A stretch of DNA of 57,055 bases from Peptococcaceae bacterium. Its GTDB lineage: Bacteria > Bacillota > UBA994. The DNA lies in NCBI GenBank assembly GCA_018334055.1, contig JAGXSS010000004.1, positions 1 through 57,055 of the forward strand, read 5' to 3'. The translations under genes and the position numbers were made by a program. Within the stretch, counting starts at the first letter, position 1, and the number at the start of each line of letters is the position of its first letter. Under the pieces are notes generated by a model, which saw nothing but the letters and a program-made list of their open reading frames with translations, did not search any database and was not told where the DNA came from. Positions 1-57,055 of the stretch are shown here, piece after piece.

Positions 1-53
1 CGCCTCGTAACATGTTCGCTTTTCGCCGTCTGCATGCTGTCGCCGCCTTCCAC

Positions 54-410
54 CTAGCGTTCTTCGGCAAAATGCGCCTGTCCCTCACGAATGATATGCA
101 AGACATGGTCATCGTCAAGAGAGTAGTATACCATTTTCCCGCTGCGCCGGTTCTTTACTAAGCGAGTTAAGCGCAATAACCGCAAGTGGTGAGAAATCGC
201 CGGCAGACTCATTCCTAGGACCTCTGCTAGATGACAGGTGCATAACTCCCCCTGCGCCAGAATGTACAGTATCCTCGTGCGCGTCTCATCGGCCAGCACC
301 TTGAATAGTTCTGACAGTCCCGCCACTTCAAGAACCTTGGCCTGCAGTTGCTCCACGTCTGGCGTTAGAGAGTGCACTGAGCACAAGTCTGGCGGCATTT
401 TTTCGTTCAT
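54..410 (-). CDS. ArsR/SmtB-family metal-sensing repressor
   Basis: Small winged-helix repressor of about 118 residues. A metal-sensor box ELCTCHL precedes the recognition helix (LPAISHHLRLLRLTRLV) and a beta-wing with the KMVYYSL motif, the layout of CadC/ArsR-type sensors in which the two Cys of the ELCxCxL box bind thiophilic metal. The second Met was taken as the start; an ATG 12 bases upstream is also open and neither has a strong Shine-Dalgarno. An AT-rich inverted repeat lies just upstream, suggesting autoregulation. No metal exporter or arsenate gene is adjacent in the window, so the regulated target is unknown. Confidence 0.85.
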   Translation of the reverse strand: MNEKMPPDLCSVHSLTPDVEQLQAKVLEVAGLSELFKVLADETRTRILYILAQGELCTCHLAEVLGMSLPAISHHLRLLRLTRLVKNRRSGKMVYYSLDDDHVLHIIREGQAHFAEER

Positions 411-429
411 CCAACACACCAACCATTCT

Positions 430-453
430 ACAATTAAGCATTTGTTTAATTGT
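430..453. promoter_or_regulatory. inverted repeat, likely ArsR operator
   Basis: Perfect 8-base arms ACAATTAA and TTAATTGT separated by 8 bases, 20 bases upstream of the ArsR start. Size, AT-richness and position fit an ArsR/SmtB autoregulatory operator. This is inferred from position; no promoter hexamers are clear. Confidence 0.5.
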
Positions 454-489
454 AGTTTACCAAGTGTCTAGGCAAACGTCAACTACCTT

Positions 490-529
490 AAAATCAAAAA
501 TGAGACTATCCCATCGAGCATAGCCTCAT
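490..529 (-). terminator. intrinsic terminator after the D-aminopeptidase gene
   Basis: On the minus strand a 10-bp stem (ATGAGGCTAT with ATAGTCTCAT, one G-U pair) closes a 10-base loop and is followed by a T-rich run. It lies 50 bases past the stop codon of the gene at 580-1377 and before the ArsR promoter region. Confidence 0.7.
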
Positions 530-579
530 CAAGTTTTTTAGTCACCTCGACAACCTAACCTACAATCGCACGTTCCCAG

Positions 580-1377
580 CTAAGTTACAAATTCAAAAAA
601 ACGCAGGCAGTCCATGAAGTCAAGCGAACTGAATTGCAAAGTGCAGTTTCCGGTGCGCACTGCCCCAGGATACCACTCGCCCCGGTAGGCGGGAGGCTCA
701 CAATTAAATTCAATTGCGACGGTGTATTCGTCCCCTAAAACAAATGGCTTACAGCCGGAGCGTTCAAGGAGTGCTTTTTTTACCCCGTCCTCAATAAACA
801 GGCGTGTTTTTTCGGGGTGTCGGTGCAACGCGGCGAGGCCTCGCCCCTCTTTGACGGGTACCGTGACGACATTTTCAAATAAGGCCTGCGCTTGCTCGCA
901 TACAGCGCTGTCACCACTGACAAAGACGACTGGCACACCGTGGTAGCCGGCGATAAGCGCGTTCCACCCAACTTCTGGCAAGGAAAGCCCGTTGACACGC
1001 AGATCATTTACCTTCATGCTCATAGTGTGTTTGAGGACGCCGTGCGGAGTATTGGCTTTAGCATGGTGCCCAACAAATACCACCGCATCAAAGGTATCAT
1101 CTAGGCCCTCCATCATGCCATAGAGCCCGCCCGACCAGTTGCGAATGAGGTCTGCCTCTACGCACAATTCCTCCGGCAGCAGATTGCACGCAGTATCGTG
1201 ACCATCCCGCACCACAATGTGAGTAGCCCCAGCCTGCAGCGCGCCCTTGATAGCGGCGTTGGTCTCCTTATGCATTTGGCGGCGGAAATACTCGTAATCT
1301 GGCTTGCCGGCCGTTGTTTCCTCAAAGGTGGTCACGCCCGAAATTCCTTCCATATCAACACATATAAACACTCTCAC
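580..1377 (-). CDS. D-aminopeptidase, M55 family (DppA-like)
   Basis: 265 residues, a typical length for the M55 zinc peptidases that release N-terminal D-amino acids from short peptides. The family metal-ligand pattern is visible: Asp8 and Glu10 in VDMEG, His60 in RDGHD and His104 in VGHHAK, matching the numbering remembered for B. subtilis DppA. The start is GTG at 1377, preceded by a purine-rich GGGGGAGAG stretch. The gene stands alone and ends at its own terminator. It is expected to be cytoplasmic and to act in peptide or peptidoglycan-fragment scavenging; the substrate cannot be told from sequence. Confidence 0.9.
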   Translation of the reverse strand: MRVFICVDMEGISGVTTFEETTAGKPDYEYFRRQMHKETNAAIKGALQAGATHIVVRDGHDTACNLLPEELCVEADLIRNWSGGLYGMMEGLDDTFDAVVFVGHHAKANTPHGVLKHTMSMKVNDLRVNGLSLPEVGWNALIAGYHGVPVVFVSGDSAVCEQAQALFENVVTVPVKEGRGLAALHRHPEKTRLFIEDGVKKALLERSGCKPFVLGDEYTVAIEFNCEPPAYRGEWYPGAVRTGNCTLQFSSLDFMDCLRFFEFVT

Positions 1378-1558
1378 CGTCTCTCCCCCTTCCCATCACT
1401 CTGATTTCCATGCGTAATAAATATTTCGCCATGCCATCCCACTGTCCTGCCCCGATGACCGGCTCTTTTCTCATTAATTGCCTCTCGCTGTATAAAGGAA
1501 ATTTGTGCCCCATCGGGAATAGGATATAGGGGACAACAACTTGAGGGGAGCATCAATC

Positions 1559-2245
1559 ATGAATAAATTTTTTCACTTGCCAAGTCTCTTTGTATACTTA
1601 GTGGCTGCAGTCCTCCTAGTTACATCTATCTATCACGGAGCAGCCTTTCTCAGGCACGGCTTTTATGCAGTGCTCGGCCTGACGGACGCCAATGTCCTGC
1701 CGCAAAAATTTAGTACGGACCAAGTTACCTTTACCCCGGATGCGGAGGCGTATCTGCGCGCATACGAAGGCAGACGTCAAATTCAGCTGGAGCGGGCAAA
1801 CATATTGCGTAGCTTGTTTCTCTTGGTCTTTTCTCTAATCTTTTTTGCTTGGTTTTGGAGCCGCACCTCACGTTCACAGGATTTTGCAATGATCTTCTCG
1901 GTGAATAATTTTTACTTTTTCCTGGTGAGCATGATTTCCTTCTTTATCTTTTTCTTTGCGGCTTCGCAAGGAATAGGCAATGCCGTGACTAGTGTCATCT
2001 TTCCAGAAAGCAACTTCTATTTCAACTATCAGGGCGGCTTCGCTAGACCGGCACCTGTCCCTGAAACCAAGGTTGAACCACGTACCGTTACTCTGAGCGA
2101 GCTAGAGGCAGCTTTAGAGACACAGATGGATGAACACCGCCAACAGAATGCCCCGTGGCAGACGCGCCAAATGGTCGATCAATTCGCGGTCTCTCTTGTC
2201 TCATTGCCAGTATTCTATCTGCACAATCGAAAATTCAAATTCTGA
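1559..2245 (+). CDS. membrane protein of unknown function
   Basis: 228 residues, not recognised. Hydrophobic segments lie near residues 8-30, 80-100 and 115-145 (a Phe-rich stretch), and the C-terminal third is soluble with a Glu-rich piece (residues 185-205). An extracytoplasmic loop probably follows the first segment. ATG at 1559 was chosen because AGGGGAG sits 8 bases upstream; an in-frame codon 18 bases earlier lies before that site. It is monocistronic, followed by about 230 non-coding bases that hold the structured leader of the next operon. Confidence 0.7.
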   Translation: MNKFFHLPSLFVYLVAAVLLVTSIYHGAAFLRHGFYAVLGLTDANVLPQKFSTDQVTFTPDAEAYLRAYEGRRQIQLERANILRSLFLLVFSLIFFAWFWSRTSRSQDFAMIFSVNNFYFFLVSMISFFIFFFAASQGIGNAVTSVIFPESNFYFNYQGGFARPAPVPETKVEPRTVTLSELEAALETQMDEHRQQNAPWQTRQMVDQFAVSLVSLPVFYLHNRKFKF

Positions 2246-2340
2246 TTTTCTGGCAACACGATAACCCTAAATTGGCGATATCGAGTCCTCGTGTCTTGTT
2301 TTTTCTGCCCTAACACGGTATGCTCAAGGTACCTCAGGTG

Positions 2341-2460
2341 TTGGAATAGTATCTAGCACCAAGGGTTGTTTATATAGTCCTGAGTCCAAGGGTTGCTGCG
2401 GGCGGGGGAAATCACCGACTGGTGCTCTTTTACCTGCCCTTGTAGGGCAGGTATTTTATT
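2341..2460 (+). promoter_or_regulatory. structured leader with terminator, riboswitch-like
   Basis: A putative closing stem pairs AGCACCA (2355-2361) with TGGTGCT (2420-2426), enclosing about 58 bases that carry the repeat CCAAGGGTTG in two near-identical copies. Next is a 9-bp hairpin (2432-2440 with 2444-2452, loop TGT) followed by ATTTTATTTT, a likely intrinsic terminator ending about 20 bases before the ATG at 2478. GGGCGGG (2400-2406) can pair with the terminator 5' arm CCTGCCC (2433-2439), giving a mutually exclusive antiterminator. This is the layout of a transcription-attenuating riboswitch or protein-controlled leader; it matches no riboswitch consensus I know. Confidence 0.55.
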
Positions 2461-2477
2461 TTGGGAGGCTTTGAACT

Positions 2478-2723
2478 ATGGATAATCGTCTCGCCGTGAT
2501 CGGCATCGTGGTTATGCGCCGCAGTGAGGCGGCCAAGAAAGTCAACTTAGTCCTCAGTGATTTCGGAGAAATGATTGTCGGCAGGATGGGCGTGCCGCAC
2601 AAAGAACGTGGCCTGTCGGTAATCGCCCTGATTTTTGACGGAACGAATGATGACCTGGGCGCACTAACAGGGAGAATCGGCAACATCGAAGGCGTCAAAG
2701 TAAAGTCTGCTGTGACCTTCTAA
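2478..2723 (+). CDS. TM1266-type iron-only hydrogenase system regulator
   Basis: 81-residue single-domain protein with a ferredoxin-like ACT/NikR-C-like fold (pattern RLAVIGIVVMRR ... VNLVLSDFGEMIVGRMGVP ... ISLIFDGT-like strand ... LTGRIGNIEGVKVKSAV). Small proteins of this kind commonly sit next to hydEFG and are annotated as putative regulators of the [FeFe]-hydrogenase system; no DNA-binding domain is visible. The ATG has GGGAGG 9 bases upstream. It is the first gene after the attenuator-like leader and is 18 bases from hydG, so it is co-transcribed with the maturase genes. Confidence 0.8.
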   Translation: MDNRLAVIGIVVMRRSEAAKKVNLVLSDFGEMIVGRMGVPHKERGLSVIALIFDGTNDDLGALTGRIGNIEGVKVKSAVTF

Positions 2724-2741
2724 TCAACAGGAGAGTGAGGA

Positions 2742-4064
2742 ATGACTATGGATGCCAGTCAAATTAGAGCCACTTTGCAAAAAGCCCGCGAATGTCACGG
2801 CTTAAGCACTTCTGAAGCAGATGCGCTGTTGTCTTTACCCGAGGAGTGGGATGCGGAACTTTTCGCCCGCGCCAGGGAAGTAAAGGATAAAATCTATGGC
2901 AAACGCGTGGTACTCTTTGCTCCGCTGTACATTTCAAACTATTGCTCAAACAGTTGCCTGTACTGCTCGTTCCGTATGGAAAACTCCGCCCTCAAACGGG
3001 TCCATCTGACTCAGGACGAAATCCGCGCCGAGGCCGAACACCTCATTAAGATGGGCCATAAGCGAGTGCTGCTAGAGACGGGAGAGGACGATGCCTCCAC
3101 CCTTACGTATGTGCTAAAGGCCATCAACACGATTTATGGGGCCAGTGTCGATGGCCACAGTATTCGCCGCATAAATGTCAACATCGCAGCCACCAGCACC
3201 GAAAATTATCGCCTGCTCAAAAGGGCCAATATTGGCACCTACCAACTGTTTCAGGAGACCTACCACGAACCAACCTACCGCCAGATGCATCCTGCGGGGC
3301 CGAAGTCGGACTATCTCTACCACCTAGGGGCTATGGAACGCGCCCTAGATGGTGGCCTCGACGACTATGGTCTGGGAGTGCTTTTTGGCCTTTATGACTA
3401 CCGCTATGAAGTTCGCGCCTTGCTTGACCACGCGGAGCACCTCAAGAAAAGCAAGGGCATCGGTCCACACACTATCTCTGTGCCGCGCTTAAGGCCGGCT
3501 AAAGGGGCCGACTACCCGCTCAATCACTTATTGACCGATGCCCAGTTTGCCCGCGTGGTAGCAATCCTGCGGCTTGCCGTCCCCTACACCGGCATCATTC
3601 TTTCTACTAGGGAATCACCCACCATGCGTGATTTCCTGCTGGATGTCGGGGTTTCGCAAATTAGCGCAGCCTCTGTTACAACCCCGGGTGGGTATGCCGG
3701 CACCGGGGATGCCGATGCCGGTCAGTTCACGGGGGCTGACCATCGCTCCCTGAATGAGTGCGTTGATAGCATCATCAGCAGAGGATATGTCCCCAGTTTT
3801 TGCACCGGTTGTTACCGGCACCAGAGGACCGGTTCAGAATTTATGCACCTCGCAGAAAAAGGCCACATCAAGGAGTTCTGCCAGGTGAATGCCATCTTAA
3901 CCTTGGCGGAGTTTGTGGCGGCCTTTGGCGCGGAGAGCACGCGCCTGGCTGCCAACGGGCAGTGGGAGGCCTGGTTGCGCCAGATACCGGATCCTAAGCT
4001 GCGTGAGCAAACACGCCTAGATCTCGCGGCCGTGGTGATGGGGGAACGTGATAAATATGTCTAA
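2742..4064 (+). CDS. hydG: [FeFe]-hydrogenase maturase HydG (radical SAM)
   Basis: 440 residues. HydG cleaves tyrosine to make the CO and CN ligands of the hydrogenase H-cluster. The radical SAM motif CxxxCxxC is present in YCSNSCLYCSF (around residue 65), and the C-terminal auxiliary-cluster motif CTGCYR plus a later Cys in EFCQVN (near 350-385) distinguishes it from ThiH. The ATG at 2742 has an AGGAGAG-type site upstream. It overlaps hydE by 8 bases. The hydrogenase structural genes are not in this window. Confidence 0.95.
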   Translation: MTMDASQIRATLQKARECHGLSTSEADALLSLPEEWDAELFARAREVKDKIYGKRVVLFAPLYISNYCSNSCLYCSFRMENSALKRVHLTQDEIRAEAEHLIKMGHKRVLLETGEDDASTLTYVLKAINTIYGASVDGHSIRRINVNIAATSTENYRLLKRANIGTYQLFQETYHEPTYRQMHPAGPKSDYLYHLGAMERALDGGLDDYGLGVLFGLYDYRYEVRALLDHAEHLKKSKGIGPHTISVPRLRPAKGADYPLNHLLTDAQFARVVAILRLAVPYTGIILSTRESPTMRDFLLDVGVSQISAASVTTPGGYAGTGDADAGQFTGADHRSLNECVDSIISRGYVPSFCTGCYRHQRTGSEFMHLAEKGHIKEFCQVNAILTLAEFVAAFGAESTRLAANGQWEAWLRQIPDPKLREQTRLDLAAVVMGERDKYV

Positions 4065-5115
4065 CGCGCTTATAGCCAAGGCGGAGGCACAGGGGAACCA
4101 TCTGGAGCTTGGGGAACTCATCTCCCTCCTCAACCTGACCGACCAAGAAGTGCTTGATGAACTTTGGCAAGCTGCGGATCGGGTCCGCGCCAAGGAAGTT
4201 GGCGAGGATGTCTGGCTCAGGGGACTGCTAGAGTTTTCGAACTTCTGCCACTGCCAGTGCGCATACTGCGGCATCAGGGCCGACAATCGCTCCATCACTC
4301 GATACCGCATGACGGAAGATGAAATTCTCGCCGCAGCACGAGAAATTTCGGCTGCGGGCATTGGCACCATCGTCTTGCAGTCCGGAGAAGATGCATGGTG
4401 GACAGGGGACCGAGTCGCTAGACTTATTTCCCGTCTCAAAATTGAACATGACCTAGCCATCACGCTCAGCCTCGGCGACAGGACGAAGGAGGAGCTCGCG
4501 CTGTGGCGCAGCGCTGGAGCCGATCGCTACCTGCTGCGCTTTGAAACTTCGAATAGTGAACTCTACGCCAAGTTTCATCCCGACTCTACTCTGGCCACGC
4601 GCCTCAACACCCTCGCCGAACTTAAGTTTTTGGGGTACGACGTTGGTTCGGGATGTCTCGTTGGCCTCCCCGGACAAACCACCCGTGACCTGGCTTTAGA
4701 TTTGCTGCTTGGGCGCGATCTTGAGCTTGATATGTTTGGGGTAGGACCCTTTATTCCCCACCCCGATACTCCTTTAGGAAGCTGTCCGCAGGGCAGCACT
4801 GATATGACCTATAAAATGGTGGCACTAGCCAGATTGGTAATGCGCAATGTCCACATCCCTGTCACTACGGCCCTAGCTACTTTGGATGCTGACGGCCGCG
4901 AGAAGGGATGGCAGCGCGGTGCGAACGTCGTTATGCCCAATGCCACCCCACCGCCTTATCGCCAACAGTACGAGCTATACAAGAACAAGCGCTGTATAGA
5001 TGACACCCTCAAGCATTGCCGCGGGTGCCTTGGCGGCAGAATCGCTCGCATTGGCCGCCAAGTAGGGCAAGGGCAAGGTGGCTCATTGCGCAAGGCGGGG
5101 CGGACCAATGAATAG
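4057..5115 (+). CDS. hydE: [FeFe]-hydrogenase maturase HydE (radical SAM)
   Basis: 352 residues. HydE is the radical SAM enzyme that works with HydG and HydF on the dithiomethylamine-bridged diiron precursor. The cluster motif is FCHCQCAYCGIR (CxxxCxxC) around residue 60, followed by the QSGED segment typical of HydE/BioB-like proteins. ATG at 4057 was preferred to an upstream GTG at 4048 because GGGGGAA lies 10 bases before it. It overlaps hydG by 8 bases and hydF by 8 bases, so the three maturases are translationally coupled. Confidence 0.95.
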   Translation: MSNALIAKAEAQGNHLELGELISLLNLTDQEVLDELWQAADRVRAKEVGEDVWLRGLLEFSNFCHCQCAYCGIRADNRSITRYRMTEDEILAAAREISAAGIGTIVLQSGEDAWWTGDRVARLISRLKIEHDLAITLSLGDRTKEELALWRSAGADRYLLRFETSNSELYAKFHPDSTLATRLNTLAELKFLGYDVGSGCLVGLPGQTTRDLALDLLLGRDLELDMFGVGPFIPHPDTPLGSCPQGSTDMTYKMVALARLVMRNVHIPVTTALATLDADGREKGWQRGANVVMPNATPPPYRQQYELYKNKRCIDDTLKHCRGCLGGRIARIGRQVGQGQGGSLRKAGRTNE

Positions 5116-6277
5116 TGCCCCCCGTTCCGTGCGTCCCCACATTGCGTTGTTGGGTCGGTGCAATGTCGGCAAATCCACTCTCATCAACGCCCTAAGCGGG
5201 CAGAATATAGCCTTGGTTTCGCCAGTTTCCGGTACAACTACCGACCCGGTGTATAAGAGCATGGAGCTTCTACCCTTCGGGCCTGTTGTCCTGGTGGACA
5301 CGGCAGGGCTAGATGACAATAGCATCCTTGGCAGGGCTCGGGTAAAGCTAACGGCGCGGGCTCTGCGCAAGGCCGAACTGGCCCTCTTGGTCGTGGACAG
5401 TCTTCCTTTGTTGCCCATAGAGCAAGAAACCTTGACCGATCTCTGCCGGCGTCAAATTCCCTACCTAGTGGTTTTTAATTCTCGGGACAGCGACATAGAT
5501 GAACTTCCGCAGGATTTTAGCTTGGTCAATGCTTATAGTGGTCTGGGCATCCCCGCGTTAAAGAAAACAATAGCGGCAAAACTCACCGCAGTCGTGGTCG
5601 AGCCACCCCTAATCGCTGACCGGCTCCATGGGAACGGCGCGGTAATCCTCGTCGTTCCAATCGACAAAGCCGCCCCAAAGGGGAGGCTTATTCTGCCGCA
5701 AATGCAAGTGCTGCGGGATATTTTAGATGCGGGCCACCAGGCTATGGTATGCAGGGAAACCGAGCTTCACCTGGCGCTAAATGCACTAAGTGGCAGGCCA
5801 CAATTAGTAATCACTGATTCGCAGGTCTTCCAAATGGTGGCAGACGCAATTCCTAGCGACGTCCCCTTAACCTCGTTTTCCATAATTATGGCCCGCCACA
5901 AAGGCAGTCTGCCAGCACTTTCCGCTGCCACGGCTGCCCTAGCCGGCATACAGGCCCATGACAAAATTCTTATCGCGGAAGCATGCACGCATCACAGCCA
6001 GGATGAGGATATCGGGCGCATTAAAATACCCTCCATCCTGCGCCGGCAGGCGGGAGGAGAGCTTGACTTCACTTGGGTTAGCGGACAAGAATTCCCAGAT
6101 GAGCTTGACTACAAGCTAATTGTCCATTGCGGGGCCTGCATGATCACGCGAAAAGAGATGCTCTCCCGCTTAGCCCAAGCTAGTGAGGCGGGTATACCCA
6201 TGATCAACTATGGTCTACTCCTCGCTTACTACAGCGGCATCCTCGAGCGCAGCCTGCAGCCTTTTCAGAACACCTAG
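5108..6277 (+). CDS. hydF: [FeFe]-hydrogenase maturation GTPase/scaffold HydF
   Basis: 389 residues. HydF is the GTPase scaffold on which the 2Fe subcluster is assembled before transfer to apo-hydrogenase. An N-terminal Era-like GTPase domain has the P-loop GRCNVGKST and the DTAG switch (VDTAGLDD), followed by a dimerisation domain and a C-terminal Fe-S domain with the ligand pattern CTH near 295 and HCGAC near 345. ATG at 5108 follows a GGCGGGG site and overlaps the hydE end. Order regulator-G-E-F is an uninterrupted operon with no clear terminator before the convergent MarR gene. Confidence 0.95.
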   Translation: MNSAPRSVRPHIALLGRCNVGKSTLINALSGQNIALVSPVSGTTTDPVYKSMELLPFGPVVLVDTAGLDDNSILGRARVKLTARALRKAELALLVVDSLPLLPIEQETLTDLCRRQIPYLVVFNSRDSDIDELPQDFSLVNAYSGLGIPALKKTIAAKLTAVVVEPPLIADRLHGNGAVILVVPIDKAAPKGRLILPQMQVLRDILDAGHQAMVCRETELHLALNALSGRPQLVITDSQVFQMVADAIPSDVPLTSFSIIMARHKGSLPALSAATAALAGIQAHDKILIAEACTHHSQDEDIGRIKIPSILRRQAGGELDFTWVSGQEFPDELDYKLIVHCGACMITRKEMLSRLAQASEAGIPMINYGLLLAYYSGILERSLQPFQNT

Positions 6278-6327
6278 ACGGGGAATATCTCACCTCCAGC
6301 CTGGCACCGAGCCCTGACCACATACAT

Positions 6328-6840
6328 TTACGAAGGGATGTACCTGTAGAGAGGGCAATCCTTGCGCGCACATCCGGTGCCACAGCGCAAGCACAATTGC
6401 TGCCAATCAGGCCAGCGCCTCACAGCTGCATCGATCATGACCTCAAGACCTGCTTGCAAGGTGGCTTGCTCAGCCTCGGTCATGGTATTAAATAAGCTTA
6501 CATAGGCGATCATCTGCATGCGGAGTTGGGTTTCGACGGTATCCCGCCCCTTTGAGGTCAGGGCCGCCAGAATCTGCCGGCGGTCTGTCCCCGGCATGCG
6601 CACCACTAACTGCTTTTGCGCCAGGCGATCCATGATTTTTGTCGCCGCCGGGTTCGAGACGCCAAGCCCGCTGGCTAGTTCTGATAGCGGGCAATCTGCG
6701 TGCAACCAAATATAGCGCAGAGCCAACAGTTGGCTGTTAGTCAGCATCTCGTCCGACTCTAACAGTGTCTCCATGGTAGCGCGAGCCCCGATTTGCATGA
6801 ACAGGTCAGCCAGATGTTTCAGCACAACATGGTCTGCCAT
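6328..6840 (-). CDS. MarR-family regulator with C-terminal Cys cluster
   Basis: 170 residues. The MarR winged helix is at about residues 30-125 (SQLLALRYIWL, SELASGLGVSNPAATKIMDRLAQKQLV, then wing MPGTDRRQI and LTSKGRD). The tail after residue 140 is unusual, with five Cys in a short span (CLRCGTGC then RKDCPLY), suggesting a metal, Fe-S or redox switch. ATG at 6840 is chosen because AGGTGG lies 8 bases upstream; an in-frame GTG four codons earlier overlaps that site. The target is unknown; upstream lies the remnant of an efflux-type transporter, a common partner of MarR repressors. Confidence 0.85.
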   Translation of the reverse strand: MADHVVLKHLADLFMQIGARATMETLLESDEMLTNSQLLALRYIWLHADCPLSELASGLGVSNPAATKIMDRLAQKQLVVRMPGTDRRQILAALTSKGRDTVETQLRMQMIAYVSLFNTMTEAEQATLQAGLEVMIDAAVRRWPDWQQLCLRCGTGCARKDCPLYRYIPS

Positions 6841-6887
6841 CTCCACGCCCACCTTTCACTCATTATCTCTGGGGGAAATTTCTAAGA

Positions 6888-6903
6888 CCTATTATACACT
6901 AGG
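6888..6903. promoter_or_regulatory. imperfect palindrome and -10, possible MarR operator
   Basis: The 16-base element CCTATTATACACTAGG is an imperfect inverted repeat with 6 of 8 positions symmetric. Read on the minus strand it contains TATAAT, a consensus -10, about 50 bases before the MarR start. A repressor bound here would block its own promoter. No convincing -35 is seen, so this is suggestive only. Confidence 0.4.
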
Positions 6904-6923
6904 GATTGTGAATTGGATAGCAT

Positions 6924-7205
6924 TAAAAAACATATACCTCACAACCTACCCAGCATTGTCCACTGAGCCTAGGGGGGGCCAGGTCAGCGACAAAGGTCCG
7001 TTGCACACTATCTATCATGGCAACGAACACCCCGCACACTATGAACACCATGAGTATGCCGATGAAATCGCGGGAAAACCATCTGGCTCGATAGATCAGT
7101 AAGCAGACTCACCAGCCCGAGCAGCAGCACATTGACCCCAATACCCGCGAAGAGCTTCCCAGCGTTGCTCCTAGGCAAAATTTCACAGCTCCTCTCGTAA
7201 AACAA
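6924..7205 (-). pseudogene. remnant of a major facilitator transporter
   Basis: The minus strand encodes a typical MFS N-terminus (LLLGLVSLLTDLSSQMVFP), then loses frame by one base near 7095. In the next frame it continues as a segment normally found far downstream in such proteins (GVFVAMIDSVQRTFVADLAP), followed by unrelated residues and a stop at 6924. A whole permease of about 400 residues has therefore been reduced to under 100 codons by an internal deletion plus a frameshift. It lies just upstream of the MarR gene, so an efflux operon controlled by that regulator may have decayed here. The rest of the 6853-7250 gap holds nothing else recognisable. Confidence 0.65.
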
Positions 7206-7250
7206 TGCGCATCAAAATGGGACAGTGCCCCCACTGCCCCATTTCGTTTG

Positions 7251-7883
7251 CTAAGGCGTGCTCATACCGGCCACTAAACCTTGGTATACGCGCTGAATGT
7301 ACTTATCGTCGGCAACTCGCCGGACAAAATGTAGTTCGTCTAGAGCATGGTCGGCGTCGAAATAGAGCTCATACCCTTCCACAGCCCTCTGTTCATCGTC
7401 TCTCTTGACCACTTGGAGTATTTTATGCCCGAACTGCTGTTCATTCTCGCGATGAGTGATGACAAAGTCTTTATCCCTAAGTGCAGCCCGTAGCGCAACT
7501 AACGCAGTCTCCAAAGTTTGATACTGCGGCGGGAGGGTCCCCGCCTCGAATTCTTTTGGTACATTATCGACAGAGTCGGTCAGGGTGATCTTCTCGCCCG
7601 CTTCTTTGGCTTTAAACTGCATAGTTGAACCGGCTTCATTGGTGAAGAAGTATGCAAATTCAAGACTCTCTTGTCTCTCCAGTAGACTGATGGCCCGAGA
7701 TATGATTATACGGTGGATCCTCGGGCTGCCCTCAGCGTAAGACCGACTTGTAATCAGCGGGAAAAAGTACGCGACCGCTGCACTGACGACAAAGAATGCT
7801 GCCACTAGGGCGACGACAATTTTGTCCCAAGAAAACCCGGGTCCTCCCCTACGATCTTTACGCCTGCGTTCTGCTCTGCCCAT
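7251..7883 (-). CDS. membrane-anchored protein of unknown function
   Basis: 210 residues, not recognised. A basic, Arg-rich N-terminus (RRRKDRRG) is followed by one transmembrane helix at about residues 22-46 and a charged extracytoplasmic or periplasm-facing domain with mixed alpha/beta character. It has no Cys-based motif or catalytic signature. The start ATG has GAGGAGG 10 bases upstream. It lies 82 bases downstream of the ferredoxin-like gene on the same strand and may be co-transcribed with it. Confidence 0.65.
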   Translation of the reverse strand: MGRAERRRKDRRGGPGFSWDKIVVALVAAFFVVSAAVAYFFPLITSRSYAEGSPRIHRIIISRAISLLERQESLEFAYFFTNEAGSTMQFKAKEAGEKITLTDSVDNVPKEFEAGTLPPQYQTLETALVALRAALRDKDFVITHRENEQQFGHKILQVVKRDDEQRAVEGYELYFDADHALDELHFVRRVADDKYIQRVYQGLVAGMSTP

Positions 7884-7965
7884 TAAACTACGTCCTCCTC
7901 AATCTTGTAAACATCCTCCTTTATATTCGCCCGCTCAAGCTCGATTTCCTGCCAAAAAGATTATC

Positions 7966-8757
7966 CTATTTTAGGTCACCCTGCACGCCGACATTGATGC
8001 TCATCACCGGCACCTTCACCCCGGCGCGCTTGATGGCCTCATTGACTATGCGGCCCAGACCAAAGCAACAGGGCACTTCCATATGCGCGATGGTGATGCT
8101 GCGGAAATCATTGATGCGTATCATCTGGGCTAATTTCTCGACATAGTGGTCAGTATCATCTAGTTTGGGGCAAGCGATGACCAACACCCTGTTCTTGAGC
8201 ATTTTGCGGTGAAAATCTGGGTAGGCGAAGGGCACGCAATCCGCAGCCACAAGAAGATCTGCTTCCTTCAGATATGGTGCCGTGGGGGGAACAAGCATCA
8301 ACTGGATGGGCCACTGGTTCAGCTCCGATTTAACGGCTGCTTTGGGTGTTGTTTCCTCGGCTGCAGCTTTACTCTTGTCGAAGGTCATCATACGCGACCC
8401 AGGACAACCCCCATGTTCGGTGTGATTGGCGGCGTTCCCCTGGTCCCTAGGCGAATCACCCCCGACTGGAGTTACGGGTGCTCGGCTCGTCGGATGCGCA
8501 ACCGGGTCGCGCCCAATGCTCGTCAACCAATCATTGGTCGACGCTAGATCGAAGGCATCCGATTCGCGCTCCTCGATCGTGAGCGCGCCGGTGGGGCACT
8601 GTCCAAGACAGGCTCCCAGCCCGTCACAATACTGCTCGCGCACGAGTCTGGCTTTCCCATCGACAATTTGCAAGGCTCCTTCGGCACATCCCGGCACACA
8701 AAGCCCACATCCATTGCACAAATCTTCATCAATCTTGATTATACTGCGCTTTACCAT
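7966..8757 (-). CDS. ferredoxin-like 4Fe-4S protein
   Basis: 263 residues. The N-terminal 60 residues form a 2x[4Fe-4S] ferredoxin domain: CNGCGLCVPGC, then CDGLGACLGQCP in which one spacing is expanded. A variable linker follows, then a C-terminal domain (from about 145) with conserved Cys in ADCVPFAY, IACPKLDD and PCCFGLG. Proteins of this shape (FrdX-like) are often found with hybrid-cluster-protein genes under CRP/FNR-family control in anaerobes; hcp itself is not in the window. ATG at 8757 has AAGGAGG 8 bases upstream. A palindromic site and promoter precede it. Cytoplasmic redox or nitrosative-stress role inferred. Confidence 0.8.
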   Translation of the reverse strand: MVKRSIIKIDEDLCNGCGLCVPGCAEGALQIVDGKARLVREQYCDGLGACLGQCPTGALTIEERESDAFDLASTNDWLTSIGRDPVAHPTSRAPVTPVGGDSPRDQGNAANHTEHGGCPGSRMMTFDKSKAAAEETTPKAAVKSELNQWPIQLMLVPPTAPYLKEADLLVAADCVPFAYPDFHRKMLKNRVLVIACPKLDDTDHYVEKLAQMIRINDFRSITIAHMEVPCCFGLGRIVNEAIKRAGVKVPVMSINVGVQGDLK

Positions 8758-8788
8758 CGCACAAGCCTCCTTAGTTTTCTCTAAGGCA

Positions 8789-8830
8789 AGTATAACCCGA
8801 GGCTTGGCCGGACAACGTGATATGGATCAC
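8789..8830 (-). promoter_or_regulatory. CRP/FNR-type site plus promoter for the ferredoxin-like gene
   Basis: A perfect palindrome GTGAT-N4-ATCAC spans 8817-8830. A -10 hexamer TATACT lies at 8789-8794 on the minus strand, predicting a start near 8782, so the palindrome centre falls at about -41.5, the standard position for class II activation by CRP/FNR-family proteins. The half-site GTGAT resembles the TGTGA core. The site overlaps the stop codon of the upstream nitroreductase gene. Confidence 0.6.
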
Positions 8831-9645
8831 ATATCGACAAAATTTATTCTTTGCGCCTGCGGTGCCTCGGTCGGTTGCACAGAAATGGTGGGTATCCCTT
8901 TATCAAATTCCCACTTGCCGCTATGTCCGTATGCTAGGATAACTGCTTCAAAGTGCAGCATGGCAATGCCTAGGTCTATGGATGTAAAAGCACCATTGCG
9001 ACTAGCTTTGAGTTCAACTCTCTCGGGCGTGCCGGAGAAAAACCACGGCTGTAAATTAATAGCCGATGGAGCCCGCCCGGCAGCATGGATCGCCGTAGTG
9101 AGCCACTGTGGACCCCCAAGCAAATTCTTACTGGCAATCGCCGGCATCTCCTTGTGGCGCACCATAGAGTGCAGCATATTCCTTAATTTGTCTTTATCCT
9201 CCGCTGGCCACCCGAGCGCGATAAGGGCCGCCACCTTTTCGTCCGGACCGATACTGCAATGCCCCATCAGTTTTTTATAGTCAAATGTACCACCAACCCA
9301 GCAGGTACCAAGGCCTAACGCTGCCGCCCGCAGGACATATTGTTCCCCCAAGTAGCCCGCTTCCATCTGTCCTGCCTTTTTTTCATGAGATGGCGTGATG
9401 AGACATAGAGCCGCCCTTGCACCCCTAATTTTGCCGTAACTGCCGATTATTCCGGTAAAGACATGATCTAGAGATTCAGGACTCTCGATATACTCCACGC
9501 GACACTGCGCAATATTCAGTCTGCGCAGACCGTCCACCTCAAGTAGGGCCTGCCGTAAGGAGGCGTCGACGCATTCATCCCGATAACGACGCACAGATTT
9601 CCGTGAAAGGATAGCCTGCATAAGGGCTCCATAGGTAAGACGCAT
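8827..9645 (-). CDS. nitroreductase family protein (TM1586-like)
   Basis: 272 residues. It starts with the flavin-binding motif AILSRKSVRRYRD and continues with LGEQYVLRAAALGLGTCWVGG, then a second related half (APSAINLQPWFF near residue 210), the duplicated layout of the putative TM nitroreductase family. These FMN enzymes reduce nitro compounds, quinones or flavins; the substrate is unknown. ATG at 9645 is chosen because GAGGAG sits 7 bases upstream; earlier in-frame codons lack one. It lies about 70 bases downstream of pyrI on the same strand. Confidence 0.85.
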   Translation of the reverse strand: MRLTYGALMQAILSRKSVRRYRDECVDASLRQALLEVDGLRRLNIAQCRVEYIESPESLDHVFTGIIGSYGKIRGARAALCLITPSHEKKAGQMEAGYLGEQYVLRAAALGLGTCWVGGTFDYKKLMGHCSIGPDEKVAALIALGWPAEDKDKLRNMLHSMVRHKEMPAIASKNLLGGPQWLTTAIHAAGRAPSAINLQPWFFSGTPERVELKASRNGAFTSIDLGIAMLHFEAVILAYGHSGKWEFDKGIPTISVQPTEAPQAQRINFVDM

Positions 9646-9713
9646 AATAACACTCCTCAACATGTAATCTCTATACACATGTAGAGTCTACCATTGAAAT
9701 CGTAAATCTGCCG

Positions 9714-10145
9714 CTACTTCCACGCAACTTTCGTAATTTCTTCGCAATACTCACACACATAGGCCAAAGAGCGTGCGTCATGCAGGTGAAAGAGCGGTAT
9801 GACATAGGCATCCGAGTTAGTAACACAGCGAGGATTGCCACAGGAAAACAAACCGCGCACCTCGTCTGGGATAAAGACTGGCACCTTATCAACAACATGT
9901 TCGTTTTCTATGATGTTAACCGTAATGCTCGAGCCAATTAGGCCAAGCATGGCAGTATCTACGTCGGTGTAGTTTTCGATCTTGATTATGTCCTTCTTGC
10001 CGAGGCGCTTACTGGGCACATTCATCAGGAGCACAACAGGATGGCCCAATTGCCCCAAATTGAGCTTGTTGAAAATCCAAAGGCCTTGGCCGGCAGCAAT
10101 GTGGTCAATCACGGTGCCCTTCTTAATGGCTGCTACTTCTATCAT
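9714..10145 (-). CDS. pyrI: aspartate carbamoyltransferase regulatory chain
   Basis: 143 residues, slightly short for PyrI. An N-terminal nucleotide-binding domain (IKKGTVIDHIAAGQG) is followed by the zinc domain with four Cys ligands in FSCGNPRC and YVCEYC, the region that contacts the catalytic chain. It confers allosteric control by nucleotides on PyrB. Its ATG overlaps the pyrB stop in an ATGA arrangement, so the two subunits are translationally coupled and made in equal amounts. Confidence 0.95.
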   Translation of the reverse strand: MIEVAAIKKGTVIDHIAAGQGLWIFNKLNLGQLGHPVVLLMNVPSKRLGKKDIIKIENYTDVDTAMLGLIGSSITVNIIENEHVVDKVPVFIPDEVRGLFSCGNPRCVTNSDAYVIPLFHLHDARSLAYVCEYCEEITKVAWK

Positions 10146-11077
10146 AATCCATCTACCCCCAACAAATGAGCCATGAGTGACATGCGCGCGTAGACCCCGA
10201 GCTCGGCCTGCCTAAAATAGACGGCTCGCGGATCGGCATCGATTTCGTAAGCTATTTCATTGACTCGCGGTAGCGGATGCATTACCAGCATCCCGGCCTT
10301 GGCTTGGGCCAATTTTTCGCTATCCAAAACATAGCTGTTTTTAAGCCGCAAATAGTCAGCTTCGTTGAAAAATCGCTCTTTTTGAATGCGCGTCATGTAG
10401 AGAATATCCACTGCAGGCAGTGCCTCTTCCATACGTCGGCACTCGATAAGCGCGCAATCTGAGTGCTGCTCAAGATGCTCTTTCAGACGCGGCGGCAGCC
10501 TCAGCTCCTCGGGACTGATCAGATAAAATGTTGCCCCGGGATAACGGGCCAGGGTTTCAATCAGGGAGTGCACAGTGCGTCCGTATTTTAGATCACCGCA
10601 GAAGGCCACCTTCAGATGGGTGGTGCGCCCTAGATACATGTGAATAGTTAAGAGGTCAGTAAGCGTTTGCGTGGGGTGCTGATGGCCGCCATCGCCACCA
10701 TTGATGAGCGGCACCCGGGAATACTGCGCCGCCAATTTTGGCGCTCCCTCCTTCGGATGACGCATGACCACAATGTCCGCATAGGAATCAAGGACCCGGA
10801 TGGTGTCCGCAATGGATTCACCCTTAGAAACCGCAGTGGTGCTCGCATCGCTAAAGCCGAGAATGTTCCCACCCATCCTGAGCATCGCCGATTCAAAACT
10901 CAGCTTGGTGCGAGTGCTTGGTTCATAAAACAAAGTGGCGAGAATTTTGCCGCGGCACAAAGATGCATAAGACGAAAGGTTCTGCTGCATGCTTTGGGCT
11001 AGGCTCATGATTGAGCTAATTTCCCTTAAATCAAGGTCATTCGGGCTAATCAGGTGTCGTCCGCGCAAATCAATCAT
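10142..11077 (-). CDS. pyrB: aspartate carbamoyltransferase catalytic chain
   Basis: 311 residues. It condenses carbamoyl phosphate with aspartate to carbamoyl aspartate, the committed step of pyrimidine synthesis. Signature motifs: FYEPSTRTKLSFE (carbamoyl-phosphate loop, near residue 50), HPTQTLTDLL (near 132) and HPLPR (near 265). The ATG has GAGGAGG 7 bases upstream. It is first in the pyrBI operon, behind an attenuator and separated from the opposite-strand pyrCFKDE cluster by the accessory patch at 11.3-15.4 kb. Confidence 0.97.
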   Translation of the reverse strand: MIDLRGRHLISPNDLDLREISSIMSLAQSMQQNLSSYASLCRGKILATLFYEPSTRTKLSFESAMLRMGGNILGFSDASTTAVSKGESIADTIRVLDSYADIVVMRHPKEGAPKLAAQYSRVPLINGGDGGHQHPTQTLTDLLTIHMYLGRTTHLKVAFCGDLKYGRTVHSLIETLARYPGATFYLISPEELRLPPRLKEHLEQHSDCALIECRRMEEALPAVDILYMTRIQKERFFNEADYLRLKNSYVLDSEKLAQAKAGMLVMHPLPRVNEIAYEIDADPRAVYFRQAELGVYARMSLMAHLLGVDGL

Positions 11078-11128
11078 AAACTACCTCCTCTTTTCTAGCT
11101 TCTCCGAACTAGCTTAAAATAGGCGCAT

Positions 11129-11220
11129 AAAAAAACTTCCCGCGAAGGGGAAGGCAAAACACACATTGCCTTCCCAGCTTCTCAGAGCTTAGCCGTCTCG
11201 CGTACGGCGGAATTAAAGGC
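11129..11220 (-). promoter_or_regulatory. PyrR-type attenuator leader of pyrBI
   Basis: In the minus-strand transcript: an anti-antiterminator in which GCCTT pairs with AAGGC around a hairpin GCCGT/ACGGC (11192-11208) with GCGAG in its loop; an antiterminator pairing GGGAAGGCAA with TTGCCTTCCC (11148-11175); and a terminator CTTCCC/GGGAAG (11136-11153) followed by seven U. The terminator's 5' arm is shared with the antiterminator. The order and the GNGAG loop fit PyrR control by uridine nucleotides. PyrR itself is not in the window. Confidence 0.65.
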
Positions 11221-11233
11221 TATCCGTAGAAAG

Positions 11234-11260
11234 ACTATACCGAGAGAATCTAAATGTCAA
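11234..11260 (-). promoter_or_regulatory. pyrBI promoter
   Basis: Minus strand TTGACA (11255-11260) is followed by TATAGT after 15 bases, or TAGTCT after 17. The predicted start lies just upstream of the PyrR-type leader, consistent with an attenuated transcript. Confidence 0.6.
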
Positions 11261-11282
11261 TAACCCAACCGCAGGATTGTCG

Positions 11283-11388
11283 CCGGACAGTGATATTGTC
11301 ACCCTGCAAGCGGACTGAGAAATTGCACCAACACCTTCTCCGCGGCATTTTTTGGACGACACAACATTGGTGTGCCGCTACGAAAACC
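11283..11388. repeat. two decayed palindromic repeat units
   Basis: The first unit (from 11283) has a GACAGTG/TGTCAC hairpin followed by GCGGACTGAG; the second (11351-11388) has TTTGGACGACAC, a degenerate palindrome around ATTGGTGTG and the tail GCTACGAAAACC. Both match units at 14111-14184 and 56599-56760. They sit between the pyrB promoter and the 5S rRNA fragment. Confidence 0.6.
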
Positions 11389-11408
11389 ATCCTAACGCCG
11401 CCACACCC

Positions 11409-11438
11409 GGAGGGCTTAACTGCCGCGTTCGGGATGGG
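11409..11438 (-). pseudogene. 5S rRNA fragment
   Basis: Thirty bases match the most conserved part of the intact 5S gene at 56812-56930 with one mismatch (core GGCTTAACTGCCG and GTTCGGGATGGG). Sequence on both sides no longer matches 5S apart from weak traces. It cannot be a functional 5S gene. A palindromic repeat lies just to its left, as at the intact locus, so this looks like the ghost of an rRNA operon end. Confidence 0.7.
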
Positions 11439-11460
11439 TCCGGAGCTGAGAGTTACTACC

Positions 11461-11745
11461 CTACACTCCCGCCTGAGAACCAGGTGGTCTACCTGAATCT
11501 TTAGAGTGTAACATATTTAGTGCCCGCCCTATCAGCAATGCGCTTAGACCCAGTAGCATCACCTCTAGTTCGTTTTCATAAATAGTGAGCCATTGCGGGA
11601 TCCCTCTTGTCATGTATAGCACCGTTGGAATCATCACTACTAGAACGTGATAGTGAAGCTCATTTTTGTAAAGAACATACACTGAGAACATCCCGGTGAG
11701 CATTGCGACTACTAGACCTGTTCCAAAAGATATTTCTGTGGTCAT
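11461..11745 (-). CDS. small membrane protein, partner of Cys-rich protein (copy 1, 3'-truncated)
   Basis: 94 residues with three predicted membrane helices (about 9-26, 32-50, 60-79). It is homologous to the 102-residue protein at 12772-13080 through the conserved core LYKN/R...GIPQW...GRA, but lacks that protein's fourth helix and ends in an unrelated polar tail (KDSGRPPGS), where sequence runs into the 5S-fragment region. Its ATG overlaps the stop of the upstream Cys-rich gene (ATGA). A self-immunity or export-helper role is a guess from coupling and size; no family was recognised. Confidence 0.65.
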   Translation of the reverse strand: MTTEISFGTGLVVAMLTGMFSVYVLYKNELHYHVLVVMIPTVLYMTRGIPQWLTIYENELEVMLLGLSALLIGRALNMLHSKDSGRPPGSQAGV

Positions 11746-12551
11746 ATGGCATCAGGATTCCTAGAAAACTCCGTGAGGCAATCGTTAAAAAAGACCCATC
11801 TTGCACAATATGAACGCCCTGGGGTCCAGCAAGATGCCCAGGCTGCTGCAAAACATGCTAGAAGAGCTTCTGCTACTATATTCGGTGGCACGAACTTTAA
11901 TTTCGTCACCAAATACCCACAAAGCGCGTTCCGCCAAGTATAGCACCAATTATCTAAATCGCCCGGCACATACACTCTTTCCATGCACACCCAGCACCCT
12001 GGCGATACAGTGTGGGTTTCGCCCACCGGAGGCATGGGCATAATCTCTTGCGGGGGAAGGCTAAGGTTCGGCATCGGCTCTGCTGTTCTTATGGCTACCG
12101 TGAGTTGCGAGAATAAATCTCTTTGGTAAAGCACATGTCTGTCGCCTACAATCCGGCTGCTAACGATTGCCGCTACAACGGTATTATTTTGCACTACGAA
12201 AGTAGCAAGATCTAGGTAGACAAAGGAGACTCCATCATCATTGTGGTTTGCCGGCAGCACCTCAAACGACACCACCGACGTACCGTCAGCCAAGGTGGCC
12301 ACGGAAAACTGGGCATTAGGCAGTACTCGGCTTTGAAGCGCTTGAAACACTGATGATGCAACTACATGCCCAATTGCTTCATTATTTTCGGCGACCAAGA
12401 GCAACTGAAGCTGTGTAGCGGAAACGACATTTTCTGAACAACCATTGCAGGCAGCTTCGGCAGAGTAGCTCTGCTGCGCATCAGGCGAAGCAACGACAAG
12501 CGTTACCGTCAGGCTAAACGCCAAGAAAACCACAAGAACTTTCTTAATCAA
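11742..12551 (-). CDS. secreted Cys-rich protein, halocin C8-like architecture (copy 1)
   Basis: About 269 residues. A Sec-type signal sequence (residues 4-24) precedes ACNGC, a soluble domain of about 130 residues without Cys, a Pro/Met-rich linker (PMPNLSLPP), and a C-terminal domain from PGCWVCMERVYVPG with eight Cys and a hydrophobic centre. A long precursor ending in a compact Cys-rich hydrophobic domain starting GCxxC resembles halocin C8-type peptide bacteriocins. TTG at 12551 is preferred (GGGTGG 5 bases upstream) to a GTG three codons earlier. It is paralogous to the gene at 13077-13862: N-terminus nearly identical, C-terminus diverged. Confidence 0.7.
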   Translation of the reverse strand: MIKKVLVVFLAFSLTVTLVVASPDAQQSYSAEAACNGCSENVVSATQLQLLLVAENNEAIGHVVASSVFQALQSRVLPNAQFSVATLADGTSVVSFEVLPANHNDDGVSFVYLDLATFVVQNNTVVAAIVSSRIVGDRHVLYQRDLFSQLTVAIRTAEPMPNLSLPPQEIMPMPPVGETHTVSPGCWVCMERVYVPGDLDNWCYTWRNALCGYLVTKLKFVPPNIVAEALLACFAAAWASCWTPGRSYCARWVFFNDCLTEFSRNPDAI

Positions 12552-12659
12552 GTCCACCACCCTTTCTTCTTAACCCTTGCTCTGAAATTCTCCAAACGGT
12601 GAGGCAACGTTTTAGTTGTTCATTGCAATAGCATTATCTCCCTCTCGATACGAAGAAGA

Positions 12660-12762
12660 TCTAAGGGGATCGCCTAAAGGAACGGGAAGAACCGTCCCCT
12701 GCGTCATGCGTCAAGGAACGGAGGGCGGACGAAGGAACGAAAGGAGCCGTCCCCTGTCCACA
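12660..12762. repeat. short direct repeats with GAACCGTCCCCTG-type ends
   Basis: Two related units, AAGGAACGGGAAGAACCGTC and AAGGAACGAAAGGAGCCGTC, each followed by CCCTG, separated by about 45 bases. Read on the other strand they give GGGGACGGTTCTTCC-like motifs, a kind of intergenic repeat often seen in Clostridia. They fill the gap between the two Cys-rich gene pairs and may mark the duplication junction. Confidence 0.55.
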
Positions 12763-12771
12763 AGTACCACC

Positions 12772-13080
12772 TTAACGTAGGTAATGAACAGACACCCGCC
12801 AAACAAAAAAGGCAAGAAGCGCGATACCGCCGATTAATCGTGAATATTTAGGGTAGTATATATGTATTGCCCGCCCGAGCAGGGGTGCGTGGAGAAGAAT
12901 TAGCATGTTCCTCACTTCGCCCGTATAATTAGCGAACCATTGCGGGATTCCTCCTGTGATGTATGGCACGGTTAAAATCAGCACTACCAAGGTGTGAAAT
13001 TGAAAATCCCTTTTATACAAAAGATACCCTGCCAATGCAGCAGATACTGCAATACTCAAAATATACGTCCAGAAGTTCAT
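12772..13080 (-). CDS. small membrane protein, partner of Cys-rich protein (copy 2)
   Basis: 102 residues with four predicted membrane helices (about 5-22, 29-46, 57-72, 82-97). It is the intact paralogue of the 94-residue protein at 11461-11745 (shared core LLYK, LVV, GIPQWF, GRA). Its ATG overlaps the stop of the Cys-rich gene upstream, so synthesis is coupled one-to-one. An immunity protein or membrane accessory for the secreted partner would fit, but function is not shown by any motif. Confidence 0.65.
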   Translation of the reverse strand: MNFWTYILSIAVSAALAGYLLYKRDFQFHTLVVLILTVPYITGGIPQWFANYTGEVRNMLILLHAPLLGRAIHIYYPKYSRLIGGIALLAFFVWRVSVHYLR

Positions 13081-13862
13081 AGGGCATCAGGAGTAACAGT
13101 AAATTCCGTCAGGCAATTGTATGACCAAACCCATGCGTTACAAAATGAGTACCCTGGAATCCAGCAAGCTACTTGAACTGCGGCAATGCATACTAGCCAT
13201 GCCGGCCATAATAACCATCCGGGTTTTGAACACGCCAATGTAGCAAAATACCGGCAGTTTTCATCCATTCTGCCCGGCACATACACTCTTTCCATGCACA
13301 CCCAGCATCCTGGCGATACAGTATAGGTTTCGCCCACCGGAGGCATGGGCATCATCTCTTCGGGAGGAAGGCTAAGGTTCGGCATCGGCTCTGCTGTTCT
13401 TATGGCTACCGTGAGTTGCGAGAATAAATCTCTTTGGTAAAACACATGTCTGTCGCCTACAACCCGGCTGCTGACGATTGCCGCTACAACGGTATTATTT
13501 TGCACTACGAAAGTAGCAAGATCTAGGTAGACAAAGGAGACTCCATCATCATTGTGGTTTGCCGGCAGCACCTCAAACGATACCACCGACGTACCATCAG
13601 CCAAGGTGGTAACGGAGAACTGGGCATTAGGCAGCACTCGGCCTTGAAGCGCTTGAAACACGGACGATATAACTACATGCCCAATTGCTTCATTATTTTC
13701 GGCGGCCAAGAGCAACTGAAGCTGTGTAGCGGAAACGACATTTTCTGAACAACCAATGCAAGCAGCTCCCGCAGAGTAGCTCTGCTGCACATCAGGAGAA
13801 ACAACGATGAGCGTTACCGTCAGACTGAGCACCAAGAAAACCGCAAGAATTTTCTTAATCAA
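13077..13862 (-). CDS. secreted Cys-rich protein, halocin C8-like architecture (copy 2)
   Basis: About 261 residues, with signal sequence, ACIGC motif, Cys-free domain, Pro-rich linker and an eight-Cys C-terminal domain beginning PGCWVCMERVYVPG. Over the first 200 residues it differs from copy 1 at only a few positions. After VPG it diverges sharply and is shorter by seven residues, yet all eight Cys align and both end in a PDA-hydrophobic residue motif. TTG at 13862 is preferred over GTG at 13871 for Shine-Dalgarno spacing. The upstream 100 bases are also duplicated, so both copies probably share the same regulation. Confidence 0.7.
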   Translation of the reverse strand: MIKKILAVFLVLSLTVTLIVVSPDVQQSYSAGAACIGCSENVVSATQLQLLLAAENNEAIGHVVISSVFQALQGRVLPNAQFSVTTLADGTSVVSFEVLPANHNDDGVSFVYLDLATFVVQNNTVVAAIVSSRVVGDRHVFYQRDLFSQLTVAIRTAEPMPNLSLPPEEMMPMPPVGETYTVSPGCWVCMERVYVPGRMDENCRYFATLACSKPGWLLWPAWLVCIAAVQVACWIPGYSFCNAWVWSYNCLTEFTVTPDAL

Positions 13863-14110
13863 GTCTACCACCCTTTCTTTTTAAAACTTGCTCTGAAATT
13901 CTCCAAACGGTGAGGCCACGTTTTAGTTAGTTCATTACAATAGCATTATCTCCCCCCCCTTCAATATGACGACGATCTAAGGTGATGATTCTACTGCAAT
14001 AACTCCGAATCTGCCGCAACATATCATTAAATAACCAAGCAACAGCGCCTACAGAGCCTTCTTAGTGGGAATAGGCCCTGAATTTGCTAAAAACGATACT
14101 CTAATAGTTT

Positions 14111-14184
14111 GTCGTTACGACCGAAATCGTGGTTTTTCGTAGCGACGGTGTATTACACCGTCATCCTTGGCGGCGGACTGAGCG
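14111..14184. repeat. compound palindromic repeat
   Basis: Two stacked hairpins: GTCGTTACGA with TCGTAGCGAC (14111-14145, one G-U pair), then the perfect GACGGTGTA/TACACCGTC (14144-14162), followed by GGCGGCGGACTGAG. The core is an inverted-orientation relative of the units beside the rRNA operon (GTTGCTACGAAAACC there, GGTTTTTCGTAGCGAC here). The rest of the 13863-14276 gap holds only the duplicated upstream region of the Cys-rich gene and sequence I cannot assign. Confidence 0.6.
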
Positions 14185-14276
14185 TAATAAGAATGAAGAA
14201 GGTAAAACTTACTTATTGTGGTGGAATCAAGGTGATGTATTACCGCTAACCCGTGATGGCCTAGTGTTAAATGAAC

Positions 14277-15341
14277 TCAAGTCAGCGATTTTACTGCGCC
14301 CATCACGCCCTGTATTAAAAAATAAGCCGCTAGAAGAAGCATCACCACTTGGCTAGCACGCGCAAAGACCGGTGTCTTGAGGGCCTTCTGTATGGACTCA
14401 GAATCAAGCCCCGCATGCAAAGCCGCTATCATGATCACCATGGGCAAGGCAAAGGCGAGGTTATAGAGAACTAAATTGCTGACTAACTCATGCGGTTGAT
14501 GGGTCGCTAAAAAGAGCACCATAGGCAGATAAACTTGCCCCGTACAAACGAACTCGAAACCGGAGCAAAGAACCCCGAGAAAAAATACCCCAAGATAACC
14601 CATGCCCGGGCGACGCACATCACGAATACGCTTGCCGAGACTCATTTTAAGTTTATTAAGCCAGATGCTCGGCGGGAATACCCCTAAATACAGCAAAACC
14701 ACGCCATAGAGAAAGTAGATGACTGTCCTTAAGGGGTGCATGCCTCTTAAGGGGGCTAACACATGGCCTAATCCTATGCCGATGAAAAAATAGGTGGCTA
14801 CAACCCCGAGCACAAAGGTTAAGCCAATGCCTAATATATGTTTACGCCCGACCATTAAGCACATGGAAAGTAGAATAAGGAGAACGTTTAGGGTGCAAGG
14901 GTTTACCCCATCCACTAGACCCGCAGTCAAAACCCCCGCAAAACGCAAATTGGCGTGCGGCACACTTTGCGCTGCAGAGCCAAACAGGGCCTTTACTTCG
15001 ACCAAAGTAGACGCTTCAATCACCTGCCTATCTCTGAAAAAAAGGGAGAATGAGCTACCTGCCCATTCCACCGGTAAGTCTCTGCTACGCAATAGTCTAA
15101 ACATGAGGCGCACATTTTCAAAAGAACTTAAATCAAGCACTATTAACTCTACGCCTCGCTCTTCGCACAGGCGGCGGATAACTGGCATTAGTTCTTCACA
15201 TTTTGTGCAGCCGGGGGAGGTAAAGTAGAGCACGCTATCGCCAAATGGCCACGTCTCGGGGGCAGCACTATGCCCTGTGCTCGCGAAAAAACTTGCGGCT
15301 AATAGCGCCAGCATAATAACGGTTAGCCCTACATGCCGCAA
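14277..15341 (-). CDS. thioredoxin-CcdA fusion membrane protein
   Basis: 354 residues. A signal segment is followed by a thioredoxin-like domain (residues 35-125) with the redox pair Cys45/Cys48 in SPGCTKCEE, then a CcdA/DsbD-type domain with about six helices containing VNPCTL (near 150) and FVCTGQVYLP (near 275), each carrying the conserved membrane Cys. Such proteins pass electrons from cytoplasmic thioredoxin to extracytoplasmic thiols. TTG at 15341 and ATG at 15314 are both possible starts; neither has a strong ribosome site. Its position directly upstream of secreted Cys-rich proteins suggests, but does not prove, a role in their disulfide chemistry. Confidence 0.8.
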   Translation of the reverse strand: MRHVGLTVIMLALLAASFFASTGHSAAPETWPFGDSVLYFTSPGCTKCEELMPVIRRLCEERGVELIVLDLSSFENVRLMFRLLRSRDLPVEWAGSSFSLFFRDRQVIEASTLVEVKALFGSAAQSVPHANLRFAGVLTAGLVDGVNPCTLNVLLILLSMCLMVGRKHILGIGLTFVLGVVATYFFIGIGLGHVLAPLRGMHPLRTVIYFLYGVVLLYLGVFPPSIWLNKLKMSLGKRIRDVRRPGMGYLGVFFLGVLCSGFEFVCTGQVYLPMVLFLATHQPHELVSNLVLYNLAFALPMVIMIAALHAGLDSESIQKALKTPVFARASQVVMLLLAAYFLIQGVMGAVKSLT

Positions 15342-15632
15342 ATCAGTCGTTATAGTTGCCCCCCAAAGACTCTTACCCTAAGCCGCTACTCGTTCTGCCA
15401 ACTTAATAATATTCAATTTATTCTTTCATAATACGGATAGTATTGTCAAGACATTTTTGGCTTTTATTTTCAGACTGAGGGGATAGCCTGTAACGGGACT
15501 GAGAATATACCAATTACTCTATTTTCAACCAGCAGAACCCGGAGGATCATTCCTCAAGAAGGCGCACTCAAATTGGATGACGATCACAGTCTGCCGTCCC
15601 TGTGGTCGGTCAGGCTTTGTTTTAGAAACTAG

Positions 15633-15769
15633 TTGACAACTCTCCCGCCTTGAAGTAGTGTGTTCTCGAATAGTTCCTTTAATTGTGCCCTGAGAGGCAG
15701 GAAAGGATGTCGCCCACCATTCTTATTGGGCTACCTTGGCTTTCTTGCTGCGGCGAGAAAGCTATTTTT
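15633..15769 (+). promoter_or_regulatory. pyrC operon promoter and PyrR attenuator
   Basis: TTGACA (15633-15638), 17 bases, TAGTGT (15656-15661). Just after the predicted start lies a PyrR binding hairpin: TCCTTT/AAAGGA (15675-15680 with 15702-15707) around TGCC-CTGAGA-GGCA. Its 3' side (15696-15705) can instead pair with 15740-15749 as a 10-bp antiterminator with G-U pairs, and the terminator GCTTTCT/AGAAAGC (15739-15745 with 15756-15762) ends in a U run. This reproduces the known Bacillus pyr mechanism: UMP-PyrR stabilises the first hairpin and transcription stops. Confidence 0.88.
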
Positions 15770-15806
15770 GTTGGGCATTACTAGCAGAGGGAGGGTTACG
15801 CTACGA

Positions 15807-17093
15807 ATGGACACGTTAATCACCGGCGCAAGGTTGCTTGACCCAGCCAACAATGTCGATATCCACGCTGATGTGCTGGTCTCTGGCGAGCGCATTGTGG
15901 CCATCGGCTACAACTTGCCTTTTGTTGGCAACAACTGCATTGACGCACGCGACAAGGTACTGATTCCGGGCCTTGTAGATATCCATGTGCACCTGCGCGA
16001 ACCGGGACGAGAACACAAAGAAACCATTTTGAGTGGCGGACGCGCCGCCGCAGCCGGAGGGTATACAGCCGTCTGTGCCATGCCTAACACCTGGCCTCCA
16101 CTCGACAATGCCGAAATTCTCCGCTACTTCGCGGGCAAAGCAAACCACGCCCCCGTGCGGTGCTACCCTATTGCCACAATCACCAAGGGGCAACGAGGGC
16201 AGGAGCTAACACCTGTTCTGGATCTGATGGCGGCAGGGGCGGTGGCTTTTTCGGACGATGGTGAACCGGTCAGCGAGGCGGTCGTCTTTAGGGAGGCATT
16301 GCAACACAGCCGCACTCACCACCTGCCGGTCATTGCCCATTGCGAGGACAAAAAACTTTCGGCACTGGGAGTCATGCATGAGGGCGCTCATTCCGCAAAG
16401 CTGGCACTTAGAGGAATACCTGCCGCCGCTGAGGAAAGCATGGTGGCCAGAGACCTCGAGCTCGCTAAGGAAACCGGCGGCAGACTCCACATTGCTCATG
16501 TGAGCACCGCCCTAAGCATCCAAATGATCAGAGAGGCTAAAACAAGCGGCATACCTGTCACCTGCGAAGTTACCCCCCACCATCTCCTCTTGACCGACGA
16601 GTTTGTCACCCCCACCGACACCAATAGCAAGATGAACCCTCCCCTACGCACTGCCCATGACGTCCATGCGCTACGGCTAGCCCTCAAAGATAAGGTCATC
16701 GATTGCATTGCCACCGACCATGCCCCGCACCACGCCGATGAAAAGGCGCTTCCTTACCAGGATGCTCCCTTTGGTATAGTTGGGTTAGAGACCGCTCTGC
16801 CTTTGCTCATCACTCATCTCGTCAACACCGGCGTTCTTGCTCTGCCTGAGCTGGTGCAGCTTATGTCAAGTAAGCCCGCCGGCATCCTCAACTTGCCGCG
16901 GGGCGAAATTGTGCCGGGGGGGTTGGCTGATTTGACCCTAATCGACCTTCATGGCGTGAAGACCGTTACACCGGGCAATTTTTATTCCCTAGGGCAGAAC
17001 ACGCCCTTCGCCGGCCTCACCCTCTGGGGATGGCCGGTTATGACCATGGTTAATGGCAAGATAGTGATGAGGGATGGTGTTGTCTATGAATGA
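15807..17093 (+). CDS. pyrC: dihydroorotase
   Basis: 428 residues, class I dihydroorotase; closes carbamoyl aspartate to dihydroorotate. Metal motif DIHVHLREPG (near residue 58), substrate Asn in MPNTWPP, His ligands in IAHCED and HIAHVST, and the catalytic Asp region ATDHAPHH near 303. ATG at 15807 follows GGGAGGG at 11 bases; upstream in-frame codons lie inside the attenuator and were rejected. First gene of pyrCFKDE; its end overlaps the pyrF start. Confidence 0.96.
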   Translation: MDTLITGARLLDPANNVDIHADVLVSGERIVAIGYNLPFVGNNCIDARDKVLIPGLVDIHVHLREPGREHKETILSGGRAAAAGGYTAVCAMPNTWPPLDNAEILRYFAGKANHAPVRCYPIATITKGQRGQELTPVLDLMAAGAVAFSDDGEPVSEAVVFREALQHSRTHHLPVIAHCEDKKLSALGVMHEGAHSAKLALRGIPAAAEESMVARDLELAKETGGRLHIAHVSTALSIQMIREAKTSGIPVTCEVTPHHLLLTDEFVTPTDTNSKMNPPLRTAHDVHALRLALKDKVIDCIATDHAPHHADEKALPYQDAPFGIVGLETALPLLITHLVNTGVLALPELVQLMSSKPAGILNLPRGEIVPGGLADLTLIDLHGVKTVTPGNFYSLGQNTPFAGLTLWGWPVMTMVNGKIVMRDGVVYE

Positions 17094-18024
17094 ACCTTTC
17101 TCCCGCCGCTTGACTAAGGCCATTCTCGCCAAGCAGAGTGTGCTGGTGGCCGGTCTAGACCCTAATATCGCTAATTTACCGCCGGATTTATGTTCTCGCT
17201 GGTTCCATCAAGGGGGTGAGACCTTCGCGGCTGCCGCGGAATGCATCCTCGAATTTAACAAGGGCCTGATTGAGGCCTTGTCCGATGTGGTGGTTGCGGT
17301 AAAGCCGCAGTTGGCTTTCTATGAATGCTTGGGAGCCCCCGGCATGAGCGCTTTATCCCAAACAATCAGCTATGCCAAACAGCACTCCCTCTTGGTCATA
17401 ATCGATGGCAAGCGCAACGACATAGGCTCATCAATGGTTGGTTATGCCGATGCCTACCTGGGAACAACACAGGTTGGCGGCACAAGGCTAGCAGCTTTTC
17501 CGGCAGACGCGCTGACGGTCAATCCCTACCTGGGGAGCGATAGTATTGCTCCCCTAGTGGAGCGCGCTCAATTATCGGGCACCGGAGTCTTTGTGCTGGT
17601 TAAGACCAGCAACCCATCCGGCAGTGAAATACAGAATCTCGCGGTGGTAGATAAAAAAGTTTACGAAATCGTGGGCGAACATTGCCACCGGTGGGGGCTC
17701 GCGTCCCGTGACAGCGATGGCTATTCGGCGGTGGGGGCGGTAGTGGGGGCTACCTATCCCCGCGAAGCGGCCGCACTGCGCAAAATCATGCCGCATGCCT
17801 ACTTCCTGGTCCCCGGTTTTGGGGCGCAAGGTGCCGGCCCCGCCGATGTAGTGGCCTCATTCAATGCGGATGGCCTTGGCGCGGTGGTCAACTCCTCCCG
17901 CGACATAATCTTTGCTTTTGCTAAACAAGGGGGCTCTTACCAAGATGCGGCCCGAGGGGCGGCCATACATTCTCGCGACATTATCAACAAAGCCCTGTTG
18001 GAAGGGGGAAAAAGAGCATGGTAG
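17086..18024 (+). CDS. pyrF: orotidine 5'-phosphate decarboxylase (long type)
   Basis: 312 residues, the long subclass of PyrF. Motifs: VAGLDPN near the N-terminus, VKPQLAFYE, and the catalytic DGKRNDIGSS near residue 110; GATYPREA marks the phosphate-binding half. It makes UMP from OMP. ATG at 17086 lies within the last codons of pyrC (8-base overlap); an in-frame ATG at 17074 is possible. It overlaps pyrK by 7 bases. Confidence 0.95.
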   Translation: MNEPFSRRLTKAILAKQSVLVAGLDPNIANLPPDLCSRWFHQGGETFAAAAECILEFNKGLIEALSDVVVAVKPQLAFYECLGAPGMSALSQTISYAKQHSLLVIIDGKRNDIGSSMVGYADAYLGTTQVGGTRLAAFPADALTVNPYLGSDSIAPLVERAQLSGTGVFVLVKTSNPSGSEIQNLAVVDKKVYEIVGEHCHRWGLASRDSDGYSAVGAVVGATYPREAAALRKIMPHAYFLVPGFGAQGAGPADVVASFNADGLGAVVNSSRDIIFAFAKQGGSYQDAARGAAIHSRDIINKALLEGGKRAW

Positions 18025-18821
18025 AGCATCGGCCCCATTGTGGAATCGCCGAGGTGGTAGAGAATATCAAAGTGGCACCTAAAATCTGGCGCCTCACCTT
18101 GTGCACACCCGAAATTGCTGCTGCCGCCAAACCAGGCCAATTCGTAAACATCCGCGCGAGCAGCCAATATGATCCGCTTTTGCGGCGCCCTTTCAGCCTA
18201 AACCGCATCGACCGGGCGAAGGGAACCATCTCCGTACTTTACCGCGTAGTGGGGCGTGGCACAGAGCTAATCTCCTTGTTCCGATTGGGGGAGAAGGTCG
18301 ACCTTATCGGACCCCTAGGGAAAGGTTTTGCCACTTCGCACCCACGCCAGAACTCGCTTTTCGTGGCCGGAGGGATGGGAATTGCTCCGTTTTTTCCCCT
18401 AGCTCAAGTACTGAGCGCCGACAAGGCGACCGCAACTTGTCTCTACGGCGTGCGCTGCGCTGATGACTTGGCAGAGGTCAGCCATCTAGAAACCATAGGC
18501 GTCAAGGTAGTTACTGCCAGCGAGGATGGATGCGGACACTACCATGGCAAAGTTACTGATCTCCTTGCCGCGACACTCTGCCAGGAAGATTTCTCCTTAG
18601 GCTTCGCCTGCGGTCCCCACGCGATGCTCAGTGCCACCAAAGACTTGTGCCTAGCCGCCAAGTTGCCGCTACAGGTCAGCTTAGAAAGTATCATGGCCTG
18701 TGGCTTGGGGTTATGCCTAGGGTGCACCTGCCCAAAAAGTAACGGAGAAGACTACTGGCACATCTGCACTGATGGACCGGTACTCTGGGCCGAGGAGGTG
18801 GATTTTGCATGGAGAAGATAA
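18018..18821 (+). CDS. pyrK: dihydroorotate dehydrogenase electron transfer subunit
   Basis: 267 residues. Ferredoxin-reductase fold: FAD motif RRPFSLNRI near residue 55, NAD-binding [11 protein letters not shown] near 115, and the C-terminal [2Fe-2S] site with Cys in [12 protein letters not shown] and a further Cys in HICTDG. It couples PyrD to NAD in class 1B dihydroorotate dehydrogenase. The ATG follows AGGGGG; its end overlaps the pyrD start by 13 bases. Confidence 0.95.
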
Positions 18822-19732
18822 ACCCTCTCGCTACCTCCCTGGCCGGACTTTCTTTGAGCAGCCCCCTCGTCACAGCCTCCGGTACCTGCGGCTACGCCAG
18901 AGAGCTTAGCGAATTTTTCGATCTTGGCATGCTCGGCGCCATCGTGGTCAAGGGCATTACTCTCGCCCCGCGGACGGGCAATCCCGGTACCCGCCTCATC
19001 GAGACGCCTGCTGGGCTGATTAACTCCATCGGCCTCGAGAACCCGGGGGTAGAGAAATTTATTTCCGGGGAAATGCCCTTTCTGCGCCAACAACATGCCC
19101 CGGTAATAGTGAACATCAGCGGCAATACCGAGGAGGAATACGCCGCACTGGCTACCCGCCTAGACAAAGTGGTCGGAGTAAGCGCGCTTGAGGTCAATAT
19201 TTCCTGTCCGAACGTCAAAACAGGTGGCATGGCCTTTGGCGCGTCCACCATAGCCGCGGCAAGAGTCACCACCTTGGTTAGGCAGCATTCCCAGCTGCCG
19301 CTCATCGTCAAATTGTCACCCAATGTTACCGACATTGCTGCCATCGCGCGCGCCGTCGAAGAGGCCGGTGCTGATGCCATTTCGCTGATAAATACTCTCC
19401 TCGGCATGGCCATAGATATAGAGACGCGACGACCGATTTTACGCGGAACCTTTGGCGGTCTTTCGGGACCCGCCATAAAGCCTGTCGCTCTCCGCATGGT
19501 CTACCAAGTATTCCGCGCGGTAAAAATTCCGGTCATCGGCATGGGTGGCATCTCTACTTGGCAGGATGCGGCAGAATTTATCCTGGCGGGAGCAACAGCG
19601 GTGGGCATTGGGACAGCCAGCATGGTCAACCCCTTGGCCGTACCCACAATCCACCAAGGACTACAGGCCTATGCCACGAGACAAGGGGTCAGAAATATCG
19701 CCGAACTTAGAGGCATGGCTCACCAACAATAA
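18809..19732 (+). CDS. pyrD: dihydroorotate dehydrogenase, class 1B catalytic subunit
   Basis: 307 residues, FMN TIM barrel. Features: [10 protein letters not shown] at the N-terminus, ENPG, the active-site loop [13 protein letters not shown] with the base Cys typical of class 1 enzymes (near 133), [20 protein letters not shown] and phosphate-binding GMGGISTW. Partner PyrK is encoded directly upstream, which defines class 1B (NAD-linked). It oxidises dihydroorotate to orotate. GGAGG lies 10 bases before the ATG. Confidence 0.96.
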
Positions 19733-19753
19733 AGAAGCGAAGGAGGGTTACAA

Positions 19754-20335
19754 ATGCTTAGCAACGCAGAAATCACCGACATTTTTAAGGTTACGGGAAC
19801 TTTTATGGAAGGCCACTTCCGCCTGAGCTCCGGACTACACAGCGCACTCTACATCGAAAAATTTCGGGTCTTAGAACACCCACAATATACCGAGATACTC
19901 TGCCGTGAGCTGGCGGCTCGTTTTTTGGGTGAGGGCGTAACAGTAGTAGTGGGTCCCGCCGTCGGCGGGGTAATTATTGCTTATGAAGTGGCCCGTCACC
20001 TCAAGGCGCGCTCCATCTTCTGCGAACGGGAGGAAAACACCATGGCTTTGCGGCGTGGCTTCAGCCTTCTACCTCTCGATCGCGTCCTCGTGGTAGAGGA
20101 CATTGTCACGACAGGGGGCTCCGCCAAGGAAGTACTCGAAGTAGTAGCCAGAAGTGGGGCGAGCATCTGCGGCGTGGGGCTACTGGTGGATCGGAGCAAC
20201 GGAAGGGTAAACTTAGGACACCGTACCGAGGCCCTCCTATCCATGGATACCACTACTTACGACCCGTCTTCCTGTCCCCTCTGTCAACAGGGGCTGCCTT
20301 TGGTTAAGCCAGGTAGCAAGCAACTCTCCCTTTAA
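19754..20335 (+). CDS. pyrE: orotate phosphoribosyltransferase
   Basis: 193 residues. The PRPP-binding motif VLVVEDIVTTGGSAKE (near residue 115) and FRLSSGLHSALYIEKF near the N-terminus identify PyrE. The C-terminus has CPLCQQG, a Cys pair seen in some PyrE lineages. It makes OMP from orotate and PRPP. AAGGAGGG precedes the ATG. Last gene of the operon; its stop overlaps the stop of the convergent gene, and no terminator is visible between them. Confidence 0.95.
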   Translation: MLSNAEITDIFKVTGTFMEGHFRLSSGLHSALYIEKFRVLEHPQYTEILCRELAARFLGEGVTVVVGPAVGGVIIAYEVARHLKARSIFCEREENTMALRRGFSLLPLDRVLVVEDIVTTGGSAKEVLEVVARSGASICGVGLLVDRSNGRVNLGHRTEALLSMDTTTYDPSSCPLCQQGLPLVKPGSKQLSL

Positions 20336-21939
20336 AGCTTGAGTTTATGAGCCACTTGATGGAGGAGGTTACGCAGTCGCTCATTAAGTTTGCGAGCTTC
20401 TTTGACTTCGCGCCGTGACCCAAAGCGCAGCTTCTGGTTTATGCCTTTACGGGCTTGCCGCCACAGGGCGTCCAGCTCGTCAAAGGCGGGAACGGCGGCA
20501 GACACCGGGGTAGATTTTTGCGCGCTGGCCAGAAACGCGCCCTCAGTCAAGGTATAGGCAACATCACACTCGGGGACAACCACTTGCGCGCCCCTCTCCG
20601 CGCGCAGGAGTTCTGCCAAGCTCATCCGGCTGTCTTCTTCGCCATGGGTGATGAAAACGGTGCTGGGTCCTTCTTGAAACGCCCTCATCCACCCCATGAG
20701 TCCTGCTTGATCGGCATGGGCGGAGAGACCCGCGATGACATGAATGTTCGCCCGCACGGCAATCTCCTCGCCAAAAATGGTGACTTCTCGTGCTCCATCG
20801 ACGATTCTCCGGCCAAGCGACCCTGCTGCCTGATAACCAACAAAGAGGATATGAGCGGTCGGGCGCCATAGATTGTGTTTGAGATGATGCCTGATGCGAC
20901 CGGCCTCAGCCATGCCACTGGCAGAGATAATTACGCAGGCATGCTTTACCTCATTGAGAGCCTTGCTTTCCTCTACTTCCCGTGTAAAACGCAGGCCGGG
21001 ATAGGTAAAGGGCGACATATCTCGTCTTAGGAGATCCTTGGTATCCTCATCGTAGTAATCCTTGTATTGTTGGAACACTTCTGTTGCGGATATAGCTAAG
21101 GGACTATCAATGTACACGGGCAACAAAGGGATGTCGCCATTGCGGTAGAGGGCATTGATCTCGTAGAGCACGTCCTGCGTTCGCCCCACCGCAAAGGCCG
21201 GTATTACCACCTTTTCATTTTCCCGAATAGCATCAAGGAGAATCTTGCCCAGCTGGGCGCGCCTTTGGGTTGGGTCGTCATGGCGGCGATTGCCATAAGT
21301 CGATTCAATGACAACATAATCGGCCTTGGTGATATAAGAGGGGTCGGCCACAATGGGGCGCCCTCGCTCGCCGAGATCGCCGGAAAAAACTACCTTCCGT
21401 TCTTCCCCTAACACATCCAGATAGACCTCGAGCATGGCGGAACCAAGAATATGGCCGGCATCAAGAAAACTTACCGTTACCCCCGGCACTACCGGCACAC
21501 GCTCCTCATAACGCACGGTGCGGAAGAGTTTGAGGCAGTGCTCGACATCATTTAGTGTATATAGTGGCAGGACATCATCGTCTCCTGCCCTTTTTGCTTT
21601 GCGATTCTGCCACTCAGCCTCCATCAGCTGCACATGGGCCGAGTCCCGCAACATGAGATTGCACAGACTGCCGGTCGCCCTGGTCGCTATTATTTCGCCG
21701 CTAAAACCCTCTCGTACCAATTTGGGCAGCAGACCACTGTGGTCAATATGGGCATGGGTGAGTAGCACCGCATCAATTGTCTCCGGTGAGAAGTTGAAGG
21801 GCGCCTCGTTTCTCTCCTTATGCTCTCTTCCACCTTGAAACATGCCACAATCAACTAGGATTTTGGCTTGTTTGGTCTCGATCAAGTAGCATGAGCCCGT
21901 CACGGTGTCGCATGCACCGAAAAAAGTGATGCTCAGCAC
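20332..21939 (-). CDS. beta-CASP metallo-beta-lactamase RNA nuclease-like protein
   Basis: 535 residues. MBL motif LTHAHIDHSGLLP (near residue 55), a further His in DAGHILGSAM, Asp in FSGDLGERG, and the beta-CASP motifs VVIESTYGNRRH, IPAFAVGRTQ and SGMAEAGRIRHHL, then HAD in GLSAHADQAG and TTHGEE-like HGEE. These CPSF73/TTHA0252-type enzymes are RNA endo/exonucleases. A charged C-terminal tail of about 65 residues (Arg/Lys-rich) follows. GTG at 21939 is used (GGGTGG 5 bases upstream); it overlaps the end of the next gene by 7 bases. Confidence 0.88.
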   Translation of the reverse strand: MLSITFFGACDTVTGSCYLIETKQAKILVDCGMFQGGREHKERNEAPFNFSPETIDAVLLTHAHIDHSGLLPKLVREGFSGEIIATRATGSLCNLMLRDSAHVQLMEAEWQNRKAKRAGDDDVLPLYTLNDVEHCLKLFRTVRYEERVPVVPGVTVSFLDAGHILGSAMLEVYLDVLGEERKVVFSGDLGERGRPIVADPSYITKADYVVIESTYGNRRHDDPTQRRAQLGKILLDAIRENEKVVIPAFAVGRTQDVLYEINALYRNGDIPLLPVYIDSPLAISATEVFQQYKDYYDEDTKDLLRRDMSPFTYPGLRFTREVEESKALNEVKHACVIISASGMAEAGRIRHHLKHNLWRPTAHILFVGYQAAGSLGRRIVDGAREVTIFGEEIAVRANIHVIAGLSAHADQAGLMGWMRAFQEGPSTVFITHGEEDSRMSLAELLRAERGAQVVVPECDVAYTLTEGAFLASAQKSTPVSAAVPAFDELDALWRQARKGINQKLRFGSRREVKEARKLNERLRNLLHQVAHKLKL

Positions 21940-23159
21940 TTCAGCCACCCCTTCCCGTCCGTTAGTTCCAACCCTAGGCGTTTGGCGATGTCGGTGGCGG
22001 TCCGCCAAATGGCATCTTGCACTTCTAGCCGCGGGTCATCGAGCCACAGCTTGGCGATTTCTAGTGCATTTTGCTCTCGACATGCTCGCAGCTCAATGCG
22101 ACCGACAAAATTTTCTCCGTACAGAATAGGTAGGACATAGTAACCATAAGTTCGCTTGGCCACCGGAGTATAGACCTCCCAGCGATAATGAAACGCGAAC
22201 AAGTCGAGCAACCTATCCCTATCCCACAGCAGATTGTCTAATGGGGCGACAAACACCGCCTCCGCTCCCTCGGGCAGTCCCTCGTCGGCCAGTAGCTGGG
22301 GGACATGGTTAAAGTGACAATAGTACCTGCGTTTAACGCCTTCAATGTTCACAGCTACCGCCCGACCCTGTTCAAGGAAGCGGTGCAATTGAGCTTTTGC
22401 CTCTCTCTTCGGCGTTCTACCCCAACCGAAGCGAAAAAGAGTGCTCTGACTCAGTCCGTAAGCCCGCAAGAATTTGTCCATCATAAAGTCTTGGCACTCT
22501 GCTACTCCGACCTCCTGCCTCAAAAGGGCTTTCGGCACTAACCTCTCGGTCAAATTGTAACTCCGTTGGCCGGCTTGCCGCGACTCAATCATGACCTGTC
22601 CGGTAAAGTGCAGTACATCCAAAGCTACTTTCTCTACCCTGCTCTGGGCGATGCCGCCATCCCACCAAGCGGCAGCACGCTGCCCGGACTGTATATCCCT
22701 AGCCATCAATGCCCCTTCGTTGTGTAGCTTGGCCAGGACCACTTGAGCGGCAGTAGCCACCTCGGGGGTCATGCGGTACTCAGCCTGCACTTCGCGCATG
22801 TGAGTAGCAAAAAAAGGGTATTCAACCATGGGCAATACACAGAGGGCATTGCAATAATATTCAAAACCGGCGCGCTGCTGATAGAGCATTGTGTCTAACA
22901 AGGCAGGGTTGTATTCAGCGACCCGCGAAAAAAGCACCTGGTCATGGTTGCGCGCGAAGGGATTGATCGGGTCCACCTGTACTGCTCCAAGATAATCAAT
23001 TGCATCTTTGACCCCGTCAATACCAATAAAGGGAGAGCTGTTGGCCCGATACCTCTGGCGAGCAACAAGGAAACGCCGTGCCTGGCGCTGTGAAATTACT
23101 ATTTCGTTAATATTTTCCACCTCAATCTCGGACATTTCCCCGTTGTTTCGCTGGCGCAT
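21933..23159 (-). CDS. YcaQ/AlkX-like winged-helix DNA glycosylase family protein
   Basis: About 408 residues, HTH_42 family. The N-terminal region carries ISQRQARRFLV and the QxD-type motif in AVQVDPINPFARNHDQVL, matching the active-site segment of E. coli YcaQ, which unhooks interstrand crosslinks. The remainder (PDNLLWDR, FAFHYRWEVYTP, KRTYGYYVLPIL, GRIELR) is the conserved family core. Start assigned to ATG 23159 with GGAG 6 bases upstream; ATG 23135 or an upstream codon at 23231 are alternatives. It overlaps the MBL gene. Its link to the nucleobase genes upstream is only positional. Confidence 0.82.
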   Translation of the reverse strand: MRQRNNGEMSEIEVENINEIVISQRQARRFLVARQRYRANSSPFIGIDGVKDAIDYLGAVQVDPINPFARNHDQVLFSRVAEYNPALLDTMLYQQRAGFEYYCNALCVLPMVEYPFFATHMREVQAEYRMTPEVATAAQVVLAKLHNEGALMARDIQSGQRAAAWWDGGIAQSRVEKVALDVLHFTGQVMIESRQAGQRSYNLTERLVPKALLRQEVGVAECQDFMMDKFLRAYGLSQSTLFRFGWGRTPKREAKAQLHRFLEQGRAVAVNIEGVKRRYYCHFNHVPQLLADEGLPEGAEAVFVAPLDNLLWDRDRLLDLFAFHYRWEVYTPVAKRTYGYYVLPILYGENFVGRIELRACREQNALEIAKLWLDDPRLEVQDAIWRTATDIAKRLGLELTDGKGWLKC

Positions 23160-23248
23160 GGCCGTCTCCGCACGCCGACGATACACGCCGACGATATTGG
23201 GACGCCCGTAGTAACATATAGCTAGGGGCATGAGCCGGGAGCTTATAT

Positions 23249-24625
23249 TTAGAGGATCTGGCCCTTATGGGCGGGAATAAATCGGCCGGCCCCGCGCTCG
23301 CCACAAAATTGACCATCCCGAAAGATCACTTGCCCGCGGAGTAGCGTGAGCCGGGGATACCCCTTGACTTTCCACCCCTCAAAAAGAGTGTAGCCCGCGG
23401 CAGAATGCTGCTCGAGGGCCGTGATAGTCACCTCCTTGACAGGGTCAAAGATGACCATGTCGGCATCGCTGCCCACGGCTATAGTGCCTTTTTGTGGGTA
23501 GATGCCAAAGATGCGGGCCGGATTGCTCGACAAAAGTTGTACTAGTCGGGGCAACTCGATTCGCCCCTTGCCCACACCTTCGGTGTAGAGCAAAGGCAGG
23601 AGGGTTTCCGAACCTGGCACCCCCGGCATGATCTCAAAGCACAGGGATGAAGCCTCTTTTTGTTGCCGGGTATACGAACAGTGGTCGGTTGTCACCACCT
23701 GCAACGTACCATCGGCCAAAGCAGCCCAGAGAGCGTCGTTGTTCGCCGCTTCCCGCAGTGGTGGGTTCATAATATAGAGCGCTGCACCTGTTTCTCGGTA
23801 CCTACCTTCATTCAACAACAGGTAGTGCGGACAGGTCTCCCCCATAATCAGTAGCCCCGCACGCCTGGCATCGGCTATGGCTTTAGCGCCTTCTCCGCTA
23901 GACACATGCACTATGTAGAGCGGGCACTCTAGCTCGGCGGCCATCTCGATCAACCCCTTGATGGCCGTCACTTCAGCCTCTATAGGGCGGCTTATGCCAT
24001 GGTACTGTTTATCGTCTTGGCCTGCCTGTCGCAATACGCGGCCAGCTTCCTGGATGAGAAGATCGTCCTCGGCATGCATGGTCGCTAAGATACCGGCATC
24101 CCGCGCCTTCACTAAGAGCAGACGCAAATCCTCTGTGTCGATTTTAAGGCTGGGGTGCGAGGTAAAAATTTCGCCCAGACTGGTGATGCCCTGCTCAGCT
24201 AAAGCCGCCAACTCAGGCACATCCTGTTGGCCAAATTTCGAAACCACGACATGCAGCGAAAAATCAATGGCAATGCCTTCCTCCGCCTCAAGGCGTCGCT
24301 TAAGTGCCGCCTCTGGCAATGATTCCCCCGTCATTGGGTCGGCGTAGTCTATGACTGTGGTCACTCCACCGGCAGCGGCGCTGACACTGCCTTGATAGAA
24401 ATCGTCTGCGGTGCGCACTCCGCGAGCACCGACCATGCCGTAATGGGTGTGCACATCAATCACGCCAGGCAACACGAGCATGCCGGTGGCATCTACTACA
24501 TCATGGCCCCCAGGGGGCACGATGGTTTCGCTAATTTCGACTATCTTCCCCTCGCGCACCAAGATATCGGCCCGTCGCTGCTTCTCTTCGCCAACGACCG
24601 TGCCGCCCCGTATCAACAAATCCAT
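23249..24625 (-). CDS. dihydropyrimidinase/hydantoinase-like cyclic amidohydrolase
   Basis: 458 residues. Metal motif PGVIDVHTHYG (near residue 58), His ligands in ATMHAED and YIVHVSSG, Asp in TTDHCSYT; C-terminal GTIAVGSDADMVIFDP closes the composite barrel. The position of the carboxylated Lys in dihydropyrimidinases (GxxSxKxFMAYK) reads GITSLGEIFTSH here, with His instead of Lys, so substrate or metal chemistry may differ. Hydrolysis of a cyclic ureide (dihydropyrimidine, hydantoin or related purine fragment) is likely. It lies 21 bases from the threonine synthase-like gene and belongs to the same array. Confidence 0.85.
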   Translation of the reverse strand: MDLLIRGGTVVGEEKQRRADILVREGKIVEISETIVPPGGHDVVDATGMLVLPGVIDVHTHYGMVGARGVRTADDFYQGSVSAAAGGVTTVIDYADPMTGESLPEAALKRRLEAEEGIAIDFSLHVVVSKFGQQDVPELAALAEQGITSLGEIFTSHPSLKIDTEDLRLLLVKARDAGILATMHAEDDLLIQEAGRVLRQAGQDDKQYHGISRPIEAEVTAIKGLIEMAAELECPLYIVHVSSGEGAKAIADARRAGLLIMGETCPHYLLLNEGRYRETGAALYIMNPPLREAANNDALWAALADGTLQVVTTDHCSYTRQQKEASSLCFEIMPGVPGSETLLPLLYTEGVGKGRIELPRLVQLLSSNPARIFGIYPQKGTIAVGSDADMVIFDPVKEVTITALEQHSAAGYTLFEGWKVKGYPRLTLLRGQVIFRDGQFCGERGAGRFIPAHKGQIL

Positions 24626-24646
24626 ATTCTCACCACCTGCGAAAAA

Positions 24647-25885
24647 TTAGCCAAGGAGCTCCTTGGGTAGGGCGGCCGCCAAATCGCGGAGATTAGGTTT
24701 GACTGAAAGTGGTTCGCCCACTGCCTGGCCGGCACTGTAGACATCTTTCAAACCATTGCCGGTGACGCAGAGCAAGACCCTTTCCTGCCGCCCGATCCTG
24801 CCTTGATCCAAAGCCTGCCTTAAGCCCGCCAGGCCGGCCACCCCAGCCGGTTCACCGAAGACGCCTGCCTTCCTGCCCAAAAGCGACATGGCTTGCAAAA
24901 TCTCCTCGTCTGACACCGTGGCCATGGTTCCACCCGAATCCCGCACGGCGCGCAGGGCTTTGTCTGGGTTTAGTGGTGCGCCAACCGCGATACTATCAGC
25001 CAATGTCCGCTCCTCCATCGGCAGTAATGCCTCACCGCTGTGGAAAGCGTTGCTGATGGGGCAACTGCCTGCAGCCTGAACGCCAAGCATCTTGGGCAGT
25101 CTGTCGATTAGTCCGATGGAATAGGCATCCACAAAGCCTTTCCAAGCACCGGCGATGGTGCAGCCATCGCCCACCGCAAAAACCACCCAGTCCGGCACTT
25201 GCCAGTCTAACTGCTCGCAAATTTCTAAGGAAACCGTCTTCTTCCCCTCGACCAGATAGGGGTTGATGGCTGCGTTGTGGTTGTACCATCCATATTCTTT
25301 TATGGCCTGCCGTGACAGTTCGATGGCCTCCAAGTAGCTGCCCTGCACACTGACCACTGTCGCCCCAAACACCAGCAATTGAGCTATCTTCCCGCGTGGG
25401 GCGCGCTGAGGAACAAAAATACAGGCCCTCCTGCCCAGTGCGGCGGCATTTCCTGCCAAGGCACTGGCGGCATTACCGGTCGAGGCACAGGCCACGGCAT
25501 TTTCCCCTGCCTCCATGGCCTTCGCCATTCCCACAGCAGCGGCTCTATCCTTTAGTGAACCTGTGGGGTTCTGTCCCTCGTCCTTGATTAAGAGAGTGTC
25601 AAGCCCAAGGATGCCAGCCAAGGCAGGTGCCTCGTAGATGGGAGTAAAGCCTACCCTAAGGGGTGTACGTGGGGTATGGGGTTCTACAGGCAGCAAAGGC
25701 AGGTAGCGCCACAATGAATACTCGCGCAAGTCACGAAAATACTCTCTGTTGACCTTTTCTGCCACTCGATCGTAATCATAAACCACTTCGAGTATCCCGG
25801 CACATGCTGCACAGGTGCAAGTACTCGGCAGAGCTTGTTGCTGCCTGCCGCAGTGCAAACAAATTAAATGTTTGACGTGTCGCAT
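24647..25885 (-). CDS. threonine synthase-like PLP enzyme
   Basis: 412 residues. N-terminal zinc-ribbon-like Cys pairs (LICLHCG and CTCAACAG) precede the PLP fold with the Schiff-base Lys in TGSLKDRAA (near residue 108) and the phosphate loop ACASTGNAAS. Sequence fits threonine synthase (phosphohomoserine to threonine). The surroundings, all nucleobase catabolism and transport, make an alternative such as beta-elimination of an amino acid product possible. ATG at 25885 has GGAGGA 8 bases upstream. Its start is just before the ABC permease stop. Confidence 0.8.
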   Translation of the reverse strand: MRHVKHLICLHCGRQQQALPSTCTCAACAGILEVVYDYDRVAEKVNREYFRDLREYSLWRYLPLLPVEPHTPRTPLRVGFTPIYEAPALAGILGLDTLLIKDEGQNPTGSLKDRAAAVGMAKAMEAGENAVACASTGNAASALAGNAAALGRRACIFVPQRAPRGKIAQLLVFGATVVSVQGSYLEAIELSRQAIKEYGWYNHNAAINPYLVEGKKTVSLEICEQLDWQVPDWVVFAVGDGCTIAGAWKGFVDAYSIGLIDRLPKMLGVQAAGSCPISNAFHSGEALLPMEERTLADSIAVGAPLNPDKALRAVRDSGGTMATVSDEEILQAMSLLGRKAGVFGEPAGVAGLAGLRQALDQGRIGRQERVLLCVTGNGLKDVYSAGQAVGEPLSVKPNLRDLAAALPKELLG

Positions 25886-25886
25886 G

Positions 25887-26819
25887 CTACCTGTCCTCCC
25901 GATCATAGTGTAGACCCAAGGCTGCCGGCGCGCCCAATTTTCGTGCCCGCCCTTGATAAGTTACAAATATTAACACCAAAATAGTAAAGATATAGGGCAT
26001 CATCTGCAGATAGAACGGCGAAATGGGCCACCCAAGGATTTGGATGCGAAACCCAAGTGCCGCGACACCCCCAAAAAGGTATGCTCCAAACATCGCCCGT
26101 ATTGGGTTCCAAGTGGCAAAAATTACTAACGCGATGGCAATCCAACCGCGGCCCGCCGTCATGCCATCTAGCCACACCGGAGCCAGAGCCAGGGTCAAAT
26201 AGGCACCCGCCAGACCGGCGAGCATGCCACCGATGATGACGCCAATATACCGGACCAAGTTTACATTGATGCCCACCGCATCGGCTGCCGCCGGGTCCTC
26301 GCCCACGGCCACAAAATTCTGACCGACTCTAGTCCAATATAAAAACACCCACACCAAAGGAACTAACAGGTAGGAGAGGTAGACCAACGGGTCATGCCGA
26401 AAAAATACTGTGCCAATTATTGGAAGCTCGGACAAAAATGGAAGGGGAGTGTCGGAGAAAGTTATCGGCAAAGGTACGCCGATGAGCCTGCGTCCGATTA
26501 AGCTGCTTATCCCAGTGCCAAAAATTGTAAGGGCCAACCCGGTCACAACTTGATTGGCCCGCATGGTGATGGAGAGAAAAGCATGGACAAAAGCCAAGGC
26601 TCCCCCCGCCAACATGGCGGAGGCAACTCCCAACCAAAGGTTGGCTGTGGCAACGGTGGTCAAAAAGCCCGCCACCGCGCCGACTAACATCATCCCCTCA
26701 ACTCCTAAATTTAACACCCCGGAGCGTTCCGCCAATAATTCCCCTAAGGCGGCATACAGTAGCGGGGTCCCGGCGGTGATGGCTGCGGTGAGGATGGCGA
26801 TATAGAAAGCAGAGTCCAA
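25887..26819 (-). CDS. nucleoside-type ABC transporter permease 2
   Basis: 310 residues with about eight to nine helices, of the branched permease family that works with BMP binding proteins (NupQ/YufQ-like). The segment GELLAERSGVLNLGVEGMMLVGA is diagnostic in its central part (NLGVEG), followed by the EAA-like region. TTG at 26819 has AAGGAG 10 bases upstream. It follows permease 1 with no gap and is presumably its heterodimer partner. Substrate inferred to be nucleosides or nucleobases from the neighbouring deaminases and hydroxylases. Confidence 0.88.
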   Translation of the reverse strand: MDSAFYIAILTAAITAGTPLLYAALGELLAERSGVLNLGVEGMMLVGAVAGFLTTVATANLWLGVASAMLAGGALAFVHAFLSITMRANQVVTGLALTIFGTGISSLIGRRLIGVPLPITFSDTPLPFLSELPIIGTVFFRHDPLVYLSYLLVPLVWVFLYWTRVGQNFVAVGEDPAAADAVGINVNLVRYIGVIIGGMLAGLAGAYLTLALAPVWLDGMTAGRGWIAIALVIFATWNPIRAMFGAYLFGGVAALGFRIQILGWPISPFYLQMMPYIFTILVLIFVTYQGRARKLGAPAALGLHYDREDR

Positions 26820-26820
26820 C

Positions 26821-27915
26821 TCAAACCAACTCCTTCCGACGGACAGTGAGGCGGTAGCGGGCGAATATGCTGCTGCCTAGCAAGAAGAAGAGGATGGCCC
26901 CTTGCAGCATAGAAACCACTGCCAACGGCAATCCGGCAATTTGCATACTGAAACCGCCCACTAAGAGGCCGGCCAACAAAAACGACACCAAGACCACATA
27001 ACCGGGATGCATCTGCGCTAGGGAGGCCACGATGATGGCTGTATAGCCGTAGCCGGGTGAAAAACCAGGTTGCAGGCGGCCATGGATGGCTGAAATTTCA
27101 GTCATGCCGGCGATGCCCGCCAATGCACCACTAATCAGCATCACCAAGATTATATTGCGCCGAATGTCCATGCCGGCATAGCGAGCTGCTCCCGGACTTT
27201 CACCGATAACCCTAACTTCATAGCCCCAGCGTGAATGGTAGAGGATGAAGTACAACAGCAAAGCTAGGGCCAGAGCAATGGCCAATCCCAAATGAATGCG
27301 CGTACCGGCAATTGATGGCAATCTGGCGGCGCTGCTAAAGGCACGCGTTATGGGAAAGCCCAACGAACCGGGGTCGCGCCAGGGGCCAAAGACCAAGTGG
27401 TCCACCCAAAATACTGCAATATAGTTTAATAGCAGTGTAATGATAGTTTCATTGGCCCCAAAGTAGGCCCGCGGGATGCCTGCCAAAAGGGCCCAAAAAG
27501 CTCCTGCCGCCATGCCGGCAAGCAACATGACCGGCAAGACTATATATGCTGGTGCTCCAGGCATCGACAGAGCCACCCCGCTGGCGGCGTATGCGCCCAT
27601 GTAGATTTGCCCTTCCGCGCCAATATTCCAGAGTAGCATGCGAAAAGCCAGAGCCACCCCCAGTCCGGCCAACATCAGAGGGATGGCCTTCACTGCAGTG
27701 TCCATCAGGCCAAAACGTGAAAAAAAGGCATGCGCAAACATACTGCGATACACACTTAGTGGGTTAAAACCTAAGAACAAGATAACCAGTCCCCCGACCA
27801 AGAGCGCGAGGCCGATCGAAATAAAGGGGATAGCCACATTAATTTGGGACGAAGATGTGAGACGTTTTTCCCATCGAAATACCCAGCCGCCAAAAGTTCC
27901 CTCTTTACTCCCCAT
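26821..27915 (-). CDS. nucleoside-type ABC transporter permease 1
   Basis: 364 residues, NupP/YufP-like. A short cytoplasmic N-terminus is followed by about nine helices; the motifs LMLAGLGVALAFR, NIGAEGQIYMGA and GANETIITLLLNYIA are typical of this permease type. The ATG overlaps the stop of the ATPase gene. Forms the membrane channel with permease 2. Confidence 0.9.
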   Translation of the reverse strand: MGSKEGTFGGWVFRWEKRLTSSSQINVAIPFISIGLALLVGGLVILFLGFNPLSVYRSMFAHAFFSRFGLMDTAVKAIPLMLAGLGVALAFRMLLWNIGAEGQIYMGAYAASGVALSMPGAPAYIVLPVMLLAGMAAGAFWALLAGIPRAYFGANETIITLLLNYIAVFWVDHLVFGPWRDPGSLGFPITRAFSSAARLPSIAGTRIHLGLAIALALALLLYFILYHSRWGYEVRVIGESPGAARYAGMDIRRNIILVMLISGALAGIAGMTEISAIHGRLQPGFSPGYGYTAIIVASLAQMHPGYVVLVSFLLAGLLVGGFSMQIAGLPLAVVSMLQGAILFFLLGSSIFARYRLTVRRKELV

Positions 27916-29444
27916 CAGCCTAAGGCCACCTCACTTGCCCTCGCCCCCGCCATCATCAAGCCCACTTCGTCCAAATTAGCTTGCTTAATCGGCAGAATGC
28001 CCATTATCTGTCCTTCGAAGATAACCGCCACGCGGTCAGCCAACTTAAAAATTTCATCGAGATCTTCCGAAACCAACAGTATGCTTGTTCCTTGATTCCT
28101 TTGCTCGACCAGGAGCTGATGAATGTATTCGGTGGCCGCTACATCTAAGCCGCGCACCGGATATACGGCGATGATTAGGTCCGGTCCGGCCGATACTTCC
28201 CGCGCCAACAGCAACTTTTGCAGATTCCCACCGGACATCAACCTCACCGGTGAATCTAAAGTTGCCGTCTTAACCCCAAAGGCGGTGACAAGTTGTTCTG
28301 CTCGCTGCCGTATCGCCTTGTGATCCAACCAATATCCCGGGCAGACTGACCGATCGCGGTATGATTTCAGAATGGCATTCTCCATTATGGCCATGTTGGG
28401 CACAAGACCCATACCTTTGCGATCCTCAGGGATATGACCTACCCCTGCATCGATGAGCTGCCTTGCCGAGCAGGATGTGACATCTTGACCATGAAGCCAA
28501 AATCGGCCGGTAGTAATGGGCCTAAGACCGGTAACAACCTCAGCCAGTTCGCGTTGTCCGTTTCCGGCGACGCCGGCAAAGGCAATAATCTCCCCTTTAG
28601 TAACCGTTAACGAAACATTACGCAAAGACGGCAGGCCCCGGTCATTTAAAGCGCAGACCCCTTCCAGGCGGAGGATCTCCTGCTGATTCGTGTTGGGAGG
28701 TTTAGATATCTCTGGGGAAAGCTCCCTGCCGACCATGAGATGAGCAAGTTCTTTGATACTGGTCTCTGCTTTCTCTCGCACTGCGACCGAGCGACCATTG
28801 CGCAGCACCGTGATGCGGTCGGCATAGGCCATCACCTCATGTAATTTGTGGGTGATAAAGATAACAGTCTTGCCACTTTCCGCCAATTGACGTAAATTGC
28901 GAAAAAGTTCCTTGACCTCCTGCGGAGTAAGTACGGCGGTGGGTTCGTCAAGGATTAAAATCTGCGCCCCCCGATAAAGCATCTTCATGATCTCTACACG
29001 CTGCTGCTCGCCAACTGACAACTGCCATATTTTCGCTTTGGGCTCCACTGCCATACCATAGGTAGCGGCTAAAGTAGCTATTTTTTGTTCTACCACCTGC
29101 GGACGCCACCAAAAACCCTCCTGGCGCATGCCCAGAGTAATGTTCTCAGCTACGGTAAAGGAGCGTACCAGTCGAAAGTGCTGATGAACCATCCCTACGC
29201 CCTGCAGTACGGCGTCCCGCGGGGCGCGAAAGTTAACCACCTCGCCCCGGATACTAATTTCGCCTTCATCAGGCCAATAAAGGCCAGTCAATATATTCAT
29301 TAAAGTGCTCTTGCCGGCTCCGTTTTCGCCGAGTAAGGCATGTATTTCTCCGTGTTGGGCATAAAAATCCACCCGGTCATTGGCCAACACTCCCGGAAAT
29401 CTCTTCGTAATCTTTCTCATAGCTAGGGTCGCCCCAGCACTCAT
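27915..29444 (-). CDS. nucleoside-type ABC transporter ATP-binding protein
   Basis: 509 residues with two fused nucleotide-binding domains, as in RbsA/NupO proteins. First domain: Walker A GENGAGKST (near 40), signature LSVGEQQRVEI, Walker B ILILDEPTAVLTP. Second domain: GVAGNGQRE in place of a strict Walker A, signature LMSGGNLQKLLLARE, and AVYPVRGLDVAAT instead of a clear Walker B, so the second site is degenerate as usual. Follows the binding-protein genes after a strong intergenic hairpin. Confidence 0.92.
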   Translation of the reverse strand: MSAGATLAMRKITKRFPGVLANDRVDFYAQHGEIHALLGENGAGKSTLMNILTGLYWPDEGEISIRGEVVNFRAPRDAVLQGVGMVHQHFRLVRSFTVAENITLGMRQEGFWWRPQVVEQKIATLAATYGMAVEPKAKIWQLSVGEQQRVEIMKMLYRGAQILILDEPTAVLTPQEVKELFRNLRQLAESGKTVIFITHKLHEVMAYADRITVLRNGRSVAVREKAETSIKELAHLMVGRELSPEISKPPNTNQQEILRLEGVCALNDRGLPSLRNVSLTVTKGEIIAFAGVAGNGQRELAEVVTGLRPITTGRFWLHGQDVTSCSARQLIDAGVGHIPEDRKGMGLVPNMAIMENAILKSYRDRSVCPGYWLDHKAIRQRAEQLVTAFGVKTATLDSPVRLMSGGNLQKLLLAREVSAGPDLIIAVYPVRGLDVAATEYIHQLLVEQRNQGTSILLVSEDLDEIFKLADRVAVIFEGQIMGILPIKQANLDEVGLMMAGARASEVALG

Positions 29445-29468
29445 GTTGCCTCCCCCTCACTGAGATTT

Positions 29469-29497
29469 GCCTAGATGGGGAATCACCCCATCTAGGC
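29469..29497 (-). terminator. strong intercistronic hairpin
   Basis: A perfect 12-bp stem (GCCTAGATGGGG with CCCCATCTAGGC, 5-base loop) between the binding-protein and ATPase genes. No U-run follows in the minus-strand reading, so it is more likely an mRNA-stabilising or partial-termination hairpin that keeps binding protein in excess over the membrane complex than a full terminator. Confidence 0.65.
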
Positions 29498-29530
29498 TTA
29501 CCGTCTACCATGCCCTGCCTTGGAGGTCGT

Positions 29531-30652
29531 TTATCTCGCAGGCAAGGTGCCAATGACCCCTTCGACCAACCAGTTGATAGAAAGCATGTCGGCAACAGGC
29601 ATCCGGGTACCGGCAGGCACCCTCACTGTGCCGGCCTGGTCTTTGAGAGGACCGGTGAAGACAAAAAACTTATCGTCAATAATCTCCTGCCTCTTGGCCA
29701 GCACTCTCTCTTGCACAGGCTTTGGCACGAGGGCATCATTAAATGGGCCTAGGTCGACAATGTCAGGCATGGCCCATCTGTGCTGGGTACTAGTCCATGT
29801 GCCGGCACGAACAGACTCGAGTACGGTCTTATAGAAAGGAAACCAGTTCCAGACTGGCCCGGTCAGGGTGGCACGCGGAGCCATAAATCTCATATCCGAA
29901 TTGTTCCCGGTGCCAAAAGCGCCTCGCTCTTGCGCCGCCTGCTGTACGGCTGGCGAGTCCTGATGCTGTCCGATAACATCAGCCCCCGCATCTAGGAGGC
30001 TGATGGCGGCTTCCCTCTCCTTGGCCGGATCAAACCAGACATTGGTCCAGACTACTTGGACTGTAGCCGCTGGGTTAACCAAGCGTGCGCCGAGAGTGAA
30101 GGCATTTAGCCCGAGGATAACCTCAGGAATGGGATGAGCGGCTACGTACCCAAGTCGATTAGTCTTCGTTGTCAACCCAGCCACCATGCCCGCGAGGAAT
30201 CGAGGGTCCTCCACCCGGCCAAAGTAGGTACTCAGGTTCGGAGCGGTTTTAAAGCCCGTGGCGTGCATGAACTTGACATTGGGGTACTGCTGAGCGAGGT
30301 TAACCATGAAGTCCATGTAACCGAAGCTGGTGCCAAAGATGACGGTAGCCCCTTGTTGAATCATCTCACGGACGACGCGCTCAAAATCGGCTCCCGGAGG
30401 GACGCTCTCGACAAACAGGGTCTCAACCCATGGCAGATCGTTCTCTATTTGAAGTCGCGCTTGATTGTGAGCAAAGGTCCAACCTGCATCACCGATGGAA
30501 CCTACAAAGACGAAGCCGACCTTTAGAGGCGTTGTAACATCGACGGGATCGGGTTGCTGAGCCTGCCTGACCATGACGGTGACTACGATAGCCAAGGCAA
30601 GCACCACGACTACAGCCACGAGCTTTAAATTAAGTCCTTTAACGTTTGCCAC
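29531..30652 (-). CDS. BMP-family nucleoside-binding protein (copy 1)
   Basis: 373 residues, BmpA/Med-type periplasmic-binding fold: GFVFVGSIGDAGWTFAH near residue 45, GTSFGYMDFM, and a C-terminal VPAGTRM segment. The N-terminus is one hydrophobic helix (residues 9-27) with no lipobox Cys, so it appears anchored by an uncleaved signal rather than lipid. GTG at 30652 has AAGGAGG about 11 bases upstream. Paralogous to copy 2 immediately upstream; feeds the ABC transporter downstream. The 140 bases between the two copies hold no recognised element. Confidence 0.88.
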   Translation of the reverse strand: MANVKGLNLKLVAVVVVLALAIVVTVMVRQAQQPDPVDVTTPLKVGFVFVGSIGDAGWTFAHNQARLQIENDLPWVETLFVESVPPGADFERVVREMIQQGATVIFGTSFGYMDFMVNLAQQYPNVKFMHATGFKTAPNLSTYFGRVEDPRFLAGMVAGLTTKTNRLGYVAAHPIPEVILGLNAFTLGARLVNPAATVQVVWTNVWFDPAKEREAAISLLDAGADVIGQHQDSPAVQQAAQERGAFGTGNNSDMRFMAPRATLTGPVWNWFPFYKTVLESVRAGTWTSTQHRWAMPDIVDLGPFNDALVPKPVQERVLAKRQEIIDDKFFVFTGPLKDQAGTVRVPAGTRMPVADMLSINWLVEGVIGTLPAR

Positions 30653-30793
30653 TTCTCTAGCACCCTCCTTATTTTACACCGTTATACCTGTCGACCTTGA
30701 ACCGCAGCTGGGCTAGCGCCCGATGGCAACATACTTAACTTTTGCCTTACTCTACCCCTCCCCTAAAGTCCATCTTCACCTCGTATGGCCAGG

Positions 30794-31918
30794 CTAACGG
30801 CGGACTGGCAGTGTCCCTATTACTCCTTCAACCAGCCAGTACATTGCTAGCACATCGGCAGTTTCCATTCGAACTCCAGGCGGGATTACCACAGTGCCCG
30901 CTTGGTCTTTGATGGGACCGCTGAAAACAAGATACTTGTCATCGATGATTTGCTGCCGCTTAGCCAGCACTCTCTCCTGCACCGTCTGTGGCACAAGTCC
31001 GTCGCCGAATGGGGCCAGGTCGATGATATCCGGCATCGGCCACATGTGTTGCGCATTGGTCCAAGTGCCATCGCGAACCGAACGCACCACATCCACATAA
31101 AACGGACCCCAGTTCCAGGCGACACTCGCCAAGGTAGCTCGCGGCGCCATATGACGCGTGTCCGAATTCATGCCCATGGCATATATCCCCCGTTCCTGTG
31201 CCGCCTGTTGCACAGCAGGCGAATCTTGATGATGGCCGAGCATATCAACGCCAGCATCAATCAGACTTAGGGCCGCCTCCCGCTCCTTGGCAGGATCAAA
31301 CCAGACATTCGTCCAGACGACCTGGACTGTGGCCTCTGGGTTGACCAAGCGTGCACCTAGGGTAAAGGCATTGAGCCCGCGGATAACCAACGGAATGGGA
31401 TGGGGGGCTACATATCCGATGCGATTGTTCTTGGTCATCAAGCCAGCCAGCATGCCCGTGAGAAACTTAGGATCCTCAAGCCTGCCATGATAGGTGGCCA
31501 TATTAGGAGCGACCTTGAACCCTGAAACATGCATGAATTTGACATCGGGATGCTGCTGAGCGAGGTCAACCATGAAGTCCATGTAGCCGAAACTGGTGCC
31601 GAAGATAACGGTGGCACCTTGTTGAATCATCTCCCGGACGACACGCACAAAGTCAGCCCCCGGAGGAACACGCTCGACAAACATGGTCTCGACCCCTGGC
31701 AGCTCTCTCGCTAAAAACTGTCGGCCTTGATCATGGGCAAAGGTCCAGCCGGCATCGCCGATGGAACCCACAAAGACGAAGCCGACCTTGATAGGTGCAG
31801 TGACATCAACAGGGTCTGGTTGCTGAGCCAGCCTGGTCATGGCGGCGACTACGACAACCAATGCAAACATCACGACCAAAGCCACGAGCTTTAGATTGAG
31901 TCCTTTAGTTTCCTTCAC
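30794..31918 (-). CDS. BMP-family nucleoside-binding protein (copy 2)
   Basis: 374 residues, clearly homologous along its whole length to copy 1 (shared GSIGDAGWTFAH, GTSFGYMDFMV, NVWFDPAKEREAA, GTLPVR end). It also has a single N-terminal hydrophobic helix and no lipobox Cys. GTG at 31918 has AAGGAGG 8 bases upstream and was preferred to the TTG one codon earlier. Differences are spread through the binding cleft region (for example AMGMNSDTRHM here against TGNNSDMRFM), so the two copies may bind different nucleosides or bases for one transporter. Confidence 0.88.
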   Translation of the reverse strand: MKETKGLNLKLVALVVMFALVVVVAAMTRLAQQPDPVDVTAPIKVGFVFVGSIGDAGWTFAHDQGRQFLARELPGVETMFVERVPPGADFVRVVREMIQQGATVIFGTSFGYMDFMVDLAQQHPDVKFMHVSGFKVAPNMATYHGRLEDPKFLTGMLAGLMTKNNRIGYVAPHPIPLVIRGLNAFTLGARLVNPEATVQVVWTNVWFDPAKEREAALSLIDAGVDMLGHHQDSPAVQQAAQERGIYAMGMNSDTRHMAPRATLASVAWNWGPFYVDVVRSVRDGTWTNAQHMWPMPDIIDLAPFGDGLVPQTVQERVLAKRQQIIDDKYLVFSGPIKDQAGTVVIPPGVRMETADVLAMYWLVEGVIGTLPVRR

Positions 31919-31941
31919 CAAACTGCCCTCCTTCTAGTTTT

Positions 31942-33270
31942 TTAAAGACGTATTCCCGCACGTTGACAGAGCTTCGCAATCGCCCGATGAGACTGCAACT
32001 TTACTTCTTGGCTGTTGATTGAGTGCAACTTCCCCCCTTCCCAAACCACCCTGCCATCGACCATAGTCAGTAAAACATCATTGCTTTTCAGTTGATACAC
32101 CAACTGCGCATAGATGTCGACTGCGTGTGCCGGCGAATTATGCAGTCCTGCAAGTGAAACTAAGGCCAAATCAGCTTTTTTGCCCACTTCGATGCTCCCG
32201 AGCTCGTCCTCTAGGCCCATCGCTTTAGCTCCGCCCAAGGTAGCCATCTCAAAAACTTTTTTGGCAGGCATAGCCGTTGGTCCGTAATTGGGCTTTTGTA
32301 TAAGAGCGGCCAGACGCATTTCATGGAACATGTCCAAATTATTATTGCATGGTGCGCCATCAGCGGCTATGGAGACATCGACACCCTTCTCTAGCATCTT
32401 GGGAATCGGGGCTATGCCTGAGCCCAGCTTAAGGTTGGATGATGGGCAGTGCACTACCTTGGTACCGCTCGCTGCCAAGATGTTTAACTCGCTCTCATCC
32501 ACATGGATGCAGTGAGCCAGCACCAGCCTGGGACCTGTCAACCCCAGATGCTCAAGATAGCGGATATTCTGCATACCCCGCTCCCGCTCCACAAGAGATA
32601 TCTCGCCCCGGTTTTCGGAAGCATGGGTATGCACCTTGACCTCGTAGTGACGGGATAGGTCCCTCACCTTCACTAGGAGTTCTTCCGTACATGACACGAC
32701 GAAGCGCGGAGAGAATGCATATTGCAAGCGCCCGCCGGCGGTATTGTGCCAGCGCTCTAGAAGGCGCACGCTCTCGCGAACCGAACTGTCGGTGTCCTCA
32801 AGCAAAGACTGTGGAACGCTCCGTCCCCAATCCATCATCACCTTTCCCGCCATAGCGCGCATACCGCAATCGGTAATGGCCTGCAAGGCCGATTCGGTGT
32901 GATGAACCGTTTCCATGTCGATGATCGCTGTGGTCCCCCCTTGGAACAACTCCCCGCAGCCGAGCAAGGCCGAATAGTATATGGAATCAGCGTCATGAGC
33001 CCCCTCCAGTGGCCAGATGCGCAGTTTCAACCAGTCCAACAATTCCATATCATCAGCGCAACCGCGCATGACGGTCTGGCAAAGATGGATGTGGGGCTGA
33101 ATGAGGCCTGGGATTAGAGCCTGCCCGGTGGCATCAACCACTTTATCCGCCCGGTCCCTACTGCCATTAATTTCGACAATACGGTCGCCTTCCACATATA
33201 CCTGCCCGGTAAAGACCTCACGTCGCTCGTTCATAGTAACTATCAGTGCGTTTTTGAACAGAATGCTCAC
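31942..33270 (-). CDS. amidohydrolase, nucleobase/nucleoside deaminase type
   Basis: 442 residues. Deaminase-type metal site: IQPHIHLCQT (near 60), VHTHASEN (near 218), LAHCIHVDE and AADGAPCNN (near 305). The family includes guanine, 8-oxoguanine, methylthioadenosine/SAH and 5'-deoxyadenosine deaminases plus triazine hydrolases, and the exact substrate cannot be fixed; RGCADDMELLDWL resembles the last groups. GTG at 33270 overlaps the stop of the Mo-hydroxylase fragment (GTGA). Given the array it probably deaminates a purine base or nucleoside before oxidation. Confidence 0.85.
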   Translation of the reverse strand: MSILFKNALIVTMNERREVFTGQVYVEGDRIVEINGSRDRADKVVDATGQALIPGLIQPHIHLCQTVMRGCADDMELLDWLKLRIWPLEGAHDADSIYYSALLGCGELFQGGTTAIIDMETVHHTESALQAITDCGMRAMAGKVMMDWGRSVPQSLLEDTDSSVRESVRLLERWHNTAGGRLQYAFSPRFVVSCTEELLVKVRDLSRHYEVKVHTHASENRGEISLVERERGMQNIRYLEHLGLTGPRLVLAHCIHVDESELNILAASGTKVVHCPSSNLKLGSGIAPIPKMLEKGVDVSIAADGAPCNNNLDMFHEMRLAALIQKPNYGPTAMPAKKVFEMATLGGAKAMGLEDELGSIEVGKKADLALVSLAGLHNSPAHAVDIYAQLVYQLKSNDVLLTMVDGRVVWEGGKLHSINSQEVKLQSHRAIAKLCQRAGIRL

Positions 33271-34277
33271 TTAACTATCCCTCTGTCTTCTTGTAACTTT
33301 ATGGCCTGCAAAACTTTTTCCGGGGTAGCGGGCAAGTCGGTGATGCGCACGCCCACGGCGTCAAAAATGGCATTGAGTATCGCCGGCGCAACCGGCAGAA
33401 TAGCGGGCTCACCTATCCCTTTGGCCCCAAATGGCCCACTAGGCTCCGGGTGTTCGACAATGATGGATTCTACCACCGCCATATCCATGGCCGTCGGCAC
33501 TAGGTAGCCGGCTAGGTTTGGGTTTTGGATACGCCCGCAGTTAAGCTGCACCTCTTCTAACAGGGCAAACCCGAGACCCTGCGCCACGCCACCCTCGACC
33601 TGGCCTTCCACTCCGGCGCGATTAATCGCTCGTCCCACGTCATGGGCTGCTACAACCCGTAGCACCTCCACCATGCCGGTTAAAGTGTCCACCTCTACTT
33701 CGGCCATGTGCGTGGCAAAGGCATATGGCCAGTAGGGCGCGCCCTGCCCATTTTCTGGGTCGAGGGCCGTGGTATGCGCCGTAAAGGTCGCCTTTCCCAT
33801 CGTGGTCAGCCCTTCCGCCTTGGCCAAAGCAACCGCCTCCGCCAGGGTTACCTTCCGACCGGGCAAGCCACGCACCTCTATCGCCCCCCCGCGAACCACG
33901 AGCCCGTCCACCGTATTGACGGCGAGCCTAGGTTTAACCATGTCCAGAAGGGGACTCAGCGCATCTAATGCGGCCAACCGCACTGCATTGCCGGTGTTGT
34001 AGGTCTGACGGGTAGCCGCGGTAGTCCCGGTATCGGGGGTATTGTCGGTATCACCTGTGGTCACCGTGATGTCTGACACCTGCAAGCCGAGCACTTCGGC
34101 AGCAATAATGGCGAAGACGGTGCTCGAGCCCTGCCCGCAATCCACCGCTCCTGTTCTCACGGTAGCTTTGCCACTGGGGTGCAACTCGACTATGGCTGAA
34201 GAAATGTCCGGAAAGCCATTGCCGTATCCTGTACCATAAAATACTGACGCCATGCCTATACCCCGTCGTCTAACCAT
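33267..34277 (-). CDS. molybdenum hydroxylase large subunit, C-terminal half (split gene)
   Basis: 336 residues covering the second molybdopterin-binding domain: GYGNGFPDISSA, VDCGQGSSTVF, TGDTDNTPDTGTT and the catalytic Glu loop GAKGIGEPA near residue 285. It begins with MVRRRGIGMAS, the place where a single-chain enzyme passes from one Mo domain to the next. Its ATG overlaps the end of the N-terminal half by 8 bases in a different frame. With that half it would make a complete xanthine dehydrogenase-like Mo subunit. No codon damage is visible, so it may be functional as two chains. Confidence 0.85.
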   Translation of the reverse strand: MVRRRGIGMASVFYGTGYGNGFPDISSAIVELHPSGKATVRTGAVDCGQGSSTVFAIIAAEVLGLQVSDITVTTGDTDNTPDTGTTAATRQTYNTGNAVRLAALDALSPLLDMVKPRLAVNTVDGLVVRGGAIEVRGLPGRKVTLAEAVALAKAEGLTTMGKATFTAHTTALDPENGQGAPYWPYAFATHMAEVEVDTLTGMVEVLRVVAAHDVGRAINRAGVEGQVEGGVAQGLGFALLEEVQLNCGRIQNPNLAGYLVPTAMDMAVVESIIVEHPEPSGPFGAKGIGEPAILPVAPAILNAIFDAVGVRITDLPATPEKVLQAIKLQEDRGIVK

Positions 34278-35538
34278 TAATTTTGCTCACATCCCATCCC
34301 ACCAAGCTGCCTGCCTTTTCCATGGTGGCGCGTAAGCCCACGCCGCTTTCTAAAACCTGCCCGGTGGCCGTAATGCACCCTTCGGTCATGGCGTTTTGCC
34401 AACGGACCGCAAAGGGATGTAGTCCAAGGACTCTGGCGACTTCGTCCATCTGCCCTTCATACGCCACAGCCGGCTGTGCCGCACCAAATCCACGCATGGC
34501 GCCGGCAAATGGATTGTTGGTGTAGACAGCGTAGGCATCTACTTTGACATTAGGGACAATATATGGGCCGGTGGCATGGACCGCTGCTTTACGCAAGACA
34601 TTAGTCCCCCATGAGGCATAAGCACCGGTATCGCCGATGATGGTCGCTTCAACCGCAGTTAGGCGCCCCTCGCCTGTCGCCCCGGTGCGATAATGCATGA
34701 CCATGGCATGTCTTTTACTATGAGCATGGAAAGATTCTTCGCGGGTACATACTATTTTAACCGGTCGCCCGGTGTGCATGGCTAAGAGCGCCGCCTGCAC
34801 TTGCAGGCTCATGTCCTCCCTACCCCCGAAGGCCCCCCCTACCGAGCCGCCTACCACCCGAATCATGTCTTCGGGCATGCCTAGCGCTCGCGACAACTCC
34901 TTGCGGTCCCAATGGGGATACTGGGTAGCGACGTGCAACACTAAAATTCCGCCGTCATCGATTTCGGCTAGGGCTGCCTCGGTTTGCAGAAATGCATGGT
35001 CGACCATCTGGGTGCGATAGGTGTTTTCGACCACCGCAGCCGCCCTCGCCCAGCCTTCTGCCATATCGCCCCGCCTTATCTTGTGATGACTCAAAATATT
35101 CCCTTCCGGATGGACCAAAGGCGCACCCTCGGCCATGGCCGCTGTCGCGTCAAACACGGCCGGCAATTCGACCAGCTCAATTTTGACTTTCCGCAAAGCT
35201 TCCTCTGCCGCAGCCATTGTTTCGGCGGCAACCGCAACGAGCACGTCGTTCACCGAACGCACTAAGTCGCGCGCCATGACCGGCTGGTGGGGAATGATCA
35301 CGCCATGACCGTTGTGCCCGGGGACATCGTTCGCCGTCAACACCGCCCGCACCCCCGGCACCTGCCAGGCATCCGCCAGCCCTATTCCTATGATCTTGGC
35401 ATGGGCCGAGGGGCTGTAAAGCAGTTTGCCATAGAGCATACCGGGCACGCGCAAATCACCCGGATATTTGGTCGCTCCGGTTGCCTTGTCCTTGGCGTCT
35501 ACCTTGACTGGCGAGCTGCCTACCACTTGATCTTGCAC
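34270..35538 (-). CDS. molybdenum hydroxylase large subunit, N-terminal half (split gene)
   Basis: 422 residues: the a/b hammerhead domain (KDKATGATKYPGDLRVPGMLYG) and the first Mo-binding domain (FLQTEAALAE, GGSVGGAFGGREDM, GDTGAYASWG, AMRGFGAAQPA). It ends at VGWDVSKING just before the second Mo domain, which is encoded by the next, overlapping ORF. No dedicated FAD or 2Fe-2S gene adjoins this pair, so it may borrow those of the three-subunit enzyme upstream. Confidence 0.85.
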   Translation of the reverse strand: MQDQVVGSSPVKVDAKDKATGATKYPGDLRVPGMLYGKLLYSPSAHAKIIGIGLADAWQVPGVRAVLTANDVPGHNGHGVIIPHQPVMARDLVRSVNDVLVAVAAETMAAAEEALRKVKIELVELPAVFDATAAMAEGAPLVHPEGNILSHHKIRRGDMAEGWARAAAVVENTYRTQMVDHAFLQTEAALAEIDDGGILVLHVATQYPHWDRKELSRALGMPEDMIRVVGGSVGGAFGGREDMSLQVQAALLAMHTGRPVKIVCTREESFHAHSKRHAMVMHYRTGATGEGRLTAVEATIIGDTGAYASWGTNVLRKAAVHATGPYIVPNVKVDAYAVYTNNPFAGAMRGFGAAQPAVAYEGQMDEVARVLGLHPFAVRWQNAMTEGCITATGQVLESGVGLRATMEKAGSLVGWDVSKING

Positions 35539-35577
35539 TTACTTGCACCTGCCTTGCACGCTACTTTGTTTGTTCCG

Positions 35578-37266
35578 TCAGCCTATGACAGCGGTGGATA
35601 CTAATGTGCAGTTCTGCACATTGACCAAACCGCGACATGTCAGCTTCAACTCGGGGATCACGGGGAGGGCCAAGAAAGATAAAATCATAAAAGGGTCAAG
35701 CCCTTCTTTGACGCCCATAGCATGGGCAAGATCGTTTAGAATCTGCAGGGCTGCGGCAACATCTTCCATGGACCCAAGCGAAAGTAGGCCAGCGAGTGGC
35801 AGAGCAACACTGGCCAGCACATGGCCATCGCTAACCAGCACTACGCCGCCACCCAGTCGTTCAACTTCCCTAACGGCCATGATTATGTCCGCATCGTTGG
35901 TCCCGAGGACGACCACATTGTGCGCGTCGTGCGCCACCGATGAAGCCATCGCCCCTCTAGTCAACCCAAAACCGCTGACAAGGGCTAGGCCTATGGCGCC
36001 ACTTTTGTGGTGGCGGTCAATCACGGCTAGCTTCAGGACATCATTTACAACATCTGCTACGAAATTTCCTTGCGCAATGAGGGGGCGCATTTGCAAATTA
36101 CTCGTGACCACCTGCCCAGGCAGGAGGCCGATGACGCGGGCCACAGGGCCGAGGGCCGGGATGCGGAGCATCTCCTCCGTCAAGGGGGCCATGTTTATAG
36201 TGCATGCTAACGAAGGCTCATGTTTTTCGCTTGCATCATGAAGGGCGCGACCATGCTCCGCCACTAAAATGCCCCGCTTATAAACACTGCTGGGGCGAAA
36301 ATCGTGTAAATTGTCGAGAACCAAGAAGTCGGCTTCGTAGCCGGGGGCTAGGGCGCCTATTGTCTTGAGGCCAAAATATTCTGCGGTGTTGATCGTCGCC
36401 ATCTGGATGGCGACCACGGGACTAAGGCCGGCGGCGACCGCCATGCGCACCAAGTGGTTGATATGGCCCTCTTGCAACAAGAGTGCGGGATGCCTATCGT
36501 CGGTGACAAAGAAGGCACGGCGGGAGGTGTGTGGGGTTACTGCCGGCAGGAGCGCCAGGAGATTCTTGCAGGCCGAGCCCTCTCTAATCATCAAGTGCAT
36601 ACCGAGGCTCAATTTTTCATGGGCTTCGGCTGCATTTACACATTCGTGATCCGAGCGCATGCCGGCAAATACATATCTATGCAGGTCCTTGCCTTGTAAG
36701 CCCGGCGCATGGCCGTCGATGACCATCCCCCGAAACAGCTCCAACTTAGCCATGATTTCCGGCTGATTTTGGAGGACGGAGTTAAAGTCCATCACTTCTC
36801 CTAACCCAAGGACCCGCCTGTGGATTGCTAAGAGCGCAAGGTCATGGCCACCGAGGGTCGCTCCGCCTACGTCCAAAATCGTAGAAGGCACGCAACTTGG
36901 CAACATGAAGTAGACATTAAGGGGCAGCCCCTCCGTTGCCGCAAACAGGTATTCTACGCCCTCCATCCCACAGACATTGGCGATTTCGTGCGGATCGGCG
37001 ATGACAGTAGTAGTGCCTAAAGGCACCACAGCCCGGGCAAACTCTCGCGGTGTAACCATAGAGCTCTCCAGATGCACATGGCCGTCAATAAACCCGGGAC
37101 AGACATACTTACCGGCAAGGTCGTATTCAACTGCGCCGCTATAGTCCCCCCAGCCGAGCACGCGTCCATCCTCTACGGCGAGATGCGACTCCAATATTTC
37201 GCCGGTGAACACATTGACAATTTTGGCGTTTCTAAATACTTCGAGCAAGCTTACACCGCCCTTCAT
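35578..37266 (-). CDS. ade: adenine deaminase
   Basis: 562 residues, Ade/AdeC type, converting adenine to hypoxanthine. Metal motif PGFIDGHVHLESS (near residue 57), ADPHEIANV, DGHAPGLQG and FVTDDRHP are all present, with the C-terminal domain (SSVAHDAHNVVVLG) typical of the family. ATG at 37266 has no clear Shine-Dalgarno; a TTG six codons in is preceded by AAGGGCGG and could be the real start. It feeds hypoxanthine to the hydroxylase encoded upstream. Confidence 0.95.
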   Translation of the reverse strand: MKGGVSLLEVFRNAKIVNVFTGEILESHLAVEDGRVLGWGDYSGAVEYDLAGKYVCPGFIDGHVHLESSMVTPREFARAVVPLGTTTVIADPHEIANVCGMEGVEYLFAATEGLPLNVYFMLPSCVPSTILDVGGATLGGHDLALLAIHRRVLGLGEVMDFNSVLQNQPEIMAKLELFRGMVIDGHAPGLQGKDLHRYVFAGMRSDHECVNAAEAHEKLSLGMHLMIREGSACKNLLALLPAVTPHTSRRAFFVTDDRHPALLLQEGHINHLVRMAVAAGLSPVVAIQMATINTAEYFGLKTIGALAPGYEADFLVLDNLHDFRPSSVYKRGILVAEHGRALHDASEKHEPSLACTINMAPLTEEMLRIPALGPVARVIGLLPGQVVTSNLQMRPLIAQGNFVADVVNDVLKLAVIDRHHKSGAIGLALVSGFGLTRGAMASSVAHDAHNVVVLGTNDADIIMAVREVERLGGGVVLVSDGHVLASVALPLAGLLSLGSMEDVAAALQILNDLAHAMGVKEGLDPFMILSFLALPVIPELKLTCRGLVNVQNCTLVSTAVIG

Positions 37267-37300
37267 TTATGTCTTGACTATGTCTTGGTAGGCCGACGCC

Positions 37301-38167
37301 TTATGGTGCGCTTAACTCTGGGACTAACTGAAAGAACAACTCCTCGGCCACCCCTCGTATGGCTTCACGCTTGTACGTAGCGCTGGCCCGCCGCCCTAAT
37401 TTTTGGGCAACCGTGTCCTGCACAGCCTGCAGGCATGCGGCAACGACCGCCCTATCAAGTGGTTTATGGAGTAAGGCGGCCTCAGCCTCCAGAGCCCGAA
37501 AGACAGTCGCCCCAACTGCGCCTAAGGCCAGACGCGCCTCGGTTACCAGACCGTCCGCACTTAGCACCAACAGTCCTGCCATGCTGATGCGGGCGATGGC
37601 CATGGCCTTGCGCCGCCCCAACTTGACGAAGGCGCTGCGTGCACGCGGTGCAGGGAGCGAAAAGTTAATCTCCGCAATCATCTCTCCGGGCAGCAAAGTG
37701 TTAATACCCACCCCGGCCAACAAGTCCTCGATTGCCAGGCTACGGCTACCGTCCCTGCTGACCACCTGAGCTTTGGCTCCCAGAGCTATGAGCGGCGGGA
37801 TACTGTCGGCGGCGGGAGAGGCATTGGCCAAGTTACCCCCTATGGTTCCTTGGTTACGTATTTGCACCGATCCCACCTGCCGGGCCGCCTGCGCCAATGC
37901 GGGGGCATGCCTTACCACCAGTGGATTGCGGGCTACTTGATTAAAGGTAGTCATGCATCCTACATGCAGAGTATCATGCCGTAGCTTGATATAGCTTAAT
38001 TCGCCGAACCGCGACAAATCAACCAATGTGCGCGGGGAAACCCGCCCCTCGCGCATTTGCACTATTAAATCTGTGCCCCCTGCCAAGAGCTTGGCCTCAG
38101 GGTCAGCAGCCAGTATATCTAAGACTTCTGACATTGCCCTTGGGGAGACGAAGTTGCACCTATTCAC
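37301..38167 (-). CDS. molybdenum hydroxylase FAD subunit
   Basis: 288 residues, CoxM/XdhB type. FAD-binding signatures KLLAGGTDLIVQMREG (near 35) and the GTIGGNLANASPAADSIPPL segment (near 105), then the C-terminal CO-dehydrogenase flavoprotein domain. GTG at 38167 is preferred (GGCGGGG just upstream); a TTG at 38197 would overlap the Mo-subunit stop. It takes electrons from the 2Fe-2S subunit to NAD or another acceptor. Confidence 0.9.
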   Translation of the reverse strand: MNRCNFVSPRAMSEVLDILAADPEAKLLAGGTDLIVQMREGRVSPRTLVDLSRFGELSYIKLRHDTLHVGCMTTFNQVARNPLVVRHAPALAQAARQVGSVQIRNQGTIGGNLANASPAADSIPPLIALGAKAQVVSRDGSRSLAIEDLLAGVGINTLLPGEMIAEINFSLPAPRARSAFVKLGRRKAMAIARISMAGLLVLSADGLVTEARLALGAVGATVFRALEAEAALLHKPLDRAVVAACLQAVQDTVAQKLGRRASATYKREAIRGVAEELFFQLVPELSAP

Positions 38168-38193
38168 CCTAACCCCGCCTTTCGCCAAATTTA

Positions 38194-40452
38194 TCAACCA
38201 TCTTGCAGCCCAGCCAAGACGCGTTCAATGGTAGCCGGTAGTTCAGTAACTCGCACCTTGACGGCGTCGTAGATGGCATTGGTGATGGCCGGAGTAATCG
38301 ATATACAGACTACCTCCCCCACCCCCTTGGCCCCAAAAGGACCGGTCTTCTCTACCACCTCGACCACAGTGGTAGATATTGGGGGGGTATCCATGGCCGT
38401 GGGAATGATGTAATTATTAAAATTGAGTGTACGCACCATTCCTTGGTCGATGATAATATCCTCGGTCAGCGCGTAACCCATGCCCATAACTGCACCACCC
38501 TCGGACTGACCCTCTAAACCTTGCAAATTAATGACCCGCCCGGCATCAGATACGGCACTGATTCGTAGGACCTCCACCTGCCCCGTCATGGTATCTACTT
38601 CCACTAAGGCCACATGGGCATTGGTGCCAAAAACTAAATGGGGCAGGCCATAGACTGAGGGAACCTCCTCCGTGGCCTTGGGGGCGTCAAAGCGCCCTGA
38701 GGCATAGCATGTCTGCCCATTTTGCAGCAACAAGGCGGCCACATCAAGGTAGGACAGGATCGCATCCCCCGCGCGAACCTCCGCTTCCCCCAACTCTACC
38801 TCCTCCACATCAACCACTAGCCTGGCACTGATACCCTGCTCCACTAACTCAACGACCTTCGTGGCAGCATCGATGATGGCATTGCCGGCCACATAGATGG
38901 AACGCGAGGCGGTTGACGTGCCTGAATCCGGAGTCTCCCCGGTATCACCCGTGACAACCTCTACTTGGTCGACGCTACATCCGAGGACCTCGGCGGCCAT
39001 TTGGGCGAAGGCGATGGTATTGCCCTGGCCTATCTCCGGACAACCCACCCGCACGCGGAAAAACCCACTGGGCAAGAGCTCCACGCTAGCCGCCCCAAAG
39101 TCCGGCATCCGAAAGCCCAATCCGCAGCCTTTAATAGCCGCCGCCAAGCCGACTCCCCTTTTTTTCCACGGTCGAGAAGGCTCGGCCTTGTAGGTTTCGC
39201 GCTGCGACCACAATTCGGTCTGTCCTGCCGCCTGCAGAGTCTGCACCGGACCCATGGCCGTCACGAGGAGACTTCCTAGAGCACCCTTATCGCCATCCTT
39301 TAACCCGTTCTTAAGACGGATGTCTAAGCGGTCTAGGCCTAACTCCTCCGCGAGAATATCCATTTGTGTTTCCATGGCGAAGGTGACTTGGTTAACACCA
39401 AAGCCGCGCATCGCCCCACTTATGGAATTGTTGGTGTAAACACAGTGACCTTCCACCTTGACATTGGGCACCCGGTACGGCCCGCTGCAATGCTCCATGG
39501 CCGAATGTAGGATGGTCCCTCCCAGAGAGGCATAGGCACCGGTATCTGAGATAATGGATACTTCATGGGCCAGTAAGGTGCCATCTATGGAAGCCCCCGT
39601 CTTCATACGGACAATCATCGGGTGCTTCTTCCACCCCGTGACCATTGATTCTTCCCGGCTCAGCACTAACTTGACGGGACGCTTGGTGTTTAGGGCCAAG
39701 AGGGCGAGATAGATTTGCACGGTGATCTCATCCTTGCCGCCAAAGCCGCCGCCCACTAGACTTGACACCATGCGGACCTTATCTCTCTCCAGACCTAGTG
39801 CACGCGCCACCTGAATGACATCCCGATCGGGGTACTGGGCACCGCAGTAGACGGTGAGCACCCCGTCTGCGCCGAACATCGCCATACCGCCCTCGGTCTC
39901 TAAGAAGGCGGAGATGGGGCGCGAGGTGCGATACTCTCGCTCCACCACCACGGCGGAATCAGCAAAAGCGGCCTCGACATCGCCATGATGTACCTTGCTG
40001 TGCCGCAGAACATTACCCTTCGCATGTATGGCTGGAGAGCTCTGCTGCATGGCCACCTCCGGGTCAAAGACTCCGGGTAAAAGCTCGTATTCCACCTTAA
40101 TCAACTCCAAAGCATGAGCGGCCGCCTCTTTGCTTTCGGCAGCCAACACCGCCACCGCATCCCCCACAAAACGAACCTTATCACTACATAACACCGGCTG
40201 GTCTTGTACCACGATGCCGTAAGCATTTAGCCCAGGAACATCGTGATGGGTGAGCACCGTGACCACACCGGGGCAAGCCACAGCCTCGGAAATGTCAAGG
40301 CTCTTGATCAGGGCGTGGGGATGGGGGCTGCGCAATACTCTCCCCCAGAGCATGTTCGGCATACTGAGATCCGACATATACCGAGCTTCTCCGGTAACTT
40401 TTGTCCAAGCATCCTGTCGTGGGATGGGCTTGCCAATCCAGCGCAGGTTCAT
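38194..40452 (-). CDS. molybdenum hydroxylase Mo-binding subunit (xanthine dehydrogenase type)
   Basis: 752 residues, complete: TGEARYMSDLSMPNMLWG, FLETEGGMAMF, GGGFGGKDEIT, AMRGFGVNQVTF, CPEIGQGNTIAF, TGDTGETPDSGTST and the catalytic Glu loop GAKGVGEVVC (near 712). With the FAD and 2Fe-2S subunits on either side it forms a purine hydroxylase or xanthine dehydrogenase. Substrate preference cannot be read. The ATG follows an AAGGGGGGAAGG-type site. Confidence 0.93.
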   Translation of the reverse strand: MNLRWIGKPIPRQDAWTKVTGEARYMSDLSMPNMLWGRVLRSPHPHALIKSLDISEAVACPGVVTVLTHHDVPGLNAYGIVVQDQPVLCSDKVRFVGDAVAVLAAESKEAAAHALELIKVEYELLPGVFDPEVAMQQSSPAIHAKGNVLRHSKVHHGDVEAAFADSAVVVEREYRTSRPISAFLETEGGMAMFGADGVLTVYCGAQYPDRDVIQVARALGLERDKVRMVSSLVGGGFGGKDEITVQIYLALLALNTKRPVKLVLSREESMVTGWKKHPMIVRMKTGASIDGTLLAHEVSIISDTGAYASLGGTILHSAMEHCSGPYRVPNVKVEGHCVYTNNSISGAMRGFGVNQVTFAMETQMDILAEELGLDRLDIRLKNGLKDGDKGALGSLLVTAMGPVQTLQAAGQTELWSQRETYKAEPSRPWKKRGVGLAAAIKGCGLGFRMPDFGAASVELLPSGFFRVRVGCPEIGQGNTIAFAQMAAEVLGCSVDQVEVVTGDTGETPDSGTSTASRSIYVAGNAIIDAATKVVELVEQGISARLVVDVEEVELGEAEVRAGDAILSYLDVAALLLQNGQTCYASGRFDAPKATEEVPSVYGLPHLVFGTNAHVALVEVDTMTGQVEVLRISAVSDAGRVINLQGLEGQSEGGAVMGMGYALTEDIIIDQGMVRTLNFNNYIIPTAMDTPPISTTVVEVVEKTGPFGAKGVGEVVCISITPAITNAIYDAVKVRVTELPATIERVLAGLQDG

Positions 40453-40470
40453 GCCGCCTTCCCCCTTTCC

Positions 40471-40947
40471 TCAACCTTCTAAGCGCGCCGAAGCTGCCGT
40501 CTGCACGGCCTTAATTATCTTGATGTATCCGGTACATCGGCACAGATTGCCCGCAATCGCTTCTTTAATTTCGGCTTCGGTGGGATTCTGTTTTTCCATA
40601 AGCAAGGCCTTGGCCGATATTATCATGCCGGGAGTACAGTACCCGCACTGCACCGCTCCTTCGGTGACAAAGGCCGTTTGCAGGGGATCTAGCTTACCAC
40701 CAGCCGCCAAGCCCTCAATGGTCAGAACGCTTCGCTCGGCAACTTGCCCGATCAACACCAAGCAAGAATTAACGGCGCGGCCATCAAGCAAGACCGTGCA
40801 AGCCCCACATTCTCCCTGTCCGCAGCCCTCCTTGGTTCCGGTAAGATCCAGTTGTTCGCGCAAAACATCGACTAAGCGCTCTCCCGGATGGCAGTGAATT
40901 TCCACAGGCGAGTTATTAAGCGTAAAACAAATTCTCTCCCTTTCCAT
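40471..40947 (-). CDS. molybdenum hydroxylase 2Fe-2S subunit
   Basis: 158 residues with the two [2Fe-2S] sites of the family: plant-type CGQGECGACTVLLDG (near 43-55) plus a Cys in NSCLVL, and the helical-bundle site CGYCTPGM with CRCTGY (near 100-140). Small electron-transfer subunit of the hydroxylase, encoded first in the three-gene set. The ATG follows GGGGGG about 8 bases upstream. Confidence 0.94.
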   Translation of the reverse strand: MERERICFTLNNSPVEIHCHPGERLVDVLREQLDLTGTKEGCGQGECGACTVLLDGRAVNSCLVLIGQVAERSVLTIEGLAAGGKLDPLQTAFVTEGAVQCGYCTPGMIISAKALLMEKQNPTEAEIKEAIAGNLCRCTGYIKIIKAVQTAASARLEG

Positions 40948-40959
40948 TGTCCACCCCCC

Positions 40960-41688
40960 TTACTTCCTCACCAAAGTAAATTCATATTTATCGCTACGAT
41001 AGTATTGTCGCCCGAAGTTTATGGCCCGGTCATTAGCATCGTACAGCACACCCTCCATCAAGATCATGGGAGTAAGGACGTCGACTTCCAGCAACTTGGT
41101 CACCGCCTTTGGTGGTAGTACAGCGATCACGCTCGAAACAAATTGCTTGGGCCTGTGCGAGGTGAATTTTCTAAAAAATTCGGTCAAAGAGCTGCACCAT
41201 TCACGGCCCACCAGCAGCCTTTCCTTGCCAAGCACCCAGAGGGGTATGACATCCCAGCAATAAATAACTGGTATTCCGTCCGCTAACCGGATGCTCTCGA
41301 TGATATATCCTTCTGAATCATCCTCCAATTCCAAAGACCTAGAAATGCGTAGTTCAAGTCTATCCTGGTAGATGCGAATCACCTTGTCTTCGGCCTTCCT
41401 GCCGGCGCTCTCAATGGTGTGATAGAGACTGTCTAGCTTCTCCATGCCGGCGACGACCTTGGAGGGCTGCTTTTTGACGAATGACCCAACGCCGTGCCTG
41501 CGCAGCAACAGTCCTTCTCTTTCAAGCACTGAAAGCGATTCCCGTAGGGTACCTCGACTCACGCCCATCTCGCTGGCCAACACCGGCTCGGTCGGAAGTT
41601 GCTGGCCAGACGGATACATACCTAGAAAAATCCTCTGTTTGATTTCACTGGCAACCTCGACATGCAAAGGGGCTCTGGAGCGATGCAT
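40960..41688 (-). CDS. GntR-family regulator (HutC/UTRA type)
   Basis: 242 residues: N-terminal GntR winged helix (QLPTEPVLASEMGVSRGTLRESLSVLEREGLLLRRHGVGSFV in its pattern, about residues 25-68) and a C-terminal UTRA ligand domain (residues 95-240). It sits inside the catabolic array between ssnA and the hydroxylase genes, so it is the obvious candidate regulator, with a purine or derivative as ligand (inferred). A palindrome lies 28 bases upstream of its start within ssnA. Confidence 0.9.
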   Translation of the reverse strand: MHRSRAPLHVEVASEIKQRIFLGMYPSGQQLPTEPVLASEMGVSRGTLRESLSVLEREGLLLRRHGVGSFVKKQPSKVVAGMEKLDSLYHTIESAGRKAEDKVIRIYQDRLELRISRSLELEDDSEGYIIESIRLADGIPVIYCWDVIPLWVLGKERLLVGREWCSSLTEFFRKFTSHRPKQFVSSVIAVLPPKAVTKLLEVDVLTPMILMEGVLYDANDRAINFGRQYYRSDKYEFTLVRK

Positions 41689-41689
41689 G

Positions 41690-43018
41690 CTAGAATCTGT
41701 CCCAAAGGGTAGCTGCTAGACGTCTAGCCTCGGCTGCTAGGGCTTTTTCGTCGAGGCCTATTAACACCCTCTGCTGCATGCGAATCTTGCCGCCCACGAT
41801 GGTAGTGCTTACCAAACCCCCGCTAACCCCAAAGAGAAGGTGGCCGTAATAGTTTCCGGCATGGAGCGGAGTCGGAGGAGCATAGTCAATGGTGATGATA
41901 TCGGCGAAGGCACCAGGTGTAAGGGCACCTACTTGGCGCGCAAAGTAGCGCGACATTATCTTCTGGTTGTTCGTAAACGCCAGTTGGGGAACTTCTCCCC
42001 AGGCTGCGCCAGGGTTGCGGCGGTGAAATTTGTGGAGCAGGTTGGCCACCTTAATGCCCTCGAACATATCGGCGGTGTAGGCATCGGTCCCCATGCCGAC
42101 CAATACACCCGCGGCGAGCATCGCGTCTAGAGGCAAAGCTCCTACGGCATTGCCCATGTTTGATTCTGGGTTGTGAGCCGCATTAGTGCCGGTTGCTGCC
42201 AACAGCTGCCGTTCCTCTGCCGAAATGTGGACACAGTGGGCGGCCATAGTTTGCGGGCCGAGCAAAGCGTGAGATTGCAATCTCTCGACCACAGACATTC
42301 GATAGTTGTCGACGCAGTGAACCACATCTGCCAGGTCCTCGGCCACATGAAGGTGCACGCCCACGCCAAGGCTTTGGCTCACTAGGGCCGATTTTTTAAG
42401 CGTCTCTTCGCCAACGGTAAACGAGGCATGAAGACCAAAGGTAGCTGTGCACATGGGGTTAAGCGCCGCCTGACACTCGCGAATATAGCTTTCGTTTTCG
42501 GCGATCCCCTCTTCGGCCTTCGCCAAACCGTCCCGATCGCTGACCTCGTAACATAAATTAGTGCGCACCCCAACCTCCTCGGCCGCTCTCCTGATAGTCC
42601 GTAGACTCCCGGTAATGGCACTTGGGCTGGCATGATGATCAAGAACAGAGGTTGTTCCATTTTTAATGCAGTCCATGAAGTGAATAAGTGCGCTGTAGTA
42701 GACACCTTCTAGATCCAAGGCTTGATCGAGACGCCACCACAGTCGCTCCAATATCTGCGTAAAATTCTTAGGGGAGGCATCTTTGAGGGCCATGCCGCGA
42801 GCAAAAGTGCTATAACAATGAGTGTGAACATTGGTCATTCCCGGCATAATCAGCCCGCCGCGGGCGTCCACAAACTGAGCACCCGGATACTTACCCCTTA
42901 GAACGGAGGTACTCCCCACCTCAAGCACTACATCCCCCTCGCAGACCACCGCCCCGTCGGGGATGAAGGTTCCAACCGCATCAAGTGCAATTAAAACACC
43001 ATTGCCTACAAGTATCAC
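41690..43018 (-). CDS. ssnA: SsnA-type aminohydrolase
   Basis: 442 residues, the length of E. coli SsnA. Metal site: VHTHCYSTFARGM (near 62), GLHASF, HLHVAED, AAHCVH and GTDAYT. SsnA proteins belong to purine/selenium-associated loci with XdhD-, YgfK- and HyuA-type proteins and are regarded as guanine-deaminase-like hydrolases of uncertain substrate. GTG at 43018 follows GGGGGG. Neighbours on both sides are the redox enzymes of the array. Confidence 0.85.
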   Translation of the reverse strand: MILVGNGVLIALDAVGTFIPDGAVVCEGDVVLEVGSTSVLRGKYPGAQFVDARGGLIMPGMTNVHTHCYSTFARGMALKDASPKNFTQILERLWWRLDQALDLEGVYYSALIHFMDCIKNGTTSVLDHHASPSAITGSLRTIRRAAEEVGVRTNLCYEVSDRDGLAKAEEGIAENESYIRECQAALNPMCTATFGLHASFTVGEETLKKSALVSQSLGVGVHLHVAEDLADVVHCVDNYRMSVVERLQSHALLGPQTMAAHCVHISAEERQLLAATGTNAAHNPESNMGNAVGALPLDAMLAAGVLVGMGTDAYTADMFEGIKVANLLHKFHRRNPGAAWGEVPQLAFTNNQKIMSRYFARQVGALTPGAFADIITIDYAPPTPLHAGNYYGHLLFGVSGGLVSTTIVGGKIRMQQRVLIGLDEKALAAEARRLAATLWDRF

Positions 43019-43030
43019 TTGATTCCCCCC

Positions 43031-44230
43031 TTAGGTAGTTTGCAATTGCATATAGAGGCAACCGTCAACCGGGCAGGCCGCCGCACAAAAACCGCAACCG
43101 ACGCATTTTTCTTTGTCGATAATGGGCAGACGGTCGCTGCCTAGGTTGATGGCCTGATGGCCTCCATCGCGACAAGCCAGGTAGCAGCGGCCGCACTTGA
43201 GGCAACGGTCGGCAACTAGAGCCGAGAGAGCCTTGTGCCCTCGAGGGAGTTGGGAGTGCTCGACTAAATTCGGTAGGGCCCTACCCACTAGGTCCTCCAC
43301 CCTCGCTATGCCTTGCCGACCCAAGTAATTGTCTAAACCATCGACGAGGTCATCGATAACGCGGAATCCATGCTGCATGACGATGGTACAAAGCTGCAAG
43401 TTGCGGGCCCCCAGCAGCAGGAATTCGACGGCGTCGCGCCAATTGCTGATCCCCCCGGTAGCCGTGATGGGAATGTCCACCTTGCGGGCGATTTCAGCTA
43501 CGCAGCGCAGGGCCACGGGCTTAATGGCTGGCCCGGAAATACCTCCGATGCAAGACTTGCCATTAACCTGCGGCAGAGGTGCATAATTGTCGATGTCCAC
43601 CCCAATGATGCCCTTGACTGTGTTTATGGCACACACTCCATCCGCTCCGCTCCGCTTAACGGCAGCTGCAGCCGCTGTGATGTCGGCAATTTGCGGCGTT
43701 AGTTTAATTACCACCGGAATCTTTTTGGCCGCCTCCTTAATCCAGCGCGCATTAAGCTCCGTCAATTCAGGGTTTTGCCCAATGGTGCTACCCATACCCT
43801 TTTCGGGCATCCCATGCGGGCAGGAGAAGCTGCACTCAATCATATCGGCACCTGCCGCTTCCAGGCGGCGCACCAAGGACTGCCAATCAGCCTGACTCTT
43901 GCCCATGATGCTGGCAACCACGACTTTGTCGGGGAACTCTTTCTTCAAGCGTACAATCCGCTTTTCGACCACGTCGACATGATGTTCGGAGATAAGATCG
44001 ATGTTCTGGAGAGCGATAAGGCGCTGCCCCGCATAGTCAAGGCCGGACATCATCGGGTACGCGAGGTTGACCACTTCGGTTTCTACGGAAGTTGTCTTCA
44101 GAACAGCCCCGGCCCAACCTAGTGAAAAGGCGCGGGCCACCATTTCTTCATCGTCGGTGCAGGGTGAGGCTGCCAAAACGAAGGGATTGCTGTAGTCGAT
44201 GCCACAAAAACGCAGTCTGAGATCCGGCAT
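43031..44230 (-). CDS. PreA-like flavin/Fe-S oxidoreductase (dihydropyrimidine dehydrogenase family)
   Basis: 399 residues: FMN barrel like dihydropyrimidine dehydrogenase C-terminal half (SFSCPHGMPEKGMG with the catalytic Cys, [30 protein letters not shown]) then a 2x[4Fe-4S] domain (CLKCGRCYLAC and CVGCGFCAAAC). In the uracil enzyme the residue three before the catalytic Cys is Asn; here it is Ser, and the other pocket Asn in the SIMCSYN segment is also replaced (SIMGKSQ), so the substrate may not be uracil. The ATG overlaps the stop of the PreT-like gene, its electron-input partner. Confidence 0.85.
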   Translation of the reverse strand: MPDLRLRFCGIDYSNPFVLAASPCTDDEEMVARAFSLGWAGAVLKTTSVETEVVNLAYPMMSGLDYAGQRLIALQNIDLISEHHVDVVEKRIVRLKKEFPDKVVVASIMGKSQADWQSLVRRLEAAGADMIECSFSCPHGMPEKGMGSTIGQNPELTELNARWIKEAAKKIPVVIKLTPQIADITAAAAAVKRSGADGVCAINTVKGIIGVDIDNYAPLPQVNGKSCIGGISGPAIKPVALRCVAEIARKVDIPITATGGISNWRDAVEFLLLGARNLQLCTIVMQHGFRVIDDLVDGLDNYLGRQGIARVEDLVGRALPNLVEHSQLPRGHKALSALVADRCLKCGRCYLACRDGGHQAINLGSDRLPIIDKEKCVGCGFCAAACPVDGCLYMQLQTT

Positions 44231-45498
44231 CAGAGTTGTCCCTCCCCGCCTGTGTTTACGGCCTGCAAAAATTCATCAATGGCGAGAGCCGCTTTCTGCC
44301 CCTCGGCTACGGCCTGCACCACAGTCGCTCCGCCGTTACCGGCATCGCCGGCGATAAAGACTTTCGCGCTATTCCCAAATTGTTCTATTAGCCTATTCTT
44401 GCCTTGGCCGATGGCGATAACTACGGTGTCGACCGCCAGCTGATATTCGCTACCCACCACAGGTTCAAGCCTGCCGCCCATAATCTCGCCCTCCTTCAAT
44501 TTCATGTCGGTGCAGCTTAAGGCTTGCACTCTGTCCGTGCCGAGGATGGCGGTGGGGGCAGTTCTAAAGCGAAATTCGACACCCAGTGCCGCGGCACTTT
44601 CGTACTCTTCACGCCAAGCTGGCATTTCTTCTAGGCTTCGCCGATACATCACCACTACTTTGGACGCTCCCGCACGCTTAACAACACAAGCCACATCCAT
44701 GGCCGTATTGCCGCCGCCGATGACGATCACCCTATCCATTTCGTGCCCCGCCCTTGGCTCCGCACCCTTAGTGCCTGCATTAAGGCTGGCCAACAATTGT
44801 TCGGCGGATAACACCCCGGGGAGCCCTTCGCCCGCTATGCGCATCGTCTCCCCATGACCAAGACCGCATCCCAGTAGCACGGCATCATAATCGGTTAGCA
44901 GCTCTTCTACGGAAACATCCTGCCCCACCACCGTCGAATAACGAATATCTCGCACCACTTCGCCGATACGGGCCAAATCCCGCTCCAACACTGACGGGGA
45001 CAGACGATAGGACGGAATTCCCCAGGCCGCTGTACCCCCGCCGTAGGGGCGACCCTCAAACACCACCACCTCATAACCCCTGCCGGCTAAAGCGTACGCT
45101 CCGCTTAGGCCCGCCGGGCCGGCCCCCACTACGGCTATCTTCTTGCCCTGGATAGCCACCGGTGTTGCTACGACCTTTTGCCCTTGTTGCACGGCGAACT
45201 GCTGCAGGCGGGCAATACTGATGGCCTCCCCCATGTTCCGCGTATTGCAGTCCTTGCCACAAAGTTCAATTTGAGGACAAACATCGGCACAAATTGCGCC
45301 GAAGACATTGCTTTGGTAAATTACATTCGCTGCACCTTCATAGTTACCGGTGACAATCTTGCGAATGAACTCCGGCACCTTAATTCCTACGGGGCAGCGC
45401 ACCACGCAGGGCGCGTCATGGCAGTATAGACAACGTGCGGCTTCTTGCAAGACTTGGTGCGCCGACCACGACAAAGTCGAATCCATTGGTTGTCCCAT
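44230..45498 (-). CDS. PreT-like NAD(P)H/FAD subunit
   Basis: 422 residues, the N-terminal half of dihydropyrimidine dehydrogenase or glutamate synthase small-subunit type. N-terminal Fe-S helical domain with Cys in CLYCHDAPCVVRCP and ADVCPQIELCGKDC (residues 20-75), FAD motif VVGAGPAGLSGAYAL (near 125) and NADPH motif VIGGGNTAMDVA (near 262). It passes electrons from NAD(P)H to the PreA-like subunit, with which it is translationally coupled. GGGAGGA precedes the ATG. Confidence 0.88.
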   Translation of the reverse strand: MGQPMDSTLSWSAHQVLQEAARCLYCHDAPCVVRCPVGIKVPEFIRKIVTGNYEGAANVIYQSNVFGAICADVCPQIELCGKDCNTRNMGEAISIARLQQFAVQQGQKVVATPVAIQGKKIAVVGAGPAGLSGAYALAGRGYEVVVFEGRPYGGGTAAWGIPSYRLSPSVLERDLARIGEVVRDIRYSTVVGQDVSVEELLTDYDAVLLGCGLGHGETMRIAGEGLPGVLSAEQLLASLNAGTKGAEPRAGHEMDRVIVIGGGNTAMDVACVVKRAGASKVVVMYRRSLEEMPAWREEYESAAALGVEFRFRTAPTAILGTDRVQALSCTDMKLKEGEIMGGRLEPVVGSEYQLAVDTVVIAIGQGKNRLIEQFGNSAKVFIAGDAGNGGATVVQAVAEGQKAALAIDEFLQAVNTGGEGQL

Positions 45499-45511
45499 GT
45501 ATAAGTCCTCC

Positions 45512-48100
45512 CTATTTATCTAATTTGTTCGCCGAACGCACTGGCCGCTTCCTGTAGGCGGTGTTCAACAGGGGCAGTTCGTACCGACGCTGGCCATCCA
45601 GCGCAAAGAGTGCGCCCGCCACCGCGGGGGCGGTGGGAATGCAGGCAATCTCACCTATCCCTTTGGCCCCAAAAGCCGTTTCGTCTCGGTTCTTCTCGAC
45701 CAAAATGATCTTGATCTCCGGAGTATCTGTAGCTCGCCACAGACCGAGCCTGCCCAAGGTCCTGACCATGGGGAGGCAATCGGACAAAGGAAAGTCCTCG
45801 GTCAGAGCATACCCCAGCCCCATGACTATGCCTCCCTCAACCTGCCCTTCTAATAGAGTCGGATTGATGGCTCGGCCGACGTCATAGGCCGCTACCACCT
45901 TCTTTACCCTCCCATTTTCACTGAGAATGACTACTTGCGTCCCAAAGCTATAGGCCACATGCGTGATGGGAGTTGCGGTGCCACTGTGCAAGGAATCCGT
46001 CAACCCACTATACTCACCCCGGTAACGACGACCCTCTAGGAGGGCCAAGGGCGTGACCTTGAGGTCGCGCGCTAATTCTTCGGCAGCTCGACGCACCGCT
46101 TCTCCGGTGAAGAGCGTTTGCCTTGAGGCAGTGGTAGCTCCGGAATCAGGCGTACTCCCAGTGTCTGCCAGAACAACTTCCACCTTGTCCGCCGGCAAGG
46201 CTGCGCTGGAGCATACCACCTGCTTCAGAACGCTGGCCAACCCCTGCCCGATGCAGGCGGCACCCGTGTAGAGGACGGTCTTGCCATCCGCCACTTCGAT
46301 GACGGCCCTCCCCACATCTTGCAACCCTACCCCTAACCCCACATTTTTCATGCCGCAGGCGATGCCCGCGTAGGCATGAGTGGTATAGTCCTCCTTGACC
46401 GCCAACAAAGTATCTCTGAGGTGCACGTCCTTCACCGCCTGCCCCGTCACCAGCAAATCGCCTTCCTGCAGGGCATTGCGATACCGCATTTCCCAGGGAC
46501 TGATGCCCGCCCGCTCCGCCAATATGTCCAGCGCGCTCTCCATGGCAAAAGCGACTTGAGGTACACCAAAACCTCTAAAGGCTCCGGCAGGTGGGTTATT
46601 GGTATAAACCGCTATGCCCCGTACCGCAACATGCGGCAGGCGATAGGGACCGGTTACATGGGTGCAGGCGCGTTCCAAAACCGGAGCCCCCAGCGAGGCA
46701 TAGGCACCGGTGTCGGCAACTATAGCGGCCTGCAAGGCCTTGAGGGTACCGTGCTCGTCACAGCCTAGGGTGATGTCTATCTCCATGGGGTGGCGTTTAG
46801 GATGCACGACCAGACTTTCCGCCCTGGAGAGGGTCAGCTTAACGGGTTTCTGGGTATGCCAAGCCAAAAGGGCAACATGATGCTGCACGCTCAAATCTTC
46901 CTTGCCCCCAAAAGCCCCCCCGACAAAGTTATTGACCACTCTAACTTTTGCCACCGGCAGGTCCAAAATGGCGGCGATATCGTGTTGGTCATGATGCACA
47001 CTTTGTGAGCCCGCTTCCACAACCAACACTCCATGTTCTGGGTAGGCGACGGCCGACTCAGGTTCTAGAAAGGCATGTTCAGTCATGGGGGTACTGTAGT
47101 GCGCGGTGACAACATGGGGGCACGCGCGGAGCGCCTCATCCGCATCGCCCATCGCCAGGTCGGTGCGGCTCAAAATATTCCCGCCGGGATGAAGCACTGG
47201 AGCATCGCTGCCCATGGCTATGGCCGGCGAACTTACCGGTAGCAATTCCTCGTATTCTAACTTAATTTGAGCCAAGGCGGCTCGGGCGGCCACTTCAGTC
47301 CGAGCCGCTACTAACGCCAAGGCATCGCCTAGATAGCGCGTTTCTTCGCCGCACTGCACCAGAACCGGCCAATCCTTTCTAATATACCCGTGGTATCTCT
47401 GCCCGGGTATGTCCGCGGCAGTCAGCACCGCCACCACCCCCGGCGAAGACCTAGCCAACTCTATGTCCACGGAATGTAGCCGCATCCGAGGCAGAGGCGA
47501 GCGCAGCACAGCGGCATAGAGCAAATCGGACATCAGCAAATCATCGGTAAATACTGCCCTGCCTAGCACCTTGGACGGGGCATCGGTGCGAGGGAAGCGA
47601 CTACCAACCCCACACTCTGCGCTGAGTTGCGCTTTGCTTTCCGGCAAACGCAAGGCCTCGGCCGCCAAAGCCACCGCTTCGACTATTTTTACATAACCCG
47701 TACAGCGGCATAGATTGCCGCGCAGAGCTAGTTTAATCTGCTCGGGGGATGGGCTGCGGTTAACATCAAGCAGTGCCTTCGCGCTTATGACCATGCCCGG
47801 AGTGCAGAACCCACACTGCACCGCCCCCGCCATGGCGAAAGCCCAGACATAGACCTCCTGTTCCCGCTCGGTAAGACCCTCTACGGTAATAACACTCTTG
47901 CCCTCGACTTGGGCCAAGGACAATTTGCAGGCCCGCTCTGCTGTGCCATCCACCAATACCATGCAGGTGCCGCAAGCCCCTTCACCGCAACCATTTTTTA
48001 CGGATGTGGTACGGGCCACGTTGCGCAAGTACCAAAGCAAATTAGGACTGTCCGATATGCCCTGACAATCCTGCGGCGCACCGTTCAAAGAAAAGCGCAT
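45512..48100 (-). CDS. XdhD-like fused 2Fe-2S/molybdenum hydroxylase
   Basis: 862 residues in one chain. The first 150 residues are the 2Fe-2S subunit (CGEGACGTCMVLVDG, CGFCTPGM, CRCTGY); the rest is the Mo subunit (FTDDLLMSDLLYAAV, FLEPESAVAYPEHG, GGAFGGKEDLS, AFRGFGVPQVAF, TGSTPDSGATT, GAKGIGEIAC with the catalytic Glu). The same fusion is found in E. coli XdhD, a putative hypoxanthine or selenium-associated hydroxylase. No FAD domain is present, so electrons may pass to the adjoining PreT/PreA-like proteins. ATG at 48100 is chosen for GGAGG 6-8 bases upstream. Confidence 0.88.
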   Translation of the reverse strand: MRFSLNGAPQDCQGISDSPNLLWYLRNVARTTSVKNGCGEGACGTCMVLVDGTAERACKLSLAQVEGKSVITVEGLTEREQEVYVWAFAMAGAVQCGFCTPGMVISAKALLDVNRSPSPEQIKLALRGNLCRCTGYVKIVEAVALAAEALRLPESKAQLSAECGVGSRFPRTDAPSKVLGRAVFTDDLLMSDLLYAAVLRSPLPRMRLHSVDIELARSSPGVVAVLTAADIPGQRYHGYIRKDWPVLVQCGEETRYLGDALALVAARTEVAARAALAQIKLEYEELLPVSSPAIAMGSDAPVLHPGGNILSRTDLAMGDADEALRACPHVVTAHYSTPMTEHAFLEPESAVAYPEHGVLVVEAGSQSVHHDQHDIAAILDLPVAKVRVVNNFVGGAFGGKEDLSVQHHVALLAWHTQKPVKLTLSRAESLVVHPKRHPMEIDITLGCDEHGTLKALQAAIVADTGAYASLGAPVLERACTHVTGPYRLPHVAVRGIAVYTNNPPAGAFRGFGVPQVAFAMESALDILAERAGISPWEMRYRNALQEGDLLVTGQAVKDVHLRDTLLAVKEDYTTHAYAGIACGMKNVGLGVGLQDVGRAVIEVADGKTVLYTGAACIGQGLASVLKQVVCSSAALPADKVEVVLADTGSTPDSGATTASRQTLFTGEAVRRAAEELARDLKVTPLALLEGRRYRGEYSGLTDSLHSGTATPITHVAYSFGTQVVILSENGRVKKVVAAYDVGRAINPTLLEGQVEGGIVMGLGYALTEDFPLSDCLPMVRTLGRLGLWRATDTPEIKIILVEKNRDETAFGAKGIGEIACIPTAPAVAGALFALDGQRRYELPLLNTAYRKRPVRSANKLDK

Positions 48101-48219
48101 AGGCCCCCTCCTGACGATTGCATAGTTGCCTAGATGTTCAACAACAATCACTACAGCCCCACATGGGACTCTGCCAACCTTGCTCCAGGCAGTATCAATA
48201 ACTATGGCAACAAGCCTAG

Positions 48220-49587
48220 TTACTGCCCGCGCAGCGCTCTTATTTTCTGGTCATAATCAGCAACCTTGGCGAACTCCTGCTCCCAAAACGCCCATTGACG
48301 CATGGAATCTAGATACTCCTTGCTGTAACCAAACGGCAACCAATCTTTTTCTTTTTGCTGAAACAAGCGCTCCTTGGCCTGTGGATGGCGAAAATCAAAG
48401 ACTTGGTCGTCAGCCGCATTTAAGAAAATATCGCTGTGCCACCTACCCAACACATAGTCCGTAACCTCTAAACTACGACGTTCTAAGTCCTCGAGCACAG
48501 AATGGTACCTATCAAAGCCATCGGTGGCGATAGTCACGACATTGTCATCCGGCCCTAGGCGCAGGTACTTGGCCATCTTGATGGCACCGAGAATGTTGCA
48601 CATGCCCGAAACGCCAAAGAGATTTTGCAGACTGTGAGCCAATTCTCTGTCCACGCCGCGACTGACCAAAAGTTCTGTGCCATCGCGAACGAGTTTCAGG
48701 GCCCGCACCGCATCCTCATCGCGGATAAGTGCCACAAAGTCGGTCGCCAAAACATTATGGATGAGAGTGCACATCTTGTCGCCTATGCCCTCGATGCGAT
48801 GCTGGCCCCGGCCACCCGTAGCCAAGGTAGAGCACTCGTAAGGTTCGAGAGCCACAATCTTCGCTTCGGGGAAACAATGTTTAATGTGATCCCCGGCGGC
48901 GATGGTGCCCGCCGAACCCGGGGCGGATGTGAAGCAAGCGATGCGCCCATTGCCGATGCCCCTAACTGCCTCGACCGCGGAGCCACCCGTCACATAGCGA
49001 TGAAAGCGGTAGTTGGGCATTAGTTCAAACTGGGCCAGAGGCATATTTTTGGGGTCTTTCTTAAGTTCATGCGTCCTCTTTAGCGTCAAGATGACATCGC
49101 TTTCTGTCCCCGGCGTGAGGTCGAGTTCCCCGCCGTACCCTTTGATGCGCTCATAACGCTCCTTGCTCATGTTGTCGGGCATGATAATTACCGCCCGGTA
49201 ACCCATGAGGCGACAAATATAGGCCACGCCAATTCCAAAATTGCCCGTAGAAGGGCCAAGAATAGTGTGCTCCCCAGGTATGATCTCACCTTCAACGCAG
49301 CCCTCAATCAGAGTGGCATAGGCCGGGCCAACCTTGTGCGAACCAGAGGGAAACTCTGCCCCAATCATCACCACGATGTTGGCATCCACCCCGGTGAGCG
49401 CCTTAGGCAGAACCACCTTACGCACTTTTAAATTTTCATCTTTCCAGGTGATGTTAAAAAGATTGATGGGGTCAAGCTCATCCCTGACCCGCGCCTGCCT
49501 CGCTTGCTCTAAAACACCTGCCTCGATGGTTTCAGGATGCAGCATCTCCTCATATGTTGGCCCAAACGGCACGCGGAGCTTAGTCAA
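48220..49587 (-). CDS. PLP-dependent lyase, TrpB/cysteine synthase superfamily
   Basis: 455 residues. The Schiff-base Lys is in PSGSHKVGPAY (near residue 84), the substrate loop is LGPSTGNFGIGVAY (near 110) and the cofactor phosphate loop is TSAPGSAGTIAAG (near 222). It is longer than cysteine synthase and the GSHK context resembles TrpB. It occupies the place taken by diaminopropionate ammonia-lyase (YgeX) in related purine loci, so breakdown of an amino acid released from ring opening is a reasonable but unproven role. TTG at 49587 has GAGGAGG about 8 bases upstream. First gene of the array. Confidence 0.75.
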   Translation of the reverse strand: MTKLRVPFGPTYEEMLHPETIEAGVLEQARQARVRDELDPINLFNITWKDENLKVRKVVLPKALTGVDANIVVMIGAEFPSGSHKVGPAYATLIEGCVEGEIIPGEHTILGPSTGNFGIGVAYICRLMGYRAVIIMPDNMSKERYERIKGYGGELDLTPGTESDVILTLKRTHELKKDPKNMPLAQFELMPNYRFHRYVTGGSAVEAVRGIGNGRIACFTSAPGSAGTIAAGDHIKHCFPEAKIVALEPYECSTLATGGRGQHRIEGIGDKMCTLIHNVLATDFVALIRDEDAVRALKLVRDGTELLVSRGVDRELAHSLQNLFGVSGMCNILGAIKMAKYLRLGPDDNVVTIATDGFDRYHSVLEDLERRSLEVTDYVLGRWHSDIFLNAADDQVFDFRHPQAKERLFQQKEKDWLPFGYSKEYLDSMRQWAFWEQEFAKVADYDQKIRALRGQ

Positions 49588-49720
49588 AAAAAGTCCTCCT
49601 CTTGCATCTCAATTGGTTTTCTTAATTCTACTAAGAATCAATCATTTCCTTCTGCCCACACAAATTTTTCTCCTTGCTTCGCTCCCGGCGGGTATCGTGT
49701 TTTTCCAGACGCTTAAAGAC

Positions 49721-49744
49721 AAAAAAAACCGCACCGAGGTGCGG
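49721..49744 (-). terminator. intrinsic terminator of the FapA gene
   Basis: Minus strand CCGCACC-TC-GGTGCGG (7-bp stem) followed by eight T, 19 bases after the stop of the FapA gene. It insulates the catabolic array downstream from the niaR-fapA transcript. Confidence 0.85.
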
Positions 49745-49762
49745 AGGAGGGTTATGGCCAAG

Positions 49763-51562
49763 CTACTTCACCACCAGAGCGTTCCCCTCAAGGAAGATCA
49801 CAACTCCAGACTGCTTTCTCTCAAACCGATGCATACGAGAACCAACGATCACCCCACTGTGCTCCCACGCTATTCCTAAAAAGACCTTGGCGGAACTTGG
49901 CACATGTATCTGGGTGGTCGCTCCTGATTCTGACCCTAATTCCTTCACCACCACATCCGCGCCGGCTCGTATTTCGCCCCCGCGCACTACGCCCTGCACG
50001 GTTACTTTCCCGCCTGCTTGAAGCCAAGAATTGTAACAGCCCCCATTGACGACGGATATGTCGCCCGTACTGATGAGGGTGCTGTTGATGACGTTGCGAA
50101 CCTTAATATGTGCATTTTGCGAAGATAACTCTTCTAAGCGAGCCTGCAAGGTTCCTAATGCGCCCTGCAAATCGGCAAGGTGGCCCTCAGTCTTTGTTCC
50201 GGAGCTAGCGTCTTCCAAGAATTTAGCTAAAATTGTCATGACATTTGCGCCAAAAAAGTCATGAAGACGGCGGTCTAATTTATGTAAAGCGAGCAATAAG
50301 GCCTTTACGCGCTCATCAAACCCAACCAAGCGTTGCTCAATGAGAGTACTCACCAAGCGCCCGGCGAACGACTGCTTATTGGCGGGTATCCTCTTTTTCA
50401 ACTGCTCAATGGCCAGCTGCACTGTGCTGATATCTCTATCGAGCTCCCGGAGCATAGGGTTAAAAGTACGCAACAAACCCGGAGGAGGACCGACAAAGAC
50501 TTGCGAGGATATAATATTCCCCTGCACTTCTACCGCTGCACATGCTTGGAGATGGCTGTTTTCGGCTAAGCCGCGCACCTTGATGATGCCACCGGCCCAC
50601 AAGGCAAAACCAGCCGTGACATCCCCCTGGACAGTCACATCGCCGACAAAAGAGACGTTTCCAGATCGCAGATCCACATCGCCCGCAACAGTCATGTCCG
50701 GACGAATGTCTACCCGCAGGCCACGCTGCCGTTTCTTAACCATCGGCCGACCGCTACTCACCGCTATAAGTCGCAAAGATTCCTCATGCAGTCTAACGCC
50801 ATCACCGGCTATAAGGTCCATATCAGCGGGCTCTTTCGCAAAAATGGTTTCCCCCCGCACTGATGCGCCATCTTGTCCCATTACCCGTGGCACTTTCCGC
50901 ACTAAGACCTGTCCTTCGCGGACAGAATGATAGTCAAAGCGCGAGCGATGGTCTACCGTAGAGTCGGGACGAACCTCACGTTCAGTTCGGTCGTTTTGTT
51001 CAAACAATATCACCGCCTCGGCATCGCGACCCGCTAGAGGAGGTTGTCCACGGGCAATAATGAACTCCCGATCCTCCGTAGCGGCAACGATTTCCGGCAG
51101 GATTTTTAGATCAACCCCCACCCTGACCCCTTCTTGTCGCAAGGCCGACATCAAGGTATCTAGTTGAACTGGGGAGAAGCGCTCTACTTCTTCCAAGACC
51201 TGTAGCTTTAGCCGCGGGGAGGGAGGCAAATCCGGCAGACTGCGCGTGACGCGAACGCTAGGCAGAACCCGCACAGTTGCGGTCAGACCATCCGGACTGA
51301 CCGCCAACGACCATGAACCTAGACGCTCGTCCAAGATAGGTGAAATCTTGACATTGTCCCCTATTCGCACCGGCACTTCGTGCGCCCACACTACTTCGTC
51401 AACCGTCATTACTACACCTTCACAGGGAACAATAACCGGGTAGGGGCCCTCCTCGGCGTGCCGGATAGATACTACTCCATCTTTAAGGGACACGAAACAT
51501 TCGCCAGCTTGCTCTGGTAGATCAAACACCGCCCACCTCCCCACATCGGTTGCCCGATTCAC
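49763..51562 (-). CDS. FapA/DUF342 family protein
   Basis: About 599 residues. The central region (residues 190-400) has the DUF342 pattern: VRKVPRVMGQDGASVRGE, IRPDMTVAGDVDLRSGNVSFVGDVTV and repeated G-x-V beta-helix-like strands, followed by a helical segment (residues 400-500) and a second strand-rich end (INSTLISTGDISVVNGGCYN). The family is called flagellar assembly protein A but its role is poorly defined and no flagellar genes are nearby. Start uncertain: GTG at 51562 (AAGGCGG upstream), TTG at 51595 or GTG at 51529. Co-directional with niaR, 40-odd bases apart. Confidence 0.82.
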   Translation of the reverse strand: MNRATDVGRWAVFDLPEQAGECFVSLKDGVVSIRHAEEGPYPVIVPCEGVVMTVDEVVWAHEVPVRIGDNVKISPILDERLGSWSLAVSPDGLTATVRVLPSVRVTRSLPDLPPSPRLKLQVLEEVERFSPVQLDTLMSALRQEGVRVGVDLKILPEIVAATEDREFIIARGQPPLAGRDAEAVILFEQNDRTEREVRPDSTVDHRSRFDYHSVREGQVLVRKVPRVMGQDGASVRGETIFAKEPADMDLIAGDGVRLHEESLRLIAVSSGRPMVKKRQRGLRVDIRPDMTVAGDVDLRSGNVSFVGDVTVQGDVTAGFALWAGGIIKVRGLAENSHLQACAAVEVQGNIISSQVFVGPPPGLLRTFNPMLRELDRDISTVQLAIEQLKKRIPANKQSFAGRLVSTLIEQRLVGFDERVKALLLALHKLDRRLHDFFGANVMTILAKFLEDASSGTKTEGHLADLQGALGTLQARLEELSSQNAHIKVRNVINSTLISTGDISVVNGGCYNSWLQAGGKVTVQGVVRGGEIRAGADVVVKELGSESGATTQIHVPSSAKVFLGIAWEHSGVIVGSRMHRFERKQSGVVIFLEGNALVVK

Positions 51563-51607
51563 TTGCCGCCTTAACCACCGCTCCGGCGCGACCAACTCTA
51601 AAAAAGG

Positions 51608-52129
51608 CTAGTCCACCGCCAAGAAATGATTGCTCCGCAACTCCGCTAACACCTTCTGCAGTGACTCCCTATCCTGCGCCTCGAGCGTGTGCATATGTAG
51701 GCCACCTGTCAGGACGGAGAGAGGTTCAGCTTGGGAAGTGCGCAGCCGGTCCACAAAGGCATCGACGTCATGACGGGTCTTAATGCGCAAATTACCGGTA
51801 ATTTCCCCATAAAGAGGATGCTCAACCGATACATCAAGGACCGTGACGCCATGGTCGACTATCAAATACAGCTCAGCCCGGATACTGTCCAAATCCGGGG
51901 TGTGCTGAGAGGCTATGGTCTGGCGAACAGTCGAGAGGCTGGCCGCGGGAGCACACATATATCCCTGCGGGGTAGCAATAATGCGCTCACCGGCCGCTCT
52001 AAGCAGCGCAATGTCCGCCACAACCACCTGCCGAGTTACCCCCAACTTCTCGCTGAGCAGAGCCCCGGTCAGAACGCTACCGCGACGTAACAGGCGCATA
52101 ACTTCTTGTCGACGTTCCTCGCTATTCAA
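51608..52129 (-). CDS. niaR: niacin-responsive repressor NiaR
   Basis: 173 residues. N-terminal HTH_11 domain (RRGSVLTGALLSEKLGVTRQVVVADIALLRAAG) and C-terminal 3H domain with its conserved His residues (IVDHGVTVLDVSVEHPLYGEI in pattern, and GGLHMHT). NiaR represses NAD-synthesis and niacin-transport genes when nicotinate is bound. TTG at 52129 is chosen: GGAGG lies 8 bases upstream, whereas upstream codons fall in the operator. Divergent from the niacin ECF gene with a palindrome between. Confidence 0.9.
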   Translation of the reverse strand: MNSEERRQEVMRLLRRGSVLTGALLSEKLGVTRQVVVADIALLRAAGERIIATPQGYMCAPAASLSTVRQTIASQHTPDLDSIRAELYLIVDHGVTVLDVSVEHPLYGEITGNLRIKTRHDVDAFVDRLRTSQAEPLSVLTGGLHMHTLEAQDRESLQKVLAELRSNHFLAVD

Positions 52130-52187
52130 GAACTTCACCTCCAAGGCTTGCTTGTGACTGACTTCCGTAGTATCATGAGCATAGTAT

Positions 52188-52207
52188 ACAGGTGTATACA
52201 CACCTGT
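52188..52207. promoter_or_regulatory. NiaR operator palindrome
   Basis: Perfect 8-base arms ACAGGTGT and ACACCTGT with a 4-base centre, in the niaR-niaX intergenic region, 18 bases before the transporter start. Position between a NiaR gene and its usual target makes this the likely operator controlling both genes. Confidence 0.75.
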
Positions 52208-52225
52208 TCAAAGGAGCGATGTCGA

Positions 52226-52750
52226 ATGAAAGTAAGTGTCCGCGAGTTAGTCTATGGTGCATTGCTGACCTCCCTCGCCATCATTATTCCCCTCTATTTT
52301 CGTGGGTGGCTACAAATTGTCATTCCGCCTTTTTCGGCAACCTTGGCCAGCCATGTGCCAGTTATGCTAGCTATGTTTGTCAGCCCGTTAGTGGCAGCCT
52401 TGGTGGGCGTAGGTTCTACGTACGGTTTTTTCATCACCTTGCCACCGGTCATTGCTGCCCGAGCCTCCATCCATATTATTTTCGGCGTTATGGGCGCTAT
52501 CCTTTACCGCCGCGGCATGCGTCCCTGGCCAATCATCGCGCTTACCGCCCCAGTGCATGCCATTGGTGAGGCACTTGCAGTCATCCCCTTCGGTTTTACC
52601 CTCCAAGCAGCCTTTGTGACGGTCGGTATTGGCACCCTCCTGCATCACCTGATGGACGCCGCTATCAGCATTTCCCTGTTTACCGCTCTGGTCAAGGCCG
52701 GGGTCACCTTCTATACCCCTGCACGCCTTAGCAAGTCGTCCCCCAAGTAA
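52226..52750 (+). CDS. niaX: niacin ECF transporter S component (NiaX-like)
   Basis: 174 residues with about five to six helices and no soluble domain, the size of an ECF substrate-capture protein. It lacks the shared ECF energising subunits, which are usually encoded elsewhere. Assignment to niacin rests on the divergent niaR and the shared palindrome. ATG at 52226 has AAGGAG 9 bases upstream; an upstream in-frame start would run through the operator and was rejected. Confidence 0.75.
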   Translation: MKVSVRELVYGALLTSLAIIIPLYFRGWLQIVIPPFSATLASHVPVMLAMFVSPLVAALVGVGSTYGFFITLPPVIAARASIHIIFGVMGAILYRRGMRPWPIIALTAPVHAIGEALAVIPFGFTLQAAFVTVGIGTLLHHLMDAAISISLFTALVKAGVTFYTPARLSKSSPK

Positions 52751-52752
52751 CC

Positions 52753-53412
52753 TTAATCCTGCGCTTGTTGCTGCTCCAGCTTCTCTAGCTTAGCCTCCAA
52801 TTCGCCTAATCGGCGCATCAAACACCGCAACGCCTCACTATCGGGGTCAGGTAGATTCGCATGCTCGAGGTCAATGGACAATGTCCTGTTGGCCCCATCC
52901 ACTTGACGCACCACCCTTCCCGGCACTCCCACTACAGTGCTATGGGCTGGCACTTCCCGCAATACTACCGACCCCGCCCCTATTTTGGCATAATCACCGA
53001 CTTTGAAAGAGCCGAGAATTTTTGCGCCGGTGCTGATTACCACATTACTGCCTATGGTCGGATGACGTTTTCCTTTTTCCTTTCCTGTGCCACCTAGCGT
53101 CACGCCCTGATACAAGGTCACATTATCGCCAATTTCGGTAGTCTCGCCAATGACCACCCCGCAACCATGGTCAATAAACAATCCCTTGCCAATTTTTGCG
53201 GCAGGATGAATTTCAATCTGTGTGAGAAACCGCGAAATCTGCGACAACACACGGGCCAAAGTTGGCATTCTATGCCGATATAGCCAGTGCGCCAGTCTAT
53301 GTATAATGACCGCATGCAAGCCGGGATAGCAGAGCAAGACCTCCCAAAGACTTTTCGCCGCAGGGTCACGCTCGAAAATGGCCTTGACATCTTCACGGAT
53401 GCTTCTAAACAC
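52753..53412 (-). CDS. cysE: serine O-acetyltransferase
   Basis: 219 residues. N-terminal helical part ([32 protein letters not shown] in pattern) and a left-handed beta-helix with hexapeptide repeats ([47 protein letters not shown]). It makes O-acetylserine for CysK. A Gln/Glu-rich tail follows. GTG at 53412 has GGAGG 8 bases upstream. Last gene of cysK-Rrf2-cysE. Confidence 0.95.
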
Positions 53413-53490
53413 TCCTTACACCTCCTCTATATTATTTTCCATCCCCTGCTAAAGTCCTGCCTGCAAAAAAAGGATGATCAGAAATCACCC

Positions 53491-53931
53491 CTAAATGTAG
53501 TACATAGCACCGATGCCCTTTTGGCGCTTATTAAACTCCCCCGCCAGAAATCCCAGGCTCAGGCCGTCAAGAAGGTCATTCATACAGGCACGCATCGGGT
53601 CAAACACCAGCTCATGTAACACTACGTAAGCTCCCACTCCATCCTCGGAGGCCATAACCTCACCCACTGGCCAGAACTCGCCTTCTACAACCCGCAGCAC
53701 CTGCCCCGCTGTAATCTGGGACGCAGGTCGCGCCAATGTATACCCTCCCTGTGCCCCTTTAACACCCGTAACTAACCCAGCCTTACGCAACCCCGCGAAG
53801 ACTTGCTCAAGATAGTTCTGGGGGATGTTCTGTCGCTCAGCAATGCTGCCGAGCGACACCGGACCGACAGCGACGAGTGACAGGTCGAGCATGGCCAAGA
53901 GAGCATATCGACCCTTTGCTGTAATCCTCAT
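53491..53931 (-). CDS. Rrf2-family regulator, CymR-like
   Basis: 146 residues. Rrf2 winged helix: [17 protein letters not shown], recognition segment [19 protein letters not shown] and wing [12 protein letters not shown]. The three clustered Cys that bind Fe-S in IscR are absent, which fits the CymR branch controlling cysteine metabolism together with CysK. Its ATG overlaps the cysK stop (ATGA), so regulator and enzyme are made together, echoing the CymR-CysK complex known in Bacillus. Confidence 0.85.
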
Positions 53932-54872
53932 GCCTTGTCTAGCGAGCCAAAAAGCGAAGTCGACAAATACCTTTCACCCGTGTCCGGCAACACGACAACG
54001 ATGGTCTTGCCCTCGTTGCCCGGTCTCCTCGCAATTTCTGCGGCGACAAAGGCTGCCGCTCCCGATGATATGCCTACAATTAGCCCTTCCGTGCGGGCCA
54101 GCTGGCGCGTGGTGGCGATAGCATCCTCGACTTTGACGGTGATAATTTCGTCGATGATGTCGGTGCGCAGAATGTCCGGCACAAAACCCGCCCCAATACC
54201 TTGAATTTTGTGCGGACCGGGCCTTCCTCCCGATAACACCGGAGAATCAAAAGGTTCTACCGCAATCATCTGGACACTCGGCTTGCGAGCCTTGAGAATC
54301 TCACCAACTCCCGTTACAGTGCCACCTGTACCCACCCCACACACTACGATATCCACCAACCCGTCCGTGTCATGCCAGATTTCTTCCGCGGTGGTCCGGC
54401 GGTGAATTTCTGGATTAGCCGGATTCTTGAACTGTTGAGGCATAAAAGAGTTTGGCGTTTCGGCGGCCAACTCTTCGGCCTTACGAATTGCCCCCGTCAT
54501 GCCTAATGCTCCGGGCGTGAGGACTAGCTCTGCCCCAAGGGCCGCAAGCAAATTTCGTCGCTCCATGCTCATCGTATCGGGCATGGTGAGCACTAACTTG
54601 TAGCCCCTGGCAGCGGCCACAAAAGCAAGGGCGATGCCCGTATTGCCACTGGTAGGCTCAATGATGGTGGTTCCTAGGCTTATTTGCCCTGTTTTTTCAC
54701 CTGCTTCAATCATCGCCAAACCAATTCTATCCTTAACGCTACCGGCGGGGTTAAAATATTCGAGTTTAGCAATAAGGGACGAATGAACACCCGCTTCTTT
54801 GGCGTACCGATTGAGCTGGAGCAAGGGCGTTTTACCTACTAGATCGGTTAAGCTTTGGGCAATCTTTACCAT
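53928..54872 (-). CDS. cysK: cysteine synthase A
   Basis: 314 residues. PLP Lys in [12 protein letters not shown] (near 46), substrate loop [12 protein letters not shown], phosphate loop [10 protein letters not shown] and C-terminal SSGAAAFVA. It makes cysteine from O-acetylserine and sulfide. GGAGG precedes the ATG. First gene of the cysteine operon, with a good promoter and an inverted repeat in its leader. Confidence 0.96.
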
Positions 54873-54886
54873 GGATCATTCCTCCT

Positions 54887-54954
54887 AAAGCCAACTTTAC
54901 CGCTTGGTTTAGTTGGTTTTATTAGAGCATACACGGATGAATCACATTAGTCAA
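54887..54954 (-). promoter_or_regulatory. cysK operon promoter and leader inverted repeat
   Basis: Minus strand TTGACT (54949-54954), 17 bases, TATGCT (54926-54931). Downstream of the predicted start, near 54919, is a 10-bp inverted repeat (54887-54896 with 54911-54920, one G-U pair) that ends directly before the AGGAGG. It may be an Rrf2/CymR operator or an RNA hairpin affecting ribosome access. Confidence 0.6.
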
Positions 54955-54982
54955 GGCCTTGTCGTCGACTTAGGTACTGCCG

Positions 54983-55657
54983 TCACACATTAGGAATCTG
55001 CCATTCGATGCCCGCTTGCCCCGTCCGGCGCAAAAAATCATTGCACTTGGAAAAATGTCGACAGCCAAAAAAGCCTCGTCTGGCGGAGAGCGGGCTGGGG
55101 TGCGCAGCCGTCAGAATTAGATGTCGCTCCTTGGTGATCAAGCGCGCCTTGTTTTTGGCCTCATTACCCCAGAGCAAGAAAACTACCGGGTTAGATTTTT
55201 CATTCACCAGTTCGATGATTTTGTCAGTAAAGGCCTCCCAGCCAGAGCCGCGATGTGACCCTGCGGCGTTCGCCCGCACCGTGAGCGCAGTGTTAAGAAG
55301 TAGCACACCTTGCTCTGCCCACGGTGCCAAGCAGCCATTATTCGGGATATACCCCTGCAGATCGCTCTGCAGCTCTTGGTAGATGTTGCGCAGCGACCGC
55401 GGTATCTTTATTCCGAGCGGCACCGAGAAGGCTAACCCATGAGCCAGTCCTGCTTGTGGGTATGGGTCCTGCCCTAGCAATACTACCTTGACCTGGTGGT
55501 GGGTCGTAGACTCTAGAAAGGCAAAGACATGCTCTATCTTCGGATAAATGACGCCCGATTCATACTCGGTTTTGATAAACTTACTGAGTTTCGCATAATA
55601 TTCGCGCTGAAACTCTGGCTCAAGCAAAGCACCCCAGTCATTATCTGTTCGAAGCAT
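54983..55657 (-). CDS. ung: uracil-DNA glycosylase
   Basis: 224 residues, family 1 Ung. Catalytic Asp in GQDPYPQAGLAHGLAFSVP (near 60), uracil pocket VLLLNTALTV, and the C-terminal HPSPLSARRGFFGCRHF loop. ATG at 55657 is chosen (AAGGGGG 8 bases upstream); an ATG twelve codons earlier lacks a ribosome site. Removes uracil from DNA; stands alone. Confidence 0.96.
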   Translation of the reverse strand: MLRTDNDWGALLEPEFQREYYAKLSKFIKTEYESGVIYPKIEHVFAFLESTTHHQVKVVLLGQDPYPQAGLAHGLAFSVPLGIKIPRSLRNIYQELQSDLQGYIPNNGCLAPWAEQGVLLLNTALTVRANAAGSHRGSGWEAFTDKIIELVNEKSNPVVFLLWGNEAKNKARLITKERHLILTAAHPSPLSARRGFFGCRHFSKCNDFLRRTGQAGIEWQIPNV

Positions 55658-55803
55658 CGCGACAGCCCCCTTATCACTATTATGTCTCAACATGCACCGC
55701 TTATCTTATGAGATCATCTTAGCACTTTTCCGCGCATTAAGCCTCTGCAAAGCGGGCAATCTGAAGTAAGTAGTCAGCAAAAACGTTGGGGGCAGCAAGC
55801 GAA

Positions 55804-56466
55804 ATGAAGTTTAAACGACTACCCCGCCATATCGGCATTATTCCCGATGGCAACAGAAGATGGGCTACGAACAACGGGCTGGAAGCGCAGGAAGGGTATC
55901 AGCAAGGTTTGGCGCCGGGCCTTTTGCTGTACGAAGCTTGCTTGACCCTGGGAATACCAGAGCTTACCTTTTATGGCTTTACCCAAGATAACGCCAAACG
56001 ACCCGACAAGCAAAAGAGGGCTTTCCAACAGGCCTGCGTCGACGCCGTCAAAATGCTATCAGACCGGGACGCGGCCTTGCTCGTCCTCGGAGACCAAGAC
56101 TCTAGCGTTTTCCCCCCCGAGCTCCTAAGATATACTACGAGGCAAGAATTTGGCAAGGGGCTGATGCGCATCAATTTTTTGGTCAACTATGGCTGGCAAT
56201 GGGACTTGACAGAGTGGGCCCGTGGTTGGGAAGGCAACGTCAAGCGGGTCACGAATCCGCTAAGAGGGATAGCCTCTGCTGATATCCCCCGAATTGATTT
56301 AGTCATTCGCTGGGGCGGCCGCAGAAGACTAAGCGGATTTCTGCCCTTGCAGGCCATCTATTCAGATTTTTACGTAGTAGATGAGATGTGGCCAGACTTC
56401 AGGCCGGAACATCTCTATGCCGCACTAGATTGGTATCAAGACCAAGACATTACCTTAGGCGGATAG
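55804..56466 (+). CDS. short undecaprenyl diphosphate synthase-like cis-prenyltransferase
   Basis: 220 residues, shorter than usual UppS (about 250). The catalytic motif HIGIIPDGNRRWA is intact near residue 12. The next motif reads LTFYGFTQDNAKRP, where UppS has YAFSTENWKRP, and the C-terminal motif is IRWGGRRRLSGFLP with WPDF, where UppS has IRTGGExRLSNFLLWQ; the Glu that helps bind magnesium and diphosphate is replaced by Arg. A prenyl chain synthase of altered specificity is likely. ATG at 55804 is favoured; a TTG at 55786 is possible. No cdsA or lpx-like neighbour. Confidence 0.8.
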   Translation: MKFKRLPRHIGIIPDGNRRWATNNGLEAQEGYQQGLAPGLLLYEACLTLGIPELTFYGFTQDNAKRPDKQKRAFQQACVDAVKMLSDRDAALLVLGDQDSSVFPPELLRYTTRQEFGKGLMRINFLVNYGWQWDLTEWARGWEGNVKRVTNPLRGIASADIPRIDLVIRWGGRRRLSGFLPLQAIYSDFYVVDEMWPDFRPEHLYAALDWYQDQDITLGG

Positions 56467-56598
56467 TCCATACCGTTGGCACAGCCTAGCCTCCCCTCAA
56501 CAGGGTAGAATAACCCGCACCTGAGCCATTCGTCTCACATGCGCCAATACAAAAACAAAAGCGACCACGGGAATAGTCCCTACCTACGCAGCACCCCC

Positions 56599-56760
56599 GT
56601 AACGGCAGGGTATTACACCGCCGAACCGCCGAAATTCGCACGCCTAAACGACGCCTTTGGACAACGCACCAATGGTGCGTTGCTACGAAAACCCTGCTCG
56701 CGGCGTGACATGGCACGCCTATTTTGGACAACGCACCAGTGGTGCGTTGCTACGGTAACC
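56599..56760. repeat. cluster of palindromic repeat units
   Basis: At least three units: a degenerate one at 56599-56623 (GTAACGGCAGGGTATTACAC) and two near-identical ones at 56656-56693 and 56722-56760, each TTTGGACAACGCACC-NNN-GGTGCGTTG followed by CTACG and AACC. The hairpin stem is 9 bp with a 3-base loop. No ORF or transposase is associated. They follow the rRNA operon terminator on the minus-strand side; the gap 56467-56768 holds nothing else. Confidence 0.7.
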
Positions 56761-56768
56761 CTCTTAAA

Positions 56769-56804
56769 GCAAGCAACCCCAGAGCTTTTGCTCTGGGGTT
56801 GCTT
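56769..56804 (-). terminator. rRNA operon terminator hairpin
   Basis: A 14-bp perfect stem (56771-56784 with 56791-56804, extended by an inner G-C pair and short T-rich loop) just downstream of the 5S gene on the minus strand. No long U run follows, but the stem is very stable. Confidence 0.75.
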
Positions 56805-56811
56805 GAAGATA

Positions 56812-56930
56812 GTTCCGGCGGCGTCCTACTCTCCCGGGGACTTGCGTCCCAAGTACCATCAGCGCTGGAGGGCTTAACTGCCGTGTTCGGGATGGGAACG
56901 GGTGTGACCCCTCCGCTATAGCCACCGGAA
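56812..56930 (-). rRNA. rrf: 5S ribosomal RNA
   Basis: About 119 bases whose reverse complement starts TTCCGGTGGC and ends GCCGCCGGAA, giving the terminal helix, with the universal internal segments CCCGAACACGGCAGTTAAGC and GGTACTTGGGACGCA-type 3' part. Follows the 23S end by about 57 bases. Confidence 0.95.
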
Positions 56931-56987
56931 ATATATGAGGTGCACCCTCAAAACTAAACAGTGGAGTCATCGGAATGCTGTTTTGCA

Positions 56988-57055
56988 TAATCAAGCCCTC
57001 GACCTATTAGTACCGGTCAGCTGAAAGTATTACTACTCTTACACTCCCGGCCTAT
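56988..57055 (-). rRNA. rrl: 23S ribosomal RNA, 3' end (partial)
   Basis: The reverse complement reads through GGTACTAATAGGTCGAGGGC, the conserved 3' terminal part of 23S rRNA. The gene continues beyond the right edge of the window. Confidence 0.93.

Follow-up and report, generated by a model that had tools for sequence, protein, structure and literature searches.

RAT elements, the targets of LicT, SacY and BglG, are hairpins with two internal loops that are bound by a symmetric protein dimer; they overlap a terminator, and protein binding antiterminates. The leader studied here lies upstream of the [FeFe]-hydrogenase maturation (hyd) operon in a stretch of 57,055 bases, hereafter the window, which is contig C4 of a 2.38-Mb draft genome. 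It likewise contains a hairpin with two internal loops, for which binding by a symmetric dimer is only a proposal, but it has no Rfam match, no PRD-type regulator is encoded in the window operon, and the hairpin stays clear of the terminator 5' arm (unit 2 ends at 2408 and the terminator starts at 2431). The ANTAR dual-hairpin antiterminator elements bound by EutV, NasR and AmiR have terminal hexaloops with A1 and G4 as target sites (PMC3369931). They share with the hyd element tandem small hairpins beside a terminator and mutually exclusive folds, and a dimeric protein is the proposed binder of the hyd element as well. By contrast, the conserved bases of the hyd element lie in internal loops, its terminal loops have no fixed length or sequence (alignments A3 and A5) instead of forming the hexaloop with A1 and G4, and stabilising it is predicted to cause termination, not antitermination. 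Moco RNA (RF01055), a candidate riboswitch of molybdenum/tungsten cofactor genes (PMC2408646), is similar in being a cis-regulatory RNA dedicated to the genes of one metal cofactor, whereas the hyd element is a much smaller, repeated hairpin that had no Rfam match in the window or at 16 homologous loci.

In Caldicellulosiruptor bescii, hydG and hydrogenase genes are under Rex repression, and the same is predicted for Clostridium thermocellum (PMC6391272, PMC8457756). Operator control by Rex covers the same genes as the leader (TM1266-hydG), but takes place at the DNA level, through a redox-sensing repressor. Rex-like sites (at least 11 of 14 positions) occurred near 15 of 69 leaders, a raw count without a shuffled baseline. 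Rex-like palindromes (TTGTTGAATATTTAACAA, TTGTGAAGTAAATCACAA) were located just upstream of the leader at L058, L174, L190, L053 and L172, which suggests joint Rex and RNA control at these loci; the RNA element would form a further regulatory layer beside Rex.

Searches of Rfam 15 with the window leader and 16 homologous loci gave no match above the gathering score and nothing relevant at permissive thresholds, the best permissive match in the window falling mainly over the terminator hairpin. The initial annotation, which could place the leader in no riboswitch class, thus agrees with Rfam. We found no description of a hyd leader RNA in the openly licensed PMC literature.

Leader architecture in the window

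Annotation revealed that a short intergenic region is followed by the operon TM1266-hydG-hydE-hydF at 2478–6277, all four genes of which scored above the curated NCBIfam cut-offs. A membrane protein with a weak DUF5671 match is encoded directly 5' of the leader on the same strand (1541–2245, +). No match to a sigma-70 promoter was found within 2200–2500 of the window. The features of the leader and operon are as follows.

2331–2366, + strand: unit 1, upstream hairpin ACCU-CA-GGUGUUGGA(AUAGUA)UCUAGCACC-AA-GGGU (MFE fold)
2379–2408, + strand: unit 2, hairpin CCUGA-GUCC-AAGGG-UUG-CUGCG-GGC-GGGGG, the conserved core with two internal loops (R1 and R2 matches; P2 covariation in homologues)
2400–2406, + strand: predicted antiterminator strand GGGCGGG, the 3' strand of unit 2, with its partner at 2433–2439 (duplex −15.7 kcal/mol; MFE fold of the transcript ending at 2443)
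2431–2453, + strand: intrinsic terminator stem-loop, with the antiterminator partner (2433–2439) as its 5' arm (computed fold)
2454–2462, + strand: U-rich tail of the terminator (sequence)
2463–2468, + strand: probable Shine-Dalgarno sequence GGGAGG (sequence)
2478–2723, + strand: TM1266-family protein, putative [FeFe]-hydrogenase system regulator (TIGR03959, 104 bits against a cut-off of 60.8; PF21699; PDB 2NZC)
2742–4064, + strand: HydG (TIGR03955, E 1.5e-153)
4060–5115, + strand: HydE (TIGR03956, E 5.2e-105; start uncertain, a GTG at 4048 also being open)
5111–6277, + strand: HydF (TIGR03918, E 1.3e-145)

The MFE fold of 2329–2460 comprised unit 1, unit 2, a small hairpin at 2413–2424 and the terminator. 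The leader folded more stably than its dinucleotide shuffles (z −2.54, with 3/200 as good). Unit 1 is a long stem with one internal loop of the CCUGA/AAGGG type, which retained full pairing in three members of the genus despite base changes. Unit 2 scored 30.7 bits with model R1 (E 4.5e-6, the unit itself being among the 22 used to build R1) and 27.0 bits with model R2. It is a somewhat degenerate member, with CUGCG in the second loop where CUGAG is expected.

The switchable attenuator that the initial annotation had placed before the H-cluster maturation operon is supported, and homologous leaders show the conservation and covariation that the annotation had named as its checks. Its duplicated motif was recovered as CCAAGGGTTG at 2359–2368 and 2386–2395, and the CCAAGGG copies turned out to be the AAGGG half-motifs of the hairpins of units 1 and 2. 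The pairing suggested for the G-rich segment was also borne out, GGGCGGG being complementary to CCUGCCC in the terminator 5' arm. The terminator was correctly described as a hairpin with a U-rich tail, but the gap to the ATG (2478) is about 15 nt, not 20. The closing stem drawn as the structural core (2355–2361/2420–2426) did not hold up: it is paired at 7/7 positions in the window, yet one pair is broken in the genus relative G002, where a competing hairpin (2337–2345/2352–2360) keeps all nine pairs, partly through two-sided changes (a comparison of three genus members only). The closing stem would use the 3' strand of unit 1, and these sequences lead us to prefer the local unit-1 hairpin because the former loses a pair in G002 while the latter keeps all nine.

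The conserved unit and its covariation

Comparison of about 70 leaders indicated that the core is a hairpin of about 33 nt whose two strands repeat one sequence (5'-CCUGA-N3/4-AAGGG-3', twice). Helices P1, P2 and P3 follow one another, with a GA/AA internal loop between P1 and P2 and its inverted copy between P2 and P3. The two internal loops are equivalent and lie on either side of the short P2, so the RNA is two-fold symmetric. Sequence is conserved in the loops and in P1/P3; P2 varies but keeps its complementarity. At the DNA level, the CCTGA-N-AAGGG repeat was found upstream of TM1266 homologues in families far beyond the window's own; such homologues occurred in 55/101 genomes ranging from the genus to the phylum.

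The first 22 units had 91% of cells paired and 32 double-change cells. An alignment of 61 units, made by sequence alone, had 69 double-change cells against a shuffled mean of 23, and a 58-sequence alignment with divergent Clostridia units added had 82 against a shuffled mean of 27. For all three alignments, 0/500 shuffles reached the observed values of cells paired, double changes or covariation, and slid controls were much lower than the true register. P2 positions showed 5–6 kinds of standard pair, and divergent P2 helices included CACA/UGUG, CACC/GGUG, CAUC/GAUG, UUAC/GUAA and GAGG/CCUC. For the outer helices P1 and P3, the registers CCU:GGG and CCU:AGG fitted about equally well (86.8 vs 87.0% of cells paired). 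The leaders therefore share a conserved, structured element with covariation, as a riboswitch would; the conservation and covariation lie in a core other than the stem first drawn. A second, similar hairpin often precedes the core unit, and the window has both. Such a unit-1-like hairpin was present in 17/69 leaders compared with 1.7 in shuffles, and is thus significantly frequent, not universal.

Distribution and downstream genes

Model R1 was used to search 101 genomes and subsequently 398, and matches were read together with their downstream genes. Matches inside reading frames were discarded locus by locus as chance, and their number roughly agreed with the E-values. The element models matched almost only before TM1266, hydG, hydE or hydF, and occasionally before aspA. 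The hyd gene recognised first was TM1266 in 36, HydG in 16, HydE in 10 and HydF in 3 of 69 non-redundant leaders, with none in four, two of them near contig ends; TM1266 was often the gene directly downstream, and in one HydF leader (Anaerotalea alkaliphila) an aspartase-family gene precedes hydF. When R2 was applied to a fresh draw of 291 Clostridia (E up to 0.01), 22 matches were obtained, 17 of them before TM1266, HydG or HydE, one before an aspA-type ammonia-lyase gene and four elsewhere, about three chance matches being expected. One of the 17 (G407) has a unit whose relatives had already entered this study as a named locus, its own unit being absent from the R2 alignment. In the Victivallis class, which belongs to another phylum, 3/7 matches were positioned before TM1266-hydE, so the element occurs in more than one phylum; Victivallis vadensis itself is tentatively regarded as a divergent carrier. 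Named carriers include Caloranaerobacter azorensis, Tepidibacter mesophilus, Syntrophaceticus schinkii and Anaerotalea alkaliphila.

Several individual loci extend this picture. AspA has been linked to hyd operons and is able to provide the ammonium for the dithiomethylamine bridge of the H-cluster (PMC11736057); at L229 and L157 the element precedes aspA-type ammonia-lyase genes, in agreement with this published role. At L244 (G161:C16), an element (4365–4401, −) with a terminator lies directly before a 185-aa protein without a Pfam match (3735–4292, −), with a further element in that genome preceding TM1266 (L243); the gene of the 185-aa protein is a candidate for a new member of [FeFe]-hydrogenase metabolism. 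At L064 (G050:C1, 238–269, +) the gene directly after a canonical unit encodes the substrate-binding component of an ECF transporter (PF12822), and hydG in that genome is preceded by the element as well; the transporter may be a regulon member, or the match may be due to chance. Two elements were found at L231 (G029), at 1606–1640 (−) and 2161–2195 (−), one before TM1266 and the other between TM1266 and hydG. A TPP riboswitch (RF00059, 78 bits) lies close to TM1266 at L021 (G077, 989–1093, −). Two matches of the Clostridia draw were at chance level and are not claimed: L228, before an ABC transporter, and L220 (G556:C162), where a weak unit precedes NuoE/NuoF-type genes resembling those of electron-bifurcating hydrogenases and neither HydG nor TM1266 was detected in the genome. 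The L220 match is probably due to chance.

Predicted switching and the candidate factor

For a transcript cut at 2443, before the terminator 3' arm, the best fold paired 2400–2406 with 2433–2439 and opened unit 2; in the fold of the full-length sequence, unit 2 and the terminator coexist. In 43 leaders with a clear terminator, the duplex between the 3' strand of the unit and its own terminator arm had a mean of −10.3 vs −9.3 kcal/mol for permuted arms (z −3.1, p 0.0014), and the control with the 5' strand gave z −1.0. Per leader, the pairing was only modestly above that with foreign arms (median rank 0.40), because unit strands are generally G-rich and terminator arms C-rich. The leader thus holds a terminator and a competing antiterminator, as a Rho-independent attenuator does, and its computed expression platform is mutually exclusive with folding of the unit, as in riboswitches. 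A Shine-Dalgarno variant also exists: in a group without a terminator (L058, L174, L190, L193, L194 and L198) the unit runs directly into the hydG Shine-Dalgarno sequence.

If unit 2 were stabilised by some factor, its 3' strand would be tied up, the terminator would form and the hyd genes would be off; if it were not, the 3' strand would base-pair with the 5' arm of the terminator, letting transcription read on. In lineages without the terminator, the folded hairpin abutting the Shine-Dalgarno sequence would block translation. From these two arrangements we infer an OFF direction, in which a factor stabilising the unit is predicted to lower expression. Sequence comparison and computed folds together indicate that this is very probably an RNA class for H-cluster biosynthesis that works by attenuation, and the window leader most likely belongs to it as a new cis-regulatory RNA, a riboswitch only in the putative sense.

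As to what stabilises the unit, a protein-bound attenuator, for example one bound by TM1266, fits the data at least as well as a riboswitch in the strict sense. We lean slightly to TM1266 over direct binding of a small molecule because an auto-regulating symmetric protein would fit a two-fold symmetric RNA. A TM1266 dimer or tetramer would then be an RNA-binding sensor of H-cluster status that binds the symmetric loops and autoregulates the hyd operon, which we regard as somewhat less likely than not. Co-occurrence favours it. All 31 element genomes of the phylum draw had TM1266 above the cut-off, including those with the element acting at hydG, hydE or hydF and TM1266 elsewhere in the genome. 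HydG was present in 57/101 genomes of the relatives set, in which the element was found in 40/48 with TM1266 vs 0/9 without (Fisher p 2.7e-6, phylogeny not corrected); the 40/48 count derives from a relaxed search of hyd regions, and the matches in G036, G069 and G079, which precede TM1266, were counted as TM1266-positive. The Clostridia draw had TM1266 in 18/18 hyd-linked carriers vs 144/184 HydG-positive genomes (p 0.014). Two TM1266-less records had matches, L150 (a 6-kb MAG contig) and L220, the latter likely a chance match. These association statistics ignore phylogeny, TM1266 often lies immediately downstream of the element, and the 8/48 relatives with both HydG and TM1266 but no element also count against TM1266 as the factor.

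TM1266 has been termed a regulator, even a CopG-family transcription factor (PMC6391272). The window protein is 81 aa long and the family model spans residues 4–77, leaving no room for a DNA-binding second domain. Its fold is like that of 2NZC, the NikR C-domain and ACT domains, a resemblance for which a single-sequence AlphaFold model (pLDDT 65, modest confidence) served only as confirmation, and it carries a conserved basic stretch, GRMGIPYRER. The small size, this stretch and the symmetry of the RNA argue for an RNA-binding role, but we know of no RNA-binding ACT/NikR-C-like protein.

Direct sensing of a small molecule by the RNA is, in our view, nearly as likely. Conserved loop nucleotides with a covarying helix, tandem units, the existence of both transcriptional and translational platforms and a regulon confined to one cofactor pathway are all consistent with it, but the unit is small and unbranched and offers just two short internal loops, its symmetry would suit a protein site equally well, and the near-strict co-occurrence with TM1266 is not required by it. 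That the element responds to another trans-acting factor (an RNA-binding protein, a small RNA or the ribosome) is improbable: the data here single out no factor, but the pathway-restricted distribution favours a pathway-specific one. An ordinary terminator hairpin with chance similarity is very unlikely in the window, despite the modest folding score of its leader alone and the degenerate unit 2, and is refuted for the class by homologous units with a covarying P2 before the same genes in many families and a second phylum.

The RNA class has about an even chance of reporting the assembly state of the H-cluster, either with TM1266 as a new family of RNA-binding ACT/NikR-like sensors on the symmetric site or with the RNA itself sensing an organometallic H-cluster intermediate. 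Attenuating leader RNAs are known as a kind; the class, the symmetric repeated loop and the regulon appear to be new. We found no description in the openly licensed PMC literature of how H-cluster biosynthesis is matched to need beyond Rex, or of the role of TM1266. The element provides a search model for further regulon members, and for laboratory work a relative whose unit is canonical would be preferable to the window because the second loop of the window's unit 2 deviates. With an apparently undescribed RNA class across Clostridia and a second phylum, both the control of the H-cluster and the role of TM1266 become testable, and the element may serve as a genetic means of controlling [FeFe]-hydrogenase maturation, or of sensing it, in anaerobes that produce hydrogen.

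Follow-up and report, generated by a model that had tools for sequence, protein, structure and literature searches.

Tandem genes for eight-cysteine precursors and coupled membrane proteins in a Peptococcaceae bacterium as putative bacteriocin–immunity cassettes

What might two tandem gene pairs, each encoding a secreted cysteine-rich precursor and a small membrane protein, do for a member of the Peptococcaceae? The pairs lie in a stretch of 57,055 nucleotides (contig JAGXSS010000004.1 of assembly GCA_018334055.1), hereafter the window, and an earlier note on this DNA had likened them to precursors of the halocin C8 type. In this study, the locus was compared with its relatives in the genus and with a sample of 398 genomes of the phylum. 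Its features are as follows.

14277..15341, minus strand: Trx-CcdA gene, encoding an exported thioredoxin-like domain (SPGCTKC) fused to a CcdA-type membrane domain; putative thiol-disulfide helper and first gene of the cassette.
13979..14237: insertion of 241 bp between CcdA and precursor A, with a 9-bp direct repeat AAGGTGATG at its flanks; absent in the sister species.
13077..13871, minus strand: precursor A, 264 aa, built of a signal peptide, a prodomain and, at the C-terminus, the eight-Cys domain.
13101..13310, minus strand: the part of precursor A that holds the eight cysteines (GCWVC...CLTEF), a putative mature peptide delimited by alignment A6 and by divergence from copy B.
12772..13080, minus strand: partner A, 102 aa, a membrane protein of 3-4 helices, ATGA-coupled; putative immunity protein.
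11742..12560, minus strand: precursor B, 272 aa, the second of the tandem copies; its N part is almost that of precursor A, whereas its Cys domain has diverged.
11766..11999, minus strand: eight-Cys domain of precursor B, delimited by alignment.
11461..11745, minus strand: partner B, 94 aa, ATGA-coupled like partner A but with about 3 helices and a shorter C-terminus.
11409..11438, minus strand: 5S rRNA-like fragment of 30 bp immediately downstream of partner B, with 96.7% identity to the true 5S gene (56813-56929).

The earlier note had described two tandem minus-strand pairs of Sec-type precursors and coupled membrane proteins of 3-4 helices, with a thioredoxin-CcdA gene nearby, and this description is borne out, its coordinates for the pairs proving exact. 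Both precursors have a strongly hydrophobic signal segment at the N-terminus, as judged from hydropathy, and their eight C-terminal cysteines align one to one. The genes of each pair are translationally coupled, the start codon of the partner sharing 4 bp with the stop of the precursor (ATGA), and each partner shows three to four hydrophobic segments. The Trx-CcdA gene lies just upstream of both pairs, and the order on the minus strand is Trx-CcdA, precursor A, partner A, precursor B, partner B. Because the CcdA–precursor–partner order is kept in the sister species and the dN/dS of the N region is about 0.3, we regard the pairs as real genes. Judged from the spacing to AAAGGGTGG, translation of the precursors may begin at a TTG (13862 in A, 12551 in B) instead of the GTG. 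The insertion separating Trx-CcdA from precursor A has ends that resemble imperfect inverted repeats and is perhaps a MITE. Partner B lacks the fourth helix, and its gene ends beside the 5S rRNA-like fragment; this fragment is degenerate, and the sister species has one too.

The two copies differ in a strikingly modular manner. Over precursor residues 1-200, copies A and B are identical at 182 of 200 positions (91%), whereas the last 64 aligned residues share only 25 (39%) and the two partners are 40% identical. At the DNA level the conserved part gives way abruptly to the diverged part, just after GCWVCMERVYVPG. A similar gradient is seen between copy B and its orthologue in the sister species, with a dN of 0.043 and a dS of 0.13 for the N part, and a dN of 0.170 and a dS of 0.26 for the Cys part; the neighbouring pyrB gives a dN of 0.013 in the same comparison. 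The orthologous partners of the two species have a dN/dS of 2.0, a value resting on very few changes. The unit of peptide and partner therefore changes much faster than the carrier part of the precursor.

The earlier note had proposed a search for the gene pair across genomes, and this search returned the pair in the sister species (G002), precursor remnants with partner ORFs in a second relative of the genus (G001), and a related operon in a more distant genome (G369). G002 has a single pair at the matching place, between pyrB and Trx-CcdA. No intact precursor is present in G001, which holds remnants at two loci: contig C11 carries, in this order, the decayed tail of a CcdA gene, the truncated beginning of a precursor, the leftover C-terminus of a precursor and one partner ORF, and on contig C25 a leftover precursor C-terminus accompanies an array of three partner ORFs. 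All four partner ORFs look intact (88-103 aa). Three of them stand directly behind a leftover precursor tail with the four-base ATGA/GTGA overlap retained, while the third of the C25 ORFs no longer has such a tail before it. This arrangement resembles an orphan-immunity array, such as arise in a similar manner in type VI secretion systems (PMC5361080), and the outlasting of precursors by partners is the behaviour expected of immunity genes (compare PMC5361080). An ABC exporter and a radical SAM gene near the G001 remnants were considered as cassette parts and rejected, since the exporter has no counterpart in G002 or in the window's own genome (G000) at E <= 1e-30; neither is thus essential. 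As a separate observation, two G001 loci (L009 7178-8782 and L010 4632-6236) carry an HTH-TPR regulator of 432 aa divergent from a 97-aa secreted peptide, and both adjoin radical SAM and ABC exporter genes, possibly as a peptide-pheromone-controlled RiPP system; a related regulator in G000 (contig C27, L067 1498-2847, minus strand) stands beside an apparent ABC exporter gene.

Beyond the genus, relatives were found in another class of the phylum. A profile of three full precursors matched a secreted 107-aa protein of G369 with an E of 0.0017, a single-genome value that is not significant alone across 398 genomes. This protein has a signal segment and an eight-Cys framework equal to that of the window, and its domain scored 26.2 on the window profile, where the best of 2999 Cys-preserving shuffles reached 16.6. 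Its gene is the first of a tight minus-strand operon; a membrane-anchored WCLYC thioredoxin-like protein is encoded next, after a gap of 13 bp, and then a 118-aa membrane protein, which matched PF13630 weakly (E 0.24). Used as a query within its class, the G369 peptide retrieved a full precursor of G519 (E 1.2e-9) and a paralogous fragment in G369 itself. This fragment (L048 4729-5040) is 57% identical to the first and has a disrupted C-terminus near transposase-like ORFs. The G519 precursor consists of signal, prodomain and eight-Cys domain, and its prodomain aligns with that of the window at 7.9 bits against 4.8 for the best Cys-preserving shuffle (n=2280; Gumbel p ~1e-6). Because G519 was not picked for its likeness to the window, this comparison is a fair test; its Cys domain alone matched the window profile more weakly (p ~0.001). 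In alignment A6, which comprises five sequences, three being close relatives, none of the eight cysteines varies.

No partner or thioredoxin gene adjoins the G519 precursor. The nearest candidate, a clear SdpI-family protein about 1.7 kb downstream, is the third gene of a sigma-factor operon that follows an apparent stem-loop, and since the precursor thus stands alone, their association is weak. The family is rare: eight-Cys proteins occur in 2 of the 154 genomes of the G369/G519 class, and in the window genus plus two other genera among the samples searched. Weak matches in G285, G036, G194, G195, G124, G340, G009 and G283, and likewise in G170, G215, G456, G477, G520, G473 and G427, were set aside, as none of those inspected was a secreted protein with eight cysteines and the rest were too short, weak or interrupted.

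In Pfam, NCBIfam, PHROG and PDB, nothing passed the cut-off for precursors or partners, and no profile in these libraries connects any part of the cassette with a bacteriocin or immunity family already known. The Trx-CcdA protein matched thioredoxin/MauD profiles, weakly. No phage, plasmid or PDB relatives were found, the sole plasmid match having an E of 5, and pattern scans of genome contigs (P0002, P0015) returned no relatives. AlphaFold modelling with two sequences gave four helices of low confidence for partner A (mean pLDDT 56) and an unusable model for precursor A (mean pLDDT 34).

The reading we favour, with moderate confidence, is that each pair is a bacteriocin–immunity cassette made of a secreted eight-Cys peptide and a coupled membrane immunity protein, served by a thioredoxin helper. 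The tails and the membrane proteins diverge fast and persist in relatives like toxin–immunity pairs, so that the locus probably represents a bacteriocin family yet to be described, with a putative activity, rather than a halocin. A signal peptide by hydropathy and a Cys-rich domain by alignment A6, the latter predicted to be cleaved off, agree with the functional class of Sec-exported disulfide bacteriocins that have a separate immunity protein. The partner is a candidate for peptide-specific immunity, as it is coupled to the precursor, co-diverges with the peptide and occurs as orphan copies; its protective role is putative.

The course of events that we infer runs from export to immunity. 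Sec would export the precursor, in which a prodomain (approximately residues 36-187) would carry a C-terminal domain of about 70-78 residues, whose eight conserved cysteines would pair into four disulfides. CcdA proteins normally carry reducing power outwards, so the helper is more likely to correct wrong disulfides than to make new ones; its exported thioredoxin domain would reduce or reshuffle them. A protease would then free the C-terminal peptide from the prodomain, and the released peptide may act on the envelope of close relatives while the coupled small membrane protein shields the producer. Copies A and B would differ in peptide–immunity specificity while sharing almost the same signal and prodomain.

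A broader proposal, to which we give even chances, is that the locus belongs to a rare undescribed family of Sec-exported, prodomain-borne eight-Cys bacteriocins with coupled membrane immunity proteins and usually an exported thioredoxin; this family would occur in two or more classes of one phylum and would diversify as cassettes are swapped, leaving arrays of orphan immunity genes behind. If this is true, it adds a family of secreted antimicrobial peptides that is missing from the profile libraries tried, one that brings its own disulfide helper and comes in natural variants, each peptide matched to a single immunity protein. Material for working out which immunity protein answers to which peptide would then be at hand in the two tandem copies, the allele of the sister species and the array of orphan partners.

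The most serious alternative, which we nevertheless consider unlikely, is that the eight-Cys domain, instead of being a toxin, is an exported redox or metal-handling protein that works with Trx-CcdA and has the membrane protein as anchor or receptor, the divergence between copies then reflecting relaxed constraint after duplication. Thioredoxin-type genes do adjoin the Cys protein both in the window genus and in G369, and the signal segment is closely followed by a further CxxC, which reads ACNGCSE in copy B and in G002 and SCIGCTE in G001, as might suit such a function. However, the copies show a recombination-like break where the constant N part meets the variable C part and partner, and partner ORFs are retained behind precursor remnants, neither of which is expected of a redox pair. 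Moreover, the window precursors matched no redox or metal-protein profile, and a second Trx-CcdA paralogue, located in a phosphonate operon elsewhere in the genomes of G000 and G002, stands without a precursor.

Coupling and co-divergence would also be compatible with a signalling or surface peptide that is secreted and paired with a membrane receptor, the two having diversified through switches of specificity like those of quorum-sensing pherotypes, and HTH-TPR regulators do occur near the G001 remnant loci. This explanation appears distinctly improbable, as the partner is a tiny protein of 3-4 helices without a signalling domain, arrays of receptors behind dead ligand genes are not expected, and no HTH-TPR regulator stands beside the window cassette.

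A bacteriocin–immunity cassette can be compared with several known systems. Polymorphic effector–immunity arrays of type VI (PMC5361080) and type VII secretion systems (PMC9484751) likewise combine a constant N part with a variable C part and leave orphan immunity genes behind displaced effectors. In contrast to these arrays, the effector here would be a small secreted disulfide peptide, and no contact-dependent machinery was seen.

In the SdpC/SdpI system, a Sec-exported precursor yields a peptide and a multi-helix membrane protein gives immunity, a plan that the Sec-type precursors and multi-helix membrane partners of the window share. However, the window partners are smaller than SdpI, and neither the SdpC profile nor PF13630 matched the window proteins; SdpI-type immunity was rejected for the partners on this ground.

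Operons of the pediocin PA-1 type also join a disulfide peptide to a separate immunity protein and a dedicated thiol-disulfide helper, PedC, encoded beside the bacteriocin (PMC4919988), which is a precedent for the helper proposed here. Whereas pediocin PA-1 has a short leader and an ABC exporter, the window precursors have a Sec-type signal, a large prodomain and four possible disulfides, the cassette has no ABC exporter, and the immunity candidate lies in the membrane. The hallmarks of pediocin-like class II bacteriocins, namely a double-glycine leader, a YGNGV-type motif and an ABC exporter with peptidase, were not found with the window precursors.

Halocin C8 is made from an exported precursor, ProC8, that comprises HalI and the 76-aa HalC8, a hydrophobic Cys-rich C-terminal domain (PMC11509114). 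The bacteriocin-like combination of precursor, membrane partner and Trx-CcdA in the earlier note gains from the comparative evidence, but the relation to halocin C8 does not survive. TIGR04449 matched neither window precursor even at E = 10, although three halocin precursors used as positive controls scored 46-49 bits (cut-off 24). The profile–profile check of the Cys domain and of the whole precursor by hhalign returned probabilities of 0.1-0.2%, and halocin domains scored no better on both window profiles than Cys-preserving shuffles, the lone exception being a marginal p of 0.04 among twelve tests. Membership was rejected on these three grounds. Halocin C8 also has about ten cysteines in another spacing and a Tat-type signal, as against eight cysteines and a Sec-type signal here, and the window cassette is set apart by its separate membrane partner and thioredoxin helper. 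With no detectable sequence homology, the likeness is one of architectural plan only: a signal, an N domain of 150-200 aa and a hydrophobic Cys-rich C-terminal domain. In a halocin C8-type system, one precursor would be the source of a peptide antibiotic and, through its N-terminal part, of an immunity protein; the near constancy of the N part beside differing C parts argues against a specific immunity role for it and favours the separate membrane partner as the immunity factor. Even with a hydrophobic ORF of 68 aa behind the halocin genes of Halobacterium and Haloferax larsenii, a system of this type is very improbable here. That ORF (L025 3304-3510 and L026 3299-3505) is conserved after the halocin C8-like genes on plasmids of Halobacterium salinarum and Haloferax larsenii, and may be an unrecognised partner.
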